Assembly: GCA_902620465.1 (NCBI GenBank)
Contig: CACNIF010000001.1
Span: 62,001-126,000 of the forward strand
Direction: 5' to 3'
Source of the DNA: an uncultured Pelagibacteraceae bacterium
Lineage (GTDB): Bacteria; Pseudomonadota; Alphaproteobacteria; Pelagibacterales; Pelagibacteraceae
DNA length: 64,000 bases
The notes below the pieces were generated by a model. That model did no database searches and was not told the DNA's origin. It saw only the letters and a list, made by a program, of their open reading frames with translations. The position numbers and the translations under genes are program-made. Positions 1 through 64,000 of the stretch are shown here, piece after piece (the stretch's first letter is position 1; every line of letters begins with the position of its first letter).

Positions 1-1
1 A

Positions 2-859
2 AAAGGTAAACATTACGATGAAAAACAAGTAATTGATAACACCGAAGAATTTTTCGCGAACAATCTCAATAAATCATTTTTCGATAATGATAAAATTATA
101 ATAATAAATAGGTGTACAGATAAAATAATCAAGATTGTTGAACAGTTAATTGATAGGAATACAAGTGATATAATATTTATACTTAACTCAGAAGTTTTAG
201 AGAAAAAATCTAAATTAAGAAACTTTTTTGAAAAATCAAAAAAAAAATTAGTATCAATTGCATTCTATCCAGATAATTTTGATACTCTTCTAAGAATTGC
301 TCGACAAGCATTAAGAGAAAGAAAAATATTGTTATCAAATGAATGTGTTAGTATTTTGGTAGGAAAATGTGCTAGTGACAGAAAAAATCTATTAAATGAA
401 ATAGAAAAAATTGAACTTTATTTAAAAGACAAAAAAAAGATAAATAATGAGGAAGTTTTTAAAATCATTAATCTCTCAGAAAATCATAGCGTAAATGAGT
501 TAATTAATAGTTGTTTAGTTAAAAATCAAAAAAAATTATTTAATATCCTTAACGATAATATTTTTTCAAATGAAGATTGTATTGTTATTATTCGAACTTT
601 GCTCAAGAAAGCAAAAGATCTTTTAAATCTTGTAACCCAATTTCAATTAAATAAAAATATTAATGCAACAATAGATAATGCAAAGCCACCAATTTTTTGG
701 AAAGACAAAAGTATTGTAAAAGATCAAATAAATATGTGGTCAATCATTAGATTAAAAAATTTGATTATAGAAATAAATGACATTGAGTATCAAATAAAGA
801 AAAATTCGGTCAATTCAATAAATCTAACAACAAACTTTTTACTAGAAAAATCAGCTTAA
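2..859 (+). CDS. holA: DNA polymerase III delta subunit (5'-truncated by window edge)
   Basis: Frame is open from base 2 through the listed ORF; HolA-like C-terminal sequence; position next to parB matches the conserved alphaproteobacterial order parA-parB-holA. Confidence 0.8.
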   Translation, partial: KGKHYDEKQVIDNTEEFFANNLNKSFFDNDKIIIINRCTDKIIKIVEQLIDRNTSDIIFILNSEVLEKKSKLRNFFEKSKKKLVSIAFYPDNFDTLLRIARQALRERKILLSNECVSILVGKCASDRKNLLNEIEKIELYLKDKKKINNEEVFKIINLSENHSVNELINSCLVKNQKKLFNILNDNIFSNEDCIVIIRTLLKKAKDLLNLVTQFQLNKNINATIDNAKPPIFWKDKSIVKDQINMWSIIRLKNLIIEINDIEYQIKKNSVNSINLTTNFLLEKSA

Positions 860-864
860 TTTTT

Positions 865-1707
865 TTAATAATTATTTTTTATAATATCAATTAATTTATT
901 TAATTGATCACTGTCATGAAATAAAATTGTAATTGAGCCTTTATTTCTTTTATTACTTTTTATTGATACGTTAAGTCCAATTTTATTCGAAATAGTTTCT
1001 TCTAGATTTTTTATGTTTGGATCTTTATGTAAATTTATTTTTTTAGATTTTTTAAATAATTTTACAAAATTTTCTGATTGTCTTACGGATAACTTCTTAT
1101 CTATAATCTTACTAGCAATAAAACTCGCATTATCTAGACCGACAAGAATCTTAGCATGACCAGGCGTGATTTTTCTTAGTTCAAGATAGCTAAGAACATC
1201 TGCTGGTAGATTCAGTAATCTTAAGGAATTAGTAATATAACTTCTGCTTTTACCGATAAATTTGGAAACTTTTTCCTGATCATAGGAAAATTCGTCAATT
1301 AATCTTTTATATCCTTGAGCCTCTTCCAAGGGATTTAAGTCATGTCTTTGCACATTTTCAACTATGGCAAACTCAAGTGATTTCAAATCATCCGCCTCAG
1401 TGACTACCACAGGGATATCATGCAAACCTGCCTTTCTTGCTGCAAGCCATCGTCTCTCTCCTGCAATAATCTCGTATTTAGAGTTATCAGAATTTGACTT
1501 TCTTACAATGATAGGCTGAATCACACCTCGTTCTTTTATTGAATTAGTCAGATCTTGTAAGTTTTCTTCCTCAAAAACTTTTCTTGGTTGAAATTTATTT
1601 GGAATGATATCACTCAATGAAAGTTTATTAGTTTTTGCCTCTACTCTAGTTTCACCGATTAAAGATGATAAACCTCGACCTAAACCTTTTTTTATTTGTG
1701 AATTCAT
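865..1707 (-). CDS. parB: Chromosome partitioning protein ParB
   Basis: GLGRGLSSLIG start, IxPNxFQPRKxF, ENVQRHDLNPLEEAQGYKRL, HTH region. Confidence 0.97.
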   Translation of the reverse strand: MNSQIKKGLGRGLSSLIGETRVEAKTNKLSLSDIIPNKFQPRKVFEEENLQDLTNSIKERGVIQPIIVRKSNSDNSKYEIIAGERRWLAARKAGLHDIPVVVTEADDLKSLEFAIVENVQRHDLNPLEEAQGYKRLIDEFSYDQEKVSKFIGKSRSYITNSLRLLNLPADVLSYLELRKITPGHAKILVGLDNASFIASKIIDKKLSVRQSENFVKLFKKSKKINLHKDPNIKNLEETISNKIGLNVSIKSNKRNKGSITILFHDSDQLNKLIDIIKNNY

Positions 1708-2501
1708 TATGCAGCACTCCCCATTTTATTTTCTTGTTCAATGAATTCATCAGTAAAATTGTAATAAGATTTACTACCTGGACAACTTTTATCATATATA
1801 AGCACAGGTACACCATGAGAAGGTGCTTCAGATAATCTTACATTTCTTGGTATCACTGTTTGATAGACTTTATCTTTAAAATAATCACGTGCCTCTTGTT
1901 CTACTTGAGAAGACAGCTTATTTCTTCTATCATACATTGTTAAAAGTATTCCTTGAATTTCTAAAGACGGATTAAGATTCACTTTTATTCTATCAATCGT
2001 CTTCATGAGTTGTGTCAGACCCTCTAATGCAAAAAATTCTGTTTGAAGGGGAACTAAAAGAGAGTTTGATGATACTAAAGCCATCACTGTTAATAAACTT
2101 AAGGAGGGAGGACAATCAATAAGCACATAATCATAAAGTCCTCTAGAATCATTTAAATAAGCGGTTAATTTGCTTTTTAAAATGAAAGCTCTATCGCTAT
2201 CACCAGCTGTTTCGACTTCTAAACCTGATAAATCTACATTGGATGTTATCAAATCGAGATTTTCAAATTTTGTCTTTTTAATAACATTCGAAATTGACAT
2301 AGTTCCATTTAAGATTCCATAAATTGTTTGATCTGATTGATTAGTATTAGATAATCCTAATCCAGTGGTAGCATTTCCTTGAGGATCTAAATCAATAACT
2401 AATATTTTTTTATTTTGTTGAGTTAAGGCTGAAGCCAAATTAATTACTGTAGTTGTTTTTCCAACTCCACCCTTTTGGTTTATTATTGAAATTATTTTCA
2501 C
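1707..2501 (-). CDS. parA: Chromosome partitioning ATPase ParA
   Basis: INQKGGVGKTTTVINLA deviant Walker A; DLDPQGNATTGLG. Confidence 0.97.
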   Translation of the reverse strand: MKIISIINQKGGVGKTTTVINLASALTQQNKKILVIDLDPQGNATTGLGLSNTNQSDQTIYGILNGTMSISNVIKKTKFENLDLITSNVDLSGLEVETAGDSDRAFILKSKLTAYLNDSRGLYDYVLIDCPPSLSLLTVMALVSSNSLLVPLQTEFFALEGLTQLMKTIDRIKVNLNPSLEIQGILLTMYDRRNKLSSQVEQEARDYFKDKVYQTVIPRNVRLSEAPSHGVPVLIYDKSCPGSKSYYNFTDEFIEQENKMGSAA

Positions 2502-3145
2502 AAATTTTTTTTTTTTATCTTTTTAATGTTGATTATAAATGAGTCGGTGCTAGTTATGCTTTTTTTTTCTTTATAATCCAAATCCCAAATTTTTAAGGTT
2601 TCACCTAAAATTTTTCTTCCACTTTTTCCCATAAATAAGATTAGATTATTGAATTGCCTAAAATTTTCATTTACTAGATCCAAAATTATAGGCATAGGTT
2701 TAAATGCTCTTGATATTATGGTTCCTGTTTCAATGTTCTTAAGTGTAAATATATCTTTTTGAATAATTTCTGTATTTAGGTTTAATTTTTCTGAGACATC
2801 TCTCAAAAAAGCACATTTGTGATGACTTTTTTCATAAAGGTTTATTTTTAATGAATTTTTTATCTTTTTCATGACAATTGCTATAACAAGTCCTGGCATC
2901 CCACCTCCCGTCCCTAAATCGCAGGTTGTATTACTATTTAAATCAATAAAATCAACTATTTGAGCAGAATCTATTATATGTCTTTGTCGTATTTCGTTTA
3001 TTTGTGAGGTTTTTTTACTAATTATATTAATTTGATCATTTTTTTGTTTTATCATTGATATTAAACTCTCAAGCTCAGAACAGGTTTCACGTGAAACTTT
3101 AGGTATTGGTATTTTTGAATAAAAATTTAAAATTGAGTTATCCAT
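2498..3145 (-). CDS. rsmG: 16S rRNA (guanine-N7)-methyltransferase RsmG (GidB)
   Basis: VSRET motif, DLGTGGGMPGLVIAI SAM-binding motif, synteny mnmG-rsmG-parA-parB. Confidence 0.95.
   Translation of the reverse strand: MDNSILNFYSKIPIPKVSRETCSELESLISMIKQKNDQINIISKKTSQINEIRQRHIIDSAQIVDFIDLNSNTTCDLGTGGGMPGLVIAIVMKKIKNSLKINLYEKSHHKCAFLRDVSEKLNLNTEIIQKDIFTLKNIETGTIISRAFKPMPIILDLVNENFRQFNNLILFMGKSGRKILGETLKIWDLDYKEKKSITSTDSFIINIKKIKKKNL
3083..3098. promoter_or_regulatory. Candidate parS centromere site
   Basis: GGTTTCACGTGAAACT: the 14-bp core GTTTCACGTGAAAC matches the core of the parS consensus TGTTTCACGTGAAACA and is fully palindromic; encoded in rsmG beside parAB. Confidence 0.9.
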
Positions 3146-5016
3146 TAAGCTATATGCTTAATAGACTTTCTTTTGACATGTGACAACAAAATATATACCG
3201 CTGCTGGTGTAATTCCATCGATTCTAAGAGCCTGACCCATAGTTTTAGGCTTAATTTCTTTAAATTTTGCTTTCACCTCGTTAGATAAACCAGAAAATTG
3301 ATCGTAATCAATATTATCCGGTATAGTTAAATTCTCATCTCTTTTAAATGCCAAGATATCTGCTTTTTGCTTTTTTAAATATCCTCTATAATGGGAATTA
3401 ATCTCTATTTGCTCATCTATATCTGCACCATGATCTAAAATCTCAGGCCATATATCTCTAATTTTACTCATATTAACCGTTCTTTGAGTTAAAATCTCAT
3501 CTGCTGATCGAAATACGCCATCTTTAGCTATTTTAATACCAAATTTTTCAGCTCTAGAGGGAGAAATGCTCAAATTAGACATCTGCTTTGATATCTTCCT
3601 CAATTTTTGGAATTTATCCTCAAATATCTCTTTTCTAATATCAGAAATTAATCCAATATTAATTCCCTTATGAGTAAGTCTTAAATCAGCATTATCTGAT
3701 CTGAGGCTTAATCTGTATTCAGCTCTTGATGTAAACATTCTATAAGGCTCAGCAACACCTTTGGTGACTAAATCATCTATCATTACTCCAATATAAGCAT
3801 CAGATCTATCAAGGATAAAAGGCTCCATTTTTTTTAACGAGATAGCAGCATTAATTCCAGCTATAAGGCCTTGGGCTGCAGCCTCTTCATAGCCTGTAGT
3901 TCCGTTAATTTGACCTGCAAGGTATAGATTCTTTATCTTCTTTGTTTCTAGTGTCAGAAAAAGTTCTCTAGGATCAATATAATCATATTCTATAGCATAT
4001 CCAGGACGTATAATTTTTACATTCTCTAAACCATTGATATTGTTGAGTATTTCATATTGAACAACCTCTGGTAGAGATGTTGATATACCATTTGGATAAA
4101 TTGTATGATCATTAAGCCCCTCTGGTTCTAAAAATATCTGATGTCTTGTCTTTTCAGCAAATTTTACAATCTTATCCTCTATTGAGGGACAATATCTTGG
4201 TCCTACACCCTGTATGTTACCAGAGTATATTGCACTTTTAGATAAATTCTTTTCAATAATCTTATGAACCTTTTCATTAGTATAAGTCATAGAGCAAGAT
4301 ACTTGTTTGTTTAGATTTTTTTTGGTTAAGAAAGAGAAAAAATAAGGATCATCATCTGCAGATTGTTTTTCCAATTTTTGAAAATTAATAGTTCTAGAAT
4401 CTAACCTTGGTGGTGTTCCAGTTTTTAATCTGCCTATCTTAAAATTATATTTCTTTAACTGTTCACTTAAACCAGTACTTGGCTTTTCATTAATTCGACC
4501 AGCAGGAGTTCTCTCATCACCAATATGTATCAAACCATTTAAAAATGTGCCGGTTGTAAGGATTAATTTGTTACAACTTACTTTATTACCTTTTAAGGTT
4601 AAAAATCCATTTATTTCATTATTTTTAAAAATGAACTTAATTACAGGATCAGAAAAAATCGTTAAATTACAATAGTTTACGAGTTTTTCTTGCATAAATT
4701 TTCTATAAAGTGATCTATCAGATTGAGTTCTTGGTCCTCTTACTGCTGGACCTCTACTTCTGTTTAACAGTCTAAACTGTATTCCAGACTTATCAGCTAC
4801 CTCGCCCATAACCCCATCTAAAGCATCAATTTCTCTCACCAAATGACCTTTTCCTAAACCACCTATTGCAGGATTACATGACATTTCTCCTATAGTATTT
4901 TTGTTGTGAGTGAACAGGGCAGTGTTAACACCGAGTCGAGCAGATGCTGCAGCTGCTTCGCAGCCTGCATGGCCTCCTCCAATTACTGCTACATCAAAAG
5001 ATAAATCTTTTCTCAT
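3145..5016 (-). CDS. mnmG: tRNA uridine 5-carboxymethylaminomethyl modification enzyme MnmG (GidA)
   Basis: [33 protein letters not shown]. Confidence 0.98.
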
Positions 5017-5127
5017 GACGTAAATTTATATTCGAATAAAATATTTACAAGATTTGTATTTTTTTTTATTAAGTACTATTTATCAGGGTAAATTGACAAT
5101 AATGAGTGAAAATTAGGTATATTTCTT

Positions 5128-6459
5128 TTATTTTCCTATGCAAAAATCATTAAAAATACTACCTAAGATCTCCTCAACATCAACCTTTCCGACTATCATA
5201 CCAAGCTGTCGTGCTGCTAATCTTAAATCTTCGGCTGCTATGTCAAAATCTTCAACTTGCTTTTTTTGATTAAATCTTTTTAAATGAGATACACATTGCT
5301 CAAGATGTTGTCTATGTCGCTCTCTAGTAATAAGAATATCATCACTTGTTATGAATTTATTTTTTAATGTGTTTTTTATTTTTTGAATGAGTTTATCAAT
5401 ATTTAGATTATTTTTTATTGATATTAAAACGTGATTTATCCTGTTTATTTCTGGATCAATATCTTTTTCTAAAAGATCAGATTTATTTAAAACTAAAATC
5501 GCATTATCGTCTAATAAATCCTTCAAAGTATCAGTAAAATAAGTGTTTTTGGCATCTACGACTACTAGTTTCAGGTCTGCTTCTTCGGCTCTGTTTAGAG
5601 ATAATTTAATGCCTTTTTTTTCAATTTCGTCTACAGATTCTCTTATACCGGCAGTATCAGAAACTATTACCGGATAACCATCTATATTAAGATGAGTTTC
5701 TATAACATCTCTTGTTGTTCCAGCGATTTCAGAGACTATTGCAACATCTCTATTAGATAAAAGATTTATTAAGCTAGACTTACCAGCGTTAGTTGGTCCT
5801 AGAATTGCAATTTTAAATCCCTCCCTAATTCTCTCTCCTGCTTTTTGGTCATTCATAATCTTTTCTATATCTTTTAAAACTTCATCTGTATCTTTTTTAA
5901 TTTTATTTAGAATATCTTTTGGTAAATCTTCATCTGGAAAATCTATTTTAGCTTCAACATGAGATAAAATTTGTAAAAGTTTTTCTCTTAATGAATTAAA
6001 TTTATCCGCTGAGCGTCCACTCATAATTTTAACTGCTTGCTTTCTTTGAATTTCAGTTTCAGAAGAAATTAAGTCGGCTACACTTTCTGCTTTTAATAAA
6101 TTAATTTTTCCATTTTGGAATGCAAGCTTTGTGAATTCACCAGGTTCTGCAAATCGACAATTTTCAATATTTGAGATATTCTTATGAATTGCCTCAATTA
6201 CTGCCTTACTTCCATGTACCTGTATCTCAGCCATATCTTCGCCTGTGTAGCTCTCAGGGCCAGGAAACCACAAAACTATTCCCTCGTCTATAAGTTCAGA
6301 AGTCTCAATATTGTTTATTTTCCGGAGAGTTGCTTCTCTGGGTCTTGGAACATCTTTATTTGTTAATAATTTAATTACCTTCGAAGTATCAGGTCCAGAA
6401 ATTCTTATAATTGCAACTCCAGAAACACCTGGACCAGTCGACAAAGCATAAATCGTCAT
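5128..6459 (-). CDS. mnmE: tRNA modification GTPase MnmE (TrmE)
   Basis: MTIYALSTGPGVSGVAIIRISG start, GPTNAGKSSLINLL, DTAGIR, C-terminal FCIGK. Confidence 0.98.
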   Translation of the reverse strand: MTIYALSTGPGVSGVAIIRISGPDTSKVIKLLTNKDVPRPREATLRKINNIETSELIDEGIVLWFPGPESYTGEDMAEIQVHGSKAVIEAIHKNISNIENCRFAEPGEFTKLAFQNGKINLLKAESVADLISSETEIQRKQAVKIMSGRSADKFNSLREKLLQILSHVEAKIDFPDEDLPKDILNKIKKDTDEVLKDIEKIMNDQKAGERIREGFKIAILGPTNAGKSSLINLLSNRDVAIVSEIAGTTRDVIETHLNIDGYPVIVSDTAGIRESVDEIEKKGIKLSLNRAEEADLKLVVVDAKNTYFTDTLKDLLDDNAILVLNKSDLLEKDIDPEINRINHVLISIKNNLNIDKLIQKIKNTLKNKFITSDDILITRERHRQHLEQCVSHLKRFNQKKQVEDFDIAAEDLRLAARQLGMIVGKVDVEEILGSIFNDFCIGK

Positions 6460-6469
6460 AAAAATTTAA

Positions 6470-8158
6470 TTAATTATATATTTTTTCTAAAGATTTGAAA
6501 AATTGGTTCGAAAATTTCTTTTGATCAAACAAGGGAGAACTTAAAGCATTATCAAAAACAATATTACGTATCTTTTTAAGGTTTTTGACATTTTTTTCTA
6601 AACTCACAGCAATATTTATATAATCATTTTCATTTTCAGCAATTAATTCCTTCAAGTTAAGATTTTTATTTATAGACTCACCACTTCTTGAATTATAATT
6701 AAATCCTTTCATCGTAAGCACAGGAACACCCATCCAAATTGCCTCAAAGGATGTTGTAACACCATTATAAGGAAAGGTATCTAATGCAATATCTATTTTT
6801 TTATACTGATTTAAGTGATCCTCAAAATTTCCTTTAAAAGACAAAAATTCAATAGAATTTAAAACATCATGTTTCCTAAATTTTTCAACCATTGCAGATC
6901 TAAAAGTAGCATTGGAAGATTTTAAAATTAATTTTGAATTCTTCACTTTTTTTAATATTTTTGACCAAACTTTTATAACTCTGTCATTTATTTTATTATA
7001 ATTGTTAAAGGATCCAAAAGTTATAAATTTATTTTCAACTATTGGTGCTGTTATCTGTAACCTTGGTATGTCAAAACCAGAATGACAATTCCAAATATCT
7101 TCCATGTATAAAATTTTTTCAGAGTATAGTTTTTTTTCATCTTCAAAAATCAAATTTTTATCCGCAATTATATAGTCCATTTCTTTAATTCCAGTTGTAT
7201 TCTGAAAACCACACCAAGTTATTTGTGTTGGTGCTAATCGATTTTTATAAAGAGACAATCGGTGATTAGATGTAAGACCCATCAGATCAATAAGTATATC
7301 AATTTTATCGCTTCTCACTAAATTGATCACCTCAATATCGTCTAAGTTTCTAATATTAGTCATATTGTCTACATATTGCTTAAAATCTCGCGTTGTCGAA
7401 TCTTCCTTGTCAGGTTTATTTCCATCATAAATACTTATGTTAAATTTATTTCTATCGTAATTAAGTAGAACAGTTTTTAAAAAATGAGTAACAGAATGCC
7501 TAGATCTTATATCAGCAGAGTGAAAACCAATATTAATTTTTTTTCTATCCGAACCACTTATTTTAACTATTTTATCTTGAGGATAAGTAATTAATTTTTG
7601 ATCTAGGATTTGAGAATATTCTAAAAATTTTTTTTGATCCCAATTATAAATAAAACTTTGATAATAAATGTATGATGCCAAAGCATCAATACTGGACGTT
7701 TCTTTTTCAGCGATTTGATTAAGGTAATAGATAACCTTTTCCATATCTACATTGCGAACTAATGCTCTAACTAAAGCTCTTGTAAGCTCATCATTTTTTT
7801 CAAAATAATCTCTATTATCATTATAATATAGGAAAATTTCCTTGAGAATATTACCTGTTAAATTTATTTCATTCGACTTGAATTCGATATCAAAAAGATC
7901 AATAGAAGCATTTATAAAATTTTTCAAAGCGTTAAAAGAATGTTCAGTTTTTTTTTTGTCTTTTAAATATGCTGTTCTAAAATCAATTATTGCACTTTTT
8001 AAAGTTACTTCTGATTTATCAGATAATATTTTGCACACCCCAGATAAATTAATTAATCCTGAATTCAAATTTTTCTTATCAATATTTTGTATAATTGATA
8101 AGATTTTTGTATACTTTTTTTCCTCAAAGAGTTTTTGAAAATCAATTTTTTTGTTCAT
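6470..8158 (-). CDS. GT41-like (SPINDLY/OGT-type) glycosyltransferase, copy A
   Basis: C-terminal motifs IDILIDLMGLTSNHRL, RLAPTQITWCGFQNTTG, FGSFNNYNKI, DIALDTFPYNGVTTSFEAIWMGVPVLTM. Confidence 0.85.
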   Translation of the reverse strand: MNKKIDFQKLFEEKKYTKILSIIQNIDKKNLNSGLINLSGVCKILSDKSEVTLKSAIIDFRTAYLKDKKKTEHSFNALKNFINASIDLFDIEFKSNEINLTGNILKEIFLYYNDNRDYFEKNDELTRALVRALVRNVDMEKVIYYLNQIAEKETSSIDALASYIYYQSFIYNWDQKKFLEYSQILDQKLITYPQDKIVKISGSDRKKINIGFHSADIRSRHSVTHFLKTVLLNYDRNKFNISIYDGNKPDKEDSTTRDFKQYVDNMTNIRNLDDIEVINLVRSDKIDILIDLMGLTSNHRLSLYKNRLAPTQITWCGFQNTTGIKEMDYIIADKNLIFEDEKKLYSEKILYMEDIWNCHSGFDIPRLQITAPIVENKFITFGSFNNYNKINDRVIKVWSKILKKVKNSKLILKSSNATFRSAMVEKFRKHDVLNSIEFLSFKGNFEDHLNQYKKIDIALDTFPYNGVTTSFEAIWMGVPVLTMKGFNYNSRSGESINKNLNLKELIAENENDYINIAVSLEKNVKNLKKIRNIVFDNALSSPLFDQKKFSNQFFKSLEKIYN

Positions 8159-8169
8159 CCTTTAATTGC

Positions 8170-8231
8170 CAAAATTTTATTATAATAATTTCCAATACTC
8201 TAGGACCAATAGATAAAGCATAAATAGTCAT
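8170..8231 (-). pseudogene. Degenerate duplicate of the mnmE 5' end
   Basis: Minus strand from ATG at 8231 translates MTIYALSIGPRVLEIIIIKFW versus MnmE MTIYALSTGPGVSGVAIIRIS; sits 12 nt past the GT copy B stop, as mnmE sits 10 nt past the GT copy A stop. Confidence 0.9.
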
Positions 8232-8243
8232 AGATAAAATTAT

Positions 8244-9926
8244 TTAATTATATAATTTTTCCAAGCTAGAAAAAAATCCATCTGAAAATTTCTTTTTATC
8301 AAATAAAGGTGTTTTTGAAACGTTATCATAAATATTTTTTCTTATCTTAATCAACTCTTCTGCGTTCAGAGCTAAATTAACAGCTTTTTTTATATAGTCT
8401 TCTTTATCATTACCAATTAGTGAAACAAGATTTGCGTTTTTATTTATGGACTCACCACATCTTGAATTTAAATTGTGGCCTTTCATTGTGACTACCGGAA
8501 CACCCATCCAAATTGCTTCAAATGAAGTTGTAACTCCATTATAGGGAAAAGTGTCTAAAGCTATATCGATGTCTTTATAAGTTTCTAAATGATTTGAAAA
8601 TTTTTTTTTAAACGGCAAAATAATTACAGACTTTAATACACCATATTTATCAAATTCTTCTTTGAATCTTTCAGTCGATATAGGAAATGATGTTTTCAAC
8701 ATTAATTTTGAATTTTTAACTTTTTTTAATATCTTTGACCAAACTTGAATTACATCGTCATTTATTTTTCTAAAATTATTAAATGATCCAAATGTAATGA
8801 ATTTTTTTAAAATTGAAGGCGCCGAATTAAATTCTCTTTTACTATCATAACCGTAATGACAATTCCAAATTTCTGGTAAATAAATAATTTTCTCCGAATA
8901 ATATTTTTCCTCATCAGGTTTTATTAAATTTCTATCAGCAATTAAATAATCCATTCCCGAAAGCCCAGTTGTATTTGGGTATCCACACCAGGATATTTGA
9001 ATAGGTGCTACACGGTTTTTAAACAATGTCAATCTATGGTCTGAAGTTAGTCCGTTAAGATCAATAATAATATCAATCTTGTCTTTTCTAATTTTATTAA
9101 TAACTTCAATATCTTTTAAACTTTTTATTTCATATATTATGAAAACTTTGTCCTCAAATTCTTTGATTGTATCATCTTTCTTGAGATTATTGTTATAAAT
9201 GAAAATGTTATACTTTTTTTTGTCATAAAAATTAATTACTGTTTTTAAAAAATAAACTACAGAATGTTTCCCCCTAATGTCAGACGATATGAATGCTATA
9301 TTTAATTTTTCATTTTTATTATTTATAATTTTTTCTAATCCATCATTTTTGTGTATAGGAACTAAATCACTAATCTTTTTTGAATTATTGAGAAATTCTT
9401 CTTGACTCCAGCCAAAAATATAATTTCTAAAAAAGATAGATGCTATTAAGGCGTCTATGTTAGAACTTAAATCAAAAACTTTTTTATAATGTTTAATAAT
9501 GGTTTCTGTATCTGAAGTACGTACAATAACTTTTGAAAAGTTGTACATCAAAACTTTATTTGTTTCAAAAAAACTTTTGTTTTTTTCGTAAAAAAAATAT
9601 ATATCATCAAAGAAATTTTTTTTGAGTTCATTTTCATTTTCTCTAAATTCATTATCAAAATGAATTACAGAGGTACTTATTAAATTTCTTAATGGATCAA
9701 ATAATTTTTCTGTTACTGTTTCTTTCAAACATGAATCTTTAAAATCTTGTATTGCAGATTTCTCAGCAGCAGAGGACTTGCCCGCCAACATTCTTGAAAC
9801 ACCACAGAGATTCAATAAACTAGGTGTTTTATCTTTTTCTTTAAGTTCGTTTTCAATTATTGAAACAATCAAAGAATATTTTTTTTCCTTTAATAATTTT
9901 AAAAAATTAGTGCTCTTTGTCGGCAT
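8244..9926 (-). CDS. GT41-like (SPINDLY/OGT-type) glycosyltransferase, copy B (start likely the ATG at 9926; track ORF extends to 9935 through a TTG)
   Basis: Co-linear paralog of 6470..8158; DIALDTFPYNGVTTSFEAIWMGVPVVTMKG. Confidence 0.85.
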   Translation of the reverse strand: MPTKSTNFLKLLKEKKYSLIVSIIENELKEKDKTPSLLNLCGVSRMLAGKSSAAEKSAIQDFKDSCLKETVTEKLFDPLRNLISTSVIHFDNEFRENENELKKNFFDDIYFFYEKNKSFFETNKVLMYNFSKVIVRTSDTETIIKHYKKVFDLSSNIDALIASIFFRNYIFGWSQEEFLNNSKKISDLVPIHKNDGLEKIINNKNEKLNIAFISSDIRGKHSVVYFLKTVINFYDKKKYNIFIYNNNLKKDDTIKEFEDKVFIIYEIKSLKDIEVINKIRKDKIDIIIDLNGLTSDHRLTLFKNRVAPIQISWCGYPNTTGLSGMDYLIADRNLIKPDEEKYYSEKIIYLPEIWNCHYGYDSKREFNSAPSILKKFITFGSFNNFRKINDDVIQVWSKILKKVKNSKLMLKTSFPISTERFKEEFDKYGVLKSVIILPFKKKFSNHLETYKDIDIALDTFPYNGVTTSFEAIWMGVPVVTMKGHNLNSRCGESINKNANLVSLIGNDKEDYIKKAVNLALNAEELIKIRKNIYDNVSKTPLFDKKKFSDGFFSSLEKLYN

Positions 9927-10025
9927 AACGTCCAATTATATATTTATTGGATAACATTATTATTTTTTTTGAATAAAAATAGTTTTTTTTTGTATTTTTT
10001 AACTCTCTGTATATTTAGACTAGAT

Positions 10026-11294
10026 TTATGAAGGTTTGTTCATTGAATTAAAAAATTCAGAATTATTTTTTGTGTCTTTTAATTTTGAACTAATAAATTC
10101 GATAGCATCCATAGTGCCCATTGGTGCGATTATTCTTCTAAGAACATTCATTTTCTGAAGATCATTCTTTTCAAAAAGTAATTCCTCTCTTCTTGTTCCT
10201 GATTTAGTAATATCAATTGCAGGATATATTCTTTTATCTGCAATCTTTCTATCCAATACTGTTTCACTATTACCTGTCCCTTTAAATTCCTCAAAAATCA
10301 CCTCATCCATTCTGCTTCCTGTATCAATTAAAGCAGTAGATATTATCGTTAAAGATCCTCCCTCTTCAATATTTCTTGCTGCACCAAAAAATCTTTTTGG
10401 TCTCTGAAGAGCATTGGCGTCTACACCCCCTGTCAAGACTTTTCCAGAACTTGGTATTACTGCATTGTATGCTCTACCCAATCTTGTAATTGAGTCTAAT
10501 AATATCACTACATCTTTTTTATGTTCTGTTAGTCTTTTTGCTTTTTCAATAACCATTTCTGCAACAGCAACATGACGTTGTGCTGGTTCATCAAAAGTTG
10601 AACTTATGACTTCTCCTTTAACGGTTCTTTGCATATCAGTAACTTCTTCAGGTCTTTCATCAATTAATAGAACAATCAAATAACACTCAGGGTAATTTTT
10701 TGCGATTGAATTAGCTATACTTTGTAAAATCATTGTTTTTCCAGCCTTAGGTGGCGAAATAATTATCGATCTTTGGCCTTTACCGATAGGACTAACTAAA
10801 TCAATTAATCTAGGAGTTAAATCTTGTTTTTTATCAGGTTTTGTAATTTCAACTTCCATAATTAATTGCTTATCAGGATAGAGTGGAGTTAAGTTATCAA
10901 ATGCTATTTTGTGTCTAGATTTGTCGGGCTCTTCAAAATTAATTTTACTAACCTGAAGTAAAGCAAAATATCTTTCACCTTCTTTTGGTGCTCTAACCGG
11001 TCCTTCAACAGTATCACCAGTTCTCAATCCAAATTTTCTGATCTGACTTGGACTTACGTATATATCGTCAGGTCCTGGCAGATAATTCGACTCCATTGCT
11101 CTTAGGAAGCCAAAACCATCTTGCAATAACTGTAAAACTCCAGCTCCAGTAATTTCCTCTTTTTCTGCAACTTTTTTTAAAATTGCAAATAGTATTTCCT
11201 GCTTTCTCAACGTGCTAGCATTTTCTATACCCAATTCTTCAGCTTGAGCTATTAGCTGTTCTGACGATTTAAGTTTAAGTTCTTGTATGTTCAT
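10026..11294 (-). CDS. rho: Transcription termination factor Rho
   Basis: [42 protein letters not shown]. Confidence 0.98.
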
Positions 11295-11358
11295 GAATTA
11301 AATTATTAAGGACTTAATAATAAAGAAGAATATATATGCTAATTTAAATTTTTCAACC

Positions 11359-11793
11359 CTAGATAGGTTTGAAAATAACAATAAAAATGATTAAAATAAG
11401 CAATAATGTGGGAATTTCATTAATGTATCGATAGTATTTAGAAGAATGTTTATTCATATCTAGTTTGAATTGTCCTAAAACTTTTCCAAGATAAAAATGA
11501 TACAAGGTTAGGGAGATCACAAAAATAATTTTTAAAATCATCCACTTTTGGCCTAATTGCTGAAAGCCTATTTCGTGTATCAATATTAAACCAAATATCC
11601 AAGAGAGCGTCATTGCTGGGGTCATGATGTAAAAAAAAAGTTTTTTTTCCATAACTTTAAATATTTCTGATACTTGTGGTTTATCGTTATTTTCTGAATG
11701 ATAAACAAAAATTCTTGGAAGATATAAAAGTCCAGCCATCCAAGAAATAACTGCTATTAAATGTAAAGATTTGAAGAGCAAATAAGTGTTCAT
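11359..11793 (-). CDS. hemJ: Protoporphyrinogen oxidase HemJ family membrane protein
   Basis: Four-TM protein, LFKSLHLIAVISWMAGLLYLPRIFVYH; directly linked to hemH and hemE. Confidence 0.88.
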   Translation of the reverse strand: MNTYLLFKSLHLIAVISWMAGLLYLPRIFVYHSENNDKPQVSEIFKVMEKKLFFYIMTPAMTLSWIFGLILIHEIGFQQLGQKWMILKIIFVISLTLYHFYLGKVLGQFKLDMNKHSSKYYRYINEIPTLLLILIIFIVIFKPI

Positions 11794-11796
11794 AAA

Positions 11797-12795
11797 TTAC
11801 AGGCTTTTTTGAACTAATGATTTTAATAAGGCTATATGATCATCATTATCATTTAAACACGGCACCATATCAAAGTTTTCTCCACCCGACTCCAAGAAAG
11901 TTTCTTTACCTTGAATTAGAATTTCCTCTAAAGTTTCAACACAATCTGAAGAAAAACCTGGGCATATTGCAAGGACATTCTTTTTACCCTCGCCAGGCAA
12001 TTTTTCTAATGTTTTATCTGTGTAAGGTTCAAGCCACTTCTGAGGACCAAATCTTGATTGAAAAGTTGTTTTAAGTTCAATTGATTTAAACTTTTCTGAA
12101 ATCAGTCTAGTAGTTTTCTGACAATAACAATGATACGGATCTCCTTTATCGAAATATTTTTGTGGTATACCGTGGTAAGACACTAAAATTAAATCCGGCT
12201 TCCAATTTATTTCTTTTATCTTTTTATTTAATGAGTTTACCAGAGCATCGATGTATTGAGGGTGGGATTCATAGTGTGGTATAATTTTAATGGATGGTTG
12301 CCATCTCATTTTCATAAGAGTTCTATATACTTCATCACAAACAGTAGCTGTGGTTGCTGCGGCGTATTGAGGATATAATGGGAGTATAACCAGATTTTCA
12401 CAACCCTTATCGTGCAAATTTTTTATCTTACTTTTAATACTTGGATTTCCATACCTCATAGCAAAATCTACGACTATATTCTTTTCAGAAATTAAATTTG
12501 ATAATTTGTCTGCTTGTTTTCGAGTATAGTAAAGCAATGGAGAGATGTTCTCTTTTTTCATCCAAATCTCTTTATATGCCTTAGCGGTTTTAGAGGGCCT
12601 CAAATTTAATATAAAAATATTTAATATAATTTGCCAAAGTATAGGATTAACCTCTATTACTCTTCTATCGGATAGAAACTCCTTTAAATATTTTCTTATA
12701 TCTAACCAACTCGTTGAGTCAGGTGTTCCCAAATTAATTATTAAAACGCCGGTTTTACCAAAATTAACTTGAGGATGGTTTTTGCTATTTTCCAT
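11797..12795 (-). CDS. hemH: Ferrochelatase
   Basis: VLIINLGTPDS, LVSYHGIPQKYFDKGDPYHCYC, PGFSSDCVETLEEI. Confidence 0.97.
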   Translation of the reverse strand: MENSKNHPQVNFGKTGVLIINLGTPDSTSWLDIRKYLKEFLSDRRVIEVNPILWQIILNIFILNLRPSKTAKAYKEIWMKKENISPLLYYTRKQADKLSNLISEKNIVVDFAMRYGNPSIKSKIKNLHDKGCENLVILPLYPQYAAATTATVCDEVYRTLMKMRWQPSIKIIPHYESHPQYIDALVNSLNKKIKEINWKPDLILVSYHGIPQKYFDKGDPYHCYCQKTTRLISEKFKSIELKTTFQSRFGPQKWLEPYTDKTLEKLPGEGKKNVLAICPGFSSDCVETLEEILIQGKETFLESGGENFDMVPCLNDNDDHIALLKSLVQKSL

Positions 12796-13797
12796 TTAAT
12801 AATCTTTCACTGTTTTTACTAAATAATTCATCATTTCTGGGTCTGTGTCAGGCAAAATTCCATGCCCTAAATTGAATATATAAGGGTGATCTTTAAAGAT
12901 ATCTAAATATCTTCTTGCTTCTTTTTTTAAACTTTCTTGATCAGTCAACAAAATTTTTGGATCCATTCCTCCTTGAACAGGAATTTGGATATCTTTTATA
13001 ATCTCTTTAGGATCAACTTCATAATCAATACAGACTGCGTCTGGCTTAACAGTTTCACAGTAATCTTTATATCTTTTTATACCTTTAGGAAAACATATGA
13101 CTGGAATGTTTAAAGATTTTGTAAATTCAACTAAGTTTACAGTGGGTCCATAAACATAATTTTGCAAATCTTTTTCATTTAATAATCCCGCCCAACTGTC
13201 AAAAATTTGAATAATTTGCGCACCGTTTTCAACTTGATTTTTAATATGCACTTTTAAAAACTTTTCAATAATCTCCAAAGTTAAACTTATTAAGTTTTTA
13301 TCTTTAAAAAAATCACTCTTTAAACCCGCCTTTGGAGATTTTTGATTAATCATGTATACTAAAAGAGTCCATGGAGCACCAACAAAACCTATTGTGTTCT
13401 TATTTTTTGTAAGAGCATTATTATTAATTAAATTAACAAGCTTGTAAACTGGATTAAGTCTCTCAACAAAATTGGTTTCATTCAATTTTAAAATACTATC
13501 TAAATCTAAATTTCCTAATATAGGTCCGACTCCTTTCTTAAACTCAACTTTTTGATTTAATCCATATGGTAACATTAAAATATCTGAAAAAATTATTGCA
13601 GCATCTAAATCAAACCTTTTTAAAGGCTGTAGAGTTATTTCTGCTGATAATTTTTCGTTTAAACATAACTTTATAAAATCAGGATTTTTACTTCTAATTT
13701 CTCTAAACTCTGGCAAATATCTTCCTGCTTGTCTCATAATCCAAATAGGCTTTATTGCTGTATCGTTATTTTTTAAAACTTTATAAATAGGGGTCAT
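12796..13797 (-). CDS. hemE: Uroporphyrinogen decarboxylase
   Basis: PIWIMRQAGRYLPEFRE, IIFSDILMLP, FNLGHGILP. Confidence 0.98.
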   Translation of the reverse strand: MTPIYKVLKNNDTAIKPIWIMRQAGRYLPEFREIRSKNPDFIKLCLNEKLSAEITLQPLKRFDLDAAIIFSDILMLPYGLNQKVEFKKGVGPILGNLDLDSILKLNETNFVERLNPVYKLVNLINNNALTKNKNTIGFVGAPWTLLVYMINQKSPKAGLKSDFFKDKNLISLTLEIIEKFLKVHIKNQVENGAQIIQIFDSWAGLLNEKDLQNYVYGPTVNLVEFTKSLNIPVICFPKGIKRYKDYCETVKPDAVCIDYEVDPKEIIKDIQIPVQGGMDPKILLTDQESLKKEARRYLDIFKDHPYIFNLGHGILPDTDPEMMNYLVKTVKDY

Positions 13798-14058
13798 ATT
13801 TAAAATATATAATATAAGATTGTAGTATTCTTAGGGAGTGTGAATAATGGTAATTATTTTTTATTAACATTTTATTAACTATTTATTCTTAAATTTATCA
13901 TTAATTAATAGGTAACTTATGAATTGCCCAACCATTTGTATATTTGTTTTTCACTAAATAAATTATGTTGATAAAACCCTTATTTTACAAGCCATTTTAA
14001 ATAAAAATAAATTTGTTTAATTTTATTAAGATATTACAAAGATATTAACAAAATATAC
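13798..14058. other. Candidate chromosomal replication origin (oriC)
   Basis: AT-rich hemE-ppsR gap at a divergent orientation switch; DnaA boxes TTATTCACA (13839-13847, minus), TTATTAACA (13861-13869, plus), TTATCAACA (13966-13974, minus); TTAA-N7-TTAA at 13864-13878; 11-bp-period repeat AAGATATTA at 14028 and 14039. Confidence 0.82.
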
Positions 14059-14889
14059 ATGAGTAATACTTATCAAATATTCTTAATTTCTGACTCTACA
14101 GGAGAAACCTTGGATAGAATCTTTTTATCTTTAAAAGCACAGTTCAAAAATATTGATTATAAAGTTAATTCTTATTCTTTCACACGAACCGAGAACCAAA
14201 TTCATAAAATTCTCGAAATAGCAGAGAAAGAAGAAAATCCTATTATTTTATACACAATTGTAGACAACAACTTAGCCAAATGTTTAGCTAACTTGTCTAA
14301 TAAAAGAAGAATACCTTGCTTTGGGGTCTTGGGTAGCTTGATATTAAATTTTTCAAAACTATTTAATCAAAAAGCATCTCATGAGCCAAGCGGTCAACAC
14401 GTTTTAGATGAAGAGTACTATAATAGAATTGAGGCCATTCAATACACAATGAACCATGATGATGGAAATTTGCTTATTGATATTGAAAAATCTGATATAA
14501 TTTTATTGGGTGTTAGCAGAACTAGCAAAACACCTACTTCAATATATTTAGCAAACAAAGGTTATAAAACAGCAAACATACCTTTGATAAATCAGAATTC
14601 CATACCAAAAAATTTAAGAACAAATCCGCAAAATTTTTGTATTATTGGTTTAACAACCGAAGCCGAAAGGTTGGCTGATATAAGAAAAAATCGAATAAAT
14701 TCTTTAAAAAATATGAAAGGTCAAGACTATACTAATTTAGATAAAATTAAAAAAGAAGTTGAAGATGCAAAAAATACTTTTAGAAAGTATAAATGGCCAA
14801 CCATAGATGTAACAAGGAAATCCGTTGAGGAAACAGCTGCATCAATAATAAAAATTTACGAAATTTTTTCAAATAAAAAGAATGGATAA
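14059..14889 (+). CDS. ppsR: Pyruvate, water dikinase regulatory protein (DUF299 kinase/pyrophosphorylase)
   Basis: FLISDSTGETLDRI, LGVSRTSKTPTSIYLANKGYKTANIPL. Confidence 0.93.
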   Translation: MSNTYQIFLISDSTGETLDRIFLSLKAQFKNIDYKVNSYSFTRTENQIHKILEIAEKEENPIILYTIVDNNLAKCLANLSNKRRIPCFGVLGSLILNFSKLFNQKASHEPSGQHVLDEEYYNRIEAIQYTMNHDDGNLLIDIEKSDIILLGVSRTSKTPTSIYLANKGYKTANIPLINQNSIPKNLRTNPQNFCIIGLTTEAERLADIRKNRINSLKNMKGQDYTNLDKIKKEVEDAKNTFRKYKWPTIDVTRKSVEETAASIIKIYEIFSNKKNG

Positions 14890-15472
14890 AAAAATTATTT
14901 TAGCATCAAAAAGTAAAGTAAGAAAAAAGATTTTAGACAAAAATAATATTACTAATATCGTCAAACCCTCAAATGTCGATGAGAATATTATTAAGCTAGG
15001 TTTGTTGAGCGAAAAAGCTAATCCGGAAATTATATCAAAAAATCTTGCAGAAGTAAAAGCAAACAAAATAAGCATGAAGTATCCTGATAAATTAGTATTA
15101 GGTGCAGACAGTGTGATAGATTTAGAGGGAGAACTAATATCGAAACCTGAAAATAGAGAAACTGCTTTAAAAATTTTAAAAAAACTTAATAGTAAATCTC
15201 ATTACTTGATAAGTTCGGTTTGTATATCTAAAAATGGTATGATGATTTGGAACTATACTGATAAAGCTAAATTAACAATGAAAAATTTTACTGAAGAAGA
15301 ATTGAAACAGTATTTATCTAAAATTTCTGATGAGACCCTTTATGCTTATAATGTTTACCAAATTGAAAGTGAGGGCAGATATTTATTTACAAGTATCGAA
15401 GGTGATGAAGACACAATTATGGGTTTACCAATAAAAAAAATTAAAGAATATTTAAAAACTCAAGGATACTAA
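14882..15472 (+). CDS. maf: Maf family nucleotide pyrophosphatase
   Basis: IILASKSKVRKKIL, LGADSVIDLEG. Confidence 0.93.
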   Translation: MDKKIILASKSKVRKKILDKNNITNIVKPSNVDENIIKLGLLSEKANPEIISKNLAEVKANKISMKYPDKLVLGADSVIDLEGELISKPENRETALKILKKLNSKSHYLISSVCISKNGMMIWNYTDKAKLTMKNFTEEELKQYLSKISDETLYAYNVYQIESEGRYLFTSIEGDEDTIMGLPIKKIKEYLKTQGY

Positions 15473-15473
15473 T

Positions 15474-16268
15474 ATGAAAAAATTTTTTGTCATCGGAAAT
15501 CCAATTGATCACTCTTTATCTCCAAAACTTCAAAACCATTGGTTAAAAGAAAATAATATTGATGCCACATATGATAAAATTAAACTTGAAGATTCTCAAA
15601 TTAAAAATTTTATTCTAGATATAAAGAAACAAAAAGTAGCTGGTTGCAATGTAACTGTACCTTTTAAAAAAACTGTTATACCTTTTTTAGACAAATTAAG
15701 CCCCGAAGCAGAACAAACCCAGTCAGTAAACACAATTACTTTTTATAATGATTATCTGGTTGGACATAATACAGATATAGCTGGTTTTGATACTGCAATA
15801 AAAAAATTAAATTATAGTATTAAGGGAAAGAAAGTTTTAATTTTAGGTGCTGGTGGTGTGGTACCTTCAATAATTTTTGCTTTAAAAAATATGCGTGTTC
15901 AAGAGATAACAATTAGTAACAGAACTAGAGAGAAGGCAGAAAATTTAAAAATTTTATCTAATGATCTTAAAATTTTAGATTGGGGAAATTTAAATAATTT
16001 TGATGTATTGATAAATGCCACAAGTCTTGGTTTAAATAATGAAACAATAAATTTAGATTTCTCAAGTTTAGGGCCAGATAAGTTATTTTATGACATAATT
16101 TATAATCCCCATGAAACTAACTTTTTGAAAACAGGCAAGCAATTAGGATACAAAACGGAAAATGGAAAAACTATGTTTGTTTACCAAGCTCTAGAAGCAT
16201 TTAAATTATGGCACAAAATAGAACCAGAGGTTAATTCAAATACATTTAAGCTTTTAGAGAATGATTAG
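15474..16268 (+). CDS. aroE: Shikimate dehydrogenase
   Basis: VIGNPIDHSLSPKLQNHWL, GCNVTVPFKK, VLILGAGGV. Confidence 0.97.
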   Translation: MKKFFVIGNPIDHSLSPKLQNHWLKENNIDATYDKIKLEDSQIKNFILDIKKQKVAGCNVTVPFKKTVIPFLDKLSPEAEQTQSVNTITFYNDYLVGHNTDIAGFDTAIKKLNYSIKGKKVLILGAGGVVPSIIFALKNMRVQEITISNRTREKAENLKILSNDLKILDWGNLNNFDVLINATSLGLNNETINLDFSSLGPDKLFYDIIYNPHETNFLKTGKQLGYKTENGKTMFVYQALEAFKLWHKIEPEVNSNTFKLLEND

Positions 16269-16833
16269 AATTGGAATTTTAGGAGATATAGGATCTGGAA
16301 AAAGCTTTGTAGCCAAATCATTTGGATATCCAGTGTTTAATGCTGATAATGAGGTAGCCAAAATATACAAAAAAAGCAGGGTCTGTTTTTTAAAATTAAA
16401 AAAATTACTACCAAAATATATTAAAACATTTCCAACAGATAAAACTGAATTAACAAATGCGATTCTAAGCAACAAGAATAATATAAAAAAAATTATCAAA
16501 ATAGTTCATCCGCTTATAAGAAAAAAAATGAATTTGTTTCTTTTAAAAAATAAAAAGAGAAAGTTGGTAATTTTAGATATTCCTTTACTGTTAGAAAATA
16601 AAATTAAAAATACAAATATGATTTTAGTTTTTGTTGATGCAAAAAAGGTAGATATTTCAAAAAGACTACTTAAGAGAAAAGGATTTAACAGTAAAATTTT
16701 AAAAAGATTTAAGGAAATTCAACTTCCACTTGATTACAAAAAAAGAAAATCTCATTATATTATACAGAATTTTTATACAAAAAAAATTGTAAGAAAAAAT
16801 GTTAAAACTATTTTAAAAAAGATTTTAAAATGA
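16261..16833 (+). CDS. coaE: Dephospho-CoA kinase
   Basis: IGILGDIGSGKSFVAK, VFNADNEV, LVILDIPLLLEN. Confidence 0.95.
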   Translation: MIRIGILGDIGSGKSFVAKSFGYPVFNADNEVAKIYKKSRVCFLKLKKLLPKYIKTFPTDKTELTNAILSNKNNIKKIIKIVHPLIRKKMNLFLLKNKKRKLVILDIPLLLENKIKNTNMILVFVDAKKVDISKRLLKRKGFNSKILKRFKEIQLPLDYKKRKSHYIIQNFYTKKIVRKNVKTILKKILK

Positions 16834-17495
16834 GAGAGATTGTTTTAGATACTGAAACAACTGGTATATCCGTTAAGGAAGGTCATAGGATCGTTGAAAT
16901 AGGTTGTATAGAGCTTGATGATTTAATCCCTACAAAAAATAAATTTCATTGTTATTTAAATCCAGAAAGAAAAGTCTCTGATAAAGCTTTTGAGGTCCAT
17001 GGTTATTCAGATGAGTTTCTTTCCAAACAAAAAAAATTTTCAGAAATTATAGATGAATTTTTAGAGTTCATAAAAGACAAAAAACTAATTATTCATAATG
17101 CCGAGTTTGATTTATCTCATTTAAATAATGAATTAAAAATATTGGGAAAAAAAAATATTAATAATGAAATAGTAGATACATTAATTTTAGCTAGAGATAA
17201 ATTTCCAGGGTCTCCATCAAATTTAGATGCCTTGTGTAAAAGATATAGAATTGATAATTCGAGACGAACAAAGCACACAGCATTAGTAGACTGTGAATTG
17301 TTAGCAAAAGTTTATATAAATTTAATAGATCAAAAGGAACCCACCTTAGATTTTAGTATTCAAGAGAAAATTAGCAATCAAGAGAGTAATAAAAAAATCA
17401 ATTATTTTAAAAAAATTATAAAACCAACTGAAGAGGAACTAAATAATCATAGTAATTATTTGAAAACGCAAATTAAAAAAAATTTTTTTAATTAA
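16830..17495 (+). CDS. dnaQ: DNA polymerase III epsilon subunit
   Basis: REIVLDTETTGISVKEGHRIVEIGCIEL; HNAEFDLSHLN exonuclease motifs. Confidence 0.97.
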   Translation: MREIVLDTETTGISVKEGHRIVEIGCIELDDLIPTKNKFHCYLNPERKVSDKAFEVHGYSDEFLSKQKKFSEIIDEFLEFIKDKKLIIHNAEFDLSHLNNELKILGKKNINNEIVDTLILARDKFPGSPSNLDALCKRYRIDNSRRTKHTALVDCELLAKVYINLIDQKEPTLDFSIQEKISNQESNKKINYFKKIIKPTEEELNNHSNYLKTQIKKNFFN

Positions 17496-17910
17496 AATTT
17501 TTTTTATATAATTCTTCAAAATCTACTTTTTTTTCAACTTTAATCGCTGGGTAACCTGAATTATGAAGCAAGTTAACTAGTGTTTTTTCTATATCAGGAA
17601 AAATTTCCTCTTGAACTTCAACTAAAACAATTTTTTCTAAAATTTTCTTATCTTTAAGATTTTCATCAATTTGTACAACAGAAGTGTATATAAATTCAAA
17701 AATTGATTTTTTTACATTTTCTTCTTTATCATAAAATCTTATTGAAGTGTCGATCTCTATTAATCTACTTTTCATTGCTTTCGAATCTATATTAATTCCC
17801 AGCTGGTAACGAGAAATATTATCTTTTACATACATATATGTTTCTGCATCCGGTGTTTCACTTGACATATCCTTAATATATTTTGCTAATATTTTATAAT
17901 TTTTTGTCAT
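17488..17910 (-). CDS. secB: Protein-export chaperone SecB-like
   Basis: Small acidic protein with SecB-like pattern; synteny dnaQ-secB-fxsA-tim44 in alphaproteobacteria. Confidence 0.75.
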   Translation of the reverse strand: MTKNYKILAKYIKDMSSETPDAETYMYVKDNISRYQLGINIDSKAMKSRLIEIDTSIRFYDKEENVKKSIFEFIYTSVVQIDENLKDKKILEKIVLVEVQEEIFPDIEKTLVNLLHNSGYPAIKVEKKVDFEELYKKNFN

Positions 17911-18319
17911 TTTCTTTTTCTATTTCTTCAGACTCGCCATCAATAAATTTTTCATTTGTCTTTTTTTTCATTTGAAATTTAGATGATAGTGTTTTTAAAA
18001 TTAAATTTCTGCTAAATGGAAATATTAACAAAAAACCAATTGCATCTGTAGCAAAGCCAGGAATAATTAGTAATAGAGCAGCAAAAGTTATTATTGCCCC
18101 TGATATTATTTCATAAGCAGGTATTTCGTTTTTAACCAACTGCACAAAAGCGGACTTAAGAGTATTTAGACCCTCGTATCTGGCATATATTATTCCTAGT
18201 ATAGCAGTTACAAAAATTAATGTTATTGTAGTTAAAGCTCCAATTTGAGAGCCAATCTTTATAAATAAGTATATTTCGATGATCGGTATCAGTATTATAG
18301 CTATTAAAACTGAGTTCAT
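17894..18319 (-). CDS. fxsA: FxsA family membrane protein
   Basis: PIIEIYLFIKIGSQIGALTTI, ALLLIIPGFATDAIGFLLIFP. Confidence 0.88.
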   Translation of the reverse strand: MNSVLIAIILIPIIEIYLFIKIGSQIGALTTITLIFVTAILGIIYARYEGLNTLKSAFVQLVKNEIPAYEIISGAIITFAALLLIIPGFATDAIGFLLIFPFSRNLILKTLSSKFQMKKKTNEKFIDGESEEIEKENDKKL

Positions 18320-18376
18320 TTGTCTTTAACTTAATTGCTAGTTGAAATTTTTCAACATAGTAATTACTATTAGATC

Positions 18377-18973
18377 ATGAATTATAGTTTCGAATACATA
18401 GATATCATTTTATTAGCAATGATAGCCGGTTTTATCTTTTTAAGATTAAGAGGAATTTTAGGTAAAAGGACAGGCTTTGAGGGCAAAGTAAACCCACAAT
18501 TTGAGAATATCCTCAACAAAGCTCAGACAGAAAATAAAGCTAAGATTAAAGAAAATTTTGATGAAGAGGCTCAAAAAGAATTTTTAAAAGGTGCTAAAAT
18601 TGCTTATGAAACTATAATTACTGACTTTAGTGATCAAGATAATAAAATTACTAACAGTAAACCATTATTAAGTGAAAAAATTTATTCTCAATTCAAAGCT
18701 GCCTTAGTTGATAGAAGTAAAAGAGGACACTTTGCTGAGATAACATTTATCGGTGTTAATTCGGCAAAAATAAAGGAGCATAATAAAATAGGTTCTATTT
18801 TAAAGGTTACAGTAGATTTTGTTGCCGAAGTAATAACGTGCATTAAAGATAAAGAGAAAAAAATAGTTTCAGGTGATCCAGAGACAATTAAAAAAATTTA
18901 TGATACCTGGGTATTCTCAAGAGATACAAAATCTAACAATCCAAACTGGCAACTTGTTGATACTCTAACATAA
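18377..18973 (+). CDS. Tim44/TimA domain protein
   Basis: N-terminal TM segment, FLKGAKIAYETIITDFS, TWVFSRDTKSNNPNWQLVDT ending. Confidence 0.88.
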   Translation: MNYSFEYIDIILLAMIAGFIFLRLRGILGKRTGFEGKVNPQFENILNKAQTENKAKIKENFDEEAQKEFLKGAKIAYETIITDFSDQDNKITNSKPLLSEKIYSQFKAALVDRSKRGHFAEITFIGVNSAKIKEHNKIGSILKVTVDFVAEVITCIKDKEKKIVSGDPETIKKIYDTWVFSRDTKSNNPNWQLVDTLT

Positions 18974-19384
18974 TTGATTACGAAAATTTCTAAGAAAGAT
19001 AAAAAAGATTGGGAAGACTTTTTAAATAAAAAAGAATCTTTACCAAATAAAGATTTATCAGGATCTAAAAAAAGAGTTCAAAAGACAAAGAATTTTGATT
19101 TCCATGGTTTTTCATTAGATGAGGCAAACAGAAAAATAAATAAACTAATTAAAGATTCTTTTAAAGATGGTGTTAGAAAATTAGTTGTTGTCACAGGAAA
19201 AGGTATACACTCAGACAATGAAAAAAATCCTTATGCATCTAAAGATCTAGGTATTCTAAAATATTCCATGCCAGAATATATCAAAAATACACCAGAGTTG
19301 ATGAAATTAATTTATGAAATAAAAGAAGCAGATATTAAGGATGGAGGTAGTGGAGCATTTTATATTTTTCTTAAAAAGAATTAA
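18974..19384 (+). CDS. Smr domain protein (TTG start)
   Basis: FDFHGFSLDEANRKINKLI, VVTGKGIHS. Confidence 0.9.
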   Translation: MITKISKKDKKDWEDFLNKKESLPNKDLSGSKKRVQKTKNFDFHGFSLDEANRKINKLIKDSFKDGVRKLVVVTGKGIHSDNEKNPYASKDLGILKYSMPEYIKNTPELMKLIYEIKEADIKDGGSGAFYIFLKKN

Positions 19385-19399
19385 ATCCGCTTCAATTTT

Positions 19400-20773
19400 T
19401 TAAAGTATAAATTTTGATAGATCAGTATCTTTAACTAGATTATCTAAATTTTTGTTTATATAGTTTTTATCAATGGTAATTTTTTCGCCAGATCTGTCTG
19501 TTGCGGTAAAGCTGATTTCATCTAAAATTTTTTCAATAATTGTATGTAGTCTTCTTGCTCCAATATTCTCAACTGTAGCATTAACTTCTGAAGCAATGTT
19601 GGCTATTGCATCTATTCCATCTTCAGAAAACTCCAGTTCAACATTTTCAGTTTTCAAGAGAGCAACATATTGTTTAATCAAACTATAATCTGGTTCTTTT
19701 AAAATTCTTTTAAAATCTTCACTTGTTAAAGCCTCTAGCTCAACTCTTATAGGTAATCGTCCTTGTAATTCTGGTAATAAATCTGACGGTTTAGCAAGTT
19801 GAAATGCACCCGAGGCAATAAACAAAATATGATCTGTTTTAATAGGACCATATTTAGTATTTACCGTAGTCCCTTCTATTAAGGGTAACAAGTCTCTTTG
19901 TACACCTTCTCTTGATACATCACCACCTACTCTATCTGTTCTTCCAGAGATCTTGTCAATTTCATCTAAGAAAACAATACCGTTATTTTCAGTTGAAATT
20001 TTTGCAGCTTTGATAATTTTATCTTGCTCAATTAATTTGTCAGATTCATCATTTATTAAAATTTCATGAGATTCTTTTACAGTCATTTTTTTCTTTTTTT
20101 CTTTAGCACCCATTGATTTTCCAAGCATTTCGCCAATATTAATCATGCCTACATTTGCACCAGGCATTCCAGGTATCTCAAAAGAAGTAGAATTAGACCC
20201 CGTATCACTAACCGCAATTTCAATTTCGTTATCGTCTAGATCACCATTTCGTAATCTTTGTCTAAAACTTTCTCTTGTTGCTGCACTTGCTTTTTTTCCG
20301 ACTAAAGCATCTAAAACTTTCTCTTCAGCAAGTTTTTGTGCCTTAGTCTTTACTTCTTTCCTTTTTTTTATTTTTTCCATTGAAATTGCTATTTCAACAA
20401 GATCTCTTACTATTTGTTCAACATCTCTTCCAACATATCCTACTTCAGTAAATCTTGTCGCTTCGACTTTGACAAATGGAGCTTCAGCTAGTTTGGATAA
20501 TCTTCTTGATATTTCAGTTTTCCCTACGCCAGTTGGACCAATCATTAGAATATTTTTAGGTAAAACTTCATTCTTCATTTCACCTTTAAGAGCTTGTCGT
20601 CTCCATCTATTTCTTAATGCAACTGCAACTGCTTTTTTTGCTTTATTTTGTCCGACAACAAATCTATCTAATTCAGATACAATTTCTCTTGGTGAAAGAG
20701 AACTACCTAAAAACTCTTCCTTTGAATCTTTTTTATCTTTTGGGTGCAGTTGTGTAACGTTTGATTTATCCAT
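19400..20773 (-). CDS. hslU: ATP-dependent protease ATPase subunit HslU
   Basis: [49 protein letters not shown]. Confidence 0.98.
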
Positions 20774-21288
20774 TATATTTTTTCAATTTTAACATTATTA
20801 TTTGTAAAAACACAAATTTCTGCTGCAACCTCTATTGCTTTTTTTGCAACCTGCTCAGCATTCATTTCGGTTTTAATTAAAACTTTTCCTGCTGCTAGTG
20901 CATAGTTTCCACCTGAACCAATTCCAATAACATCTCCTTCAGGTTCTAAAACATCTCCTGTGCCAGAAATTATATAACTGTTTTCTTTATCACCAATTGC
21001 CATCAGTGCCTCAAGTCTTCTTAAATATTTGTCTGTTCGCCAATCTTTTGCTAACTCTACTGCTGCTCTAGATAAATTTCCTGCGTGTTTTTCTAATTTT
21101 GCTTCCAGTCTTTCAAACAATGTTAAAGCATCTGCTGTAGATCCGGCAAATCCTGCTACAACCCCTCTCTTATCAATCTTTCTAACTTTTGAGGCGGTAC
21201 TTTTCACCACTGTATTTCCCATACTTACCTGTCCATCACCTGCAACTACTACTTCTTTATTTTTTCTAACTAGTACTATTGTTGTCAT
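20773..21288 (-). CDS. hslV: ATP-dependent protease peptidase subunit HslV
   Basis: [42 protein letters not shown]. Confidence 0.98.
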
Positions 21289-21379
21289 AGCCTATAAATG
21301 GATACTAATTTTGATACTTCAAGCCCAAGTTTAGTATTATTGCCATAATTGAATAATATATGTATACCTCTTTTTAATT

Positions 21380-21970
21380 ATGAAGCGTAAAGGTAAAATT
21401 AGTCGAAAAACTAAAGAGACAAGCATCAGTGTTGATTTGAATATTGATGGAAAAGGTAAATATAAAATTGATACTGGCATAGGCTTTTTAAATCACATGC
21501 TAGAACAGTTATCTAAACATTCCTCTATTGATATGAATATCAAAGCCAAAGGGGATACTCACATTGATCTTCATCACACTACCGAAGATACTGGTATTGC
21601 GATAGGCGAGGCTCTAAAGAAAGCTTTGAAAAAATCTGTTGGTATCAGAAGATATGCTCATGCAATGATACCTATGGATGAGACTTTATCGCGAGTGGCT
21701 CTTGATATTTCTAATAGACCTTATTTGATATGGAACGTTAATCTTAAAGTAGAAAAACTTGGAGAAATGGATACAGAACTTTTTAAGGAATGGTTTCAAG
21801 CATTTTCACAAGCTGCAGGAATTACTTTACACATAGAGAATATTTATGGTGATAACAGTCACCACATAATAGAGTCTTGCTTCAAAGGTTTAGCAAGATC
21901 ATTACGAGCTGCGTTAGAGATCGATCCTAGGAATAAAAAAACAATTCCTTCTACAAAAGGTTCTTTATAA
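21380..21970 (+). CDS. hisB: Imidazoleglycerol-phosphate dehydratase
   Basis: [37 protein letters not shown]. Confidence 0.98.
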
Positions 21971-21975
21971 GTTTA

Positions 21976-22602
21976 ATGAAAGTCACAATTGTTGATTATA
22001 ACTCGGGCAATATTAGCTCGGTCATAAACTCATTTAATGAGGTTGCAAAAGATAAAGTAAACATTGAGGTAACTTCAAATTTAGAAAAGATTAAAACAAG
22101 TGATAAATTAGTTTTACCAGGCCAAGGTTCATTTAAAAGTTGTTTAGATGCCTTAAATAAAATTGATGGTTTAACAGAAACTCTCAATGAATTTGCAATA
22201 AAAAATAAAAAACCACTTCTTGGAATTTGTGTTGGTTTACAAATGTTTGCTGATGTTGGGTATGAAGAAACAGAAACAAAAGGATTAGGGTGGATATCTG
22301 GAAAAGTATCAAAAATAAATAATCAAAATGGAAAATATAAACTTCCTCATATTGGGTGGAATCAAATAAATATTGTCAAAGACAGTAAGATTTTTAAAAA
22401 TATAGAAAATAACTCTCATATGTACTTTGTACATAGTTATGAATTTATTCCTAATGATCAAAGCGTAATTGCAGCAACAACAGATTATTGTTCAGATATA
22501 GTTTGTTCAATTGAAAAAGAAAATATTTTTGGTACCCAGTTTCACCCTGAAAAAAGCGATAAAGGTGGGTTACAACTTATCAAAAATTTTATAAAATTGT
22601 GA
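21976..22602 (+). CDS. hisH: Imidazole glycerol phosphate synthase subunit HisH
   Basis: VDYNSGNISSV, PLLGICVGLQMFAD, FGTQFHPEKS. Confidence 0.97.
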   Translation: MKVTIVDYNSGNISSVINSFNEVAKDKVNIEVTSNLEKIKTSDKLVLPGQGSFKSCLDALNKIDGLTETLNEFAIKNKKPLLGICVGLQMFADVGYEETETKGLGWISGKVSKINNQNGKYKLPHIGWNQINIVKDSKIFKNIENNSHMYFVHSYEFIPNDQSVIAATTDYCSDIVCSIEKENIFGTQFHPEKSDKGGLQLIKNFIKL

Positions 22603-23459
22603 AAATGAAAAATATTGACCTATCATTTTTTGAAGGAAAAAAAATTCCATTTTTGATCAAAAAAGCTGAAGAATTATTTAAGGAGAGTCTTGAGGGTAAA
22701 ATACATGCGCACAAAATTTACTCTACAATCTTAGATCAAATTCCTAAAAAATATGATGAAGAGGGTTTACATTATTTGAGAGGAATCTTAAGACAAAAAA
22801 TTTGGGATTGTGAAAGATCTTTTTTTTGGAATGAAAAATACACTTCTCAAGCTGGACAGGATAAAATAATAAATAAAACATTTTTTGATGGAAAAAAAAA
22901 TAGATTTTTTATTGAAATAGGTGCTCATGACGGAATTACTGGAAGTAATTGTTATTATTTTGAAAAATTCTTAAATTGGAAGGGAATCGCTATTGAGCCT
23001 TCAAATATTCAATTTGAAAAGCTAAAAAAAAATAGGAAATGTAAAATTTTTAACAATGCAATAAGTGATGAGGTAAAAGAAGTAGAATTCGTTGAGGTCG
23101 TTGAAGGGCTTACTCAAATGAGCGGGATTAACAATAACTCTTTTAAGAGAAATATTGATATTATTTCAAATAATCAATCTAGCAAAACTAAATCCTTAAA
23201 TCTTAAAACAATTACTTTTAGCGATATAGTCCCCAAAGATACAGATATAGATTATTTATCTATAGACATAGAGGGTGGAGAAATGAGTCTAATAGAATCG
23301 ATAAATTTTGATATTGTTAACATAAAAGTAATTTCTGTGGAGAACAACGTACCAAAGGAACAAAATTTTAAAAATTTTTTTGAGGGAAAAAACTTCAATT
23401 ACTTTGATAGAATTGGTCAAGATGAAATATTCTATAATAATAAATATTTTAAATTTTAA
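22599..23459 (+). CDS. FkbM-type SAM-dependent methyltransferase (GTG 22599 or ATG 22605 start)
   Basis: FIEIGAHDGITGSNCYYFEKFLNWKGIAIEPS; YLSIDIEGGEMSLIESI. Confidence 0.88.
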   Translation: MKMKNIDLSFFEGKKIPFLIKKAEELFKESLEGKIHAHKIYSTILDQIPKKYDEEGLHYLRGILRQKIWDCERSFFWNEKYTSQAGQDKIINKTFFDGKKNRFFIEIGAHDGITGSNCYYFEKFLNWKGIAIEPSNIQFEKLKKNRKCKIFNNAISDEVKEVEFVEVVEGLTQMSGINNNSFKRNIDIISNNQSSKTKSLNLKTITFSDIVPKDTDIDYLSIDIEGGEMSLIESINFDIVNIKVISVENNVPKEQNFKNFFEGKNFNYFDRIGQDEIFYNNKYFKF

Positions 23460-23462
23460 TAT

Positions 23463-24179
23463 ATGAAAATATTTCCAGCTATAGACATTAAAGATAAAAA
23501 GTGTGTGAGATTAATCAAAGGGGATTTCGATAACAAAACTGAATATAAGATGTCGCCTGTCGATCAAGCTGAAAAATTTAAAGATCATGGATTTAAAAAT
23601 TTACACATAGTTGATTTAGATGGTGCTTTACTTGGTGAAACAGTGAATTTAGACATAATCAAGGATATAGTCGGCAAATTTGATTTAAAGGTTGAGGTGG
23701 GTGGGGGTATTAGAAGTATAGATAGCATTAAAAAATATATCGATACCGGTATTGAGAAAGTAATTTTAGGAAGTGCTGCTATTAAAGATAAAAATTTTTT
23801 AAAAGAAGCATGTGAAAAATTTTCAAATAAAATTGCCTTAGGTTTAGATGCCAAAGATGGTTATTTGTCAGTATCTGGATGGACAGAAAATTCTAATCAA
23901 TCGACCTTGGATTATTTAAAAGAAGTTAATAATTATGGTGTTAGTAGATTGATTTATACTGATATCAACAGGGATGGTATGAAGCAAAGTCCAAATTTCG
24001 AGGAAACATTAAAAGTTGCTAAAACATCAAATTGTCCTGTAATTATATCTGGGGGAGTTTCATCTTTAGATGATGTTAAAAAAGCAAAGGGTTTAAATAA
24101 CATTGAAGGTATAATCGTCGGTAAAGCCATCTATGATGGTGATATTAATTTAGAAGAATTGATAAAAGTAGATGCTTAA
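23463..24179 (+). CDS. hisA: ProFAR isomerase HisA
   Basis: [30 protein letters not shown]. Confidence 0.97.
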
Positions 24180-24927
24180 AAACAGAATAATTCCTTGTTT
24201 GGACGTAAAGAATGGGCGTGTTGTAAAGGGAATAAACTTTGTAGATTTACAAGATGCAGGCGATCCTGTAGAGCAAGCTAAAATTTATAGCGATGGTGGA
24301 GCAGATGAAATTTGTTTTTTAGATATAACAGCATCTAATGAAAACAGAGATACAATTTATGATGTTGTTAAAAGAACCTCAAAGAAGTGCTTTGTCCCTT
24401 TAACTGTAGGAGGTGGAATTAGAAGCGTAGAAGATATAAATAAATTACTTAATTGTGGTGCTGATAAAGTTTCGATTAATACAGCGGCTGTTAAAAATTC
24501 AAAAGTAGTTCTTGAGAGTTCAAAAAAGTTTGGCTCACAATGCATTGTTGTAGCTATTGATGCAAAAAAAAATGGAGATAAGTGGGAAGTCTTTACACAT
24601 GGTGGAAGAAATAATAGTGGAATTGATGCGTTAGAGTATGCAAAAAAAATGGAGGAAAATGGTGCAGGTGAGTTATTAGTAACTTCTATGGATAGAGATG
24701 GAACACAGATAGGATATGATGTAGATTTGATTAGTAAAATTGCATCAAAAGTAAATATACCTTTAATTGCGTCAGGAGGTGTTGGTAATCTAGATCATTT
24801 GGTTGATGGAATTAAATTAGGAAATGCTAGTGCAGTTTTGGCAGCATCAATTTTTCACTACGGAAAATATTCAGTGAAAGATGCTAAGGAATATTTGGAC
24901 TCAAAAGGAATTCCTGTTAGAATTTAG
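24172..24927 (+). CDS. hisF: Imidazole glycerol phosphate synthase subunit HisF
   Basis: [23 protein letters not shown]-type motifs. Confidence 0.98.
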
Positions 24928-24928
24928 C

Positions 24929-25210
24929 ATGTTAAGCACGTTAGAAAACTTATTTAAACTTGCGCGTGAAAGAAAAGAAAAACCAGTTGATGGCTCTTAT
25001 ACTAATAAATTATTATCTAATAAATCATTAAGTAAATCAAAAGTTTTAGAGGAAATAAATGAGCTCATTGAGGCGGTAGATAAGGACACTAATAAAATTC
25101 ATGAAGCTGCTGATGTATTTTATCATTTGATAATTTATCTTGAGGCACATAATATTAAGATTGAGGATATTGAAGAAGAGTTAGAAAAAAGAAAAAAATC
25201 TAGTGAGTAA
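24929..25210 (+). CDS. hisE: Phosphoribosyl-ATP diphosphatase (start at ATG 24929 rather than ORF start 24881)
   Basis: SKVLEEINELIEAVDKDTNKIHEAADVFYHLIIYLEA; ATG two bases after the hisF stop. Confidence 0.92.
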   Translation: MLSTLENLFKLARERKEKPVDGSYTNKLLSNKSLSKSKVLEEINELIEAVDKDTNKIHEAADVFYHLIIYLEAHNIKIEDIEEELEKRKKSSE

Positions 25211-25544
25211 AATTAAGATTATATTTTTTATAATATTGGGTTTTGTTTTTTATAAAGGTTATGAAGCATTTACAGATTTTGAAATAGGAGTTTCTGACAG
25301 GATCGATGAACTTGAGGAAGCAGCAGATTTTGAAAGACAAGGGGAGGTTATAGCTCTTATGATGTACTTAGGTGATCCTCCACAATTAAATGAGCATTTA
25401 TTTGTGAAAAATAAGTCTAAATGTTTGGAAATGAAGCAAATTGCTGAGGAAACATCATTTGCCTATTACGAATGCGCAGTCGTTGATGCTAATTTAAAAG
25501 GTGGGAAAATTATTAGCATAAATGAAGAATTAGAGGTTTTTTAA
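25203..25544 (+). CDS. Hypothetical protein with N-terminal TM/signal segment (GTG start)
   Basis: Overlaps hisE and hinT ends; coherent operon position. Confidence 0.65.
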   Translation: MSKIKIIFFIILGFVFYKGYEAFTDFEIGVSDRIDELEEAADFERQGEVIALMMYLGDPPQLNEHLFVKNKSKCLEMKQIAEETSFAYYECAVVDANLKGGKIISINEELEVF

Positions 25545-25909
25545 TGGCTTATGATAACAATAATATTTTTGCAAAAATTTTAAGAGAAGAAATACCATGC
25601 AAAAAAATTTATGAGGATGATTTTGTCTTATCTTTTTATGATATAAATCCTCAAAAGAAAATTCATGCACTTGTAATACCAAAAGGAAAGTATGTTGATT
25701 TAGATGATTTTGCAGTTAATGCCTCCAATGATGAAATTGTAGGATTGATAAAAGGTATCAATATAGTCGCTAAAAAACTAAATATATCAGCTGACATTGG
25801 AAAAGGTTACAGAGCACTAGCTAATATAAGTGAGCATGGTGGACAAGAGGTACCACATTTACACTTTCATTTATTTGGAGGTGAGAAGGTAGGAAAAATG
25901 GTTCAATGA
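25544..25909 (+). CDS. HIT family protein
   Basis: IFAKILREEIPCKKIYEDD, GGQEVPHLHFHLFGG histidine triad. Confidence 0.96.
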   Translation: MAYDNNNIFAKILREEIPCKKIYEDDFVLSFYDINPQKKIHALVIPKGKYVDLDDFAVNASNDEIVGLIKGINIVAKKLNISADIGKGYRALANISEHGGQEVPHLHFHLFGGEKVGKMVQ

Positions 25910-26409
25910 GTTTAAAAGTTAAAAGAAATTATTTGGAAATTTATTCAATTGATGATTTGATTGATGTAAAAATTGCCCCTAAAGAATTTACAATAGATCT
26001 TATCGATCCTCCAAACTTTCAACTCAATAAGTTTTTTTATAAATGTATAGGAAAAAATCATCGTTGGACTGATAGATTATCATGGAATGATAATCAGTGG
26101 ATCAATTATACAACAAATAAAAGTCTTAAAACATATATCTTAAAAAATAAAAATGATCTTACTGGTTATTTTGAGCTATTATTTCATCAAAATAAAAATG
26201 AGGTTGAAATAGCTTACCTTGGTTTGTTAGAGGAATATCACAATAAAAAACTAGGATCTTATTTATTATCTATTGCGATTAAAGAGTCTTTTTTACAAAA
26301 ACCCAAAAGAGTATGGGTACACACTTGTTCTTTAGATCATAAAAATGCACTAAATAACTATTTGTCCAGGGGGATGAAGGTTTTTATGACAGAAACAGTA
26401 AAAATTTAA
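25906..26409 (+). CDS. GNAT family N-acetyltransferase
   Basis: VEIAYLGLLEEYHNKKLGSYLLSIAI acetyl-CoA binding motif. Confidence 0.82.
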   Translation: MSLKVKRNYLEIYSIDDLIDVKIAPKEFTIDLIDPPNFQLNKFFYKCIGKNHRWTDRLSWNDNQWINYTTNKSLKTYILKNKNDLTGYFELLFHQNKNEVEIAYLGLLEEYHNKKLGSYLLSIAIKESFLQKPKRVWVHTCSLDHKNALNNYLSRGMKVFMTETVKI

Positions 26410-26415
26410 TTATTA

Positions 26416-26973
26416 TTAATTTTTTAAATCAGAACTTGGTAACTCAAATTTTTTATTTTCAATTTTTTGATTGATCAAAATAGACGATAAGTAAACAATA
26501 TTGAGATTTTGATACAAATCTATAGTTTGCCAGCCTTTTAAATTAAGTGTTTTTTTATCGAAAAAAAGGATTATTTCATTCTCATCTTTAAAAAATTTGA
26601 AAGCTATAATATTTTTATCTGAATAATAACTCTCTGATTTACTAATCTCATCCAACAAAAATTTCTTATCTAATACAAGATTTAGGGGAGTTTTTTTTAA
26701 AGGGTATATGTAATAGCTCGAAATGGTCTTAATAACAAATGATGTACCATTTGAGACTAAAATTTTTTTATTACTCAAATCATATTTACAAAAAATTTTC
26801 TTTGGGTATTCTAAAATACAATTACCTTTCTCAATTTTATTGTTTATGTTTTGCTCGAAATTAAATGATATATTTTCAATAAAATTAAGTTTCTTAATTA
26901 TATCATTTTTAATTGAAGCCAAGCTTTCATTTGTTAAAAAAAAAAGCAATATTAAAATGAAATATTTTTTCAT
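26416..26973 (-). CDS. lolA: Outer membrane lipoprotein carrier protein LolA-like
   Basis: Signal peptide; ISFNFEQNINNKIEKGNCILEYPKKIFCKY pattern; adjacent to ftsK as in many proteobacteria. Confidence 0.82.
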   Translation of the reverse strand: MKKYFILILLFFLTNESLASIKNDIIKKLNFIENISFNFEQNINNKIEKGNCILEYPKKIFCKYDLSNKKILVSNGTSFVIKTISSYYIYPLKKTPLNLVLDKKFLLDEISKSESYYSDKNIIAFKFFKDENEIILFFDKKTLNLKGWQTIDLYQNLNIVYLSSILINQKIENKKFELPSSDLKN

Positions 26974-29096
26974 TTTAGAACATCACGTTTTCCAACATGG
27001 TTAGCTTTACTCACAATACCCTCCGCTTCCATCATGTCCACAATTCTTGCTGCTCTATTGTATCCGATTTGTAATTTTCTCTGTAAAAATGATGTTGAAG
27101 CTTTTCCTTCTGATTTGATAATTTCTACTGCCTCGTTATACAATTCATCTTTTTCACTCTGATTTTTTGAATTTTCAATCATTTCTTTCTCGTCAACAAA
27201 ATCTAAAATTTCATCGATATAATCAGGTTCAGCTTGAGATCTTAGGAAATTATTAATTTTTTCGATTTCATTTTCAGACACATAAGGTGCGTGAATTCTT
27301 ACTACTTTATTTGCAGATGACATAAAAAGCATGTCCCCTTTTCCTAATAATTGTTCAGCACCTTGCTCACCTAAAATAGTTCTACTGTCAATTTTTGAGG
27401 TTACTTGAAATGATATACGAGTTGGAAAATTTGCTTTAATTGTACCTGTTATAACATCCACACTGGGTCTTTGAGTTGCCATTATTATGTGTATTCCCGC
27501 TGCTCTAGCCATTTGTGATAATTTTTGTATGTAGTTCTCTATTTCCTTTCCAGCGACCAACATTAAATCAGACATCTCATCTACAACAACCACTATATAT
27601 GGCATTGGAAGTTTATGTTTTAAGTTATATCCATCTATATTTCTTACTCCTTCTTTGGTCATCAATCTGTATCTACTTTCCATCTCTTTGACTACCCAAC
27701 CTAAAACTGAAGCCGCTTTTTTTGCCTCAGTAATTACAGGGCAAAGCAAATGTGGTACACCTTCATAAGTAGATAGCTCAAGCATCTTTGGATCAATTAA
27801 AATAAACTTACATTTATCAGGGTGATGTCGATAAAGTAATGAAAGAATAATTGTATTTATACAAACTGATTTTCCTGATCCTGTAGTACCAGCAATCAAT
27901 AAGTGAGGCATTGACGTTAAGTCTCTTACTACCGGTTCTCCAGAAATATTTTTACCTAATGCTATTGGTAATTTTATATCTTTTTTTTTAAAATCTGAAG
28001 TATTGAGAATTTCACTCAAATAAACATTTTCTCTTTGTATATTTGGTAACTCAATACCAATTGTATTGCTTCCAGGAATAGTGGATATCCTTGCAGATTC
28101 TGAGCTTGTGTTTCTTGCAATATCATCTGACAGGTTTACTATTTTTGAAACTTTAATTCCTGCAGCTGGCTCAAACTCATTTAATGTGACTACAGGTCCA
28201 TGACTAATTTTTTTAATTTTACCGTTCACACCAAAATCTAGAAGTATTTTTTCTATGAAAGTCGGATCAACATTGTCGTTATTTTCCAATTTATTTCTCT
28301 CATTTTTTGGAGGTTTTTTTAGCAATTCTAAAGAGGGTAATTTATACTTATTTTTATCCTTTGAAACGGTATTCTCAGCTTTTATAAATGGTAAATCTTC
28401 TTGTATTAAATCTTTGATTTCATCTTGTGGTATATATTCTTTGATGATTTCATTTTTGTTAGTATAATTTTTTTCTTTTTTATTAAATAAAACATTTAAG
28501 ATTTTTTTAATAATTTTAAAAAAAACTCCAAAGTTAAAGTTAACACTTATCAAAAACAAAATAGAGATGAATAGAATTAACACATAGTAAGAAATTATCT
28601 CATTTGAACTTATGAATGAATTTAAAAAAGTATCATTAAGGTATTTACCTATAAAACCACCATTCCCGTTTATATAAAGATTAAATGAGTCAGTATAAAA
28701 ATAGCCAAAAAAAAGAGAGCCGATAATAGAATAAATAATTATAAAAAATAAATTTTCTATAAATAAAAAAAATTCTTTTTTTCTAAAAATATTAATTCCG
28801 GTTAAAGCAAATGTTATGGGTATTAAAAAAGCAATGAGACCTACTGACTGAAGAAAAAGATCTGAAGTATAACTGCCTTGAAAACCTAGATAATTCTTTA
28901 TTTCTAAATTTTCAGGAAATATAAAATTTGGGTCCTCGGGTGAATAAGATATCAGAGCCAAAAAAAGAAGAACACCCATTATTCCAATAATTATACCCGT
29001 GATCTCTATTAATCTCTTAGTAATAAAAATAAGTATTGAATTGCCAAGTTTTTTTATATCCATATCAGATGAATCAAATATATGTCTTTGTATCAT
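26970..29096 (-). CDS. ftsK: DNA translocase FtsK
   Basis: N-terminal TMs; LLIAGTTGSGKSVCINTIILSLLY; C-terminal gamma winged helix. Confidence 0.97.
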   Translation of the reverse strand: MIQRHIFDSSDMDIKKLGNSILIFITKRLIEITGIIIGIMGVLLFLALISYSPEDPNFIFPENLEIKNYLGFQGSYTSDLFLQSVGLIAFLIPITFALTGINIFRKKEFFLFIENLFFIIIYSIIGSLFFGYFYTDSFNLYINGNGGFIGKYLNDTFLNSFISSNEIISYYVLILFISILFLISVNFNFGVFFKIIKKILNVLFNKKEKNYTNKNEIIKEYIPQDEIKDLIQEDLPFIKAENTVSKDKNKYKLPSLELLKKPPKNERNKLENNDNVDPTFIEKILLDFGVNGKIKKISHGPVVTLNEFEPAAGIKVSKIVNLSDDIARNTSSESARISTIPGSNTIGIELPNIQRENVYLSEILNTSDFKKKDIKLPIALGKNISGEPVVRDLTSMPHLLIAGTTGSGKSVCINTIILSLLYRHHPDKCKFILIDPKMLELSTYEGVPHLLCPVITEAKKAASVLGWVVKEMESRYRLMTKEGVRNIDGYNLKHKLPMPYIVVVVDEMSDLMLVAGKEIENYIQKLSQMARAAGIHIIMATQRPSVDVITGTIKANFPTRISFQVTSKIDSRTILGEQGAEQLLGKGDMLFMSSANKVVRIHAPYVSENEIEKINNFLRSQAEPDYIDEILDFVDEKEMIENSKNQSEKDELYNEAVEIIKSEGKASTSFLQRKLQIGYNRAARIVDMMEAEGIVSKANHVGKRDVLK

Positions 29097-29103
29097 CTAA
29101 TTT

Positions 29104-30198
29104 TTGTTGTTAAAATTAAAAATTATTATGAATGTATGTATTTTAGGTAGAGGATTAACTAGTTTAACACTTGCCAAAAGTTTAATTAATAAAGGCATAT
29201 GTGTTGATATTATTTCTAACAATAGAGAAAATAAAATTAATTACGACCGGACAATAGGAATTTCAAAAGTTAATTTGGAATTTTTTAATAAAGAAATTTT
29301 AGATATTAACAAATTATCATGGGATATTAATAAAATTGAAATTTATAGTGAGAATTTAGACAATGAAAGAATATTGAATTTTCAAAATAATGGTCAAAAG
29401 CTTTTTTCCGTTATAAAAAATTATGAATTAATTTACCATTTAACAAAAAAATTAAAAAAAGAAAAATTATGTAAATTTAAAAAAAATTTGATAAATAAAG
29501 ATATATTAACACATAACTATGATTTAATAATTAATTGTGAGTTTTCAAATTTTATAACTAAAAAATTTTTCACCAAAAAGCTTGTAAAAAATTACAATAG
29601 TTATGCTTATACAACAATTATTAAACATTCAAAAACAAGTAATAAAAAAGCAATTCAAATTTTTACATCTAGAGGTCCTTTGGCCTTTTTACCAATTTCT
29701 AAATCCGAAACATCTGTAGTTTATTCTGTAAATGGAAATCAAAAAATTAATTTTAAAGATTTAGTTAGATTTTATAATAAATCCTATAATATTTTGCATA
29801 TCAATAATTTTTCACGGTTTGAACTTCAAATGTCCAATCTTAGAAATTATTATCATGGTAATATTTTAGCTTTTGGAGATTTACTACACAAGATTCACCC
29901 GCTAGCTGGACAAGGTTTTAATATGACCTTAAGAGATATTAAGATTTTTTCTGAAATTATACAGAAAAGATTAAATTTAGGCCTGCCTTTGGATCTATCA
30001 GTCAATAATGAATTTGAAAAAAAGTCAAAACATATAAATTATGTTTTTTCTAATGGAATTGATTTTATCTATGAATTTTTTAATTTTGAGAGGAAAACAA
30101 AAAGAAAAATATTTAGTAAAACAGTAAAATTTTTGGGTAAAAATTCAAATTTAAATAAAAAATTTGTTGAAACTGCCGATAATGGATTCTTGTTTTAA
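29104..30198 (+). CDS. UbiH-family FAD-dependent hydroxylase (likely start ATG 29128)
   Basis: VCILGRGLTSLTLAKSLINKG, ILAFGDLLHKIHPLAGQGFNMTLRDI. Confidence 0.82.
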   Translation: MLLKLKIIMNVCILGRGLTSLTLAKSLINKGICVDIISNNRENKINYDRTIGISKVNLEFFNKEILDINKLSWDINKIEIYSENLDNERILNFQNNGQKLFSVIKNYELIYHLTKKLKKEKLCKFKKNLINKDILTHNYDLIINCEFSNFITKKFFTKKLVKNYNSYAYTTIIKHSKTSNKKAIQIFTSRGPLAFLPISKSETSVVYSVNGNQKINFKDLVRFYNKSYNILHINNFSRFELQMSNLRNYYHGNILAFGDLLHKIHPLAGQGFNMTLRDIKIFSEIIQKRLNLGLPLDLSVNNEFEKKSKHINYVFSNGIDFIYEFFNFERKTKRKIFSKTVKFLGKNSNLNKKFVETADNGFLF

Positions 30199-30229
30199 TC
30201 TTAATTTAATAAATTGGTATAGATAAATT

Positions 30230-30877
30230 TTATTGAATCGTTGTATTATTGAATTGATCAAAAGTGTATGTCGTCAAAATATCTGCTATTTTGGATTTTC
30301 TAGCATCTAAATTTTTTGTTTCTAATAAAACTTGTTTTTCCTCTAAAGTAAATGGAGATGCCATAGCCAGTGCGTTTATTGTTTCGTTTAAACTTTGATT
30401 TTCTAAAGCCTTCCAATTTATTATTAATCCTCTTCTTTCAAAAAGACTTTTTAAATCTCTGAAAATTAATTCCAAATCAGTAAATTTTAAACTTTCTTTT
30501 TGATCTAATAAATCATCATAAAATTTATCAAAACTAATTTCACATTCACGATATTTTTTTTTTGATGTAATTTCATTTATTATATTAAATCTAATCAGAC
30601 CTTTAAGTTCTATCAAATATCTTCCATCATCTGTTTTTTGTGAACCTATAATTTTACCCATACAACCAATCTTATATAGCTCAGGGGTATCTAAATTTTC
30701 ATTTCTGGGAATTTTTGGCTGAATCATTCCAATTAGTTTGTTAGATTTCATGCAATCATTAACCATATCTATGTATCTTGGCTCAAAAATGTTGAGTGGT
30801 ACAGTAGTTTTAGGAAAAACTATGAAATTGCTCAAGGGAAAAACAGCAATTTTTTTTGGTAAATCTTCTTTTTTCAT
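30230..30877 (-). CDS. Lon N-terminal (substrate-binding) domain protein
   Basis: IAVFPLSNFIVFPKTTVPLNIFEPRYIDMV; no protease domain. Confidence 0.88.
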   Translation of the reverse strand: MKKEDLPKKIAVFPLSNFIVFPKTTVPLNIFEPRYIDMVNDCMKSNKLIGMIQPKIPRNENLDTPELYKIGCMGKIIGSQKTDDGRYLIELKGLIRFNIINEITSKKKYRECEISFDKFYDDLLDQKESLKFTDLELIFRDLKSLFERRGLIINWKALENQSLNETINALAMASPFTLEEKQVLLETKNLDARKSKIADILTTYTFDQFNNTTIQ

Positions 30878-30944
30878 AACTTTAATTATAACATACTTAA
30901 TATTGCTTGAATAAAAAAATACAGCTTAATATACTGTCTCATGT

Positions 30945-31019
30945 GCGGGCATAGCTCAGTGGTAGAGCGTCTCGTTGCCAACGAGAAGGTCGAGGGTTCG
31001 ACCCCCTTTGCCCGCTCCA
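30945..31019 (+). tRNA. tRNA-Gly (anticodon GCC), CCA encoded
   Basis: Acceptor GCGGGCA/TGCCCGC, anticodon stem TCTCG/CGAGA with loop TTGCCAA, T-arm GAGGG TTCGACC CCCTT. Confidence 0.97.
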
Positions 31020-31034
31020 AAAGATTTATAGCTT

Positions 31035-32168
31035 ATGAAAATTTGTGTAGAAGGTTGGAGGAGTATCAATCATTCATATGCAATGGTCAACCAGTATCAA
31101 CTTTTACAGCTTTTAAATTATCCAATAAAATTAAAACACAAAGATATAATATTTTATGAAGAAAATTGGAATAAACTGGAAAATTCTAATGGTTTTAGCG
31201 AAAGTATAAATGATATTATAGACTCTATCCCCTCTCCATATAAAGATGAGATTTTTGATGTAACTTACAGAATAACTTATCCATTTAATTTTGCAAAAAG
31301 CAATTCAAAAAAACTATTTGTTTTTGGTACTGCTGAAACTAAAAATATTGAAAATAAATTTATCAATGAAAATCTTGATAATTTTAATAAAAGAGAAGAT
31401 CTTGAAATTGTTACACCATCAAATTGGTCTAAAGATGGATTTTTAAATTATGGTTTTGATGAACACCAAGTTCATGTTATACCTCATGGAGCAGATATAA
31501 AAAATTTTTTTCCTGTTTCAAGCCAACAAAAAACTAGTTTTAGAAAAAATTTGTCTATAAATGAAAATGATTTTATCATCTCAAATGTTGGAGGAATGAC
31601 AAACAACAAAGGCATCGATTATCTACTGGTTGCATTTAGTATTTTAAAACAAAAATATAAAAATATTAAATTAATTATAAAAGATCAAAGCAATCTATAT
31701 AAAGTAAAAGGAAATATTCATCTTGAGCAAATGAAAAAAACTAAATATAATAAATATTTAAATGATAGAGTTATTAAAGATATATTATTTATATCTGAAA
31801 ATTTATCCATAAAAGATCTGAATTTACTTTATAATATAACAAATTGTTATGTTTCACCCTATAGATCTGAGGGATTTAATTTGCCACCACTAGAGGCTGC
31901 AGCATGCGGTACACCAATAGTTGTTACTAAGGGAGGTTCAACTGATGAATATTATCATCCAACTTTAGGCCTGCAAATTGAGAGTGAAATAATAAAAAAA
32001 GAAAAAATAGTTTATCTTAAACCAAAAATTGACTCTCTAATTCAATGTATTTCAAAGATTATTGAAAACCCTTTTAATTATTGTGGGGAACAAGGTATAA
32101 AATTTGTGTCTAAAAATTTTTCTTGGGAAAAAGTTAGTAATGATTTATATAATTTAATGAAAATTTGA
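31035..32168 (+). CDS. GT4-type glycosyltransferase
   Basis: VIPHGADIKNFFPV, SPYRSEGFNLPPLEAAACGTPIVVTKGGSTDEY. Confidence 0.88.
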   Translation: MKICVEGWRSINHSYAMVNQYQLLQLLNYPIKLKHKDIIFYEENWNKLENSNGFSESINDIIDSIPSPYKDEIFDVTYRITYPFNFAKSNSKKLFVFGTAETKNIENKFINENLDNFNKREDLEIVTPSNWSKDGFLNYGFDEHQVHVIPHGADIKNFFPVSSQQKTSFRKNLSINENDFIISNVGGMTNNKGIDYLLVAFSILKQKYKNIKLIIKDQSNLYKVKGNIHLEQMKKTKYNKYLNDRVIKDILFISENLSIKDLNLLYNITNCYVSPYRSEGFNLPPLEAAACGTPIVVTKGGSTDEYYHPTLGLQIESEIIKKEKIVYLKPKIDSLIQCISKIIENPFNYCGEQGIKFVSKNFSWEKVSNDLYNLMKI

Positions 32169-32170
32169 AT

Positions 32171-32509
32171 ATGTCTGATTTAGCAAATAAAAAGTGTGTT
32201 CCTTGTGAAGGAAATATCCCCCCTTTTAATATGGATGAAATTCATAAATATTTGAAACAAGTGGATGGTTGGGAAGTTGTTGAGGATAAAATTGATGGAT
32301 TTCATTTAATAAAAAATTTTAAATTTGATAATTTTTTACAGAGTCAAGAATTTGTAGTTAAAGTTGGTAAAATCGCTGAAAAAGAGGGACACCACCCTGA
32401 TTTATGGTTTGGTTGGGGTTATGCTAGAGTAAAAATTTTTACTCATGCTATTAAAGGTTTAGCAGAAAGTGATTTTATTCTTGCAGCTAAGGTAGATAAA
32501 ATTAGCTAA
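32171..32509 (+). CDS. phhB: 4a-hydroxytetrahydrobiopterin dehydratase (pterin carbinolamine dehydratase)
   Basis: KIAEKEGHHPDLWFGWGYARVKIFTHAIKGL. Confidence 0.93.
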   Translation: MSDLANKKCVPCEGNIPPFNMDEIHKYLKQVDGWEVVEDKIDGFHLIKNFKFDNFLQSQEFVVKVGKIAEKEGHHPDLWFGWGYARVKIFTHAIKGLAESDFILAAKVDKIS

Positions 32510-34072
32510 TTAGTGATTAAAATGTCTTGTTTTTGAAAATACCAAAATTGTATTTGTTAAATTAGCAAATTTGATAATTTCCTTATCATTTTTAGATCCT
32601 GATGGTTGAACAACAGCAGTAACTCCGGATTGCACTAATTTTTCAATACCATCTACAAATGGAAAAAAAGCATCTGATGCTGCAAATAGTTCTTTATTTT
32701 TTTCTAAACTTTGAAATTTTTTCATTTTATTAATTGCAATTTGACAACTATCCAATCTACTTGGTTGTCCTGATCCTATTCCGATTGTTTTATAATTATT
32801 GGTAATCACAATTGCATTTGACTTGACATTTCGACAAACATTAAATGCAAAAATAAGTTTATTCAAAGTTTCAATGTTCGGTTTTCGTTTAGATACAACT
32901 TTAAAATCTTTTCTGGAGAAATTTTCATTATCTACATTTTGTATTAAGATTGAATTGTATTTACTTATAAAGTTGAATTTATTCTCACCTCTAAAATTTG
33001 AAGTATCAATTATTCTTAAATTTTTTTTCTTTTTTAAAAGAATTTTAGATTTGGTATCGAAACCTTTTGCCATTACTATTTCAAAATAGGTTTTATTGAT
33101 TTCTTTTGCTAAATTAATATTCATTTTAAAGTTACATGAAACAATTCCTCCAAAGGCACTTATAGGATCACTCTCTAAAGCTTCTTTAAAAGATTTTACT
33201 TTATTCTGATTAATTGAAACCCCACATGGATTAGCGTGTTTTATTATTGCCACTCCTTTGTTATTTGGTAATAATTGTGTGGTGCTTAATGCAGAATAAA
33301 GATCATTATAATTATTATAGCTTAATTCTTTACCGCTTAGCTGAATAATATCTTGATGGTGATTTTTTGAATAAATCGCTGCTTTTTGATGTGGATTTTC
33401 GCCATATCTTATTTGGCTTATTAATTTACCAGAAAATATGTTTTTTTGTGGAAAGATATTTTCAGATTTTTCATTAAAGTATTTAAAAATATTTGACTCG
33501 TAATAAGCAGTTTCCATAAATGCTTCCTCTGCTAACTTTTCTCTAAAACTTAAACTTGTAGATCCTTTATTAGTTTCTAATTCATTTATGAAACGTCGAT
33601 ATTGATTGGTGTTACAAATAACAACTACGTCATTATAATTTTTTGCTGCCGCTCTCACCATAGTTGGACCCCCAATATCTATATTTTCTATAATTTTATT
33701 GTGATCTGCTTTCTTATACAAATTATCTTCAAAAGGGTAAAAGTTAGCAACTATTAGATCTATATTTTCATAATTATTTTTTTTTATTTCTCTGAGGTGT
33801 TTCTTATTTTGCCTTTTATTTAAAATACCTCCATAGATTTTTGGGTGAAGGGTTTTCACTCTTCCATTTAAAATTTCAGGTGTGTTTGTAAACTTTGAGA
33901 GCTCAATACATTCAAATCCAAGTCTTTTTATCTTTTTATAAGTTCCTCCAGAGCTTATGATGTCGATTTTGTATTTTGAAAGAGCATTTAAAAGAGGCTT
34001 TAAATCTTTTTTATTAGATACAGAAATTAAAGCTTTTCGAATTTTGTTCATTATATTTTGTTTAATACCCAT
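32510..34072 (-). CDS. purH: Bifunctional AICAR formyltransferase/IMP cyclohydrolase
   Basis: KALISVSNKKDLKPLLNAL, LNGRVKTLHPKIYGGIL, IKHANPCGVS. Confidence 0.97.
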   Translation of the reverse strand: MGIKQNIMNKIRKALISVSNKKDLKPLLNALSKYKIDIISSGGTYKKIKRLGFECIELSKFTNTPEILNGRVKTLHPKIYGGILNKRQNKKHLREIKKNNYENIDLIVANFYPFEDNLYKKADHNKIIENIDIGGPTMVRAAAKNYNDVVVICNTNQYRRFINELETNKGSTSLSFREKLAEEAFMETAYYESNIFKYFNEKSENIFPQKNIFSGKLISQIRYGENPHQKAAIYSKNHHQDIIQLSGKELSYNNYNDLYSALSTTQLLPNNKGVAIIKHANPCGVSINQNKVKSFKEALESDPISAFGGIVSCNFKMNINLAKEINKTYFEIVMAKGFDTKSKILLKKKKNLRIIDTSNFRGENKFNFISKYNSILIQNVDNENFSRKDFKVVSKRKPNIETLNKLIFAFNVCRNVKSNAIVITNNYKTIGIGSGQPSRLDSCQIAINKMKKFQSLEKNKELFAASDAFFPFVDGIEKLVQSGVTAVVQPSGSKNDKEIIKFANLTNTILVFSKTRHFNH

Positions 34073-35634
34073 TTAATATTGATATTTTTTTTATCCGTAA
34101 TTCCAGAAATAAATATATTTTGATTTTCAATATGAGTATTTTTATTACCGAAATATAAACCATTATCAATATCAATTTTATGATTATCACAAATAAATCT
34201 CCACCCCTCGCTTTCCATTTCGATCAGAATTGATTTTTGGTCTTGCGTTTTCACTATTTTTGCAAGTGGATTTAAATGAAATCTTATATCAAATTTTATG
34301 TTAGGGATTAATTTTTTAGAATGCAGTTTATCAATGCCTACAAGCTTATTAATTTTTGGAAAAAATTTAATCTCTCTTTCGTAGATTAAATTGTACTTTT
34401 TTAAATAACCATCATGTGAAGCTAATATCTTCCATTCATCTTTTTCAAAGCTAATACTTTTTCTAAAAGTCTTTAATCCATCTTTGATCTCAAATTTAGA
34501 CATTGAATTTTTAACAAACTTACAGGAAGAGTTATCATCAACAACTAAAACATTGTGCATTGCTGAGGATTTTGAAATTTCTTGGAATTTAATATTTTCC
34601 TCATCATAATAACCTGAATTAGTAAATATTTTTTTTCCACTAGAAACAAATTCAAATGAAAGAGCACCAGCTTGGTATTCCTCAGAAAATTTATTATTCG
34701 GAGATGGACCAACATCCATTATTAAATTTATTTTTTTATCTTTTAGGCTTACATAATTTGAAAATTCATGATCATTATTCTTAAATGAATATCCAAGTCT
34801 TTTTAAATAATAATCAAATTCTAGGTTATCAGAATTGTTGTTACCATTAAATAAAGGGTCAAATTTTAAATTTTTCCAAAAAAAAGCATATGATTGTCCG
34901 AGATTAAAAATATTTTCATCAATAAAATTAGGTATTTCTGATTGAGACTCCTTAAACCATTCCCTTATGAGTATTAGATACTTAAGAAAAAAAATTGATG
35001 ATTTGATATTTCTTGATTTTAGAAAGCCATTATTATCAAATGTATATTTGATAATTTTTTTTAGATTTTCCAAACCCTTTAAAGTGAAGTTTTTTTCATT
35101 TTTATAAGAGAGACCTACAAGAATAATTGCTGCCACACCCCTAAGTTTGTTCTTAAGTTTTCTTTCTCCATCTACTTGATTGATTAAGTGAAATGTTTGT
35201 TTATGTATAGTTGAATTAAAATCCTTTTGATACTGATTAATACCACTATCGTATGTAAGCTGTGTATTGGACAACCAAGATATAATTCTTTTTGATGTTA
35301 TTTCAAAATCCCAATTTTTAGAATTGTATTTGTAATTTTTCTCTATCCAATTTTTAATTACCATCTGAACAGACTCATTTGAGGACTTTAAATCAAGACT
35401 AAAAAGCCAATAAAAATTACTCAATTTTTGCAACTGCTTCTGATTTAATTTTTTATTTGTCCAAAAATTATCGTATAAAAAATTTTTAATATTGAATTTC
35501 TTAGTTCTAATTTTAACTATAGATGACAGCAAATATGCACTAGGTTTATATTTTAATTCGCTAGTTACTTTAGATGATATTTTTTTGTCGTAAAATATAG
35601 AATTAAGATAAATCTGTTTTATAATATCAAACAT
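34051..35634 (-). CDS. Heparinase II/III family protein
   Basis: SKSSAMHNVLVVDDNSSCKF, YQAGALSFEFVSSGKKIFTNSGYY; position between rpe and purH. Confidence 0.88.
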   Translation of the reverse strand: MFDIIKQIYLNSIFYDKKISSKVTSELKYKPSAYLLSSIVKIRTKKFNIKNFLYDNFWTNKKLNQKQLQKLSNFYWLFSLDLKSSNESVQMVIKNWIEKNYKYNSKNWDFEITSKRIISWLSNTQLTYDSGINQYQKDFNSTIHKQTFHLINQVDGERKLKNKLRGVAAIILVGLSYKNEKNFTLKGLENLKKIIKYTFDNNGFLKSRNIKSSIFFLKYLILIREWFKESQSEIPNFIDENIFNLGQSYAFFWKNLKFDPLFNGNNNSDNLEFDYYLKRLGYSFKNNDHEFSNYVSLKDKKINLIMDVGPSPNNKFSEEYQAGALSFEFVSSGKKIFTNSGYYDEENIKFQEISKSSAMHNVLVVDDNSSCKFVKNSMSKFEIKDGLKTFRKSISFEKDEWKILASHDGYLKKYNLIYEREIKFFPKINKLVGIDKLHSKKLIPNIKFDIRFHLNPLAKIVKTQDQKSILIEMESEGWRFICDNHKIDIDNGLYFGNKNTHIENQNIFISGITDKKNINIKWVLNKI

Positions 35635-35663
35635 ATCCCAATCAAATTAATTTAGATTATTAA

Positions 35664-36323
35664 TTAAATCGATCTTAATAAATCGATATTTTTTTTGATA
35701 TCTCCGTTGTTATTTTTAAAAATAGTTGTCCCTGAAACTAAAATATCTGCTCCTGATTTAATTGCTAATTTTGAATTTTCAAAATTAATTCCACCATCTA
35801 TTTCAATAACAAAGTTTAATTTTAAATTTTTTCGAATTTCATCTAATTTTTTTACTTTATTCAGAACCTCAGGCATAAATTTTTGTCCTCCAAAACCTGG
35901 ATTTACACTCATTATCAAGATTAAATCTATTTGATCTAAAAGTTCTTCTACGACTTGAATTTTTGTTTCAGGATTTAATGATATACCCACCTTTTTTTTA
36001 AATTCTTTAATTTTATTTATCGATCCCAAAAGATTATTAGTTGCCTCTGGATGAATGGTTATTATATCTGCACCCGCATTTGCGTAGCTTTCAATATACT
36101 TATGGACTGGCGAAATCATTAAGTGAACATCAAAGGGTAGTAATGAATTTTTTTTTAGTGCCTTAATTACAGGAGGTCCAATAGTCAAATTGGGTACAAA
36201 GTGACCATCCATTACATCAACGTGAATCATATCTGCACCTGCGTCTTCTAATTTTTTTATTTCTTTTCCTAATTGACTGAAATCTGCAGATAAAATTGAG
36301 GGTGAAATTTGTATTTTTTTCAT
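35664..36323 (-). CDS. rpe: Ribulose-phosphate 3-epimerase
   Basis: ISPSILSADFSQLGKEI, DMIHVDVMDGHFVPNLTIGP, MSVNPGFGGQKF. Confidence 0.98.
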   Translation of the reverse strand: MKKIQISPSILSADFSQLGKEIKKLEDAGADMIHVDVMDGHFVPNLTIGPPVIKALKKNSLLPFDVHLMISPVHKYIESYANAGADIITIHPEATNNLLGSINKIKEFKKKVGISLNPETKIQVVEELLDQIDLILIMSVNPGFGGQKFMPEVLNKVKKLDEIRKNLKLNFVIEIDGGINFENSKLAIKSGADILVSGTTIFKNNNGDIKKNIDLLRSI

Positions 36324-36363
36324 AGGTTACTAAACTAACTAGTACCAAATTTTAAAATCTAAT

Positions 36364-36708
36364 TTAATTAAAAAATTGATAAATTTGTCTTGAAATTTCA
36401 CTTTCTAACGGAAATGATAGCATACCCATTACAGAGTATCCCAAAACCCAAGGCATAAAATAAAACCTTATCATGAAAAAAAACCAGGCAACATAAAGGG
36501 GTACGATTGGTTGAATTATAAAGGATGGAGTTAAAGGCTTAAATAAAGTAATAAGAGGGTTGGTAAATTTGACAAAAACTTTCATAAAAAAAAATTGAGA
36601 GTCCTCTCTTTGAAAAATGTTCATTGCAACTCTTCCAATTAAAGTCCACATAATTACCCCAAGAATATAGTCAATTATATATACTAAGGGATGAAAGTTA
36701 GCCGACAT
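36364..36708 (-). CDS. Conserved YggT-like membrane protein
   Basis: Hydrophobic segments with FVKFTNPLITLFKPLTP pattern. Confidence 0.55.
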   Translation of the reverse strand: MSANFHPLVYIIDYILGVIMWTLIGRVAMNIFQREDSQFFFMKVFVKFTNPLITLFKPLTPSFIIQPIVPLYVAWFFFMIRFYFMPWVLGYSVMGMLSFPLESEISRQIYQFFN

Positions 36709-36742
36709 TAAGAAATTTATATTGGAAAAAGATCAAAATTAA

Positions 36743-36766
36743 AAGGGGCGAAATTAATCGCCCCTT
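36743..36766 (-). terminator. Intrinsic terminator downstream of the SSS symporter gene
   Basis: 9-bp perfect stem AAGGGGCGA/TCGCCCCTT with 6-nt loop; minus strand reads into TTTTAATTTT. Confidence 0.9.
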
Positions 36767-36779
36767 AAAAAAAGATTAT

Positions 36780-38594
36780 TTAGTGTTGTTTGCCAAGGAT
36801 CGATTTACCTGCTGGTACACGAACCTCATCAACCATTTTCTGCGTCGCAGCGTTAGGTGCTTGCGTCATCAAGCTGACTACAACCATAGCTACTAAGCTG
36901 ACAGCTGAACCAAAGATACCAAATGTTAACTGAGTAATACCTAAGAATCCACTTCCACCTGTTCTTACCCAAACTAGGTAAGCAGCACCGGAAATTAATC
37001 CTAAAGCCATACCAGCTATAGCACCTTCTTTGTTAGCTCTCTTCCACCATACACCAAGTACTAGTGGGAAGAATAGTCCTGACATCGCAAAGTCAAAAGC
37101 CCAGATTACTGAACCTAAAATACCTTGGATCTCAAGAGCTGCGATTGTTGCTCCTGCAAAACCAATTACCACAAGTAATACCCTTGCAACAACTAGTCTC
37201 TTCGCAGTCTCCGCTTTTGGATCGATGATCTTATAGTAAACATCGTGTGAGATTGCGTTTGCAATTGCTAAAATCAAACCATCAGCTGTTGACATGGCAG
37301 CAGCCATACCTCCAGCAGCAACCAGACCTGAGATCACATATGGTAATCCAGCTATTTCTGGAGTTGCTAACACAACGGCTTTACCACCCATGAAAAACTC
37401 ATTTAACTCAAGAGTTCCATTTCCGTTAAAGTCGCTTACAAACATTAAGTTTGCTTGGTTCCAATTTTGATACCAATCTATCGCTTGAACTTCTGAAATT
37501 GATTTACCGATAATACCTGTTGGTAGTGACGGATCAATCAATGACAACTTAGATAGTGTCGCTAACATTGGAGCAGAAGAATAAAGCAAGAAGATAAAGA
37601 ATAATGACCAACCTACTGATTTTCTAGCTGCTTTCACACTTGGAGTAGTAAAATATCTCATCATAACGTGAGGCAATGAAGCTGTTCCCATCATCATCGC
37701 TAACGCTAATGAAATAAATGCCCAAGGTGTTGCGTTCACCGCTGAGTGAGCTTTAGTTATTCCAGCCAAACCTTTTGGTACTTCTTTTAGATTTTCAGCA
37801 GAGTTTTTGACAAAACCAAACTGAGCCTCTAATTCAGCTATTCTAGAAACTTCATCAGCTAACATGAAGTGAGGGAAGAAACCCGCACCCATTTTGTTAC
37901 TGATCCAGAATACTGGTAATAAGTAAGCTATTATAAGTACGATATATTGAGCTACCTGTGTCCAAGTTACCCCTCTCATACCACCAAGCATTGAACAAAG
38001 TAAGATACTTATAAGTCCAACGTATACTGCATATTGGAATGGAATATCAAGTGCAACAGATGCAATTGTACCTGTGGCGTTAATTTGTGCAGTCACATAA
38101 GTAAATGAAGCAACAGTTAAAACTACTACTGCCATAAATCTACTTAAATTACCACCGTATCTTGTACCAATAAAATCTGGAACTGTGTAACAGCCAAATT
38201 TTCTTAGGTAAGGTGCTAATAATGATGCGACTAATACATATCCACCAGTCCAACCTACAAGCAATGCCATATAACCGTAACCTTTAAAATAAATACCACC
38301 TGCCATTGCAACGAATGATGCACCAGACATCCAGTCTGCTGCTGTCGCCATTCCGTTGAACACAGTTGGTACTTGTCTTCCAGCTACGTAATACGCATCG
38401 GCTTGAGCTGTACGTGATAGATAACCAATTATAGCATAGATGGCCACTGTAAAAGCAACGAAACAAATTCCAATTGTTTTCGCAGTTACGCCCATCTGCT
38501 CGGCAATCGACATAATGATTATGAAAGCCAGGAAACCTCCTGTGTAGATTCCATAAACTTTAGGTAGATTGTCTATAAAATTACCTTTAATCAT
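36780..38594 (-). CDS. actP: Sodium:solute (cation/acetate-type) symporter, SSS family large subunit
   Basis: 13-TM-type SSS protein, VLATPEIAGLPYVISGLVAAGGMAAAMSTADGLILAIANAISHDVYY; paired with a DUF4212 small subunit and near acs. Confidence 0.9.
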   Translation of the reverse strand: MIKGNFIDNLPKVYGIYTGGFLAFIIIMSIAEQMGVTAKTIGICFVAFTVAIYAIIGYLSRTAQADAYYVAGRQVPTVFNGMATAADWMSGASFVAMAGGIYFKGYGYMALLVGWTGGYVLVASLLAPYLRKFGCYTVPDFIGTRYGGNLSRFMAVVVLTVASFTYVTAQINATGTIASVALDIPFQYAVYVGLISILLCSMLGGMRGVTWTQVAQYIVLIIAYLLPVFWISNKMGAGFFPHFMLADEVSRIAELEAQFGFVKNSAENLKEVPKGLAGITKAHSAVNATPWAFISLALAMMMGTASLPHVMMRYFTTPSVKAARKSVGWSLFFIFLLYSSAPMLATLSKLSLIDPSLPTGIIGKSISEVQAIDWYQNWNQANLMFVSDFNGNGTLELNEFFMGGKAVVLATPEIAGLPYVISGLVAAGGMAAAMSTADGLILAIANAISHDVYYKIIDPKAETAKRLVVARVLLVVIGFAGATIAALEIQGILGSVIWAFDFAMSGLFFPLVLGVWWKRANKEGAIAGMALGLISGAAYLVWVRTGGSGFLGITQLTFGIFGSAVSLVAMVVVSLMTQAPNAATQKMVDEVRVPAGKSILGKQH

Positions 38595-38854
38595 TAGTCA
38601 TCTCCTTTTTCACTGAAGCCGAACTCTTCATCAATTTTCTCTTGTCTATTTGCAAACCAAAAAATTAGTATTACGAATATTCCAAGAGATCCCTGACATG
38701 TGAACCAATAAGTCAATGGATAACCAAATGGTCCCGTGACCTCATTCATTTCTGCTCCGAAAAGGAAGATGCCAATTGAGAATACAAACCAAATTGCTAA
38801 CGTCATCATTAGCAAACCCTTGGATTTTTCCCAGTGTTGTTCTTGTTTTGACAT
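38594..38854 (-). CDS. DUF4212 symporter small subunit
   Basis: Two TMs, FGYPLTYWFTCQGSLGIFVILIFWFA; overlaps the symporter start. Confidence 0.9.
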   Translation of the reverse strand: MSKQEQHWEKSKGLLMMTLAIWFVFSIGIFLFGAEMNEVTGPFGYPLTYWFTCQGSLGIFVILIFWFANRQEKIDEEFGFSEKGDD

Positions 38855-38979
38855 TTATACCTCTCTCTTTTTAGTTATAACTGCTTAAAACCATAACCAT
38901 TATCAAACAGATTTAAAGTGTTAAAATTGTTCAAAATCCCTCTATTTTTGGGATATATATAATAAAAATATCTAATTTT

Positions 38980-39603
38980 ATGGGTAAATATAAGCTATCT
39001 TGGAGAGATCTCACGTGGAGAGATTTTAAAATTTACCTTTTCGCTCTCTTTAAAGCTTTTATTCCAAAAAAAAAGATTGAGAGTCTTGATGATTTGGAAG
39101 AATTTATTCAATCCAAGTCAGCTTGGGTAACCCAAGTCACACTTTATGGGTATTTGAAAACTAGGATGGGAACACGTTACGTTCTTCATTTTGAAAATGA
39201 TGAATTTATGTCATCTGTTAACTTGGCAAAATGGAACATCTATTCAGTAGCTCTACAAGATCTTACATTATATACGTTTTCTTATCTTAAGAATAATTTC
39301 AATTTTAATGATCTTGAAAAATCAAAAGAGATTTTTTTAAAAATCTTAGATGATGAAATTTCCAACAAGATGCCACTTAATATTATAGAAGATGCAAAAA
39401 ATAATTTTAGTGAAAGATTGTATAATATAAATTGGGATAATTATTATAATGATCTTCCATTTAATCCAAGCGCCTTATCTTTGTATAAATGGGCACCTAT
39501 CTCGGAAGAATTAAAAACTTTAGATAGAAAAATTGTTTTAAATTCAGTTATCTTAAAATGGGATACCGTTAAAAAAGAATTTCAAGAAAGAATAAATTTT
39601 TAA
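38980..39603 (+). CDS. Conserved hypothetical protein
   Basis: Full-length ORF divergent from the symporter operon, typical codon use. Confidence 0.7.
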
Positions 39604-41687
39604 TTATTTTTTCTGTTCTCAACCAAACTATTAACAACATTTGGATCTGCTAAAGTGGTAGTGTCACCTAATTGACCGTGCTCATTGGCTGCAATTTTTC
39701 TCAAAATTCTTCTCATGATTTTACCCGATCTAGTTTTAGGTAACCCTGGAGTAAATTGTATAAGATCAGGTGTTGCTAATGGGCCAATTTGTTTTCTTAC
39801 CCATAGTTTTAACTCCCTTTCAAGATCACCAGTTTCAGTCTCTCCAGCATTAAGTGTAACATAACAGTAAAGTCCGTTACCTTTTATATCATGAGGATAA
39901 CCAACGACAGCTGCTTCAGCAACTTTTGGATGTGCAACAAAAGCACTTTCAATTTCTGCTGTTCCAAGATTATGGCCTGATACTATGATGACATCATCTA
40001 CCCTTCCAGTTATCCAATAATAACCATCTTTATCTCTTCGACATCCATCGCCTGTGAAATATTTTCCATCAAATTGAGAAAAGTAAGTGTCAATAAATCT
40101 TTGATGGTCACCATAAACTGTTCTCATTTGTCCCGGCCAAGACTGGGATATACAAAGTCTACCTTCACCTGCACCTTTTATCTCTTTTCCATCTTTGTCC
40201 ACTAAGCATGGTTTTATTCCGTAAAAAGGTTTAGTGGCAGAACCAGGTTTAAGTGGAATAGCTCCTGTTTGAGGGGCGATAAGTATTCCTCCCGTTTCTG
40301 TTTGCCACCAAGTGTCAACAATTGGACATTTTGAGTTTCCAACAGTTTTGTAGTACCACATCCATGCTTCTGGGTTAATTGGTTCCCCAACAGTCCCTAA
40401 TAATTTTAAGGATTTTCTGGATGTTTTATTAACTGGATCGCTGCCCTCTCTCATTAAAGCTCTAATAGCAGTTGGTGCTGTATAAAATGTATTAACTTTG
40501 TATTTATCTACTATTTGCCACCATCTGGAGCTATCAGGATAATTAGGTATACCTTCAAACATTATAGTTGTAGCACCATTAGAAAGCGGCCCATATATAA
40601 TATAACTATGTCCAGTTACCCATCCAATGTCTGCGGTACACCAATAAATATCTTTAGGTTTGTAGTTGAATATATATTGGTGAGTCATTGATGCATAGAC
40701 CATATACCCGCCAGTCGTATGTAAAACACCTTTCGGTTTACCAGTTGATCCTGAAGTATAAAGTATAAACAGTGGATCTTCCGCATTCATCTCCTCAGGT
40801 TCGCAGTGGGCCGGAACATCCTTGATTAAATCGTGATACCAAACGTCTCTATCATCATCCCAAAATACGTAATTTCCAGTTCTTTTAACAACAATACACT
40901 TTTTAACATTTGGACAGTTTGTTAATGCCTCATCAGTGGTAGCCTTTAGAGGTATTTTTTTTCCTCCCCTGACACCTTCATCCGCAGTAATTATATACTC
41001 TGACTCACAATCGTTAACTCTTCCTGAAATAGATTCAGCTGAAAACCCTCCAAATATAATAGAATGAATCGCACCAATCCTTGCACAAGCTAGCATTAAA
41101 ACTGCTAACTCTGGTATCATAGTTAAATAAATTGTAACTCGATCTCCTTTTTTAATTCCAAGTTTTTTTAATCCATTTGCAGCTTTTGATACTTTTTGAT
41201 GTAATTGTTTGTAAGAAATTTTTTGACTGTCTTTAGGATCATCACCAACCCAAATGATAGCAGTCTTATCTTTTTTATCTTTTAAATGTCTATCAATACA
41301 GTTTGCTGATGCATTCAAAGTTCCGTCTTCAAACCATTTAATTCTAACATCATTTGTACTATATTTAACATCTTTAATCTTCTTGTAGGGTTTTATCCAA
41401 GTAATTCTTTTTCCTTCTTTTTTCCAGAAGGCGTTATTATTTTTAATTGAGTCATTATACCTCTTTAAGTATTGGGCTTTATTTGCGAGACTACTTTTAA
41501 TCCATTCAGGTTTAGTTTTTATTATTAATTCAGAAACTGATGAGCTTTCTTTTTTATTTTGTTTTTTCTTATTAGATAAAGTATTTCTTTTAACTAATTT
41601 CTTATTTTTAAGACCTTTTTTTTTAACTTTTCTTTTAGTTCTTTTTTTAATTTTTTTTCTATTCTTAGATTTTTTTTTTTTAGGCAT
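39600..41687 (-). CDS. acs: Acetyl-CoA synthetase with Lys-rich N-terminal extension
   Basis: [59 protein letters not shown]. Confidence 0.97.
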
Positions 41688-41716
41688 ACGTTAAATTTTA
41701 TAGTTAAATTTTATAG

Positions 41717-42130
41717 TTAAATTTTACTCATCTTATTCAAGATTTTCCAGCTTTTAGAGTCTATTGGCATAACCGAAAGTCTACTTTGTCTTATTAATGA
41801 TAAATGGCTTAATTCCTTGTTTTTTTTAATAGTTTCTAATGAAACTGGTGTTTTAAGTTTTTTTATGAATTTAACTGTTACGGCTACAAAACGACCAGTT
41901 TTGTCAGTTTTATCCAAATAAGCTTCTTTAATAACTTCAACAATGCCAACAATTTCTTTTCCAATATTTGAATGGTAGAAAAAACATTGATCTCCAGTTC
42001 TCATGTTCTTTAAATTTTTTGAGGCTTGATAATTTCTAACACCATCCCAAGGGGCTCCTTTTTTTCCAGCTTTTTTTTGTTGATCAATCGACCAAACATC
42101 TGGTTCAGATTTAAGTAACCAATAACTCAT
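41717..42130 (-). CDS. EVE domain protein
   Basis: MSYWLLKSEPDVWSIDQQ, WDGVRNYQASKNLKNMRTGDQCFFYHS. Confidence 0.95.
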   Translation of the reverse strand: MSYWLLKSEPDVWSIDQQKKAGKKGAPWDGVRNYQASKNLKNMRTGDQCFFYHSNIGKEIVGIVEVIKEAYLDKTDKTGRFVAVTVKFIKKLKTPVSLETIKKNKELSHLSLIRQSRLSVMPIDSKSWKILNKMSKI

Positions 42131-43203
42131 TATAATTTGACGCCAGCTCCTTTAAGAAATACCGCATCTTCATCTAATGGCCATCTAGGTTTTGCGGGGT
42201 GGTCTAAATCACTAAATAATTTTAGTTTAAATTTTTCTAAACCAACCATGGCAATCATTGCCGCGTTATCACCGCAGAATTCTATTGGGGGAAAAATGCT
42301 TTGGTAATTTTTTTCTTCACATAATTTAATTAACATCGCTCTTATTTTTTTATTTGCAGCTACACCACCAGCAACCACAAATTTTTTCTCTTTTGGGCTA
42401 TTTGTTTTTTCAAACTCATTAAAAGCAACAATTGTTTTCTTATACAGAATTTCTTCAATCGTTTTTTGAAAAGAAGCTGCAAGATCAAATCTCTCTTGAT
42501 CATTTTTAATTGTTTTGGATATTTTAAGCACAGCAGTTTTTAATCCTGCGAAAGATAAATTGCATCCACCTTTATTTATAATTGGTTTGGGCAGTTTGAA
42601 TTTTTCTGGATTCCCTTTCTCAGCCAAAACTTCGATTTCACGTCCTCCTGGAAATTCTATTTCTAAAAGTTTCGCAGTTTTATCAAATGCTTCTCCTAAA
42701 GCATCATCAATTGTCGTGCCCAATCGTTGATATTTACCAATAGATTGCACACTTAAATATTGAGAATGTCCTCCCGAAATCAGTAAGAGCAGATATGGGT
42801 AGTCTAGTTTAGAATTTAATTTTGGGCTCAAGGCGTGTCCCTCAAGATGATTGACAGCAATAAATGGTTTGTTTGTTGTAAGTGCAAAAGTTTTTCCAAA
42901 GCTTAACCCGACTGATAGACATACGATCAGACCAGGTCCTGCTGTAGAAGCTATAGCGTCAATTTCATCAATTTTTTTTCCACTTTTATCAATAGCTTTT
43001 TTTACAATCGAATCTATTTTTTCGATGTGTGATCTTGCTGCTAATTCAGGAACAACTCCCCCAAATTCTTTATGAACATCTTCTTGACTGGAAACAATGT
43101 TAGATAAAACAACTGGTATCCCTTGCTCATTTTCAGTAACTAAAGATGCTGCCGTTTCATCGCAACTAGATTCTATTCCAAGAATTAAGGGTTTTTTGCT
43201 CAT
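42130..43203 (-). CDS. tsaD: tRNA N6-adenosine threonylcarbamoyltransferase TsaD
   Basis: LGIESSCDETAASLV, NHLEGHALSP, LLLLISGGHSQ. Confidence 0.98.
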   Translation of the reverse strand: MSKKPLILGIESSCDETAASLVTENEQGIPVVLSNIVSSQEDVHKEFGGVVPELAARSHIEKIDSIVKKAIDKSGKKIDEIDAIASTAGPGLIVCLSVGLSFGKTFALTTNKPFIAVNHLEGHALSPKLNSKLDYPYLLLLISGGHSQYLSVQSIGKYQRLGTTIDDALGEAFDKTAKLLEIEFPGGREIEVLAEKGNPEKFKLPKPIINKGGCNLSFAGLKTAVLKISKTIKNDQERFDLAASFQKTIEEILYKKTIVAFNEFEKTNSPKEKKFVVAGGVAANKKIRAMLIKLCEEKNYQSIFPPIEFCGDNAAMIAMVGLEKFKLKLFSDLDHPAKPRWPLDEDAVFLKGAGVKL

Positions 43204-43258
43204 TCAAATAAGTTTTAATAATTGTACAATCTCAATACAAGTAAGAAATATATTTTTT

Positions 43259-44176
43259 ATGAAAAAAAAAATAATAATTGGTTCAAGAGGAAGCGAGCTA
43301 GCTACACTTTATGCACAAAAAGTGAAAGATCAGATTATTAAAAGTGCTAGTTTTAGGAAGGATGAGATTTTTATAAAGTCAATATCAACAAAAGGTGATC
43401 AGATTAAAGATACAAGATTATCTGAAGTTGGTGGCAAAGGTTTGTTTTCTAGTGAAATTGAAAAACAACTTCTAAAAAAAGAAATTGATATTGCTGTCCA
43501 TGCTCTTAAAGACATGCCGGTAAATGAAACGAAAGGGCTTATAACTGACTCATTTCTTGAAAGAAATGATCCACGGGAAATTCTTGTAACATTTAATAAA
43601 AAAAAAATTAAAGACTTAGATGTTAATTCTACAATCGGAACTTCTTCTTATCGTAGAGAGTTTCAAATAAAAAAAAAAAGGCCTGATCTTAATTGTAAAC
43701 TCATAAGAGGAAACGTAGATACAAGGATCAAAAAGTTAAAAGATGGACTTTATGACGGAATACTTTTATCAAGTGCCGGAATGAAATTTTTAAAACTTGA
43801 CGAATACATTACAGAAACTTTTGAAACTGAAGAAATTATACCTAGTGCTGGACAAGGTATTATTGCTATTCAGTGTAGAGAAAACGATGATGAAGTTATT
43901 TCAATTTTAAAAAAGATTAATCACGATCAAACCTACAGAAGGGCACATTCTGAGCGAAATGTTTTAAAAGTTTTAGAGGGCGACTGTGAAACTGCAGTGG
44001 GTGTTCATTCAAAAATAGAAGGTGACCAACTAACATTAGAAGCTGAGCTTTTTTCTTTAGATGGATCAGAGAGATACTATGAAAAAAAAATTGTTGAAAA
44101 ATCAAAGTTTAGAGAGATTGGTGAAGAGATTGGTGGGATTTTAAAAAAAAAATCTAATAATTCTTACAAGAAATGA
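43259..44176 (+). CDS. hemC: Hydroxymethylbilane synthase (start ATG 43259)
   Basis: IIIGSRGSELATLYAQKVKD, IAVHALKDMPV, LEGDCETAVGVHS. Confidence 0.97.
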   Translation: MKKKIIIGSRGSELATLYAQKVKDQIIKSASFRKDEIFIKSISTKGDQIKDTRLSEVGGKGLFSSEIEKQLLKKEIDIAVHALKDMPVNETKGLITDSFLERNDPREILVTFNKKKIKDLDVNSTIGTSSYRREFQIKKKRPDLNCKLIRGNVDTRIKKLKDGLYDGILLSSAGMKFLKLDEYITETFETEEIIPSAGQGIIAIQCRENDDEVISILKKINHDQTYRRAHSERNVLKVLEGDCETAVGVHSKIEGDQLTLEAELFSLDGSERYYEKKIVEKSKFREIGEEIGGILKKKSNNSYKK

Positions 44177-44177
44177 T

Positions 44178-44876
44178 ATGCATATTTTGTTGACTAGACC
44201 ATTGGAAGATTGCTCAGCACTAGCTTTGAAGTTTAAATCGCTTGGTCATAAAATATCCCATCTTCCCTTGCTTAATATTGAAAAAATTAATTATGGTAAA
44301 ATTAATTTTTCTGAATTTGGGGGAATAATTTTTACAAGTGCTAACGCTGTTAAGTATTTAGATTTAAAAAATATAGATAAAAAAATTAAGTGTTTTTGTG
44401 TGGGAAATGTAACAGAAAAAAAAGCTCGTGATTTAGGTTTTCAAAATACAGTTGCCGCAGAGGGTAATGTTTCAAATTTAAAAGAATTAATTTTAAGGAC
44501 GTACGATACTAAAAACAAAAAACTTATTTATGTTAGTGGAGAAACGGTATCTGTTGACTTAGATCACCAGTTGGCTTTAGAGGGTTTTGTCGTAAAAAGA
44601 ATTATTAATTATAGAACAAAATATAATCAAAAATTTGATGACGAGTTTATAATCAAATTAAAAGAAAATTTACCTGACATAGTTTATGTTTATTCACAAA
44701 ATAGTGCTTCAAGTTTTCTTAATTTTATAAAAATATATCAAACCGAGACTTTATGGATGAATACAAATTTGATGTGTATTGGTGAGAAAACCTCGTCTAT
44801 ATTGAATGAAATTAAATGGAAAAAAATATTTCTTTTTAATCCTGGTGAAGAGGAGTTTTTGTTATATAAAATTTAG
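44178..44876 (+). CDS. hemD: Uroporphyrinogen-III synthase
   Basis: LLTRPLEDCSALALKFKSLGH; follows hemC; GIIFTSANAVKYL. Confidence 0.9.
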   Translation: MHILLTRPLEDCSALALKFKSLGHKISHLPLLNIEKINYGKINFSEFGGIIFTSANAVKYLDLKNIDKKIKCFCVGNVTEKKARDLGFQNTVAAEGNVSNLKELILRTYDTKNKKLIYVSGETVSVDLDHQLALEGFVVKRIINYRTKYNQKFDDEFIIKLKENLPDIVYVYSQNSASSFLNFIKIYQTETLWMNTNLMCIGEKTSSILNEIKWKKIFLFNPGEEEFLLYKI

Positions 44877-44878
44877 TT

Positions 44879-45964
44879 ATGGAATTAATAAATAATTTTT
44901 CAGAAATTTTTTTATCAGTCTGGAATAAAGGGATTTTAGGTGTTGATATTTTTCAAATATTAATTGGTTTAGGAATTTTTTTAATTTTTTTAATCTTCAG
45001 AGGAATTTTGAGCAAACTAATAATAAAAAAATTAGAAATAATTTCAAAAAGAACAACTAATAAATTAGATGATACTTTTGTTAACGCTCTTGTAGGACCA
45101 GCAAGATTTTTACCAATAGTTTTAGGATTTTTTATTGCAAGTTATTATATGACTTTTTCTGCTGAAAGCAGAGATATTGTTGATACAATAAACAGAACTT
45201 TAATAACGATATTAATTTTTTGGGTAATGCATCAAATTATTGAACCCGTCTCATATGTTCTAAGCGGTCTTGATAAACTTTTAACCAAGGAGTTAATAGG
45301 ATGGATAATTAAATCATTAAAGATTTTGATTTTTATTTTAGGTTTAGCTGCTGTTTTAGAATTATGGGGTATCAAAATCGGTCCCATTATCGCTGGTTTA
45401 GGTTTATTTGGTGTGGCTGTGGCTTTAGGTGCTCAAGATTTATTTAAAAATTTAATATCGGGCATTTTAGTTCTTGTTGAAAAAAGATTTAAAATAGGAG
45501 ATTGGATTTTAGTTGATGGGATAATAGAGGGCATAGTTGAAAAAATTGGTTTTAGATCTACGACTATTAGAAAATTTGATAAATCTTTAGCAATAATTCC
45601 TAATTTTCAGTTTGCAGAAAATGCAGTTATTAATGTAAGTGAAACTTCAAACTGGTTGATAAGTTGGATTATCACTCTTCAATACGACACAACAGTTGAT
45701 CAATTAAAAACCATAAGAGATCAAATAGAAAACCATATCAATAAAAGTGAAGACTTTAAGCAAAGTATTGGTGTTGCAGTTAGAGTTGATAAATTTTCAG
45801 ATAGTTCGATAGATATGTATGTTCGTTGTTTTACAAAAACTAGCAGCTGGAATGATTGGTTGTCTGTAAAAGAGCGTTTAGCTATAGAAATTAAACAAAT
45901 TGTTGAAAGCAACAAAGCTTCTTTCGCATTTCCAAGTCAGTCGATTTATGTTGAAAAGAAATGA
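44879..45964 (+). CDS. MscS-family mechanosensitive ion channel
   Basis: GLGLFGVAVALGAQDLFKNLISGILVLVEKRFKIGDWI. Confidence 0.93.
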   Translation: MELINNFSEIFLSVWNKGILGVDIFQILIGLGIFLIFLIFRGILSKLIIKKLEIISKRTTNKLDDTFVNALVGPARFLPIVLGFFIASYYMTFSAESRDIVDTINRTLITILIFWVMHQIIEPVSYVLSGLDKLLTKELIGWIIKSLKILIFILGLAAVLELWGIKIGPIIAGLGLFGVAVALGAQDLFKNLISGILVLVEKRFKIGDWILVDGIIEGIVEKIGFRSTTIRKFDKSLAIIPNFQFAENAVINVSETSNWLISWIITLQYDTTVDQLKTIRDQIENHINKSEDFKQSIGVAVRVDKFSDSSIDMYVRCFTKTSSWNDWLSVKERLAIEIKQIVESNKASFAFPSQSIYVEKK

Positions 45965-46251
45965 TAGCTGTTTTTTATTTAATTTTACAGATCCTAAAAC
46001 TCTATTCCTATGTTGTAATTGCAAATGTAATAATAAGTTGGCTTGTTGCTTTTAATATTCTAAATACACAAAATAGATTTGTTTATTTAGCTTTAGACTT
46101 TACTTATCGATTAACTGATCCAATTTTAAACAAAATAAGACGTTATTTGCCAAATTTAGGTGCTTTGGATATTTCACCTATAATTTTACTTCTATTGATT
46201 TGGTTTATAGAAATGTGTATGAAACTTTACGTTGCACCAATGATATTTTAA
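45961..46251 (+). CDS. YggT family protein
   Basis: VIANVIISWLVAFNI, YRLTDPILNKIRRYLPNLGALDISPIILLLLI. Confidence 0.9.
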   Translation: MIAVFYLILQILKLYSYVVIANVIISWLVAFNILNTQNRFVYLALDFTYRLTDPILNKIRRYLPNLGALDISPIILLLLIWFIEMCMKLYVAPMIF

Positions 46252-46258
46252 ATAAATT

Positions 46259-47104
46259 ATGATTTTAATTGATGGAAAAAAAGAAGCTGCATTATTAAGA
46301 GAAGAGCTTAAAAAGGAGGTCTCTGAACTTAAATCAAAATATAATAAAGTTCCTGGTCTGTCTGTAATCTTAATTGGAGATTTAACTCCAAGTCAAATTT
46401 ATGTAAGAAATAAAGAAAAATCAGCTAATGAGGTTGGACTAAAGTCCGAAGTAATAAAGTATCCCGATAGCGTCGAAGAAAAAGTAATTTTAGAAAAAAT
46501 AAATGAATTAAATAATGATAAAAGTGTTTCTGGTATATTAGTACAATTACCTTTGCCAAAACATATAGATAAAAAGAAAGTCATAGAAGCGATTGATCAC
46601 ACAAAAGATGTTGATGGATTTCACCCTATAAATGTCGGCAATCTTTCTTCTGGTTATGAAAGTTCAGTACCTTGTACTCCTCTAGGATGCTACTTATTAA
46701 TTAAAAAATTTGAACCGAATTTAAATGGTAAAAAAGCTGTTGTAATAGGTAGATCGAATTTAAATGGCAAACCAATGACACAACTTCTTTTGAAAGAAAA
46801 CTGCACTGTAACAATAACTCATTCAAAAACTAAAGATTTAAAAGCTGAATGCTTAGAGGCAGATATTGTTGTTGCTGCCGTCGGTATTCCTGAGTTGGTA
46901 AAAGGAGATTGGGTTAAAAAAGACGCAATTGTGATTGATGTAGGTATTAATAAAACTGAAAAGGGAATTGTTGGTGATGTTGCATTTGATGAAGTTTCAA
47001 AAAATGCAAAAGCCCTTACGCCAGTTCCGGGGGGTGTTGGTCCAATGACAATTGCGTGTTTGCTTAAAAATACGATTGACTGTTTCAAAAGATCGCAAAT
47101 TTAA
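46259..47104 (+). CDS. folD: Bifunctional methylenetetrahydrofolate dehydrogenase/cyclohydrolase
   Basis: PGLSVILIGDLTPSQIYVRNK, VLVQLPLP-type motif, PVPGGVGPMTIACLLKNT. Confidence 0.98.
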   Translation: MILIDGKKEAALLREELKKEVSELKSKYNKVPGLSVILIGDLTPSQIYVRNKEKSANEVGLKSEVIKYPDSVEEKVILEKINELNNDKSVSGILVQLPLPKHIDKKKVIEAIDHTKDVDGFHPINVGNLSSGYESSVPCTPLGCYLLIKKFEPNLNGKKAVVIGRSNLNGKPMTQLLLKENCTVTITHSKTKDLKAECLEADIVVAAVGIPELVKGDWVKKDAIVIDVGINKTEKGIVGDVAFDEVSKNAKALTPVPGGVGPMTIACLLKNTIDCFKRSQI

Positions 47105-47141
47105 TATTTAAATCATTAAAAAATTTTTGGTAAGCTAAGCT

Positions 47142-47345
47142 ATGAGAAAGCCAAAATACCCATATAGAATTTTGATTATTATGGCTATACTTACCATACC
47201 TCCGATTGGAGCAACTCAACTTGGTTGGTATCTATACGACCAACAAACTGGATTTGATTATGGTATGATTGTTGGAACTTTTTCAGTAATATTAGCAGCA
47301 TGGCTTATGTACGAAAAAAATTGGAGAGAGGAAGATGAGGACTAA
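47142..47345 (+). CDS. Small membrane protein, hypothetical
   Basis: Two TM segments; operon-like spacing. Confidence 0.6.
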   Translation: MRKPKYPYRILIIMAILTIPPIGATQLGWYLYDQQTGFDYGMIVGTFSVILAAWLMYEKNWREEDED

Positions 47346-47348
47346 TTA

Positions 47349-47612
47349 ATGGAAAAAATTATCTTTCTTGGTTTGGTAATACCAATTTTTGGGTTTGTTT
47401 TATATCTTGGCGCAACTGCAATAATGGATGGATTTAGTGCCAAAAGTGCAAATAAAATAAATGAAAATTCTGATAATGAAAAAATTGATCCTCCTTTAGT
47501 TGATGAAGATAGTTTAAGTTATGAGCTTGAAAAATTAAATAAACTTTTGAAAGATGGAGTTTTAACCCAGGAAGAATTTGAGAAAGCAAAAAGAAAAATT
47601 TTAGACAACTAA
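47349..47612 (+). CDS. SHOCT-domain small membrane protein
   Basis: C-terminal LEKLNKLLKDGVLTQEEFEKAKRKIL. Confidence 0.85.
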   Translation: MEKIIFLGLVIPIFGFVLYLGATAIMDGFSAKSANKINENSDNEKIDPPLVDEDSLSYELEKLNKLLKDGVLTQEEFEKAKRKILDN

Positions 47613-48682
47613 TTGTAACTAAGTAATTTTTTAAGTGAGTCAAACTCACCAATTTTATAAATCAAAACATCCTCTTTTTTAAAACCATACTTGTTGGCGC
47701 TGGCTTTAAATCTTTTTGGTGGCTCCATAATAGGTTCTAAAGATAGAACGAAAGTTCCCCAATGCATGCCAACTACTTTCTTACTTTTAAGATTTTGAGC
47801 AATTTCTAAAGCTTCCTCTGGGTTTGTGTGATAGATAGATTTATCTTTATAAGGCATAATTGGATAAAAATTGTAAGCACCAATATTTATAAACGTTAAA
47901 TCAATTGGACCATATTTTTGACCAATAGACTTATATATGTCTCCAATCCCCGTATCACAGGTAAATAAAATTTTTTTTCCGTCATATTCAATTAAAAAAT
48001 TTCCCCATAAAGTTTTATTGGTATCAGTTAGACTACGTTTTGACCAATGAACCGCGGGTAAAAATGTAACTTTTAATTTTTCGTTTATTTTTATTTCATC
48101 ATACCAATCCATTTCATTAACATCTTTATATCTTCTGAAGTATTTCCCAAGTTTAAGAGGCAGTAACACTTTTGCATTTTTGTATGGAAACTTCCTAATC
48201 GTGTATGCATCTTGATGGTCGTAGTGGTTATGAGTTAATAAAAATAAATCTATTTTTGGTATTTCATTTAGAGTAAGCGCCGGTTCTGTATATCTTTTTG
48301 GGCCAAATATAAGTGGCCCAGCGTTTTTAGAGAACACAGGGTCAGTAATTATTGTAGTTTCACCAAGTTTAATTAAGAAAGTTGCATGACCAATCCAAGC
48401 GATATAGTCGTCATCTTGATATTTTTTAAGATCTAAAATTACTTTTTCTTTTTCAATTACATGACTTTTTGGCACCGTCATATCAAGTTTCTTTTTTTCT
48501 TGATTAAAAATTTTATATGACCATTTTATATTGGCATCTCTTTTAGGTGATCCCTCAGGATTTCTAAAAGTTCCATCTGGCAAATGATGATAGGGTTTTT
48601 CCATTGCGATACTTAAACAATTATAAAATATTATTCCAACTAAAATACATAAAAAATTAATTAATTTTTTTCCATTAACCAC
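47609..48682 (-). CDS. MBL-fold (NAPE-PLD/UlaG-like) metallohydrolase with signal anchor
   Basis: WIGHATFLIKLGETTIITDPVFS, LLTHNHYDHQD, TCDTGIGD, GMHWGTF. Confidence 0.93.
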   Translation of the reverse strand: MVNGKKLINFLCILVGIIFYNCLSIAMEKPYHHLPDGTFRNPEGSPKRDANIKWSYKIFNQEKKKLDMTVPKSHVIEKEKVILDLKKYQDDDYIAWIGHATFLIKLGETTIITDPVFSKNAGPLIFGPKRYTEPALTLNEIPKIDLFLLTHNHYDHQDAYTIRKFPYKNAKVLLPLKLGKYFRRYKDVNEMDWYDEIKINEKLKVTFLPAVHWSKRSLTDTNKTLWGNFLIEYDGKKILFTCDTGIGDIYKSIGQKYGPIDLTFINIGAYNFYPIMPYKDKSIYHTNPEEALEIAQNLKSKKVVGMHWGTFVLSLEPIMEPPKRFKASANKYGFKKEDVLIYKIGEFDSLKKLLSYN

Positions 48683-49755
48683 AAACTATCTCCTGCTAAA
48701 AAATAAATTTTACCATTTGCTGGATGTACTTGTATATCTCTTAATCTTCCAATTTTTTTTTGAAAAATAATATCTTCTTTTACATTTGATAAATCTTTAA
48801 ATATCAGTTTTCTTAGAGATTGATCTTTCAATGATGTTATAAGTGCATGACCATTCCATTCACTAAATTCCTTACCTTTGTAAATTGTGATGGCACTTGT
48901 GGCAATTGAGGGTACCCAATAATGAATTGCTTTTGTGAAGCCTGGCTTCCATTTAGGTCCAATTGGGATACCAGAGTAATTAGTCCCTCCCCATCCTAAA
49001 ATTTTCCAACCATAATTTTCACCTTCTTTAGCCTCACCAAACCAATCTCCACCCCTTGCTCCGTGATTACTCATATAAATTTTTCCGTCAAATGGAGATA
49101 AAGTTAAACCTTGTGGATTTCTAATACCGATTTGATATATTTCTGGAAGCCAGTTGGATTTCCCTTTAAATCTAGGATTGTCTCGTGGAATACTGCCATC
49201 TAGATTTATTCTGATAATACTTCCTGGATGTTTTGTTGGATCTTGCGCAATCATACCCTCACCTCTTTCACCAGCAGATGCAAAAAGATAGTCATCTTTA
49301 ATCGCTAATCTTGATCCAAAATGATAACCAGAATTTATAGGAGGATTTGCTTGGAAAATATTTTTAAATTTTAATTCTTTTTCGGCAAATTTTGTTTTTG
49401 CAATTGAGGTGCTGGTTTTACCATTACCTCTATTTTCTGTGTAAGATACATAAATAAAATTATCTTTAAAAAGGATATCTAGTATTCCACCTTGACCATG
49501 TTCTAAAAAGTTAAGATTGTGCTTTATTTCAGAAATTTGTTTTGAAATAATGTTTACAACTTTTATTTTTCCACTTTTTTCAGTTATAATTAGCTCTTCA
49601 TTATTAATAAATGATGAGCCCCAAGGACTGTTTAAATCAACAATTTTTTCTAAATTAAAATTTTTTGCAAATGAGAGGTTTGTTAAGAGTAAGAATAAAG
49701 ATACTGAGAAAATAAACTTTTTCACTTTACGAGAGCTTTGATCTTCCACCATCAA
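48661..49755 (-). CDS. PQQ-dependent aldose sugar dehydrogenase (YliI-like)
   Basis: Signal peptide; LNSPWGSSFINNEELIITEKSGKIKVV, YQIGIRNPQGLTLSPFDGKIYMSNHGARGGDWFGEAKEGENYGW. Confidence 0.92.
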   Translation of the reverse strand: MMVEDQSSRKVKKFIFSVSLFLLLTNLSFAKNFNLEKIVDLNSPWGSSFINNEELIITEKSGKIKVVNIISKQISEIKHNLNFLEHGQGGILDILFKDNFIYVSYTENRGNGKTSTSIAKTKFAEKELKFKNIFQANPPINSGYHFGSRLAIKDDYLFASAGERGEGMIAQDPTKHPGSIIRINLDGSIPRDNPRFKGKSNWLPEIYQIGIRNPQGLTLSPFDGKIYMSNHGARGGDWFGEAKEGENYGWKILGWGGTNYSGIPIGPKWKPGFTKAIHYWVPSIATSAITIYKGKEFSEWNGHALITSLKDQSLRKLIFKDLSNVKEDIIFQKKIGRLRDIQVHPANGKIYFLAGDSLWLMEKN

Positions 49756-50437
49756 CTGCTATAATTTGACCTGTCACCCATGAGCTATCATCTGTAATAA
49801 GAAATTTGGCTAAAGAGGCTGAGTCTTTTCCCTCACCCAATCTCTTTAATGGATGAGCTTTTGCAATTCCATCTGCTAAGGCCTTATTTTTTAACATTGG
49901 TTCAGCGATTTTAGAATTGGTTAAACTTGGTGCAATACAGTTTACTCTTATGTTTGGAGCAAATTCTGCAGCCAAAGAAACTGTTAAACCCTCAACGGCA
50001 GCTTTCGTAGAGGCAATTATTGCATGATTTGTAAAACCTCTTTGAGCAGCAACTGTAGAAAATAAAACGACCGAACCTTTATTTTTTTTCAAAATATCCT
50101 GATATCCCTTTATAACCTCGACTGCAGAGTATAAATTTAATTTCATACAATTATTAAAATCTTGCTCATTCACCATTCTTAAAGGTTTCAGATCAATTGA
50201 ACCCACACAATAAGCAATACCTTTTACATCAGAAATATCACTTTTAACCTTATCCACAAATCCATCTTGCAAAACATCAGCTATTGTAAATGCACAACCT
50301 AATTTTTCAGAAATATTTTTAGTTTCATTTTCATTTCTACCAACTAAATGAACTGAATTCCCTGAATTTACTAATTGTTCAGCCAAACTAGAACCGATGG
50401 ATCCTGTCGCACCAAAAATAAGATATTTTTCTGACAT
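49727..50437 (-). CDS. SDR-family oxidoreductase
   Basis: IFGATGSIGSSLAEQLVNSG, ASTKAAVEGLTVSLAAEFAPNIRVNCIAPS. Confidence 0.93.
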   Translation of the reverse strand: MSEKYLIFGATGSIGSSLAEQLVNSGNSVHLVGRNENETKNISEKLGCAFTIADVLQDGFVDKVKSDISDVKGIAYCVGSIDLKPLRMVNEQDFNNCMKLNLYSAVEVIKGYQDILKKNKGSVVLFSTVAAQRGFTNHAIIASTKAAVEGLTVSLAAEFAPNIRVNCIAPSLTNSKIAEPMLKNKALADGIAKAHPLKRLGEGKDSASLAKFLITDDSSWVTGQIIAVDGGRSKLS

Positions 50438-50464
50438 AAAAATTTTTATTAGTTATATTTAAAT

Positions 50465-51955
50465 ATGAAGTTATTTTTTATACTTGGCAATCAATTATTT
50501 CCACCAAAATACTTGGACCGCTTCAAAAAAGACCACCTATTTTTTATGGCAGAAGATTACCAATTATGCACTTATGAAAAACATCATAAAAATAAAATCC
50601 TTCTTTTCTTATCATCAATGCGTTCACATGCGGAGTCTCTGAAAAAGAATAAGTTCAAATTAGAATATTTGAGAATTGAAGATAAAGAATTTAAAGATGA
50701 CTATTTAAAAAAATTAAAGAAATTAATTAATTCAAAAAAAATAAAAGAAATTTCGAGTTTTGAAATTGAGGATAAATTTTTTGAGAAAAAAATTGATCAA
50801 TTCACTAAAAAAGAAAAAATTAAATGGAATATTGTGCAAACTCCTATGTTTTTAAATTCGAGAGATGAATTTAAACAATATTTATCAAAATCAAAAAAAC
50901 CTTTTATGGCAACTTTTTATAAAGAAGTTAGAAAAAAATCCGGCATATTAATGGGTTCAGATGGGAATCCTATAGGAGGTAAATGGAGTTTTGATGAAGA
51001 TAATAGAAATAAGTTACCAAAAAATATCTCTATTCCAAAATTCCCAAAAATTAATGAGACTAAACATACTAAAAAATTAAAACCTATTATTGAAAAACTA
51101 TTCAAAGATCATCCAGGAACAACCAAAAACTTTTGGCTTGCTACAGAATTTAATGACGTGGTCAAATTATTAAATTTTTTTATTAAAGAGAAATCTAATT
51201 TATTTGGTGATTATGAGGACGCAGTTGATCAAAAAGATAATATTTTATTTCACAGTGCTTTAAGTCCTTACATTAACCTAGGATTAATAACGCCTGAATT
51301 TATTATAAAAAAAGTTTTAGATTTCCATAAGAGTAAAAAAATCAAATTAAATTCTCTAGAAGGTTATGTGCGTCAGGTCATAGGATGGAGAGAATTTATG
51401 AGAGGAATTTATCAAAGTTATTCAAACGAAATGGAAACTAGAAATTTTTTCAAACAAAATCGCAAAATGAAAAAATCATGGTATGAAGGCACAACTGGTT
51501 TACCGCCACTAGATTATGCAATCAAAAATGCTTTAAATCATGGATGGTCTCATCACATTGAAAGATTAATGATTTTATCTAACATCATGAATCTTTGTGA
51601 AATAAAGCCTACCATTGTTTATAAATGGTTTATGGAAATGTTTGTAGATTCCTCAGATTGGGTAATGGTGCCTAATGTTTATGGTATGGGATTATTTAGC
51701 GATGGAGGAATATTTGCTACAAAACCATATATCTGTGGCTCGAGTTACTTTATGAAAATGATGGATTTTAAAAAAGGCGATTGGTGCAACATAATGGATG
51801 GGTTGTATTGGAGATTCATTGATAGAAATAGAAAATTTTTTTTGAAAAATCCGAGGTTATCTATGATGGTTAGAATTTTCGACAAAATGAAAAGTGACAG
51901 AAAAAAATTAATCCTTCCTGCTGCAGAAAAATTTATTAAACAAAACACACTTTAG
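50465..51955 (+). CDS. Photolyase/cryptochrome-related protein of the prokaryotic FeS-BCP/(6-4) photolyase type
   Basis: MKLFFILGNQLFPPKYLDRFKKDHLFFMAED; YVRQVIGWREFMRGIY; NALNHGWSHHIERLMILSNIMNLCEI; MFVDSSDWVMVPNVYGMGLFSDGGIFATKPY. Confidence 0.93.
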   Translation: MKLFFILGNQLFPPKYLDRFKKDHLFFMAEDYQLCTYEKHHKNKILLFLSSMRSHAESLKKNKFKLEYLRIEDKEFKDDYLKKLKKLINSKKIKEISSFEIEDKFFEKKIDQFTKKEKIKWNIVQTPMFLNSRDEFKQYLSKSKKPFMATFYKEVRKKSGILMGSDGNPIGGKWSFDEDNRNKLPKNISIPKFPKINETKHTKKLKPIIEKLFKDHPGTTKNFWLATEFNDVVKLLNFFIKEKSNLFGDYEDAVDQKDNILFHSALSPYINLGLITPEFIIKKVLDFHKSKKIKLNSLEGYVRQVIGWREFMRGIYQSYSNEMETRNFFKQNRKMKKSWYEGTTGLPPLDYAIKNALNHGWSHHIERLMILSNIMNLCEIKPTIVYKWFMEMFVDSSDWVMVPNVYGMGLFSDGGIFATKPYICGSSYFMKMMDFKKGDWCNIMDGLYWRFIDRNRKFFLKNPRLSMMVRIFDKMKSDRKKLILPAAEKFIKQNTL

Positions 51956-52086
51956 TGAAAAAAGAAAATCTTCCATCTAAAATCTGTATTGTTTGTAAGA
52001 GACCTTTCAATTGGCGTAGAAAATGGAAGCTAAATTGGGAAAGAGTTAAGTATTGCTCAAAAAGATGTTCTAGCAAAAAAATATGA
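51955..52086 (+). CDS. DUF2256-like 43-aa zinc-ribbon protein (GTG start), absent from the ORF track
   Basis: Translates MKKENLPSKICIVCKRPFNWRRKWKLNWERVKYCSKRCSSKKI; two CxxC/CxxxC pairs; overlaps the upstream stop (TAGTG) and downstream start (ATGA). Confidence 0.9.
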   Translation: MKKENLPSKICIVCKRPFNWRRKWKLNWERVKYCSKRCSSKKI

Positions 52087-52616
52087 ACTTAGAAAAATAC
52101 AAATGGAAAAGTAGAATTTTACTTGTTTCTACAACAAGTTATAAGGATAGAATTTATCTAGAGGCAAAAAAAATATATCAAGATAAAATAAAAGATTTTC
52201 ATAAAAGATTTGTAAAATTAATTTGTAAAATTAATAAGCAGGAAAAATCATCAATAGATTTAATTGGTTTTGATGGCAAATCTAAAAAAAAGATGAATAA
52301 ACTTAATCATAAAACAATTTTTAAAATTATAGACAAAATGCCATTAAGTAAAAAATCTAAACCTATAAATTTATCGCTGTATTCAGATTATAATCCTAAA
52401 ACTACTACTCATGGGCTAGGGTTCAAAAACAAAGAAAAAGCTCTTTACACAATTAGAGCTATTAAAAATCGTTCAATTAAGTATCAGGTAAATGTTATTG
52501 CAACCATGCTCGGTAGAGCAAAGAACCATCCTAACAAAACTAGGGATATGGAGGATGCTATAAAAATATTTGGTGAATGGATGAAAAAGTATAAAAGTAA
52601 AAAAAATGAAAATTAG
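52083..52616 (+). CDS. Conserved protein of the photolyase cassette (DUF4174-like N-terminus, tentative)
   Basis: YKWKSRILLVSTTSYKDRIYLEAK; C-terminal LYTIRAIKNRSIKYQVNVIATMLGRAKNHPNKTRDMEDAIKIFGEWM; translationally coupled to the DUF2256 ORF. Confidence 0.6.
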   Translation: MNLEKYKWKSRILLVSTTSYKDRIYLEAKKIYQDKIKDFHKRFVKLICKINKQEKSSIDLIGFDGKSKKKMNKLNHKTIFKIIDKMPLSKKSKPINLSLYSDYNPKTTTHGLGFKNKEKALYTIRAIKNRSIKYQVNVIATMLGRAKNHPNKTRDMEDAIKIFGEWMKKYKSKKNEN

Positions 52617-54048
52617 ATTAATTAATTTTTTAAAGAAATTAGTAGTTTTGTTTTTTCTATTAATCCCAAATAATCTGAATGCTGATTTTTTTGAAGATAT
52701 AACAAGCCAAATAGTTGAGAATCCTAAAAGACTTAGTTATGGAGTTTCCGTCACCGATGTAAATCAAGATGGAAAATTTGATTTTATAGTTACTGGATTT
52801 GGTTATCTGAATTTAGCTTTATCATATGAGAATGGAAAACTGATTAATATTGTAAATCAAAAAAAATTTTCTGATGAATTTAGAAGAACAATTGGTGTTG
52901 CTGCATGCGATATAGATAGAGACGGTTATGAGGAAATATATTTTCTCAACACCGACACATATAGTGGAACAAAAAAATATTCAGATAGATTGATAGATTT
53001 AGAGAAGGGTAATTTTATTGATTTATTTGAAATTGAGAAAAATCAAAAAGATCTCAATTTAACTGCTGGGAGGTCAGTTGTTTGTGTTGATAGAAAAGGA
53101 GATGGCAATTATGGTGTATATGTTGCTAACTACGGAGGACCCACAAGATATTACGAATATAATGACGACATAATAGTCGATAAATCTGTTCAATTGAATC
53201 TGGCGAAAGTTACAGGTGGACGTGCTGTCGTGGCTGGACACATCATTTCTGATAAAATTGATATATTTGCAGCCAATGAGAGAGGAGCAAATTTTTTATA
53301 CAAAAATGAAGAGGGTAAATTTTTAGATGTCGCATACGAATATAGAGTTCAAGACGTCCTTCAAAATGGGAGAGGTACAGCTTTGTCAGATATTTATTAC
53401 CGAGGAAGACTTGATATTTTAAATGGAAATTGGGGAGGATTTCACAGAGCATATGTACTTAAAAATGATATTTTTGAGGATATAGCAAAGCCACCTTTTG
53501 ATGAGCCGTCAAGAATAAGAACTGTTATTTCAGCTGATTTAGATAATGATGGTTATGATGAAATATTCTTGAATAATATTGGTGAACCCAACAAACTTTT
53601 TAAAATTTTAGAGAATGGTTTGGTAAAACAAATACCTCTCGATATTGGTTTAGAACCAAATGGATATGGAACTGGAGCAGCAGTTGCTGACATAGATAAC
53701 GATGGCATATTAGAATTGTTAGTTTCCCACGGAGAAAGCAGAGATCAGCCATTGTCTTTGTATAAAGCAAAGGTAAATCCTGAACACAAATATTTAAGGA
53801 TTAGACCGCTAAATAAATATGGGGCACCCGCAAGAGGAGCAACAGTAACATTGATTTCAAATTTAAGAAAACATTCAAAAACAATTGACTCTGGTTCAGG
53901 GTATCTATGCCAAATGGAACCAGTAGCTCATTATGGTATTAGAAAAAATGAAAAGAATATAAAAATAGAGGTTAGATGGACAAATGGAAAAACTAAAATA
54001 ATCTCGGTAAAAAATCTAAACCAAACAATTACTTTAAAACAAAAATAA
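52606..54048 (+). CDS. Secreted FG-GAP/VCBS-repeat protein with ASPIC/UnbV-like C-terminus
   Basis: Signal peptide; repeats DVNQDGKFDFIVTG, DLDNDGYDEIFLNN, DIDNDGILELLVSHG; PARGATVTLI...VRWTNGKTKII. Confidence 0.88.
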   Translation: MKIRLINFLKKLVVLFFLLIPNNLNADFFEDITSQIVENPKRLSYGVSVTDVNQDGKFDFIVTGFGYLNLALSYENGKLINIVNQKKFSDEFRRTIGVAACDIDRDGYEEIYFLNTDTYSGTKKYSDRLIDLEKGNFIDLFEIEKNQKDLNLTAGRSVVCVDRKGDGNYGVYVANYGGPTRYYEYNDDIIVDKSVQLNLAKVTGGRAVVAGHIISDKIDIFAANERGANFLYKNEEGKFLDVAYEYRVQDVLQNGRGTALSDIYYRGRLDILNGNWGGFHRAYVLKNDIFEDIAKPPFDEPSRIRTVISADLDNDGYDEIFLNNIGEPNKLFKILENGLVKQIPLDIGLEPNGYGTGAAVADIDNDGILELLVSHGESRDQPLSLYKAKVNPEHKYLRIRPLNKYGAPARGATVTLISNLRKHSKTIDSGSGYLCQMEPVAHYGIRKNEKNIKIEVRWTNGKTKIISVKNLNQTITLKQK

Positions 54049-54522
54049 CTAGTTTAAGGGTTGAAGAACTCTATTTATAAAATGGATTATACCATTAGAA
54101 GTTTCAATATCAGCAGTTACAACTTCAGCTTCATTTATATAAACTATACCATTAACTTTTTTTATAGTTATTTCCTCACCATTAATTGCTTTGAGTTTAA
54201 TTTCACCTGCAACTTCTGAAGAAGGAATTTTTTTTGAAAAAACGTGTCGTCCTAAAATATTTACAAGTTTATCTTTGTTTTCCTCTCTCAACAGACCATA
54301 ATATGTTTGTGCACTAATTGCTGCAAATGCGTCGTCTAAAGGTGCAAAAACAGTAAATGGTCCTTCACCTTTTAAATTTTCACTTAATCCTGATTTCATT
54401 AAGGTTTCGTTTAATTTTGTAAATTTACCGGTTTCGTTTAATTTATCAATTACATTTCCAAATGTTATCGATGGGATAATCATCATGGTAAGTGTTAAAA
54501 ATATTATTTGGAATTTTTTCAT
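54049..54522 (-). CDS. Fasciclin (FAS1) domain secreted protein
   Basis: GPFTVFAPLDDAFAAI; NGIIHFINRVLQP. Confidence 0.95.
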   Translation of the reverse strand: MKKFQIIFLTLTMMIIPSITFGNVIDKLNETGKFTKLNETLMKSGLSENLKGEGPFTVFAPLDDAFAAISAQTYYGLLREENKDKLVNILGRHVFSKKIPSSEVAGEIKLKAINGEEITIKKVNGIVYINEAEVVTADIETSNGIIHFINRVLQPLN

Positions 54523-54605
54523 TGGACTTTAATAACTTTAAATTTATAATTTGAAAGTAAATTAAGTGCGACAAATAATAAAAATTTTTTAAATTAATTA
54601 AATCT

Positions 54606-55307
54606 ATGAATTTTTCAAAAGCTATCTTTAGATTTGTAATTATTTCTATCTTTACTTTATCTTTTTCCAATATTTCAAATTCAGTGGAAAAAAATTATTA
54701 TAAAGATTTAATAACAGATTGGTCTAGAATTTTTCCTGACAGCAACAGAAATGCTGCTGGTCCAAAATTCTTCAAATATATAATTGATAAAGACATAAAT
54801 TATGAAGATTTCATTGAATATAACAAACTTTATTGTGCTGTTTCTGGTTCTTTGATTGATCCCAATAGTGACCCTGATTTTTTATTTATCAGTGAGAGAG
54901 GAACTAAAAATAAAATTTGTGGTAATTACTATAAATGTTGTATTCCGTGTTCTTGTGACATTATGAAATATTCTGAAGTCGAAAGGATGAAATATAAATT
55001 TACAGACGGCATCAAGGAGTTTTTTGTTTTTACAATTAAAAATCCCTGCAACAAAGAAGATTTTCCAAATAGGGTTAATAAAGATTATTTTTGTGTTGGA
55101 GAGAAAATAAATAACAAACAAGTTTATGATTTAAATGGCCGAATAGTAATTGGTTTATTGCATAACGGTAAAAGCTGCAGAAAAGATGAGATAGATTTTG
55201 TAAAAAGTCATCAGATAACTGGTAGATTTTGTGAATTTAGAAATAATACACCCATAGAGAATTTAGAGGCAGGCATGGGTGATATTTTTATTAAACTTGC
55301 GAGATAA
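54606..55307 (+). CDS. Secreted cysteine-rich conserved hypothetical protein
   Basis: N-terminal signal peptide, ten cysteines including CGNYYKCCIPCSC. Confidence 0.75.
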   Translation: MNFSKAIFRFVIISIFTLSFSNISNSVEKNYYKDLITDWSRIFPDSNRNAAGPKFFKYIIDKDINYEDFIEYNKLYCAVSGSLIDPNSDPDFLFISERGTKNKICGNYYKCCIPCSCDIMKYSEVERMKYKFTDGIKEFFVFTIKNPCNKEDFPNRVNKDYFCVGEKINNKQVYDLNGRIVIGLLHNGKSCRKDEIDFVKSHQITGRFCEFRNNTPIENLEAGMGDIFIKLAR

Positions 55308-55312
55308 AAATT

Positions 55313-55534
55313 ATGGATAATAAGATTTTTGAATGGGCAGGAGTTATAACAGCAATATTATATTCATTATTCGTAGCTATGAATATTGGTATTGAATTTT
55401 TTGGTTTTTGCTTATTACTTTTATCTGCAATTTTAATAGGAATTTGGGCGTATAGAGGTGGTCATAGAGGAATATTATTTTTACAATTTTTTTACGCAAC
55501 GGCAGGAATTATTGGAATGTTTAGGTGGTTTTAA
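55313..55534 (+). CDS. Small membrane protein, hypothetical
   Basis: Hydrophobic ORF, ATG 5 nt past the upstream stop. Confidence 0.7.
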   Translation: MDNKIFEWAGVITAILYSLFVAMNIGIEFFGFCLLLLSAILIGIWAYRGGHRGILFLQFFYATAGIIGMFRWF

Positions 55535-56670
55535 TTGAAAGTTGAAATTATTTTTGGAATATAATTTTTAAAATTAAAAAAACCTTTGTTGCAATATTGC
55601 CAAGAATACTGATCAAGTTTTCTATATAAAAAAGTTATTTTTGAGCTATTTAAATTTAAATAATCTAAATTTTCACCAACAGAGGGATATAAACCATAAC
55701 AGTTTTGAATATCTTTTATTTTACTTATATTGACTACCTCATAATCAATAGACTTGGCTTTTAACCTTTGTTCTTGGTCTTCAATTAAAAGGGATTTAAA
55801 TCTTACAACTTTTTCACTCAGCTTAATAGATCTATTATTATTTTCATTTGAAATTAAATAAATTTTTTTAAATTTGTAATTTTGAAAATCAGTAATTTCA
55901 AAAGAGAGATTGTTATCAAAAATTAGTAGACTTTTATCTTCAATATTTTGAGGATTACTAAAATCTTGTTTTATTATTGAGTAAGTTTTTTCAGATACTT
56001 TTGGAGGAGCCTTTTCATTTAACTTAATATTATTGAATCTGTTAGTAGTGAATTTTTTAATGTTCCATTCGCTCGCCAAATAATGTTTTCCTTGTGTTTG
56101 GACTCCAGCAACCCATCTCCATCCAAGAGTATTGGACGCAGCATCGCCGTCATATAGATGTTGCATAAAAAATTCTGCACCTAATTGCCAAGGTAATTCT
56201 AGAGTAAAAATCCAAATACTGGCGAACCACATCCTTGTATGATTGTGTAAATAATTATTTTCTTTTAGTTCGATTACCCATTGATTAAAGCAATCTATCT
56301 TTGTTTTTCCTTCAATTGCATTTTTATAATTTTGATTATTTTTTAAATTCTCCTTAATTTTAATTAATTCTGTTAAATAATCTGACCAAACATTTGGTCT
56401 TAATTCTAGCCAGCCCTTCCAATATGTGCGCCATAATACTTCTTGTATAAATTTTTCATTTTTTGAAAAAGAAAATTTACCTAGAGATTTTTTAATGATC
56501 TCTTGTTCATTAACGATTCCATGAGTAATATATGGTGACAAACAAGAAACATTTGATCTTTTATCTGGACCAAAATCAAAATTTCTAAGCTTTGAATATT
56601 CTGCAAGATTGTTTTCAACAAAACTTTCTAATCGATCTAAGGCCTTAGCCCTTGAGGGTTCAAAATTCAT
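55531..56670 (-). CDS. Photolyase-like protein with N-terminal FAD-binding domain
   Basis: HNHTRMWFASIWIFTLELPWQLGAEFFMQHLYDGDAASNTLGWRWVAGVQTQGKHYLAS is FAD_binding_7-like; no N-terminal antenna domain. Confidence 0.88.
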   Translation of the reverse strand: MNFEPSRAKALDRLESFVENNLAEYSKLRNFDFGPDKRSNVSCLSPYITHGIVNEQEIIKKSLGKFSFSKNEKFIQEVLWRTYWKGWLELRPNVWSDYLTELIKIKENLKNNQNYKNAIEGKTKIDCFNQWVIELKENNYLHNHTRMWFASIWIFTLELPWQLGAEFFMQHLYDGDAASNTLGWRWVAGVQTQGKHYLASEWNIKKFTTNRFNNIKLNEKAPPKVSEKTYSIIKQDFSNPQNIEDKSLLIFDNNLSFEITDFQNYKFKKIYLISNENNNRSIKLSEKVVRFKSLLIEDQEQRLKAKSIDYEVVNISKIKDIQNCYGLYPSVGENLDYLNLNSSKITFLYRKLDQYSWQYCNKGFFNFKNYIPKIISTFN

Positions 56671-56676
56671 TTAAAA

Positions 56677-57057
56677 CTATTTAGATTTTTTTTTCTTAAG
56701 ACCTAATTTATCACTATGTCTTAATCTCAAGATTACAATAGCACCAGCAATTAAAACTATTGCAACTGCCTCATAAACTAATGCAGTAGGGTCCATTTCT
56801 TTACCTTGAAGAATAATAAATCGAGCAAGTGCAGTAATTGCTATTAGTAGTGGTAATGTAATACTGATTGATTGCTGGTTCCAAAAAACTCTAACCATTG
56901 CAAGAACTTCCAAATAAAGAAACATTAATAACAAGTCAGCTAATGTTACAGACATGTTTTGATACATTTTATAAATTTCAATACCTACAGCAATTACTGT
57001 GCTTATTAAAATAATGCACATTAGTATAAGTTGTAGATTCTTAGCTATTTTTTCCAT
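56677..57057 (-). CDS. PsiE-like (phosphate-starvation-inducible E) membrane protein
   Basis: Four TMs, LLLMFLYLEVLAMVRVFWNQQSISITLPLLIAITALARFII. Confidence 0.82.
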   Translation of the reverse strand: MEKIAKNLQLILMCIILISTVIAVGIEIYKMYQNMSVTLADLLLMFLYLEVLAMVRVFWNQQSISITLPLLIAITALARFIILQGKEMDPTALVYEAVAIVLIAGAIVILRLRHSDKLGLKKKKSK

Positions 57058-57509
57058 TATTTGTCCTTACTAAATGGCAACCATTTTTCAAACACTGATT
57101 TTGATGGACCATCATATGGAATAGTATAAGAGTTAGTATTTGTTAAAACTTCAATACCCTTAGAAAAAACAAAAATAAACACTATAACAAATACAATAAC
57201 CATAATTTTAAATGGATCAAAATTTTTTGTTTGAAAGACGCTGGTCGATTTTTCCTCAGCTTTATGGAACTGTTTGAATGTCATATAGACTGCAAATATA
57301 AGACCGATATGTGCCAAGTATGTTCCAGCCCAGCCAAAAGCAAAAGTCGTATATGAAAATACATACAAACTAAATACAGTCGTCCATATAAAACTCAGAA
57401 CTAATAATATTTGTAATCTAACAGCTTTAGGTAATGATCTTAAATCGTTTTTACTATCATCAAATAATATATTAGCCGAGTCTTGCATCCATTTTTTTAA
57501 ATTGTCCAT
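57057..57509 (-). CDS. Hypothetical membrane protein
   Basis: Three TM segments, start/stop overlap with the psiE-like gene. Confidence 0.7.
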   Translation of the reverse strand: MDNLKKWMQDSANILFDDSKNDLRSLPKAVRLQILLVLSFIWTTVFSLYVFSYTTFAFGWAGTYLAHIGLIFAVYMTFKQFHKAEEKSTSVFQTKNFDPFKIMVIVFVIVFIFVFSKGIEVLTNTNSYTIPYDGPSKSVFEKWLPFSKDK

Positions 57510-57534
57510 GAAACTAAGTTATGTTTTTTTTCAG

Positions 57535-57561
57535 AATTGACAATGTAAAAAATTGTCAATT
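57535..57561. repeat. Intergenic hairpin between argG 3' end and the membrane-protein gene start
   Basis: 10-bp perfect inverted repeat AATTGACAAT/ATTGTCAATT with 7-nt loop; T-run follows on the plus strand only. Confidence 0.75.
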
Positions 57562-57570
57562 TTTCTTGAG

Positions 57571-58755
57571 TTATCTTAATTTTTTTTTATGGAAATTTAT
57601 AAATTTTTCAACGTTAAATTTATTGAAGGATTTATTTTCCTCAAATGAAACCTTTTTCATTGAATATGCTTTACTTTTTGTAATTCTTGATTGAATAATA
57701 ATATTTCCTTTATAAAGCTTAAGTTTTACAGCTCCATTTACTTTATTTCTTTTGAGATCAACAATTTTTTGAAGTTTAAACCTCTCTTTAGAAAACCAAT
57801 ATCCATTGTAAATTAATTCTGCATATCTAGACATTATGGAATCTTTTTTATGCATTGTGTTTTTGTCTAATGTTACAGACTCTATAGCTCTATGTGCATG
57901 AATAAGAAGTGTACCACCAGGTGTTTCATAAACTCCTCTAGATTTTATACCAAGAAATCTATTTTCAACTAAATCAACTCTTCCGATACCGTTTTTACCA
58001 GCTATTAAATTAAGTTTTGTTAAAATTTTCTCAGGATTATATTTTTTTCCATTAATACCAACTGGGTCTCCATTTTTAAAATTTATGGATATGAATGTAG
58101 GTTTATTAGGAGCTTTCTCTGCAGAAACCGTTCTTTGAAAAATAATTTCTGGGGCAGAATTTTTAGGATTTTCTAAAACTTTTCCCTCGGTAGAGGTATG
58201 AAACAAGTTATCATCAACAGAAAAAGGTGTGGAACCTGCTTTATCTTTAGGTATCGGTATTTTGTATTTTTTTGCATATTTAATAAGATCTGTTCTAGAT
58301 CTTAAATTCCAAATTCTCCAGGGTGCTATTATCTTAATCTTTGGACCAAAATAATGATATCCAAGCTCAAATCTGACTTGATCATTTCCTTTACCAGTGG
58401 CTCCATGAGATACTGCATAAGCTTTATATTTTTTTGCAATTCTTATTTGATCTTTTGCTATTAAAGGTCTTGCAATTGAGGTACCCAATAAATATACGCC
58501 CTCATAAATCGCGTGACCTCTGATCATCGGAAAAACATAATCTTTAACAAAAATATTTTTTAAGTCTTTTATTATAATATTTTTTACCCCAAATTTTTTT
58601 GCATTTTTGATTATCTTTTTTTTATCTATCTTTTGACCAATATCAGCTGTGTAACAGATTACTTCGGCATTGTAATTTTCTTGAAGCCATTTAAGTATTA
58701 TGGAGGTATCTAGTCCTCCAGAATAAGCTAATACAATTCTTCTCTTTTGTGTCAT
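57571..58755 (-). CDS. argG: Argininosuccinate synthase
   Basis: IVLAYSGGLDTSIILKWLQENY, SHGATGKGNDQVRFEL. Confidence 0.98.
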   Translation of the reverse strand: MTQKRRIVLAYSGGLDTSIILKWLQENYNAEVICYTADIGQKIDKKKIIKNAKKFGVKNIIIKDLKNIFVKDYVFPMIRGHAIYEGVYLLGTSIARPLIAKDQIRIAKKYKAYAVSHGATGKGNDQVRFELGYHYFGPKIKIIAPWRIWNLRSRTDLIKYAKKYKIPIPKDKAGSTPFSVDDNLFHTSTEGKVLENPKNSAPEIIFQRTVSAEKAPNKPTFISINFKNGDPVGINGKKYNPEKILTKLNLIAGKNGIGRVDLVENRFLGIKSRGVYETPGGTLLIHAHRAIESVTLDKNTMHKKDSIMSRYAELIYNGYWFSKERFKLQKIVDLKRNKVNGAVKLKLYKGNIIIQSRITKSKAYSMKKVSFEENKSFNKFNVEKFINFHKKKLR

Positions 58756-58758
58756 TAA

Positions 58759-59271
58759 CTAACTACAAGCTTTTTTCGCTGTGTTATAAGCTTTAGTGAA
58801 ACCTAATAATGAATAATGATCAATTGTTTGAGAACCTTTTTCGTTATAACCAGTAACCATAATTCTAGAACCTTTTTTCATAACCCTAACCATTATTTTT
58901 TCTTTTTTATTACTGGTCATCCAAGCAAAACCTTGTTGTTTGATATCAAATTTAAATTTGTTATTTCCAGATTTTGCAAGAACAGTATTATTTTTATTAA
59001 ATTCATATCCAGCTGTAGTGCTTATTTCATTAGTAATTTTTTCATCTGGTCTGAATGTCACAAACAGCCTTGCATCTCTTTTACTTGTTTTTGGAGATTG
59101 TAAAATTGGTGAGGATTGAGCAAAACAAACTTTACCCGATTTTTCTGCTAGCACTATGGTTTCCCAATCTTTATATTTTCCAATTTTTTTAAGATCTTCA
59201 GCTAGGGTTTTTGTAATTGAAAAAAAAATAAAAAATAAAGACAATAATAAAGTTTTTTTAATTATGGGCAT
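58759..59271 (-). CDS. Invasion-associated locus B (IalB) family protein
   Basis: Signal peptide; GKYKDWETIVLAEKSGKVCFAQSSPILQSPK; FTKAYNTAKKAC. Confidence 0.88.
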   Translation of the reverse strand: MPIIKKTLLLSLFFIFFSITKTLAEDLKKIGKYKDWETIVLAEKSGKVCFAQSSPILQSPKTSKRDARLFVTFRPDEKITNEISTTAGYEFNKNNTVLAKSGNNKFKFDIKQQGFAWMTSNKKEKIMVRVMKKGSRIMVTGYNEKGSQTIDHYSLLGFTKAYNTAKKACS

Positions 59272-60302
59272 GGGTTTGGGTATTTTTTTTGAATATTATT
59301 AATTTCATTTAGTATTTCACTTGATAGAGTTACATTTACACTTTCTATATTTGTTTTCAACTGTTCCATTGTCGTTGCTCCAATAATTACACTTGTTACA
59401 AAAGGCTGAATCTCACAAAATTTTAAAGACATTTGGGTAAAATCAACGTTAAATTTTTTTGATATTTTATAATATTCCTCAATTGCGTTTTGACCATTTT
59501 CGTTTTTATATCTTGTAAAATCTTTAAATAGTTTCATTCTTGATTTTTCAGGCAAATTATTATTCCTATATTTTCCCGTTAAGTAACCAAATGCTAGTGG
59601 TGAATAGGCTAACAATCCACTTTTCTCTCTTACTGAAATTTCTGCTAATCCAACTTCATAAGATCTATTGAGTAAATTATAAGGGTTTTGAACAGACATC
59701 ATTTTAGGAAGATTTTTTAACTTAGAGATTTCAAGAAATTTTGACAAACCCCATGCTGTCTCGTTAGATAAACCTACATATCTAATTTTTCCCTGCTTAA
59801 TAAAATTTTCTAGACTTTCAAGTATTTCCTCAAATGGTGTCCAGTCATTATCGTTTTCATCGTGCTCGTAACCGTGTTTTCCAAAAAAATTAGTATTTCT
59901 CTCAGGCCAATGAAGTTGATATAAATCTATGTAATCTGTTTTTAACCTTTTAAGGCTTTCTTCTAAAGCATCTGAAATTTTCTTTTTTCCAAAATTATTT
60001 CCACCACCCCGAATATATTTATTTGAGGTATTTCCACAGACTTTTGTAGCAATTACAACTTTGTCTCTTTTATTTGTTTTTTTAAACCAGTTTCCAATTA
60101 TTCTCTCTGTTTCACCATAAGTTTCTTTTCTCATGGGAATTGAATAAATTTCTGCTGTATCCCAAAAGTTTACTCCATGATCTAATGCCCAGTCCATTTG
60201 CTCGAAACCTTCTTCTTCCGTATTTTGTTCTCCCCAGGTCATTGTACCGAGACAAATTGTACTAACGTCAAGATCAGTATTACCTAATTTTTTGTAATTC
60301 AT
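59262..60302 (-). CDS. Aldo/keto reductase (Tas-like)
   Basis: MNYKKLGNTDLDVSTICLGTMTWGEQNTEEEGFEQMDWALDHGVNFWDTAEIYSIP. Confidence 0.95.
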   Translation of the reverse strand: MNYKKLGNTDLDVSTICLGTMTWGEQNTEEEGFEQMDWALDHGVNFWDTAEIYSIPMRKETYGETERIIGNWFKKTNKRDKVVIATKVCGNTSNKYIRGGGNNFGKKKISDALEESLKRLKTDYIDLYQLHWPERNTNFFGKHGYEHDENDNDWTPFEEILESLENFIKQGKIRYVGLSNETAWGLSKFLEISKLKNLPKMMSVQNPYNLLNRSYEVGLAEISVREKSGLLAYSPLAFGYLTGKYRNNNLPEKSRMKLFKDFTRYKNENGQNAIEEYYKISKKFNVDFTQMSLKFCEIQPFVTSVIIGATTMEQLKTNIESVNVTLSSEILNEINNIQKKYPNPCP

Positions 60303-60383
60303 TGTGGTTTTAAAGTGTTAATATTTATTAATCTTTTAAGGTATCTTGAATAATTAGTAAAAGACTATATATCTATAGCAATT

Positions 60384-61148
60384 ATGGAATTTGATAAAAA
60401 AGGAATTTTAGCAAGAGCAAAAGCTGCAGCTCAAGAAACAACTGCGGTTATGGATGAAGGCTTAAGAGCCTACATGCTAAAAGTTTACAATTATATGGCA
60501 ACCGGTGTTCTTTTAACTGGAATTGTAGCTTTATTATCCTTTAAGATGTCGGTAGTAACTGATGCAGGTGGGTCTATTGTTGCATTAACGAGTTTTGGTT
60601 CAGCAATTTATATGTCCGGATTGAAATGGGTTGTAATGTTAGCTCCATTAGCAATTGTGTTTTACATGAGTTTTGGCATAAATAAAATGAGTGCTGGAAA
60701 AGCACAAACTACTTTTTGGGTTTTTGCTGCGTTAATGGGATTATCTCTTTCCTCTATACTATTAGTGTATACTGGTTTAAGTGTAACTAGAGTTTTCTTT
60801 ATATCTTCAGCAACTTTCGGTGCGATGAGCATTTATGGATATACAACTAAAAGAGACTTAACGAAATTGGGCTCTTTCTTGATGATGGGATTAATTGGAA
60901 TTATCATTGCTTCGTTGGTAAATATTTTCATGAAATCATCTATGATGTATTTTGTTATTTCAATTTTAGGTGTGCTTATATTTGTTGGATTAACCGCTTA
61001 TGATACACAAAAAATAAAAAATATTTATGTAGCTAGTGATACTGGTGAATTAATGGGTAAAAAGGCTGTAATGGGTGCTTTAACCTTGTATCTTGATTTC
61101 ATAAATCTATTTATCATGCTCCTTAGACTTTTTGGTCAAAGAAGATAA
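60384..61148 (+). CDS. Bax inhibitor-1/YccA family membrane protein
   Basis: Seven TMs; LTAYDTQKIKNIY; ALTLYLDFINLFIMLLRLFGQRR. Confidence 0.95.
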   Translation: MEFDKKGILARAKAAAQETTAVMDEGLRAYMLKVYNYMATGVLLTGIVALLSFKMSVVTDAGGSIVALTSFGSAIYMSGLKWVVMLAPLAIVFYMSFGINKMSAGKAQTTFWVFAALMGLSLSSILLVYTGLSVTRVFFISSATFGAMSIYGYTTKRDLTKLGSFLMMGLIGIIIASLVNIFMKSSMMYFVISILGVLIFVGLTAYDTQKIKNIYVASDTGELMGKKAVMGALTLYLDFINLFIMLLRLFGQRR

Positions 61149-61150
61149 CG

Positions 61151-61498
61151 TTAATCTGAAAGTTTTTTCCAGTTAGTATTTTTAAGCAAATTACTTAAAT
61201 TGTCAGAATTTTTCAAAATCTTGCCATTTGTATCAGTAATTAAATATTTTAAATTTTTGTTTTTTGGTTTAAAATTTTTACAGATTTTATATAGAGCGTT
61301 TTCAGCAGCATTTTTAAAAACACTAAACCCAACTTGTCTACTGGAAATATTTAATCCATAATCTTTCCAAGATCCTTCAGAAACCATTTTAGCATATAAA
61401 TCCAGAATTATTTTAAGCTCGTTTTTTTCAAAAAAATATTTTTCATCGATGCTTTTATTGTGTGTATTATTTATGATTAATCGTAAGTTGTTATTCAT
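61151..61498 (-). CDS. DUF2794 family protein
   Basis: FEKNELKIILDLYAKMVSEGSWKDYGLNISSRQVGFSVFKNAAENALYKI. Confidence 0.85.
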   Translation of the reverse strand: MNNNLRLIINNTHNKSIDEKYFFEKNELKIILDLYAKMVSEGSWKDYGLNISSRQVGFSVFKNAAENALYKICKNFKPKNKNLKYLITDTNGKILKNSDNLSNLLKNTNWKKLSD

Positions 61499-62075
61499 TA
61501 ATTTTATATTTATTAATTAAACTGATTTGAAAAGCAGTGAATATAAATGTAATAGGTAATAAGCCCCATACTTTAAAGTTAACCCAAAACTCTTCAGTTT
61601 GAGTTCTCCATACTAACTCATTTAAAACTGCCAATCCGAAGAAAAAATATATCCATCTTTTATTTAATATTTCCCAGCCTGTATCTGATAATGAAATTGA
61701 ACCACCCATAATTTTTTTAAGTACGGGCTCTTTTGTAAAATATCTACCAAATATTAAAGATAATCCGAATAAGATATTTATAATAGTTGGTTTAATATAA
61801 ATGAAAACTGGATTATCAAAATAGATAGTCAGTCCACCAAATAATGTAATTAGTATTCCACTAATTAAAGGAACTTTAGGAATTTTTTTCTCTAGCATCC
61901 ACATAATTATTAGTGCGATAATAGTTGCAATTATGAAAGGTGGTATCGCAATCTTTAAATCTTTGTCACTATCGTAATAGTAGTAAAAAAAAATTATAAG
62001 CGGCCCGAAATCTGTAAGAAATTTAATTAAGGATTTATTCACAAAAAAGATATTAACATAAATAAAATTTAACAA
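61491..62075 (-). CDS. yciB: Intracellular septation protein A (YciB)
   Basis: LIKFLTDFGPLIIFFYYYY, GWEILNKRWIYFFFGLAVLNELVWRT, WVNFKVWGLLPITFIF. Confidence 0.93.
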   Translation of the reverse strand: MLNFIYVNIFFVNKSLIKFLTDFGPLIIFFYYYYDSDKDLKIAIPPFIIATIIALIIMWMLEKKIPKVPLISGILITLFGGLTIYFDNPVFIYIKPTIINILFGLSLIFGRYFTKEPVLKKIMGGSISLSDTGWEILNKRWIYFFFGLAVLNELVWRTQTEEFWVNFKVWGLLPITFIFTAFQISLINKYKINE

Positions 62076-62130
62076 AAACTTTATATTTTTTCCTATTGAT
62101 TTTTATTTTTAAATACCCATACTCTCTCCA

Positions 62131-62451
62131 ATGGCAATTCAAAAAGCAAAATTTTCAATTGGTGACATTGTAAAACATAAACATTTTGAATTTAGAGGTG
62201 TAATTTATGATGTTGATTTTGAATTTAATAATTCTGAGGAGTGGTATCAGTCTATTCCGAAGAATGTTAGACCAAGAAAAGATCAACCATTTTATCATTT
62301 ATTGGCTGAAAATGATGAAATTACATATGAGGCGTATGTCTCAGAACAGAATTTATTAGTAGACGATTCTAATGAGCCCATAAAACACCCACTTATAGAG
62401 GAAATTTTTTCTGGTAAAAAAGGCTCAAGTTATTTCAAGCAATCTAACTAA
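62131..62451 (+). CDS. hspQ: Heat shock protein HspQ (YccV/hemimethylated-DNA-binding family)
   Basis: KFSIGDIVKHKHFEFRGVIYDVDFEF, QPFYHLLAENDEITYEAYVSEQNLL. Confidence 0.93.
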   Translation: MAIQKAKFSIGDIVKHKHFEFRGVIYDVDFEFNNSEEWYQSIPKNVRPRKDQPFYHLLAENDEITYEAYVSEQNLLVDDSNEPIKHPLIEEIFSGKKGSSYFKQSN

Positions 62452-62504
62452 AATCCATTTTTTAAACACAATTAGCTCAAAACTTAGACACACGATCCTG
62501 TTAA

Positions 62505-62597
62505 GAATATTACAATTCGGTCAAGGATGCTAAAATTTTACCCTTCGTTATTATCTCCCTCTGCATTCTTGATCGGATAATTTTTCACATTATATTC
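62505..62597 (+). ncRNA. Candidate structured RNA/leader upstream of ccmC
   Basis: Nested helices GAATAT/ATATTC, AATT/AATT and 13-bp CGGTCAAGGATGC/GCATTCTTGATCG with two G-U pairs possible only on plus-strand RNA; unusually long gap and more GC-rich than neighbours. Confidence 0.5.
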
Positions 62598-62623
62598 AGC
62601 GTATGAATTAGTATATATCTTTT

Positions 62624-63331
62624 ATGTTTAAACATTTTGAACCAAACAAAATATTTTCAATCACTTCGAAAGCTCCGAGATATGTCCTTTATCTACTTGT
62701 AATCGTTTTGACTATCGGTCTTATTGAGTCTTTATTATTGTCACCTGAAGATTATTTGCAAAGTCATACTGTTAGAATTATGTATGTTCATGTACCCGCA
62801 GCATGGTTAGCACTTGGAATTTTTTCTTCAATTACATTTTTATCAATAACCGGTTATATTTTTAAGTTAAAAAACTTTTTTTTGATCGCTAAAAGTTTAG
62901 CTCCATCAGGTTTCATCTTTAATATTATTGCTTTAGTCACAGGATCTATTTGGGGTAAACCAACATGGGGAACATGGTGGGCTTGGGATGCTAGAATTAC
63001 TTCTATGTTAATTCTTGCACTTTTTTATTTAATGTTTTTAATGGCCTGGAGAATTTATGATAGAAAAGAACAAGTTTTTAAAATTACCTCAATCATAACA
63101 GTTTTAGGGATAATAAATGTTCCAATAATCAAGTATTCTGTAGATTGGTGGAATACGCTTCATCAGCCAGCGTCAATAAATATTTTATCAAAATCTACAA
63201 TTCATTCTTCAATGTTAGTGCCTTTGTTGATTATGACTGCGGCATTTGCCCTATTCTCGTTGTTAATTTTTTTAATGAAATATAATACAGAACTGATAAA
63301 AATTAAAAATAAGGGTTTAGACAGATTATGA
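62624..63331 (+). CDS. ccmC: Heme exporter protein CcmC
   Basis: RIMYVHVPAAWLALGIF, WGKPTWGTWWAWDARITSMLIL, SVDWWNTLHQPASI. Confidence 0.97.
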   Translation: MFKHFEPNKIFSITSKAPRYVLYLLVIVLTIGLIESLLLSPEDYLQSHTVRIMYVHVPAAWLALGIFSSITFLSITGYIFKLKNFFLIAKSLAPSGFIFNIIALVTGSIWGKPTWGTWWAWDARITSMLILALFYLMFLMAWRIYDRKEQVFKITSIITVLGIINVPIIKYSVDWWNTLHQPASINILSKSTIHSSMLVPLLIMTAAFALFSLLIFLMKYNTELIKIKNKGLDRL

Positions 63332-63555
63332 TTATTGAATTATTTTATATGAGTGGATATGGAATTTATGTTTGGAGTTCATTTGCTTTTACATTTTTAA
63401 GTTTTATTTCTTTATATGTCGTTACTAAGAGTCAGTACGTAAAAGAAAAAAATAAGTTTATAGCTAAATTTGGGAACCTAAACGCTGAAAGAGCTGCCTC
63501 TGCTAAACTACAAAAAATTAATAGAGAGATTTTGTCCAATACTTCAACAATTTAA
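63328..63555 (+). CDS. ccmD: Heme exporter protein CcmD
   Basis: MSGYGIYVWSSFAFTFLSF; between ccmC and ccmE. Confidence 0.88.
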   Translation: MIIELFYMSGYGIYVWSSFAFTFLSFISLYVVTKSQYVKEKNKFIAKFGNLNAERAASAKLQKINREILSNTSTI

Positions 63556-63566
63556 CTTTTTAAGCC

Positions 63567-63986
63567 ATGTATGGTCGTAAAGTTAAACTAAGATTTTTTT
63601 TCGTTTTCTTAATTATTATTACATTAAGTTTGACAGTATTTCTTATTCTAAAATCTTTGGAAGAAAATGTTATTTATTATAAATCTCCATCTGAAGTAAA
63701 AATTTTATCTGAAGAGCAGAAGAAAAAGATTAGAATTGGTGGAATGGTAAAAACTGACTCGATTTCTATTATCAATAAAGAATTAAGTTTTGTTATCACA
63801 GACTTTAAAAGTGAAATTAACGTTGTTTATTCAGGACTAATACCTAATCTTTTTGAAGAAGGTAAAGGTGTTGTTGCAGAAGGATTTTTAAAAGATGAAA
63901 ATTTTTTTTCAGCAACTAAAATTTTAGCAAAACATGATGAAAATTACATGCCTCCCGAAGTTAAGGCTGCTTTAGAGGAGAAATAA
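63567..63986 (+). CDS. ccmE: Cytochrome c maturation protein CcmE
   Basis: [48 protein letters not shown]. Confidence 0.97.
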
Positions 63987-64000
63987 AATGTCAAGTTTAA

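Follow-up and report, generated by a model that had tools for sequence, protein, structure and literature searches.

Where does replication start on the chromosome of a SAR11 bacterium, and how is the DNA opened there? The question is raised by the spacer between the divergent genes hemE and ppsR (13798–14058; 261 bp), which an initial annotation had marked as a candidate replication origin (oriC). The window, that is, the whole 64-kb stretch of DNA analysed here, spans positions 62001–126000 of contig 1 in a 13-contig draft genome (G000; 969 kb, 78% complete), hereafter called the source genome. The named genomes closest to it are uncultured Pelagibacteraceae (SAR11). A search of the open-access literature turned up no study of a SAR11 origin.

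DnaA boxes and conservation of the hemE–ppsR spacer

The left boundary gene of the spacer is hemE (uroporphyrinogen decarboxylase; 12796–13797, minus strand), which scores 315.9 bits against TIGR01464 (cut-off 303), and the right boundary gene is ppsR (COG1806, a pyruvate phosphate dikinase/PEP synthase regulator; 14059–14889, plus strand; PF03618). The two genes diverge from the gap, in agreement with the initial annotation. The annotation had also stated that the Caulobacter and Rickettsia origins lie beside hemE with the same neighbours, and hemE–COG1806 is indeed the published origin location in both (PMC1914354). Adjacency to hemE and/or COG1806, the criterion for a hemE-type alphaproteobacterial oriC in that study, is found for the spacer. 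High AT content, a further criterion for oriC, is present as well: the AT-rich tract noted in the gap belongs to a spacer with 83% AT, compared with 70% for the genome, and this value is matched in only 0.3% of the 261-bp windows of the contig (top 0.2–0.3%).

The one perfect and two near DnaA boxes of the initial annotation are all present where it had placed them. The perfect box, TTATTCACA (box 1; 13839–13847, minus strand), is the putative anchor of the unwinding element described below. It has one mismatch to TTATCCACA and thus lies within the two mismatches allowed for the box of a basal unwinding system (BUS). The weak box TTATTAACA (box 2a; 13861–13869, plus strand) is conserved as TTATnAACA, in which the fifth base is free, and box 3, TTATCAACA (13966–13974, minus strand), is enclosed by a conserved dyad block, ATGTTGATAAAACCCTTATTTTACA (13965–13989). 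The earlier inventory was incomplete, as it did not list a second weak box, TTATTAACT (box 2b; 13872–13880, plus strand), 11 bp past box 2a, a terminal box adjoining the ppsR start (14042–14050, plus strand; ATATTAACA here, TTATTAACA in the SAR11 consensus), the phased TA steps at 13821–13833, or a perfect box, TTATACACA, in the interior of ppsR (14248–14256). The last of these is located 190 bp past the spacer and could extend the DnaA-binding region.

One perfect TTATNCACA alone is weak evidence for an origin; there are six in the window, and the expectation is 0.024 per 261 bp. A single near box also means little because one-mismatch boxes are not enriched across the window (81 observed vs 102 expected). 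Three exact matches to TTATN[AC]ACA, a pattern picked after the spacer had been seen, occur in the spacer, where 0.05 are expected. When intergenic regions are ranked by box clustering, the spacer comes first of 175 (minimum length 100 bp) in the source genome and first of 222 in a closed relative (G003). The unusual clustering also holds on a set of 69 SAR11 spacers (68 other loci and the window) with TTATNNACA, which has a density of 3.19 per spacer vs 0.25 in shuffles.

All 68 other loci have a gap of 260–283 bp flanked by the same hemE/ppsR pair. The spacer alignment contains four conserved patches amid otherwise variable AT-rich DNA, namely the phased TA steps with box 1 (patch 1), the weak-box pair TTATnAACA-TTTTATnAAC with a spacing of 11 bp (patch 2), the dyad TGTTnATAAAA...TTTTACA including box 3 (patch 3), and TTATTAACA beside the ppsR start (patch 4). 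The patterns of patches 2 and 3 each occur once in the source genome. The terminal ACA of box 1 is present in 100% of 63 unique SAR11 sequences, and TTATN[AC]ACA is found in 68 of the 69 spacers.

Position of the spacer in the chromosome

Chromosomal position was evaluated in G003 (1,343,202 bp), with which the spacer-bearing contig is syntenic, and in 240 kb of a second relative (G044). The cumulative GC, AT and coding-strand curves of G003 have a maximum at 616–621 kb and a broad minimum at 1231–1291 kb, and the spacer is at 1262 kb. A two-breakpoint fit likewise places the origin at 1231–1291 kb, with wide bootstrap intervals. The GC-skew minimum, which the initial annotation had named as a check, therefore agrees with the spacer, which lies within the minimum basin and opposite the maximum, at a resolution of only about ±30 kb. 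The GC skew of the source contig by itself does not place the origin. Most of the skew in G003 reflects gene orientation. The GC skew at fourfold-degenerate sites is −0.073 in leading-strand genes and −0.011 in lagging-strand genes; because the silent-site skew is more negative in the former, the G-rich leading strand appears to be due to gene orientation and not to silent sites.

Because the basin is 60 kb wide, the origin might lie elsewhere within it, for example at dnaA (63–66 kb from the spacer) or where the skew has its point minimum, at a distance of about 31 kb. In other phyla, origins are commonly situated at dnaA, and in three genomes a local minimum lies 31–33 kb off the spacer; in the source contig and G044, it is on the parAB/dnaA side and in the same flat basin. 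However, neither dnaA nor the point minimum has an intergenic box cluster. There is nothing origin-like near the 1231-kb minimum of G003, and only scattered boxes with no intergenic cluster were found near 1291 kb. Of the 1343 1-kb bins of G003, only 15 (GC), 22 (AT) and 36 (strand) outscore the spacer, whereas 126–178 outscore dnaA. The absence of TTATNNACA from the 500 bp upstream of dnaA, together with these better-scoring bins, speaks against a dnaA-linked origin, which was rejected, and an origin at any other point of the basin is scarcely credible.

The segregation genes parB (865–1707) and parA (1707–2501), both origin-proximal and on the minus strand, are also in the window. A parS-like palindrome, GGTTTCACGTGAAACT (3083–3098), is located within rsmG; it contains the sole TTTCACGTGAAA of the source genome, and 10.7 kb separate it from the spacer. 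G003 likewise has a single TTTCACGTGAAA, at the orthologous site and 7.2 kb from its spacer, and the best parS match in G044 is about 8 kb away. The parAB genes and the TTTCACGTGAAA parS core are thus found 7–11 kb from the spacer.

Several other features of the surrounding region were observed. Two tandem glycosyltransferase family 41 (O-GlcNAc-transferase-like) genes are situated between mnmE and rho (6470–9935), near the origin. Contig junctions compared with G003 give a hint of ori-symmetric inversions, although the junctions are few. A 189-aa OmpR-type regulator with an unrecognisable receiver domain, possibly a CenR ortholog, is encoded 21 kb to the left of the spacer (G000 contig 1, 54786–55352). 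It is present in nearly all SAR11 genomes searched, at about 18–24 kb from ppsR/hemE where compared, and its relatives are found about 20–40 kb from hemE in several other alphaproteobacteria.

Within the skew basin, the site is pinned to the spacer by the combination of its clustered boxes, high AT content, conservation and nearness to parS with the unwinding element described below. The original oriC proposal is thereby upheld, at the same location as in Caulobacter and Rickettsia. Therefore, the hemE–ppsR spacer is very probably the chromosomal replication origin of this SAR11 bacterium, with the caveat that it has only one strong box, whereas many origins have more. Because the location follows from a known alphaproteobacterial rule, it would be an origin of an already known type.

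A putative unwinding element on the hemE side

Box 1 is followed in the direction of hemE by a 5-bp linker (13834–13838, minus strand; CTCCC on the box strand), which occupies the position of the GC-rich linker in known basal unwinding systems and has the counterparts GGTAC, GGCAT and GGGAT in relatives. Next to it is a DnaA-trio-like element with TA steps every 3 bp (13821–13833; plus strand TGTAGTATTCTTA), and an AT-rich tract extends from there to the hemE start (13798–13820). By analogy with the basal unwinding system (PMC8287927), this tract would be the DNA that melts first. Among 31 SAR11 representatives, TA is found on the box strand at +6, +9, +12 and +15 from box 1 toward hemE in 97, 87, 65 and 84%, respectively, and at the other positions from +5 to +17 in at most 3%. 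The spacing and phase of these TA steps appear to be those of DnaA-trios, which are defined by a box, a spacer of at most 16 bp and at least three NAN repeats (PMC8287927). The central A is present at the same four positions in 86, 83, 62 and 89% of the SAR11 relatives, most of which have at least three consecutive NAN repeats and satisfy the BUS search rule (at least three NAN within 16 bp of the box). The SAR11 repeats typically read GAT-TAT-TAT-GAT (3′–5′) and depart from the GAT consensus. In the source genome, the second repeat is off (TCT, with TC for TA) and interrupts the consecutive 3′-NAN-5′ run; because of this deviation, the strict unbroken BUS pattern has zero matches across the draft.

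Judged from sequence, the layout of box 1, linker, phased TA steps and AT-rich DNA on the hemE side appears to be that of a basal unwinding system, and it narrows the place of the putative DNA-opening element to about 50 bases. The BUS of Bacillus subtilis oriC has the same succession of a box, a short linker, 3-bp repeats on the DnaA-bound strand and an AT-rich tract. However, it has a tandem box pair, whereas SAR11 has a single strong box. Compared with it, the SAR11 linker and repeats are degenerate (T is allowed where G/A is usual), and one central position is off in the source genome.

The sister family (f2) has a different gene arrangement. All 12 sampled genomes gave no match to ppsR, 11 of the 12 have a hemE match, and the gene order is hemE–spacer–maf–aroE where readable. 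Despite the loss of ppsR, the box and trio-like repeats are retained beside hemE. In two genera (L221 and L225), TAGTAGTAGTAGTTG precedes the box with a full NAN run, and these repeats look like unmistakable textbook trios. Some f2 spacers (L218–L228) contain a tail-to-tail box pair, e.g., TTATCCACAGGTGGAT in L218, in place of the dyad of family f1. Several other alphaproteobacterial families have a box followed by GGCAT or GGGAT and then CTA/CCA/CCT repeats upstream of hemE, such as TTATCCACA-GGCAT-CCA-CTA-CCT-CTA-CTT (L247) and TTATTCACA-GGGAT-AAA-CAA-CTA-CTA-CCT (L246). An automatic trio search with ad hoc scoring in 30 other alphaproteobacterial families gave clear cases in only about one-third to one-half of them.

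These comparisons bear on two alternative readings. One is that the conserved motifs are merely the divergent hemE and ppsR promoters with their regulator sites, and that there is no origin. Both promoters must fit in the spacer, the TA-phased element is 25–45 bp upstream of hemE at a possible −10 position, and TTTACA (13984–13989) could serve ppsR as a −35 element. However, promoter-like sites are not enriched (3 vs 4.5 in shuffles), whereas the motifs correspond to DnaA boxes and trios and survive the loss of ppsR, and the spacer is the top box cluster of the genome within the skew basin. We regard a purely promoter-based explanation as very unlikely. The other reading accepts the origin but has it open without DnaA-trios, by melting from AT content alone or on the ppsR side. 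It would fit a spacer that is AT-rich over its entire length (83%) and an imperfect SAR11 trio consensus with one repeat broken in the source genome; against it stand the TA steps, which across 31 representatives keep a strict 3-bp register at the distance from the strong box expected of trios, and the textbook trios of the sister family. Such trio-free melting is therefore rather unlikely, and trio-based opening of the origin is the probable mode.

The SAR11 DnaA protein is full length and of the standard type. Its domain IV signature (PRQ...SLPxIGxxF...RDHTT) aligns, and among solved structures the chain most similar to it is 8btg (B. subtilis DnaA bound to the BUS). We infer DnaA occupancy, strand opening, helicase loading and their order for trio-based opening. 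Domain IV of DnaA would bind the strong box at 13839–13847, with boxes 2a and 2b (the phased weak boxes), box 3 and the terminal box recruiting further DnaA cooperatively. An ATP-DnaA filament may then grow from the strong box toward hemE, across the 5-bp linker and onto the trio-like repeats (13821–13833). The filament would keep the trio strand single-stranded while the AT-rich hemE leader (13798–13820) melts. The helicase would be loaded at the melted leader, and forks would depart both ways.

CtrA-like motif and comparison with known origins

Boxes 2a and 2b together read TTAAC-N6-TTAAC (13861–13880), which has the look of a CtrA site. Control by a CtrA-type response regulator at this motif, as in Caulobacter, would be consistent with the exact match in the source genome and with the CtrA sites known in the Caulobacter origin and reported for Rickettsia. 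However, the CtrA-like form is kept in only 10 of the 69 SAR11 spacers, in contrast to the near-universal TTATN[AC]ACA (68 of 69). The base that varies corresponds to the unconstrained fifth position of the DnaA box, so the constraint fits DnaA and not CtrA; the motif appears to evolve as tandem weak DnaA boxes and is not conserved in its CtrA-like form. The source genome has four OmpR-type regulators (PhoB and three others), and none of them passes the CtrA equivalog cut-off in an NCBIfam scan (best 125 of 350 bits). G003 likewise has only four, the scan having covered the G000 set. Pelagibacter has been reported to be without ctrA (PMC2877005). Given the absence of a CtrA equivalog among the four regulators of the draft and the lack of conservation of the CtrA-like site, control by CtrA through this motif is highly improbable. 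The CtrA reading of the motif was dropped, and the origin is probably controlled without CtrA.

CtrA and IHF sites have been used as origin features in a study that nevertheless notes the paucity of CtrA sites in several origins (PMC1914354), and we treated them as non-essential for assignment as oriC. In SAR11, the CtrA-like site is not conserved, and the window spacer has no match to the IHF consensus, which occurs in 27 of the 69 SAR11 spacers. The Rickettsia prowazekii origin shares the hemE–COG1806 boundary and is similarly AT-rich (82.6% vs 71% for the genome; PMC1914354). It is longer (384 bp), and CtrA and IHF sites are reported there, in contrast to the window spacer without an IHF consensus. 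The Caulobacter crescentus origin (Cori) also has the hemE–COG1806 boundary and, like the SAR11 spacer, combines moderate DnaA sites with very weak ones (G-boxes and W-boxes; PMC4468827). However, Cori has 404 bp compared with 261 bp, and it differs from SAR11 in its CtrA control and in GANTC, which is found in none of the 69 SAR11 spacers (0.67 expected per spacer). GANTC is also depleted about twofold in the G003 genome as a whole.

As a tentative model, the SAR11 origin may be a stripped-down, CtrA-free version of the Caulobacter type. The former CtrA/DnaA overlap sites would have become phased low-affinity DnaA boxes, and the SAR11-specific dyad (13965–13989) might be bound by an initiation-timing factor that replaces CtrA.

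Across the order, the comparison indicates that the origin element was kept while a boundary gene was lost and Caulobacter-type CtrA control is apparently absent. The spacer offers a fragment from which replicating vectors could be built. SAR11 bacteria rank among the ocean's most abundant cells, and a precise origin would allow growth-rate estimates from metagenomic read depth to be anchored correctly.
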